A DNA stretch of 14,617 bases. It comes from Proteiniphilum sp. (GTDB taxonomy: Bacteria; Bacteroidota; Bacteroidia; Bacteroidales; Dysgonomonadaceae). This document shows, one piece after another, positions 1-14,617 of the stretch. Positions within the stretch are counted from its first letter, which is position 1; every line of letters starts with the position of its first letter. The notes beneath the pieces are model-generated. The model did no database searches. It was not told where the DNA came from and worked only from the letters and a program-made list of their open reading frames with translations. The stretch spans positions 1 through 14,617 of the forward strand of contig JAAYFB010000130.1 of assembly GCA_012728465.1 (NCBI GenBank), given 5' to 3'. Position numbers and translations under genes: made by a program.

Positions 1-6
1 ATGTTC

Positions 7-210
7 AAAAGTGGTTCGATATTTACGCTTTGCCATACGAAAATGGCAAAAAGTGAATGTGGAAAACACGTTGTCATTTGACAACGTCAAATTGCAAATG
101 ATATTTAACACGCACATTTATTATTTACGTTAAATTTAGATGTATTTCACAAATAAATTAAGTTAATTTTTTAACACTATGGTTTTCTTCAAATAAAATC
201 ACAATATATT
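7..210 (+). repeat. Structured intergenic repeat, copy 1
   Basis: This segment aligns base for base, with no gap, to 11058-11261 (constant offset 11051); by hand about 144 of 204 positions agree. Highly similar blocks are 7-27, 101-116, 129-140, 144-150, 157-176 and 191-200, and the stretch 51-100 is variable. Dyad symmetries seen here: tttgccat/atggcaaa (29-36/43-50), acgttgtca/tgacaacgt (68-76/79-87), atttaac/gttaaat (103-109/129-135, 19-nt gap) and gttaa/ttaac (162-166/171-175). The copy ends 291 nt before the pntAA start. It may extend past the left edge of the window. Function is unknown: leader RNA, operator/promoter module or dispersed repeat are all possible. Confidence 0.75.
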
Positions 211-212
211 TG
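205..212 (+). promoter_or_regulatory. Possible Bacteroidetes -7 box at the end of repeat copy 1
   Basis: The octamer tatatttg matches the Bacteroidetes primary sigma -7 consensus TAnnTTTG. No clear TTTG sits at the -33 distance (only tttt at 183-186), so support is weak. If real, transcription of the pnt operon would begin near 220 with a leader of about 280 nt, and the repeat would lie upstream of the start site rather than in the RNA. Copy 2 has a similar but imperfect aaattttg at 11255-11262. Confidence 0.25.
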
Positions 213-501
213 CTTGTCGATAATAAAAAAAGACAATTATTATTTTGCTTTTTATTATCTCGAACTACAAATTTTCACGAAAAAAATCCAACCGCTTACT
301 TATCTAAATGATGCAAAACGTGGAGACATAAAAATAAAGAAACCGACAAAAAAGAAAAATCTATTTTTTCATCTTGTACTTATCGTTATGTCATTTTTTT
401 AGACTATTTTTGCTACCAACTGGTACTTTATGTTGACAATTTGAAAGATAAATAAATAAACACTCTGAAATTACTTAAAACTTTAAATTATATTATTAGC
501 T
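211..501. other. AT-rich non-coding leader before pntAA
   Basis: No convincing gene lies here. A 62-codon open frame starting at 214 is lysine-rich, low in complexity and resembles no family. Visible elements are several T runs (363-368, 393-400) and a short dyad tacca/tggta (414-418/421-425). There is a weak promoter-like pair, ttttt g at 407-412 and tatgttg at 429-435, with a 16-nt spacer. No ribosome binding site precedes pntAA, as is usual in Bacteroidetes. Confidence 0.5.
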
Positions 502-1659
502 ATGACAATAGGTATTCCTAAAGAAATCATGCCGGGAGAGGCTCGAGTAGCAGCTACCCCTGAGACAATTAAAAAATTCATTGCAGACGGTGCAACCGTT
601 TTAGTAGAATCTGGTGCTGGCGAAAGCTCGCTTTACTACGACGAACAATACATCGAAGCTGGCGCAAAACTTGTGAATGACACACAAGAGTTATTTGACA
701 AATCTGACCTTATATTAAAGGTAAAAGAGCCACTATTCAACGAAAAACTTCAAAAGCACGAAGTGGACATGATGCACAAGGGTCAACACTTAATTACATT
801 TATACACCCAGCATCACCAGTAAATCATGAAATGGTGAAGCACCTTGCTCAAAAAGGAGTAACCTCTTTCACACTTGATAGCATTCCACGAATATCGCGT
901 GCTCAAAATATGGATGCTCTTACTTCAATGAGCACATGTGCAGGGTATAAAGGTATCATAATGGCTGCCGATGACTTAACAATATTTATGCCACAACTAT
1001 TTACAGCAGTTGGGATGCTAAAACCCGCCAATGTATTAGTTATTGGTGCAGGTGTGGCAGGACTACAAGCACTAGCTACTGCTAGAAGACTTGGAGCAAT
1101 AACATATGCTATGGACATACGCCCAGCAGGCAATGAACAAGCAGGCAGCTTGGGAGCAAAAACTATAAATCTTGGCATCCCCGAAGAACTTGCAGTGGGT
1201 AAAGGGGGCTATGCACAAACGCTACCCGAAGAATGGTTGCAAAAAGAGAGAGAAAAGATTGCCGAGGTGATTAAAGATATGGACATTGTGTTTTGCAGTG
1301 CACTAATTCCGGGAAAAATAGCACCCATACTTATTACTGAAGACATGATTAAGACAATGAAGAATGGCTCTGTTATTGTTGATATATCTATCGACCAAGG
1401 CGGAAATTGTGAAATGACTGCACCTGGCAAAAAAATTAGAGCACATAATGTAACGATTCAGGGAATAAAAAACATACCTGGACTGATACCAACTAGCTCT
1501 ACATGGATGTTTTCGAATAATGTTTACAATCTAGTTAAGTACCTAACTAAAGATGGGGAAATAAACATTGACTTAAATGATGAAATAACAAGTTCGATTT
1601 TAGTTACTCACAATGAAGAGATTGTACACACTGGGGCTCGTGAAGCTATGAAGATATAA
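502..1659 (+). CDS. pntAA: NAD(P) transhydrogenase subunit alpha part 1 (NAD(H)-binding domain I)
   Basis: This is the soluble NAD(H)-binding component (domain I) of the proton-translocating transhydrogenase, which drives hydride transfer from NADH to NADP+ with the proton gradient. The 385-residue length fits the split form of the alpha subunit. The start MTIGIPKEIMPGEARVAATP is typical of the alanine dehydrogenase/PntA N-terminal fold. The hydride-transfer loop RISRAQNMD (R130, Q135, D138) matches the Arg-Gln-Asp loop known from Rhodospirillum rubrum. The Rossmann glycine motif GAGVAG is at 182-187, with D205 in MDIRP and VDISIDQGGNCE near 293-304. No membrane segment is present, as expected for a protein in which domain II is encoded separately. 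It is the first gene of a three-gene operon, with pntAB 22 nt downstream. Confidence 0.96.
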   Translation: MTIGIPKEIMPGEARVAATPETIKKFIADGATVLVESGAGESSLYYDEQYIEAGAKLVNDTQELFDKSDLILKVKEPLFNEKLQKHEVDMMHKGQHLITFIHPASPVNHEMVKHLAQKGVTSFTLDSIPRISRAQNMDALTSMSTCAGYKGIIMAADDLTIFMPQLFTAVGMLKPANVLVIGAGVAGLQALATARRLGAITYAMDIRPAGNEQAGSLGAKTINLGIPEELAVGKGGYAQTLPEEWLQKEREKIAEVIKDMDIVFCSALIPGKIAPILITEDMIKTMKNGSVIVDISIDQGGNCEMTAPGKKIRAHNVTIQGIKNIPGLIPTSSTWMFSNNVYNLVKYLTKDGEINIDLNDEITSSILVTHNEEIVHTGAREAMKI

Positions 1660-1681
1660 ACCAAAAAAATGTATTATTTTT

Positions 1682-1990
1682 ATGAATCCTATTTACTTAA
1701 TTCTAATCTTCGTTGTGGCTACACTAGTTGGCTACTTTATTATAAAAAATGTTCCTAGCTTGCTACACACTCCACTTATGTCGGGCATGAACGCACTGTC
1801 GGGCGTAACCATATTAGGAGCAATAGCGGCTGTAGGAATTGCAGTTATATCTAAAGGCCAAGACACTTTGATGGCTAACATTATTGGCGGCATAGCTGTA
1901 ATTGCTGCCACAATAAATGTTGTAGGTGGATTTGGAGTAACCCATAGAATGCTCAAGATGTTTAATAAGAAAAAAAGAGAAACTAAATAG
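1682..1990 (+). CDS. pntAB: NAD(P) transhydrogenase subunit alpha part 2 (membrane domain II, N-terminal part)
   Basis: This small membrane subunit (102 aa) forms the first part of the proton-conducting domain II. Three hydrophobic segments are visible at about residues 4-22, 37-57 and 66-87. Family signatures are HTPLMSGMNALSG (29-41) and the terminal GGFGVTHRMLKMF (82-94), followed by a basic tail. In some transhydrogenases (Thermus thermophilus) a histidine in the NAxHG position has been proposed for proton transfer; the equivalent residue here is S40. The gene lies 22 nt after pntAA, and its stop is separated from the pntB start by two bases, so translation is probably coupled. Confidence 0.95.
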   Translation: MNPIYLILIFVVATLVGYFIIKNVPSLLHTPLMSGMNALSGVTILGAIAAVGIAVISKGQDTLMANIIGGIAVIAATINVVGGFGVTHRMLKMFNKKKRETK

Positions 1991-1992
1991 CT

Positions 1993-3408
1993 ATGACCGC
2001 AACCATTTATTACATAATTTGTGCCGTGCTATCTGTCATGGTTCTACTGGGCATATCGATGATGAGCCGTATCAAAACCTCAATGCAGGGTAACATCCTG
2101 AGTGCCGTGAGTCTGTTTTTAGGAATTGTAGTTACATTGTATTACAATGACATAATCTCAGTAGGCAGTATTTATATCTACATTCTAATTGGAACAATTA
2201 TTGGAAGTGCTTTTGCTTCAAAAGTAAAAATGATTGAAATGCCTCAACTGGTAGCACTGCTAAACAGTATCGGAGGCTTAGCCTCAGCATTAGTAGGTAT
2301 ATTATCATTGTTGGGTATTGGGCAGGCTATTAATTTATTTCCTACATTCTCTAATGTAACAGCAGTTGTGGCAATCATCGTGGGTACTATAACATTCGTT
2401 GGTAGCCTAGTTGCGGCGGCCAAACTACATAAGCTATTGCCTCAAAAGCCAGTGATTTGGAAAGGACACTCGGTCCTATTAAACATTAGTCTTATTGTTC
2501 TTGGACTTTCAGTTATTTATTCAGCACTTATTGGGAAAGTTTTTAACCCTGATATTGATCTTTTTATTATTATTTCAACAGCACTTTTAATAAGCACACT
2601 ATTTGGATATGCATTTTCAATAAGAGTGGGCGGAGCAGATATGCCTATCACTATTTCATTGCTAAACTCACTTAGTGGTGTAGCAGGAGCAATAGCGGGA
2701 ATGGCAATCGGTGATATACTCCTTGTGTCTGTTGGTGGAATAGTTGGAGCATCGGGTCTGTTCTTAACTCAGATAATGTGTAAGTCAATGAATAGAAGTC
2801 TTATGGATATATTATCTGGCAAGACATCTGTTGCATCAAAAAAGAAAACTATTGCAAATGAAGAGAAGAAAGAGGCTACAACTAGAGAAATCAAAACTGA
2901 CAATAGATCACATGGGTCAATTCTTCAATCAGCTAAGTCCATAATAATTGTTCCAGGCTATGGAATGGCCTTAGCTCAAGCACAACACCAAGTGAAGCAA
3001 CTTGCTGATAAGCTAGAAAGAAATGGTGCTGAAGTGAAATATGCTATACACCCCGTGGCAGGACGAATGCCTGGTCATATGAATGTATTGCTTGCAGAAG
3101 CAGATGTTTCTTATGAACAACTATTTGAGATGGATGCCATCAACAATGAGTTTAAAGATGCAGATGCCGTAATTGTTATTGGTGCTAATGATGTGCTTAA
3201 CCCATCAGCCCGAGATGCTGTTGATACACCAATTTATGGAATGCCAGTACTAAATGTTGATCAAGCAAAAGAGGTATTTATTTGCAACTTCGACTTAAAT
3301 CCCGGATACTCAGGTGTAGAAAACCCGCTATACAAAAAGGAGAAAGGGGTGCATTTAATGCTTGGTGATGCAAAGGAGAGTATCGAAAAACTTATAAGCT
3401 ACATGTAG
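1993..3408 (+). CDS. pntB: NAD(P) transhydrogenase subunit beta (domain II C-part plus domain III)
   Basis: The 471-residue beta subunit has a membrane part (about 1-265, roughly eight or nine hydrophobic segments) with KMIEMPQLVALLNSIGG (78-94) and GGADMPITISLLNS (213-226). A charged linker of about 275-310 follows, then the soluble NADP(H)-binding domain III (315-471). Domain III motifs are PGYGMALAQAQ (321-331), HPVAGRMPGHMNVLLAEA (353-370), GANDVLNP (397-404), IYGMPVL (414-420) and GYSG (438-441). Two departures from the E. coli enzyme are visible. The KRSM segment before GYAG, which contacts the NADP 2'-phosphate, reads NFDL (432-435). The position of the membrane residue His91 is N91. 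Both may be lineage traits. It is the last gene of the pnt operon; no clear hairpin terminator was seen directly downstream. Confidence 0.96.
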   Translation: MTATIYYIICAVLSVMVLLGISMMSRIKTSMQGNILSAVSLFLGIVVTLYYNDIISVGSIYIYILIGTIIGSAFASKVKMIEMPQLVALLNSIGGLASALVGILSLLGIGQAINLFPTFSNVTAVVAIIVGTITFVGSLVAAAKLHKLLPQKPVIWKGHSVLLNISLIVLGLSVIYSALIGKVFNPDIDLFIIISTALLISTLFGYAFSIRVGGADMPITISLLNSLSGVAGAIAGMAIGDILLVSVGGIVGASGLFLTQIMCKSMNRSLMDILSGKTSVASKKKTIANEEKKEATTREIKTDNRSHGSILQSAKSIIIVPGYGMALAQAQHQVKQLADKLERNGAEVKYAIHPVAGRMPGHMNVLLAEADVSYEQLFEMDAINNEFKDADAVIVIGANDVLNPSARDAVDTPIYGMPVLNVDQAKEVFICNFDLNPGYSGVENPLYKKEKGVHLMLGDAKESIEKLISYM

Positions 3409-3572
3409 CCTATATCACAATGAATAATAGACTATTCGCACTCAGTAGCCATAAGCAATTATAAATTCTAAAACATAAACAGGGATATACGCTTTGTAGT
3501 TTTAAAAAAAAATTGTTTCTTTGCTTAATGTTTAATGTTTATTTCCCAAAATTAATTATTAATTTAGCAGAA
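3409..3572. other. Intergenic region between pntB and the DUF3467 gene
   Basis: This 164-nt stretch has no gene. It holds a weak dyad gaata/tattc (3421-3425/3432-3436) and an A run at 3505-3513. An in-frame ATG at 3513 would add 20 residues (MFLCLMFNVYFPKLIINLAE) to the next protein, but these do not look like the family N-terminus. No promoter with both boxes was recognised. Confidence 0.4.
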
Positions 3573-3887
3573 ATGGAAAATCAAAATATAGATAATCAGA
3601 TACAAATAGAATTAACAGAGGAAGTTGCACAAGGCACATACTCTAATCTAGCAATAATATCTCACTCATCATCGGAGTTTATACTAGATTTTGTGCGAAT
3701 AGTACCGGGAGTTCCAAAAGCAAAAGTAAAGTCGCGAGTTATTCTTACTCCAGAGCATGCAAAAAGACTTTTATCAGCACTAAACGATAACATAGAAAGA
3801 TTTGAAAAAATGAATGGTAAAATTAAGATAAATAACAACGAAGTCCCAGGCTTTCCTCCACCTATCGGTGGCATGGGACAGGCTTAA
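3573..3887 (+). CDS. DUF3467 domain protein
   Basis: This small soluble protein (104 aa from the chosen start) belongs to the DUF3467 family, found widely in Bacteroidetes; its function is unknown. The core QIELTEEVAQGTYSNLAIIS, then EFILDFVRIVPGVPKAKVKS, then RVILTPEHAKRLLSALNDN covers about residues 10-75. A Gly/Pro-rich tail (PGFPPPIGGMGQA) closes the protein. I chose the ATG at 3573 (MENQNIDNQ) rather than the upstream in-frame ATG at 3513, because the added residues are hydrophobic and unlike the family start. The gene lies 164 nt after pntB and 41 nt before the DUF4492 gene, so it may share a transcript with the cyd genes. In other Bacteroidetes this family is, from memory, often near rpoC rather than here. 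Confidence 0.88.
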   Translation: MENQNIDNQIQIELTEEVAQGTYSNLAIISHSSSEFILDFVRIVPGVPKAKVKSRVILTPEHAKRLLSALNDNIERFEKMNGKIKINNNEVPGFPPPIGGMGQA

Positions 3888-3928
3888 AATTGAAGTAATA
3901 AAAATAAAATCACAGCAATATATTTATT

Positions 3929-4174
3929 ATGACAACAGAAGTACAACAAATAGAAAAGTTCAATTGGTTTAAAATGTTTTGGGCGGGCTTTACAACCATG
4001 TCAAAACAGAGCAGAACGCTTTGGATAATTGTAATTTTAAAGCTCTTCATTATGTTTGCTATTCTGAGACCAATTTTCTTCCCTAACTTTTTAAAATCAC
4101 AGGCAGAAGATAAAGCAGGACAAGCAGAATATGTACGCGAGCAAATGATTGAACGCTCAAAATCACAAGATTAA
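3929..4174 (+). CDS. DUF4492 single-pass membrane protein, cytochrome bd associated
   Basis: This 81-residue protein of the DUF4492 family is typically encoded just before cydA in Bacteroidetes. An N-terminal amphipathic part (FNWFKMFWAGFTTMSKQSRT, 11-30) precedes one membrane segment of about 31-51 (LWIIVILKLFIMFAILRPIFF). After it come PNFLKS and a charged C-terminal helix (57-81). Its gene is 47 nt before cydA in the same direction. By position and topology it could be a small accessory or assembly subunit of the oxidase, comparable in role to CydX of proteobacteria but unrelated in sequence; that role is inference. No Shine-Dalgarno sequence precedes the ATG. Confidence 0.9.
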   Translation: MTTEVQQIEKFNWFKMFWAGFTTMSKQSRTLWIIVILKLFIMFAILRPIFFPNFLKSQAEDKAGQAEYVREQMIERSKSQD

Positions 4175-4221
4175 AAAACATCTAATTTTATAAATCACCA
4201 AAACTAAAAAAGCCAGATTAT

Positions 4222-5766
4222 ATGGATTTATTATTGAACGCTACGGTTAATTGGTCTAGAGCCCAATTTGCACTAACTGCTGGTTACCATTGGATTTTTG
4301 TTCCAATCACACTAGGGTTAGCAATCATTATGTCTGTTATGGAGACAATGTATGTCAAAACAGGCGATGAAAAATGGAAGAAAACTGCGAAATTTTGGCA
4401 ATTAATCTTCGGAATTAACTTTGCCATCGGTGTGGCAACAGGAATTATTCTTGAATTTCAATTCGGAACAAACTGGTCAAACTACAGCTTATTCGTTGGT
4501 GACATTTTTGGTGCACCACTAGCAATTGAAGGTATAGTTGCCTTCTTTTTAGAATCTACATTCATAACAATAATGTTCTTCGGCTGGAATAGAGTAAGCA
4601 AAAAAATGCACCTTGCCTCAACATGGTTAGTAACATTAGGCGCAAGTCTTTCTGCTTATTGGATATTAGTAGCCAATGCATGGATGCAATATCCAGTTGG
4701 AATGGAGTTCAACCCAGAAACCATGCGCAATGAGATGGTTGACTTCTGGGCAATTGTTAAATCACCTGTTGCAATAAACAAATTTTTCCACACAGTAACC
4801 TCTTCATGGGGAGTAGGTGCTGCATTTGTTACTAGCATTAGTATGTGGTATCTACTAAAAAAGAGACACGTAGATTTTGCTCTAAGAAGTATCTTAATTG
4901 CATCAGTATTTGGGTTTACTGCCTTCTTATTAGTAGCACTAACAGGAGATGGCTCTGCTTATGAGGTAACTCAAAAACAACCGATGAAACTTGCAGCTAT
5001 GGAGGGGCTGTACGAAGGGAAAGAAGGAGCAGGCTTAGTAGCCATAGGTCTATTAGACCCAAAGAAAGAGAAATACAATGACGACGTAGATCCTTACATT
5101 TTTAAAATAGAAATACCCAAATTACTATCATTGATGGGATACAGAAATGCGAATGCTTTTGTTCCTGGAATTAAAGATGTTGTAGATGGAGGATACACCC
5201 TTCCCGATGGTACAACCGCATTGTCATTCCACGAGAAAAAAGAGAAAGGCTTAGTTGCTCACCAGGCACTTGCTGACTTCCAAAAAGCAAAGAGCGAGGG
5301 TAGAGAAACTGATGCAGCTAATTATGAAAAAGTAATTAGAGAAAACTACAACTACTTTGGATATGGTTTTCTGGAAAAAGAAGAGGATATGATACCAGAT
5401 GTTCCATTAACTTTCTATGCATTTCACACTATGGTTATGGTCGGAGGGTATTTCCTACTGTTCTTTGCCGTAGTTTGGTACTTACACAGAAAGAAAAAAC
5501 TAGAATCAATGAAATGGTTGCATCACGTTGGCATTTGGAGCTTCGCACTTGCTGTGCTAGCATCACAATTAGGATGGGTAGTAGCAGAGGTTGGACGTCA
5601 ACCATGGACTATTCAGGACATTCTACCTGTTCAAGCTGCTGCATCAGCAGTACCTGCAGCTAACGTTAAGACGACATTCTTTATGTTTGCTTTCCTATTC
5701 TCTATTCTGCTAATTGCGGAAATAATGATTATGGTGAGACAGATTAAAAAAGGTCCAGAGGAATAA
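4222..5766 (+). CDS. cydA: Cytochrome bd quinol oxidase subunit I
   Basis: Subunit I carries hemes b558, b595 and d, and oxidises quinol while reducing oxygen to water at very low oxygen tension. Length is 514 aa with about nine membrane segments. Recognisable residues, by alignment to E. coli from memory: H23 (heme ligand, E. coli His19), E103 and E111 in GAPLAIEGIVAFFLEST (Glu99/Glu107), H190 in FFHTVTSSWG (His186), K256 and E261 in QPMKLAAME of the Q-loop (Lys252/Glu257), and M404 or M406 in FHTMVMVGG as the Met393 ligand. The GRQPW motif is at 458-462. The residue aligned to E. coli Arg391 appears to be H402. The extended Q-loop of about 241-395 makes this resemble long-loop forms. cydB follows 46 nt downstream. 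Confidence 0.97.
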   Translation: MDLLLNATVNWSRAQFALTAGYHWIFVPITLGLAIIMSVMETMYVKTGDEKWKKTAKFWQLIFGINFAIGVATGIILEFQFGTNWSNYSLFVGDIFGAPLAIEGIVAFFLESTFITIMFFGWNRVSKKMHLASTWLVTLGASLSAYWILVANAWMQYPVGMEFNPETMRNEMVDFWAIVKSPVAINKFFHTVTSSWGVGAAFVTSISMWYLLKKRHVDFALRSILIASVFGFTAFLLVALTGDGSAYEVTQKQPMKLAAMEGLYEGKEGAGLVAIGLLDPKKEKYNDDVDPYIFKIEIPKLLSLMGYRNANAFVPGIKDVVDGGYTLPDGTTALSFHEKKEKGLVAHQALADFQKAKSEGRETDAANYEKVIRENYNYFGYGFLEKEEDMIPDVPLTFYAFHTMVMVGGYFLLFFAVVWYLHRKKKLESMKWLHHVGIWSFALAVLASQLGWVVAEVGRQPWTIQDILPVQAAASAVPAANVKTTFFMFAFLFSILLIAEIMIMVRQIKKGPEE

Positions 5767-5812
5767 TATTTCACATCAAGTTTTATATAAACTATTTAAA
5801 ACAAAGTAAATT

Positions 5813-6964
5813 ATGATTACATACGAATTTTTACAAAACTACTGGTGGTTTATAATAGCACTTCTTGGGGGAATATTAGTGTTTATGTTGTTTGTACAAG
5901 GGGGCCAGTCAATGCTTCATTCTTTATCTAAAACAGAAGATGAAAAGGCTTTAGTGTTAAATGCACTTGGACGGAGATGGGGGCTAACTTTCACTACACT
6001 TGTAGTGTTTGGAGGAGCCTTCTTTGCATCGTTTCCATTATTCTATGCAACTAGCTTTGGAGGAGCTTATTGGGTATGGATGTTGATTCTTTTCTCCTTC
6101 GTTGTACAAGCTGTTTCATTCGAATTTGAAGGTATGCCCAATAACTTCTTGGGACAAAAGACCTACCATAGATTCCTACTTTTTAATGGAGTGGTAGGCA
6201 CTTTCGTTCTTGGTGTTGCAGTAGCTACATTCTTCACAGGTTCAGAGTTCACTATTAACAAAGTTGCACTTGTAAACCTTCTTGGAGAGAGCAATGTAAT
6301 GAGTGGTTGGGACAACTCACTGCATGGTCTAGAGGCTTTGGGCAATCTAAGAAACTGGACTCTAGGATTAGCTGTTTTCTTTTTAGCCAGAACTCAAGCT
6401 AGCCTTTTCTTTGTAAATAGGCTTGACCATAAAGTGCTACAGGAGAGATCAAGAAAGTTCACATTGTATAATGCAATACCTTTTTTAGTTTTCTTCCTAA
6501 CGTTCCTAATTTGGACACTATTATCTGAAGGATATGCAGTAAACCCAGATACCAAAGAGGTATTTATGGAACCTTATAAGTATCTCAACAACTTAATAGA
6601 GATGCCTATCATTCTTATACTTCTATTAGCAGGAGTAGTATCTGTACTTTGGGGAATTTTTGCAACAGTATTCAAAAAATCATACAGTAAAGGGATTTGG
6701 TTCTCAGGTGCTGGAACTATTGTCGTGGTAACAATGCTCTTTTTACTAGCAGGGTATAACAATACAGCATTCTATCCTTCATATACTAACTTACAAAGTT
6801 CACTCACTGTTCAGAATGCCTCATCTAGCAAAATCACACTAGAGGCTATGGCTATTGTATCCTTACTAGTTCCTTTTGTTATAGCATATATATTTTATGC
6901 TTGGAAAGCATTAGAGGGAAAGAGACTTTCATTGAAAGATGTTCAAGAAGAAGGTGGATACTAA
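5813..6964 (+). CDS. cydB: Cytochrome bd quinol oxidase subunit II, Bacteroidetes type
   Basis: Subunit II (383 aa, about eight to nine membrane segments) pairs with CydA. The start MITYEFLQNYWWFIIALLGG and the C-terminal YPSYTNLQSSLTVQNASSSK (321-340, with LTLEAM-like continuation) align well with E. coli CydB. The canonical N-terminal DGFDMG reads QGGQSM (29-34). The canonical WDGNxVW reads WGLTFTT (56-62). The acidic residues linked to proton uptake in E. coli are therefore absent. I recall the QGGQ form from other Bacteroidetes, so this is probably a lineage trait rather than damage; the frame is intact. The gene ends 11 nt before a strong bidirectional terminator and is the last of the DUF4492-cydA-cydB group. 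Confidence 0.95.
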   Translation: MITYEFLQNYWWFIIALLGGILVFMLFVQGGQSMLHSLSKTEDEKALVLNALGRRWGLTFTTLVVFGGAFFASFPLFYATSFGGAYWVWMLILFSFVVQAVSFEFEGMPNNFLGQKTYHRFLLFNGVVGTFVLGVAVATFFTGSEFTINKVALVNLLGESNVMSGWDNSLHGLEALGNLRNWTLGLAVFFLARTQASLFFVNRLDHKVLQERSRKFTLYNAIPFLVFFLTFLIWTLLSEGYAVNPDTKEVFMEPYKYLNNLIEMPIILILLLAGVVSVLWGIFATVFKKSYSKGIWFSGAGTIVVVTMLFLLAGYNNTAFYPSYTNLQSSLTVQNASSSKITLEAMAIVSLLVPFVIAYIFYAWKALEGKRLSLKDVQEEGGY

Positions 6965-6975
6965 AAACTAGACAC

Positions 6976-7029
6976 ATTCATATATCAAAAGAGGAGATGC
7001 ACTTGCATCTCCTCTTTTGATATATGAAT
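6976..7029. terminator. Bidirectional terminator, perfect 26-nt inverted repeat
   Basis: The arms 6976-7001 and 7004-7029 are exact reverse complements with two bases between them, giving a 25-bp RNA stem with an acuu loop. The inner part has the classical form aaaa, gaggagatgca, loop, tgcatctcctc, tttt, so it can terminate both strands. It sits between convergent genes: 11 nt after the cydB stop and 8 nt beyond the stop of the minus-strand lipoprotein gene. Confidence 0.9.
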
Positions 7030-7037
7030 AGACTTTT

Positions 7038-8558
7038 CTATATCTTTACTTTAACCTTAGTAATCTTACTCTCATTTTTAAACGCATCTAGTGCAGTAAC
7101 TACATATGTATATCTATTATTTCCGCCTTCATATGGTAGCACATAAAAATTATCATTAGTGACTGCTAAAATATTTTCGGCACGATTGATGTTTACATTC
7201 TCTCCCTTCCTAAAACGATAAATAACGTACATTTGTGCACTTTCTGGATTTTCAGATTGCTTTGGTTTATCCCAAGTAAGGAAGTGCATATCTTCAGTAA
7301 ATACTTGATTAAGGTTCTTCACCTTTGTTGGTCTTCCATTGTGCATGTGTTTATATGCTGGTATGAGAGCCTTGTTACGATGAATATCTGACTTCAATAT
7401 ATTTGCTGAGTTCTCTGCATTTTCCAAAATTTGATATCCATACCAATAACTATTACCATGCACGTACGGCAATTGCCTAGACTGCATTATCTTAACCTCT
7501 AGTTCATTTTTATCCGTGCTTCGCTTTATATCTTGCCCTATGTACAAAGGTTGTTTAAAGTTATTATCGTGCCACCAATGTAATAAGGTAGTATAATCTG
7601 CGGAAGCATGTCCATTCTCCCAATAAATTTGAGGCATATTGTAATCAATCCAACCTTTTTGCACCCATAGTTTTACGTCTGCAAACAAGTCGTCATAGTT
7701 TTGCAAACCATTAGTGTCGCTACCTTCGGGATGATTTCGTTTATTCCTATAAATACCAAATGGACTAATGCCAAATCTAACCCATGGCTTGACTGAAGCA
7801 ATGGTGTATTTCAGCTCCTGAATAAGCATATTAACATTATTCCGACGCCAATCGTTGCGCTGATTATAATCAAAACCTTGAGCCGTAGCATACCTATTAA
7901 AGCTATTATCATCAGGAAATGGCTCCCCTGCTATGGGGTATGGATAGAAGTAATCATCCATATGAATGGCATCAACATCATAACGAGATACAATATCATG
8001 CACAACATCACAAATAAAGCCTCTATTTTCGGGTAATCCCGGATCAAAGTATAACTGATTTCCATATTGCACAAAGCGTTCAGGGTGTTTCCAATAGATA
8101 TGATCGGGTGAAAGCTGACTAGCAGCACTTGCTTTTGCACGATAGGGATTTAGCCAAGCATGTAGCTCCATACCTCTCTTGTGACACTCTTCGATAATAT
8201 GTGATAAAGGATCGAAGCTGTCGTCATCGGGTGCTAATCCCTGTTGCCCCGTCATGTATCTACTCCATGGCTCTAGATTAGACTTATAAAATGCATCAGC
8301 CTCTGGCCTAATTTGAAATATTACTGCGTTGATGCCAGCTGCGTCAAGTTTAGCTACCATTTCGGTAAGATAGTGCTTCATCGCGGCACTATTCATTTGT
8401 TGGTATCTAGACTGAAATACGGTTTGTATCCATGCACCCCTAAACTCATATTTTGGGCTTCTGATTTGCGATTCGTTTACTGACTTTTTGCTGGTACCAC
8501 AAGAAACAACAATCAACAATGTAACTATTATTGATAAAAATCGAAAGTATCGTATCAT
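7038..8558 (-). CDS. DUF187/GHL10 family glycoside hydrolase lipoprotein (DigH-like)
   Basis: This 506-residue lipoprotein starts with a signal peptide whose lipobox VVSC puts the lipidated cysteine at residue 20. The following GTSKKS has no acidic surface-export signal, so a periplasm-facing location is more likely. Residues of about 38-400 form the GHL10 (DUF187) TIM-barrel: FRGAWIQTVF (39-48), FQIRPEADAFY (81-91), HAWLNPYR (133-140), IHMDDYFYPYP (198-208, the likely catalytic acid region D201/D202), FGISPFGIYRN (262-272) and DYNMPQIYW (305-313). The C-terminal part, about 410-506, has a fibronectin III-like pattern. The E. coli relative DigH (YddW) cleaves peptidoglycan strands lacking stem peptides; the same role here is inference. 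It lies 19 nt after the antiporter gene and is probably co-transcribed with it. Confidence 0.9.
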   Translation of the reverse strand: MIRYFRFLSIIVTLLIVVSCGTSKKSVNESQIRSPKYEFRGAWIQTVFQSRYQQMNSAAMKHYLTEMVAKLDAAGINAVIFQIRPEADAFYKSNLEPWSRYMTGQQGLAPDDDSFDPLSHIIEECHKRGMELHAWLNPYRAKASAASQLSPDHIYWKHPERFVQYGNQLYFDPGLPENRGFICDVVHDIVSRYDVDAIHMDDYFYPYPIAGEPFPDDNSFNRYATAQGFDYNQRNDWRRNNVNMLIQELKYTIASVKPWVRFGISPFGIYRNKRNHPEGSDTNGLQNYDDLFADVKLWVQKGWIDYNMPQIYWENGHASADYTTLLHWWHDNNFKQPLYIGQDIKRSTDKNELEVKIMQSRQLPYVHGNSYWYGYQILENAENSANILKSDIHRNKALIPAYKHMHNGRPTKVKNLNQVFTEDMHFLTWDKPKQSENPESAQMYVIYRFRKGENVNINRAENILAVTNDNFYVLPYEGGNNRYTYVVTALDAFKNESKITKVKVKI

Positions 8559-8577
8559 AAATTTTTTAATTAATTGC

Positions 8578-10650
8578 TTAAGGAAATACTACATAGTCGT
8601 CACCACCACCTACTTGTGTAACTGGCACATGCTGTTTAGGAAATATAGCTATTTTACTATGCTCTGGGAATTTTCGTCCAAGACGATATGGCAAATTATC
8701 TAAAGCTGGGATGTGAGACACACAGCCACTATGTGCCGAAACTATTACAATCATATCCTTTTTCTTTATTCTATCAGAAAAAGAGAGATGATTATCCCAA
8801 TCAGTAAATGGTTCGAAAGTAAAGTTGCCCACACCTTTGTGTCTTGCAATCAACTCTTGAGTATTAGGATGACCAAGATGTAAAACAGGAATTGAGAGCT
8901 CAGACGATAACTTGGCAATCTTTTCAACCCACAAAGCAAATCCTTCCTCTTTCTCTGCCAGGGGTGGAGATATTACTATTATTCGGTCATGATCTATTAA
9001 ATCAGACTCGATACTGCACATCCATAAATTCTTATCCATCTTACGGATTATTAAATCGACCTTCTCTCCCAATATTTTATCAATAAAGCCCACCCTACCT
9101 GGCCATCCTAAAATAACTATATCGGTCATAGTCTCACGTGCCATCCTCAATATTCCATCGGCTGGATTGTGATCAATGGTAGTAAGTATATCCACATTGA
9201 CCTCTGCAGCTGTAGCTGTTTCAACAAACTCTTTAAGGTTCTTTCTGAAACCTACAATATTTTTCTCTGCCTCTACATTATTCTCAACAACTCCTAACAG
9301 TGATATAGGGTTAACTGATTTTTTATCTTTCAATAAGAGTGCCAGCTCTACATGCTTGCCAATATTAGATGGATTAGCTATAGGTACTAATATCTTCTCT
9401 TGAGCAAACTCGCCCATCGAGGATGCACTTAATGGCTCATCTTCCTCTGCTATGATAATATCTTTTGCAGCCTTTTGAGTAACAAATGAAGCCCAAATGC
9501 ATGTAATGAGAATAAGAATAATTGTACCATTGAGGATATACTCATCAAGAATACCTGCCTTGTATCCCACAATAATTATAGCCAGAGTGGCTGCAGCATG
9601 TGAGCTACTCAATCCAAAAATGAGGTTTCGCTGAACTACAGAATATTTATATGTTTTTTGTGTTGCATAGGCTGCCACCCATTTACCAATTAGTGCTACC
9701 AAAGTGAGGACTCCAGCAATAATTAAAGTGGATACTCCATCTAGCACCACTGCCACATTTACCATCATGCCTACTGAGATAAGAAACACAGGAATAAATA
9801 GCGAGTTGCCTATGAACTCTATTCGATTCATCAATGCTGAAGTATGAGGTATCAGTTTATTAAGTGCCAATCCGGCCGCAAATGCACCGATTATAGGCTC
9901 TATACCACCTAACTCAGCAAGAAATCCAGCCAGAAACACGATAAACAGAACGAATATGTAGTTTGAGTATTTCTCATATTGTGCACGTCGGAAATACCAT
10001 TTTGCTAATCTAGGAATAACGAAAAACATTATTCCTGAAAATAATGCTAGGGATAACAATAACTTTACGAAGAAATAAAAATTAAGACCTCCCTCGCTAT
10101 TCGACAATAAAACTGCTAGTATAATAAGCACAGCAGTGTCTGTAAATATTGTTCCACCCGCAGTAATGGCAACTGCTTCATTTCGCGACACGCCCAATCG
10201 ACTAACGATTGGATATGTTACCAATGTGTGAGTAGAAAACATGCTTGCTGTAAGAAAACTGGTATTGAAATCGTAGTCCAATAGATAATATAAAATTGGA
10301 AAACCTATCAATAGAGGTATAATAAATGTATAAAACCCAAAGCCTAAACTTTTATTTTTATTTTTCGAAAATTCATTTAGATCAAGCTCAAGCCCAACGA
10401 TAAACATTATGTATAACAAACCAATTGTTGAAAACATCTCAACTCCTGCATTTGCATTATCTATCCAGTTAAGTCCATGTGGACCGATGAGCACGCCTGC
10501 CAAGATGAGCCCTATGACGCTTGGCACATTTAAACGCCTAAGCACAATAGGTGCTACAAAGATTATTAACAATAGCGTAGCAAACACCAACACTGGATTG
10601 GTAAAAGGTAAAGAGAAATTTATATTTAAAATAGATAATGAACCTAACAT
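8578..10650 (-). CDS. CPA2-family cation/proton antiporter with tandem USP-like domains
   Basis: The 690-residue protein has a membrane domain of about 15-395 with roughly twelve segments of the Kef/NapA (CPA2) type. Motifs are RRLNVPSVIGLILAGVLIGP (38-57), GLLYIMFIVGLELDL (77-91), TAGGTIFTDTAVL (163-175, conserved D171 for ion/proton binding), GGIEPIIGAFAAGLALN (248-264) and LSSSHAAATLAI (347-358). A single Asp rather than an Asp-Asp pair in the core segment suggests electroneutral exchange; this is inference. The cytoplasmic part, 415-690, contains two alpha/beta domains resembling universal stress proteins. The first has GWPG (515-518), but the usual Gly-Ser of the ATP loop reads GE (528-529), so nucleotide binding is uncertain. 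Substrate (Na+ or K+) cannot be read from sequence. It is the first gene of a two-gene operon. Confidence 0.92.
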   Translation of the reverse strand: MLGSLSILNINFSLPFTNPVLVFATLLLIIFVAPIVLRRLNVPSVIGLILAGVLIGPHGLNWIDNANAGVEMFSTIGLLYIMFIVGLELDLNEFSKNKNKSLGFGFYTFIIPLLIGFPILYYLLDYDFNTSFLTASMFSTHTLVTYPIVSRLGVSRNEAVAITAGGTIFTDTAVLIILAVLLSNSEGGLNFYFFVKLLLSLALFSGIMFFVIPRLAKWYFRRAQYEKYSNYIFVLFIVFLAGFLAELGGIEPIIGAFAAGLALNKLIPHTSALMNRIEFIGNSLFIPVFLISVGMMVNVAVVLDGVSTLIIAGVLTLVALIGKWVAAYATQKTYKYSVVQRNLIFGLSSSHAAATLAIIIVGYKAGILDEYILNGTIILILITCIWASFVTQKAAKDIIIAEEDEPLSASSMGEFAQEKILVPIANPSNIGKHVELALLLKDKKSVNPISLLGVVENNVEAEKNIVGFRKNLKEFVETATAAEVNVDILTTIDHNPADGILRMARETMTDIVILGWPGRVGFIDKILGEKVDLIIRKMDKNLWMCSIESDLIDHDRIIVISPPLAEKEEGFALWVEKIAKLSSELSIPVLHLGHPNTQELIARHKGVGNFTFEPFTDWDNHLSFSDRIKKKDMIVIVSAHSGCVSHIPALDNLPYRLGRKFPEHSKIAIFPKQHVPVTQVGGGDDYVVFP

Positions 10651-10685
10651 ATATAGCTAAATGACTTTTATTATTTTGTATTTTA

Positions 10686-10693
10686 CAAAAATA
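10686..10693 (-). promoter_or_regulatory. Possible -7 box for the antiporter operon
   Basis: On the minus strand the octamer tatttttg matches TAnnTTTG and lies 36 nt before the antiporter start codon at 10650, giving a leader of about 30 nt. No convincing TTTG is visible about 20 nt further upstream, so the call rests on the -7 match and position alone. Confidence 0.35.
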
Positions 10694-11057
10694 GAGAAAA
10701 TTTCTATCATTATTAATATTAGATTTAGTATTCGTATATGAATCATCCTAAAACGAACATAACAAAAAATTCATATCCCAAAATGGTGTGCACTTTTGCA
10801 AATAGATAAAACTCAATCCATATTCACATATGCAGAAAAATGTATAGGTAAACATCAAATATGATTGGCACATTATTTTTTGTGCAAGTGCAAAAATGGT
10901 TTCAGAAAATGCATTTACATTTGTGCGAATGACTTTCTCATTTGAAAAATGCGCGCACAAAATAGAAATGAGTGAAAATGCACCCCATTTTAACTGTCTC
11001 CGCCACGACTTCACAAAATATGTTATCATATTTACTCATCCCCAAATGAAAATAGGC
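10694..11057. other. Non-coding stretch with recurring short words upstream of repeat copy 2
   Basis: No gene is supported here; two opposing open frames of 87 and 93 codons overlap each other and show no family features. The segment is rich in the words TGTGC/GCACA and AAAATGG. A dyad tttgtgcg/cgcacaaa sits at 10920-10927/10954-10961 and encloses a small hairpin cattt/aaatg. The 12-mer gcaaaaatggtt occurs at 10890 and again at 11056, the start of repeat copy 2. This may be a decayed relative of the repeat element. Confidence 0.4.
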
Positions 11058-11261
11058 AAAAATGGTTCAATATTTACGTTTTGCTACACAAAAACGTCAA
11101 AATTCGGATTCGAAAAACGCTCGCACTTTTATGCGCGACAAACCTCGAATGAGATTTAACACGCACAAATTGTTTTTCTGTTAAATTTAAAACTATTTCA
11201 CCCTTGCATTAAGTTAATATTTTAACAATGCGTTTTTATTGAAATGAAATCAACAAATTTT
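11058..11261 (+). repeat. Structured intergenic repeat, copy 2
   Basis: This copy aligns without gaps to 7-210 at about 70% identity by hand count. Conserved dyads at identical relative positions are atttaac/gttaaat (11154-11160/11180-11186, again a 19-nt gap) and gttaa/ttaac (11213-11217/11222-11226). The centre of the variable block holds cgca/tgcg (11122-11125/11132-11135), with the same centre as the acgttgtca stem of copy 1 but a different sequence. A further hairpin acgttttg/caaaaacgt with one bulged base is at 11076-11083/11089-11097. It ends 268 nt before the ABC exporter start, in the same orientation as that gene. Confidence 0.75.
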
Positions 11262-11483
11262 GGTGTCACTAAATTATAAATACGAAGTTATTACTTGTAT
11301 AGCTAAAATGTACTTATATTAGAATAGCACAGAATAAGATAATCAGAGAAAATAATTTTAAAGAATCTATCTGAAAAGAAATTGCACCTCTAGATAAACA
11401 TTTTTGCATCGGCAACTTGAAAGCGCTAGCTATAAATGTGTGTAAAATAGATAATAAAAGTCGTATATTTTCAGTACCTTGCG
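11262..11483. other. AT-rich non-coding leader before the ABC exporter gene
   Basis: This is a 222-nt AT-rich stretch with no open frame of interest. Its sequence does not match the corresponding stretch after repeat copy 1, so the similarity between the two loci stops near 11261. No tRNA-like or riboswitch-like fold was recognised by eye. Confidence 0.4.
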
Positions 11484-11509
11484 TTGTTTTTTATAATTCA
11501 ACTAATTTG
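11484..11509 (+). promoter_or_regulatory. Possible promoter of the ABC exporter gene
   Basis: A TTG (11484-11486) and a taatttg (11503-11509) are separated by 16 nt, loosely resembling the Bacteroidetes TTTG/TAnnTTTG pair but with a short spacer and a seven-base -7 element. The start codon is 20 nt further on, preceded by a purine-rich aagtaagg (11516-11523) at a spacing that would suit ribosome binding. Confidence 0.3.
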
Positions 11510-11529
11510 CAATAAAAGTAAGGTTTATA

Positions 11530-13362
11530 ATGAAGGGTATTATTAAGCTATTTAAGCGTTTCATGCCTCCATACAAGAAGTATGTAGTGCTTTCATTTCT
11601 ATTCAATATAATCACAGCAATACTTAACGTATTCTCAATGGGGACAATTATTCCCATTCTTCAGGTATTATTCAAGGTGAACACAAAGTCATATGAGTTT
11701 ATTGCATGGAATACTCAGGGAGAGTCAATAATTGACATCACTTTAAATAATGCCAATTGGTATTTCTCACAAATGATAGAAACTCACGGTGGTAGCAAAA
11801 CCTTGATGATTTTGGCTGCTGCATTGGTTTTACTCACATTACTAAAAACAGGAACAGCATATTTAGGGTCTTATTTCACAATTCCTATCAGAACAGGTGT
11901 TGTTAAAGATATCAGAAACCAGATTAACGATAAAATCCTCCAATTATCAATGGGCTTTTTCTCCGAAGAGCGAAAGGGCGATATAATGGCTAGAATTTCG
12001 GGTGACGTAAATGAGGTAGAAAACTCGGTAATGAGTTCGTTAGATATGCTTTTTAAAAACCCAGTGCTAGTTATTATATATTTAGGCACGATGATTATTC
12101 TGAGCTGGCAACTAACTCTCTTCGTATTTGTAGTATTGCCTGTGATGGGTTATGTGATGGGAACCGTTGGCAAAAACTTAAAAAAGAGCTCATTTGAGGC
12201 ACAGAATAAGTGGGGAGAATTGATGTCGCAAATTGAAGAAACCCTCGGCGGACTTCGAGTTATTAAAGCTTTCAATGCCGAGAGTAAAATATCAAAAAGA
12301 TTTCATAGAGGTAGCGATGAGTTTAGGAAGATGTCTAGTCGAATAGCTAGACGTCAATATTTGGCTCATCCTATGAGTGAGTTTTTGGGAACACTCACTA
12401 TTGCTATTGTACTTTGGTTTGGAGGTACGCTCATTTTAAACGATACAGGAATTATCGAAGCTGCAATATTTATATATTATCTAACAATGTTTTATAGTAT
12501 CATCAATCCTATAAAAGAGTTTTCGAGATCGGCCTATGCCATTCAGCGAGGGCTAGCATCTATGGATAGAATTGATAAAATATTGACAGCTAGCAACGAG
12601 CTTAAAGAGTTGGATAATCCTAAAAAAATTAGCTTCAAAAATCATATCCACTACAAAGATGTTTGGTTTAAATATACAGAAGATTGGGTACTTAGAGGAA
12701 TTAACTTGAAAATTGAAAAAGGATCTACAATTGCATTAGTTGGACAGTCTGGCTCGGGAAAATCTACTATGGCTGATCTTCTTCCACGTTTCTACGATAT
12801 TCAGAAAGGAGAGTTAATGATTGACGATGTAAATATTAAGGATTGCACTATGCACGACTTGAGGGCAAAAATAGGCTATGTAAATCAAGAGGCAATCCTA
12901 TTTAATGACACAATCTATAATAACATTGCCTTCGGGGTAGAAAACACTACACAAGCGGAAGTGATAGATGCTGCAAAGATTGCTAATGCACACGAGTTTA
13001 TTATGGCCACTCCTGAAGGATATCAAACAAATATTGGTGATAGAGGTGGAAGATTATCTGGCGGACAGCGACAACGCATCAGTATTGCTAGAGCTATACT
13101 AAAGAATCCAGAAATACTACTACTAGATGAGGCAACATCTGCACTCGACACCGACTCGGAAAGACTTGTGCAAGAGGCATTGGAAAAGTTAATGAAAGAC
13201 AGAACTACAATAATTGTAGCTCATAGATTATCAACTATCAAGAATGCTGACATTATATATGTTTTGCAAGATGGACAAATTGTTGAGTCTGGCAATCATA
13301 ATACACTATTTTCAATGAATGGAATTTACACCAAGCTCTGTGCAATGCAAGGCGAGGTTTAA
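11530..13362 (+). CDS. MsbA-like ABC exporter (fused permease and ATPase)
   Basis: This 610-residue half-transporter would work as a homodimer in the inner membrane. Residues 1-345 form the six-helix exporter domain, with a long periplasmic loop of about 50-88 between the first two helices. The coupling-helix region SMGFFSEERKGDIMARISGD spans 140-159. The nucleotide-binding domain has Walker A GQSGSGKST (405-413), Q-loop Q453, signature LSGGQRQR (509-516), Walker B ILLLDE (529-534), D-loop SALD (537-540) and switch histidine H565, all intact. Similarity is to the MsbA/lipid-and-drug exporter group; lipid A core flipping is possible, but the substrate cannot be read from sequence. It stands alone, preceded by a long leader with repeat copy 2 and followed by a hairpin terminator. 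Confidence 0.94.
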   Translation: MKGIIKLFKRFMPPYKKYVVLSFLFNIITAILNVFSMGTIIPILQVLFKVNTKSYEFIAWNTQGESIIDITLNNANWYFSQMIETHGGSKTLMILAAALVLLTLLKTGTAYLGSYFTIPIRTGVVKDIRNQINDKILQLSMGFFSEERKGDIMARISGDVNEVENSVMSSLDMLFKNPVLVIIYLGTMIILSWQLTLFVFVVLPVMGYVMGTVGKNLKKSSFEAQNKWGELMSQIEETLGGLRVIKAFNAESKISKRFHRGSDEFRKMSSRIARRQYLAHPMSEFLGTLTIAIVLWFGGTLILNDTGIIEAAIFIYYLTMFYSIINPIKEFSRSAYAIQRGLASMDRIDKILTASNELKELDNPKKISFKNHIHYKDVWFKYTEDWVLRGINLKIEKGSTIALVGQSGSGKSTMADLLPRFYDIQKGELMIDDVNIKDCTMHDLRAKIGYVNQEAILFNDTIYNNIAFGVENTTQAEVIDAAKIANAHEFIMATPEGYQTNIGDRGGRLSGGQRQRISIARAILKNPEILLLDEATSALDTDSERLVQEALEKLMKDRTTIIVAHRLSTIKNADIIYVLQDGQIVESGNHNTLFSMNGIYTKLCAMQGEV

Positions 13363-13388
13363 AAAAACATAAAGTTGTATGTGATGAC

Positions 13389-13420
13389 AAGGGGTGAGAA
13401 AATTAATTATCTCACCCCTT
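13389..13420. terminator. Bidirectional terminator hairpin
   Basis: Arms aaggggtgaga (13389-13399) and tctcacccctt (13410-13420) are exact reverse complements with a 10-nt AT loop. The hairpin lies between the converging ABC exporter (stop 13362) and the minus-strand dehydratase gene (stop at 13442). The flanking T/A runs are short, so termination strength is uncertain. Confidence 0.8.
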
Positions 13421-13441
13421 ATTACTTCACTACAAGATATA

Positions 13442-14617
13442 TCACTTAGAATCTAACATTTCGAACTTTGAGTTCAGGCTTATAAATTCTGGAACTATTT
13501 CTTTCATCTTCCTAACGATATTCATTTCATCAAATGTGTATGAAATGGATATCAACTCATCAATATCTTTTGTCACTTCATCAAAATCGTAGTCTCTAAC
13601 CTTAGCAACCATAATTTTGTCATGATGCGTTTTGGTAGTATTCTCCTCATTATTCAATAATTCTTCGTAAAGCTTTTCGCCGTGCCTAAGACCAGTATAT
13701 TCTATTTTTACATTCTTAGCTCCCGACAATAAAATCATTCTTTTGGCTAAGTCAACAATTTTAACTGGTTTACCCATATCAAAAATGTATATCTCGCCTC
13801 CATTACCCATCGATCCTGCTTCTAAAACTAATTGACATGCCTCTGTAATAGTCATGAAGTATCTTATTATTTCGGGGTGAGTCACTGTAACGGGACCACC
13901 TCGCTTTATTTGCTCCCTGAATAAAGGAATAACCGACCCATTAGAACCTAACACATTGCCAAAACGTGTGGTGATAAACTGTGTCTTTACCGAACCCTGA
14001 TTTTTCAAATGCTTAGCAAATGATTGTACATATATTTCTCCAATTCTTTTCGAACATCCCATCACATTCGAAGGATTTACAGCCTTATCTGTGGAGACCA
14101 TTACAAACTTAGATGCTCCAAATTCGACTGCTAAGTCTGCAATAATTTTAGCTCCTAAAACATTGTTCTGGATTGACTCTGACACATTCGACTCCATCAT
14201 AGGGACATGCTTATAAGCTGCAGCATGAAATATGTAATGAGGCTTTGACTCAGAAAAAACTCGCCTCATTCTCTTTTCATTACTAATATCTGCTACTACA
14301 ATTTCGAAAGATAGATTAATCCATTCTTTTTGTAGTTCAAGATACATATCATGAAGAGGGGTTTCTGCTTGATCAACTAGTATAATCTTGAAAGGGTTAA
14401 AAGTGGCTACCTGCCTAACTATCTCACTACCTATCGAGCCCGCAGCTCCAGTTATTAAGACTCTCTTCCCCTCAATATGTCCAGCTATCTCACGCATATT
14501 AACATTTATGAGACTTCGTGGTAAAAGATCCTCAATTTGAACATCTTTCAGATTTTGTGATGTAGTCAATCCACCATCCCATTCGCTCAATGGAGAAGAT
14601 ACTAGTAAGGATATATG
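13442..14617 (-). CDS. UDP-sugar 4,6-dehydratase, membrane FlaA1/PglF/CapD type (5' end outside window)
   Basis: This is the C-terminal part of a nucleotide-sugar 4,6-dehydratase of the large membrane type used in capsule, O-antigen or glycan synthesis, probably acting on UDP-GlcNAc. The reading frame stays open to the right edge (residues HISLLVSSPLSEWDGG before the DUF-linker), so the TTG at 14590 is not a real start and the N-terminal membrane half lies outside. Counting from that TTG, the linker ends in IEDLLPR (19-25), followed by the NAD motif TGAAGSIGSE (47-56), HAAAYKHVPMME (121-132), STDKAVNP (166-173) and VMGCSKR (176-182), where Met replaces the usual SDR tyrosine as is typical of this subgroup. 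The substrate-binding RFGNVLGSNGSVIPLF and the late GLRHGEKLYEELL motif are also present. The frame is intact within the window. Confidence 0.94.
   Translation of the reverse strand, partial: HISLLVSSPLSEWDGGLTTSQNLKDVQIEDLLPRSLINVNMREIAGHIEGKRVLITGAAGSIGSEIVRQVATFNPFKIILVDQAETPLHDMYLELQKEWINLSFEIVVADISNEKRMRRVFSESKPHYIFHAAAYKHVPMMESNVSESIQNNVLGAKIIADLAVEFGASKFVMVSTDKAVNPSNVMGCSKRIGEIYVQSFAKHLKNQGSVKTQFITTRFGNVLGSNGSVIPLFREQIKRGGPVTVTHPEIIRYFMTITEACQLVLEAGSMGNGGEIYIFDMGKPVKIVDLAKRMILLSGAKNVKIEYTGLRHGEKLYEELLNNEENTTKTHHDKIMVAKVRDYDFDEVTKDIDELISISYTFDEMNIVRKMKEIVPEFISLNSKFEMLDSK

Follow-up and report, generated by a model that had tools for sequence, protein, structure and literature searches.

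A dispersed intergenic element with a nearly indel-free core and a 6.92-bp rhythm in a genome of the Petrimonas genus: a possible rigid array for a DNA-binding protein

What kind of sequence is kept, in the same orientation and without gaps, upstream of two functionally unrelated genes of one contig? The window analyzed here is the whole contig C221 (1-14617; 14,617 nucleotides). An earlier note had described in it a direct repeat with a constant offset of 11051 and about 144 identities over 204 positions; mechanical repeat detection and blastn against the own genome agree with this. Repeat detection reports two families, D1, pairing 85-245 with 11136-11296 at 70% identity, and D2, pairing 6-67 with 11057-11118 at 76%. 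By blastn, the query 11040-11300 finds 6-201 at 73% identity (E 3.3e-23; 29 rows with E of 0.08 or above were left out). Judged from the sequence, the similarity of the two copies is far beyond chance. The match itself stands, while the extents originally assigned were incomplete: copy 1 comprises just the right-hand ~40%, since the contig starts inside the element, and copy 2 reaches about 315 bp further left. The features are localized as follows:

10742-11261 (ends approximate), + strand, the common orientation of the family: full-length element copy 2, about 520 bp (blastn and alignments)
10785-11227: gap-free core of copy 2 (alignments)
1-210, + strand: element copy 1, right ~40% (repeat detection, blastn, alignments)
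11155-11227, equivalent to 104-176 in copy 1: conserved 3' block with GTTAA/TTAAC words (alignments)

The two copies belong to a larger family, as the earlier note had proposed among its options. When window positions 10640-11560 are searched against the own genome, of the Petrimonas genus, blastn finds 16 other places, 69-84% identical and all within positions 103-643 of the query (C462, 26 nt, E 0.0037, was left out). In all, the genome holds 18 element segments, corresponding to 13-18 loci. A further own-genome search added C245, a partial copy of 65 nt at the end of a contig, which stands outside the alignment and neighbour sets; the 12 weaker rows after it (antisense, internal or with E above 0.01) were left out. 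Dispersed bacterial repeats are usually either short and palindromic, or mobile with a variable number of repeats. Among them, REP units are palindromes, short and GC-rich, that lie close to the 3' ends of genes, and REP/BIME (bacterial interspersed mosaic elements) are dispersed, mosaic, intergenic and possibly protein-binding. The present element is likewise dispersed and intergenic, but it is 520 bp long, AT-rich and located at gene 5' sides.

Its copies differ by substitution and hardly ever by length. The six full copies, 65-88% identical to each other, show at least 265 substitutions and no indels over 437 core columns; with the full set of 17 aligned, the 443 core columns hold at least 333 substitutions and one 1-nt indel event. 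The control, a second repeat family in this genome, is small (4 sequences) and has 11 indels per 188 pairwise substitutions. Small gaps do occur at the left end of the element, over its initial ~40 bp (10742-10784). The earlier note was right in suspecting an intergenic element that is under constraint and almost free of gaps. A protein-coding gene was considered and rejected, since in none of the six full copies is any of the six frames free of stops, and 3-periodicity is absent. One stop-free - strand frame is found in each of the partial copies C337 and C216 (81 and 63 codons), and antisense frames 70-161 aa long run across several copies.

Conservation and A/T content both oscillate with a period of 6.92 bp, two thirds of a helical turn. 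For column entropy the power at this period is 13.9, compared with at most 10.5 in 300 shuffles; for the A/T indicator it is 8.4-23 in the five single copies tested, being the top peak in four. When whole spacers of at least 350 bp are analyzed, the 14 bearing the element score 6.0-22.7, four element-free spacers of the same genome 1.8-5.6, and 36 spacers of two same-genus genomes not above 5.3. A fixed-period motif fit peaks at 6.925 with 0.70 per site; the second-best period, 8.275, reaches 0.48, the mean is 0.22, and 8 column shuffles give at most 0.15. The fitted heptad motif is about YATTTGR, in both orientations; if the orientation is not left free, the fit drops only from 0.68 to 0.55. 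The resulting array is:

10770-11230: 66 fitted T/A-tract heptads, period 6.925 bp, three per 20.8 bp (periodograms, phase stack, fixed-period motif fit)

Variability follows this phase: of the A/T consensus columns, 31 of 139 are variable where they fall in the W phase and 58 of 103 where they fall in the S phase (p 1e-7), while in G/C columns the effect is absent or reversed (30/38 in the W phase, 45/74 in the S phase, p 0.06). The rhythm is a harmonic of a degenerate ~41.6-bp tandem unit (six heptads, four helical turns), from which the heptad array probably grew. Tandem Repeats Finder, run at 10600-11500, reported nothing, indicating a tandem repeat too decayed for that program.

The position of the copies relative to genes is also far from random: 20 of the 21 gene ends flanking the element are 5' ends (background 0.48-0.60). 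Together with the near-absence of core indels, this speaks against a plain dispersed repeat inserted at random positions. Flanking genes are functionally mixed (ten classified by Pfam, the rest by eye, ignoring short frames overlapping the element), which speaks against the shared operator of a regulon, another of the initial proposals. Of the flanks, 8 of 9 downstream and 8 of 10 upstream ones carry the word TAnnTTTG, which we take to be the -7 box motif, in the stretch separating the element from the start codon; the downstream flank without it belongs to the window's ABC-exporter copy. In the window it is found at:

405-412, + strand: -7-like box of the first gene (pntAA-like, start 502), outside the element
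10686-10693, - strand: -7-like box of the divergent upstream antiporter-like gene (start 10650), outside the element
10916-10923, + strand: TAnnTTTG word within the element, shared in position by 8 of the 13 copies reaching it

Promoter-like boxes between the element and the genes on both sides would make a 5' leader unlikely. On the + strand of the elements, the word is present inside 10 of 17 copies, with 10 matches vs 2.9 expected; given this internal word, the element itself may hold a promoter.

The explanation rated best, at a probability of about 0.45, is that the dispersed element is, or has turned into, a rigid array for a putative cooperatively binding protein in divergent-promoter spacers. 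Such a protein would assemble along the array and touch the T/A tract in every heptad, at steps of two thirds of a turn, and the nucleoprotein complex would separate or tune the two flanking promoters; the element would be maintained as such an array. The existence of the family, the frame, the scarcity of core indels, the phase-dependent conservation, the placement at 5' ends and one longer spacer, described below, are consistent with it.

The family appears to be confined to one genome. Of the two places where the earlier note would have further copies looked for, the own genome has them; in relatives, none convincing is found in 9 same-genus, 100 family and 392 order genomes, within searches of limited depth. 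By blastn, none of 60 genomes has a copy among the best 10 candidates scored in each. A sequence-only model, R2, used with stricter filters, has matches at E <= 0.01 in 12 of 101 family genomes, own included. In the 11 others it scores 17-23 bits, compared with 96-150 for 12 sense own copies, and the best 6.9-period power in any 460-bp window at their loci is 3.6-9.1, compared with 15.2 in the window copy and 9.9 in C215, a partial one. These matches were treated as AT-rich chance, although the rhythm separates them only from the fuller copies. In the order search, where the best 2 candidates were scored per genome and the own genome itself gave 2 places, matches of 28-66 nt (E 4e-5 to 1e-3) turned up in 12 of the 392 other genomes and were likewise put down to chance; the rpe spacer of G001 has a 44-nt match that also looked like AT-rich chance. 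No element was found in phages and plasmids; among viral contigs the one pattern match, L120, has no homology to it. A pattern search of genome contigs gave 0 matches in a set from which own records were possibly left out, and no such element turned up in literature searches. A lineage-specific dispersed repeat is, on sequence grounds, the best reading.

This distribution suits the main rival to the array, which remains a serious though not a favoured possibility: a non-autonomous mobile element, selfish or neutral and MITE/minisatellite-like or BrickBuilt-like, spread into upstream regions in this lineage and homogenised by gene conversion, period and frame being relics of a tandem origin. 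For one orthologous gene pair, the spacer is 1083 bp with the element and 210-393 bp without it in 7 of 9 same-genus genomes (G002 among the comparisons; the other two were not parsed). The empty sites are too diverged for base-by-base alignment; DNA of the window exporter gene is only 69-72% identical to same-genus genomes. Copies share long identical stretches (132/132 and 141/141 nt, for example), a second dispersed family abuts the element at C215 and C308, and the TAnnTTTG word recurs within it. As in MITE-type elements, the copies are multiple, intergenic, AT-rich, non-coding and between 50 and 1000 bp long. However, core length is fixed despite the divergence of the full copies, conservation depends on phase, and placement is strongly biased. 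No terminal inverted repeat was found by repeat detection or by eye: no end-to-end inverted pair of at least 25 nt was detected, and shorter ones were checked by eye, element ends being ragged.

The closest mobile parallel is BrickBuilt of Porphyromonas gingivalis, described, in the portions of the report considered here (PMC4596501), as a species-specific, intergenic, tandem-repeat-bearing Bacteroidales element, with 19 copies of 84-991 nt in one strain, 23-nt repeats, leader and tail inverted repeats resembling IS5-family ends, and parts with bidirectional promoter activity. Both are intergenic multi-copy elements of one Bacteroidales genome with an internal tandem repeat. Yet, according to the same portions, BrickBuilt repeat number ranges from 1 to 22.8 units, in contrast to the fixed core length and the 41.6/20.8/6.9-bp frame found here, where inverted-repeat ends were not found.

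Folding of the element was considered as well. One clear stem is predicted:

11118-11139, equivalent to 67-88 in copy 1: covarying stem/dyad

In this stem 80.6% of cells are paired (slid versions, at most 41.7%), with 22 both-side changes vs 7.7 in shuffles (0/500). On the - strand, the stem at 11121-11138 is followed by a T run of 4-5, in a terminator-like arrangement; 3 terminator-like sites are present vs 0.2 in shuffles, and folding z is -3.3 on the + and -1.9 on the - strand. These features would suit a transcribed structured RNA family, or an antisense RNA, with the stem as - strand intrinsic terminator. Such an RNA is nevertheless improbable: further pair types in the stem are not above shuffles (9 vs 9.2), its 12 rows belong to few related groups, the T run is short, and on the - strand of the elements TAnnTTTG is at shuffle level (5 vs 5.2). 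Of the 112 pairs in the six-copy consensus fold, 16 are changed on both sides, and the covariation term is unfavourable (+3.12). Among the rows of the stem scan, the only ones to beat the best of three column permutations are the six that overlap this stem; by the same permutations, 64 rows pass vs 16-43. No Rfam family is recognized: the window has just four miRNA-type matches below gathering score, and the element in L046 and L049 has none. One of the four, mir-192 at 22-98, spans the truncated copy 1. The structured leader proposed at the outset is disfavoured by the boxes lying before the start codons, and by clear covariation in one stem only.

The 7-base frame recalls the parS site of plasmid pSM19035. 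In the parts of PMC9499535 considered here, parS consists of 7-10 contiguous, non-palindromic 7-bp WATCACW units, direct or inverted, overlapping plasmid promoters; loss of contiguity impairs function, and ParB/omega, of the RHH family, forms a helical complex on it. The contiguous ~7-bp units of the element (period 6.925, 66 sites) are similar in this respect. They differ in number (about 66), in being degenerate and YATTTGR-like, and in their dispersal over 13-18 loci of the chromosome, where most lie upstream of promoter-like boxes. A dispersed, parS-heptad-like family of chromosomal segregation or nucleoid-organising sites would have a precedent in the gap-free arrays of pSM19035, where contiguity is needed, and relatives of 11 element-adjoining or nearby genes, the window exporter included, lie within about 52% of the IBARAKI chromosome, from 2141 kb through 0 to 360 kb (2 of 13 query pieces had no match). 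This clustering is weak (about 0.03 by hand, 10 points), gene order may differ, and the centre of the cluster does not fall at the dnaA-like gene (356 kb). The fitted motif, moreover, is not WATCACW, and the 89%-complete own genome has no match to RHH_1 (PF01402), the RHH family searched, while 9 of 14 control genomes do. A segregation or nucleoid-organising role is very unlikely.

Several observations also count against the array. RHH_1 finds no match in the own genome, the flanking genes form no regulon, and a family from a single genome offers no sign of between-species conservation; small gaps do exist at the left end of the element, the indel control is small, the fit hardly needs free orientation, and the phase effect does not extend to G/C columns. 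The covarying stem suits single-strand folding better than duplex binding. Finally, the TAnnTTTG word inside the element led to a lower rating of the array, and a higher one of the RNA alternative. The most specific form of the array, in which some 66 contiguous heptads, in 13-18 divergent-promoter spacers, carry a putative polymerising protein insulating or tuning both promoters, is rather unlikely. If true, it would amount to a boundary element in a bacterium, its DNA code locked to a frame; the nearest printed case, in the parts of the literature considered, is a short plasmid centromere array.

The family is thus a non-coding half-kilobase element in which up to a third of the letters differ between copies, while core length and the 6.92-bp rhythm are kept. 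Should it be a mobile element instead, the near-lack of indels would call for another explanation; if a protein reads the frame, it would represent a new kind of chromosomal nucleoprotein site between divergent promoters.

The constant offset of 11051 nt, at which the earlier note had aligned two intergenic segments, was confirmed as a direct repeat in two pieces (70% and 76% identity) and by a search of the source genome (73%, E 3.3e-23). The source assembly (G000; 2.54 Mb, 472 contigs, 89% complete) includes the window as one complete contig, C221; all family results come from this single fragmented assembly. With window 10640-11560 as query, 17 places were found, including the window's own two, a 26-nt row being left out of the family count; a sequence-only model added a 65-nt partial copy on contig C245. 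The idea of further copies held for the genome itself (18 segments); in relatives none was convincing at the searched depth.

The element spans about 520 bp (window ~10742-11261). Both halves are present in 6 of the 18 segments (the window copy and contigs C85, C340, C87, C303, C308); the right end is missing in 7 (C88, C204, C69, C418, C337, C216, C245) and the left part in 5 (window start, C335, C215, C284, C459). Since partial copies run into contig ends, the number of loci lies between 13 and 18. Pairwise identity among the six full copies is 65-88%; stretches identical between copies (C335-C88, 132/132; C284-C204, 141/141), along with C418-C216 at 99.3% of 149, suggest gene conversion.

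Over 437 columns, the six full copies are separated by 265 substitutions or more but by no indel, and the 17 copies aligned over window 10785-11227 contain a single 1-nt indel, in C337. Small gaps do occur in the first ~40 bp (10742-10784), and past the 3' end the copies diverge. The control, a second dispersed family of the same genome (4 sequences), has 11 indels for 188 substitutions in pairwise comparison; at this ratio 15.5 indels are expected for 265 substitutions, with P(0) ~2e-7, an order of magnitude only, because the control is small and its pairs are not independent.

Entropy along the alignment columns repeats every 6.92 nt, with a power of 13.9; the highest value among 300 shuffles was 10.5. 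The A/T indicator at this period has power 14.9, 8.4, 15.4, 23.0 and 21.2 in five single copies; the top A/T peak of C85 is at 13.84, its double. Among spacers taken whole and 350 bp or longer, power is 6.0-22.7 in the 14 bearing the element, 1.8-5.6 in four element-free ones of the same genome, and at most 5.3 in those of two same-genus genomes, G009 (22 spacers) and G007 (14). Phase-stacking of the consensus gives z values of ~10 (41.65 nt), 8 (20.8 nt), 7 (6.95 nt) and 5 (10.4 nt), which points to a tandem unit, since decayed, that spans four helical turns and holds six heptads, units of ~7 bp made of T or A tracts. A fixed-position motif fit peaks at 6.925 (0.70 per site; 0.68 in a finer scan; 0.55 without free orientation), followed by 8.275 (0.48), near a fifth of 41.6; averaged over 5.5-9 nt the value is 0.22, and none of 8 column shuffles exceeds 0.15. 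The fitted motif is approximately nnTTTTR, written YATTTGR. When the two phases of the rhythm are compared, A/T consensus columns are variable in 22% of cases in the W phase vs 56% in the S phase (p 1e-7); G/C columns lack this difference and lean, if anything, the other way (79% vs 61%, p 0.06). The reverse complement of the element (window 10764-10917, - strand) matches R1, a model of the element itself (E 1.2e-5), which indicates an internal quasi-dyad symmetry, produced by A-tract and T-tract heptads.

The element is most likely a rigid array, along which a putative protein would assemble cooperatively. The nearest experimental precedent found is the parS array of pSM19035, in which 7-10 units of 7 bp adjoin one another and function suffers when gaps part them (PMC9499535). 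The element is not assigned to this type, because it differs in consensus, unit number and position, and because RHH_1, sought in the genome (89% complete), was not found.

Placement relative to genes is far from even. Short frames overlapping the element being disregarded, the 3'-side neighbour lies on the element's strand in 9/9 loci, and the 5'-side neighbour points away in 11/12 (the exception is C87). Flanking gene ends are 5' ends in 20 of 21 cases (binomial 1e-5 at 0.5, 3e-4 at 0.6), although the sides of a given locus depend on each other to some degree and a left part may in some cases belong with a right part counted separately; the background share is 0.48-0.60 in intergenic regions 100 bp or longer (21 regions sampled from the same genome, 97 from G009, 67 from G007). 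Of four loci readable on both sides, three are divergent and one tandem. Ten neighbours were assigned by Pfam (short-chain dehydrogenase, fumarase/aspartase-type lyase, DUF4494, DUF4199, FecCD permease, glycoside hydrolase 2, threonine dehydratase, pirin, DsbD, LacI-type regulator); the remaining gene names of the analysis (pntAA, ABC exporter, antiporter, rpe, lipoprotein-like, ksgA, pepD, pta, yifB, mazG, yggS, dnaA) were read from translations. No shared pathway is visible. A protein read by eye as CydB-like shares 78% identity with its counterpart in Petrimonas sp. IBARAKI (G002; AP018040.2), and the source genome is placed in the genus of Petrimonas. In G002 the relatives of the pepD-like (C337) and ksgA-like (C215) genes are 1.4 kb apart, separated by a 361-aa frame, so that the partial copies at these two contigs may be parts of a single locus. 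Relatives of 11 genes adjoining the element or close to it fall, as a weak tendency, within about half of the G002 chromosome (from 2141 kb across 0 to 360 kb).

The Bacteroidetes -7 motif is TAnnTTTG. With start codons picked by eye and C308 omitted, it is present in the stretch from element to start codon in 8/9 downstream flanks (11 hits vs 1.8 expected) and 8/10 upstream flanks (11 vs 2.3), the nearest one 26-129 nt from the start codon in the 16 flanks that have it; the only downstream flank without it is that of the window's ABC-exporter copy. Because these boxes sit between element and start codons, the element probably lies outside the mRNA leaders of the flanking genes. As evidence to the contrary, the + strand inside the elements has 10 hits in 10/17 copies (2.9 expected), 8 of them at one place, window 10916, and a promoter may be present within the element; the - strand has 5 hits vs 5.2 expected.

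One stem in the element covaries.

Covarying stem of the element
Window 11118-11139: 80.6% of 108 cells paired

Both-side changes number 22 vs 7.7 in shuffles (0/500 reach it), the 12 rows behind them falling into few groups; further pair types are not raised (9 vs 9.2), and slid versions are at most 41.7% paired. In a scan for 6-bp stems, the top six rows all overlap this one; the best of the remaining rows equals the best of three column permutations, with 64 rows passing vs 16-43. In the consensus fold of the six copies, 16/112 pairs have both-side changes, and the covariation term is unfavourable. A run of 4-5 T comes after the stem on the - strand, which may thus hold a weak intrinsic terminator.

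Other repeats and RNAs were also met. A second dispersed intergenic repeat (~180 nt), some copies of which show, by eye, a hairpin resembling a terminator, is found directly 3' of the element at C215 and C308.

Copies of the second repeat (locus, contig, positions)
L049 (C215): 205-386
L122 (C85): 387-565
L123 (C71): 177-357
L124 (part of C78): 1501-1615, partial copy
L052 (C308): 1-108

The contig of the partial copy also carries the Rfam Bacteroidales-1 RNA (L124, 1-167; 108 bits). Another short dispersed stretch is common to several intergenic regions of the genome (L044 1788-2049, L048 214-334, L054, L057, L058). In the window, an inverted repeat with perfectly matching 26-bp arms, set 2 nt apart (6976-7029) between two convergent genes, is probably a bidirectional terminator, and accounts for miRNA-type chance hits in Rfam.

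Outside the genome, blastn against 60 relatives (9 of the same genus; at most 10 candidates scored per genome) gave no match. The profile R2, a sequence-only model of the element, scores 96-150 bits on 12 sense copies of the genome itself; in 100 other genomes of the family (at most 26 candidates each), 11 had one weak match, of 17-23 bits. Across 392 other genomes of the order (at most 2 candidates each), 12 had matches of 28-66 nt. These weak matches are read as AT-rich chance. Searches of phages and plasmids yielded no copy, and a literature search found no such element.

At one conserved gene pair the spacer can be compared. In C303 the element lies between rpe-like and lipoprotein-like genes, in a spacer of 1083 bp; the locus was parsed in 7 of the 9 same-genus genomes, where spacers, measured by longest frame, are 210, 268, 294, 328, 328, 333 and 393 bp, and the element is absent from all seven. 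The upstream gene is on the opposite strand in 7/7, in 5 of which an N-terminus of the same type can be read, and a gapped alignment with the G002 spacer shows corresponding promoter-like ends. Either the spacer has therefore lengthened in the lineage of the source genome or it has become shorter in the others. G001 gave a 44-nt blast match in its spacer, which looked like AT-rich chance.

If the frame has no reader, the element would represent the spread of a mobile element like BrickBuilt, as described in PMC4596501; this is the main rival explanation, and as an account of origin such spread is compatible with the protein array. The analysis directly supports the family, its frame and rhythm, its placement, the single covarying stem and the longer spacer at the one conserved gene pair; for the array itself, we infer that selection acts through protein binding, with an effect on promoters.
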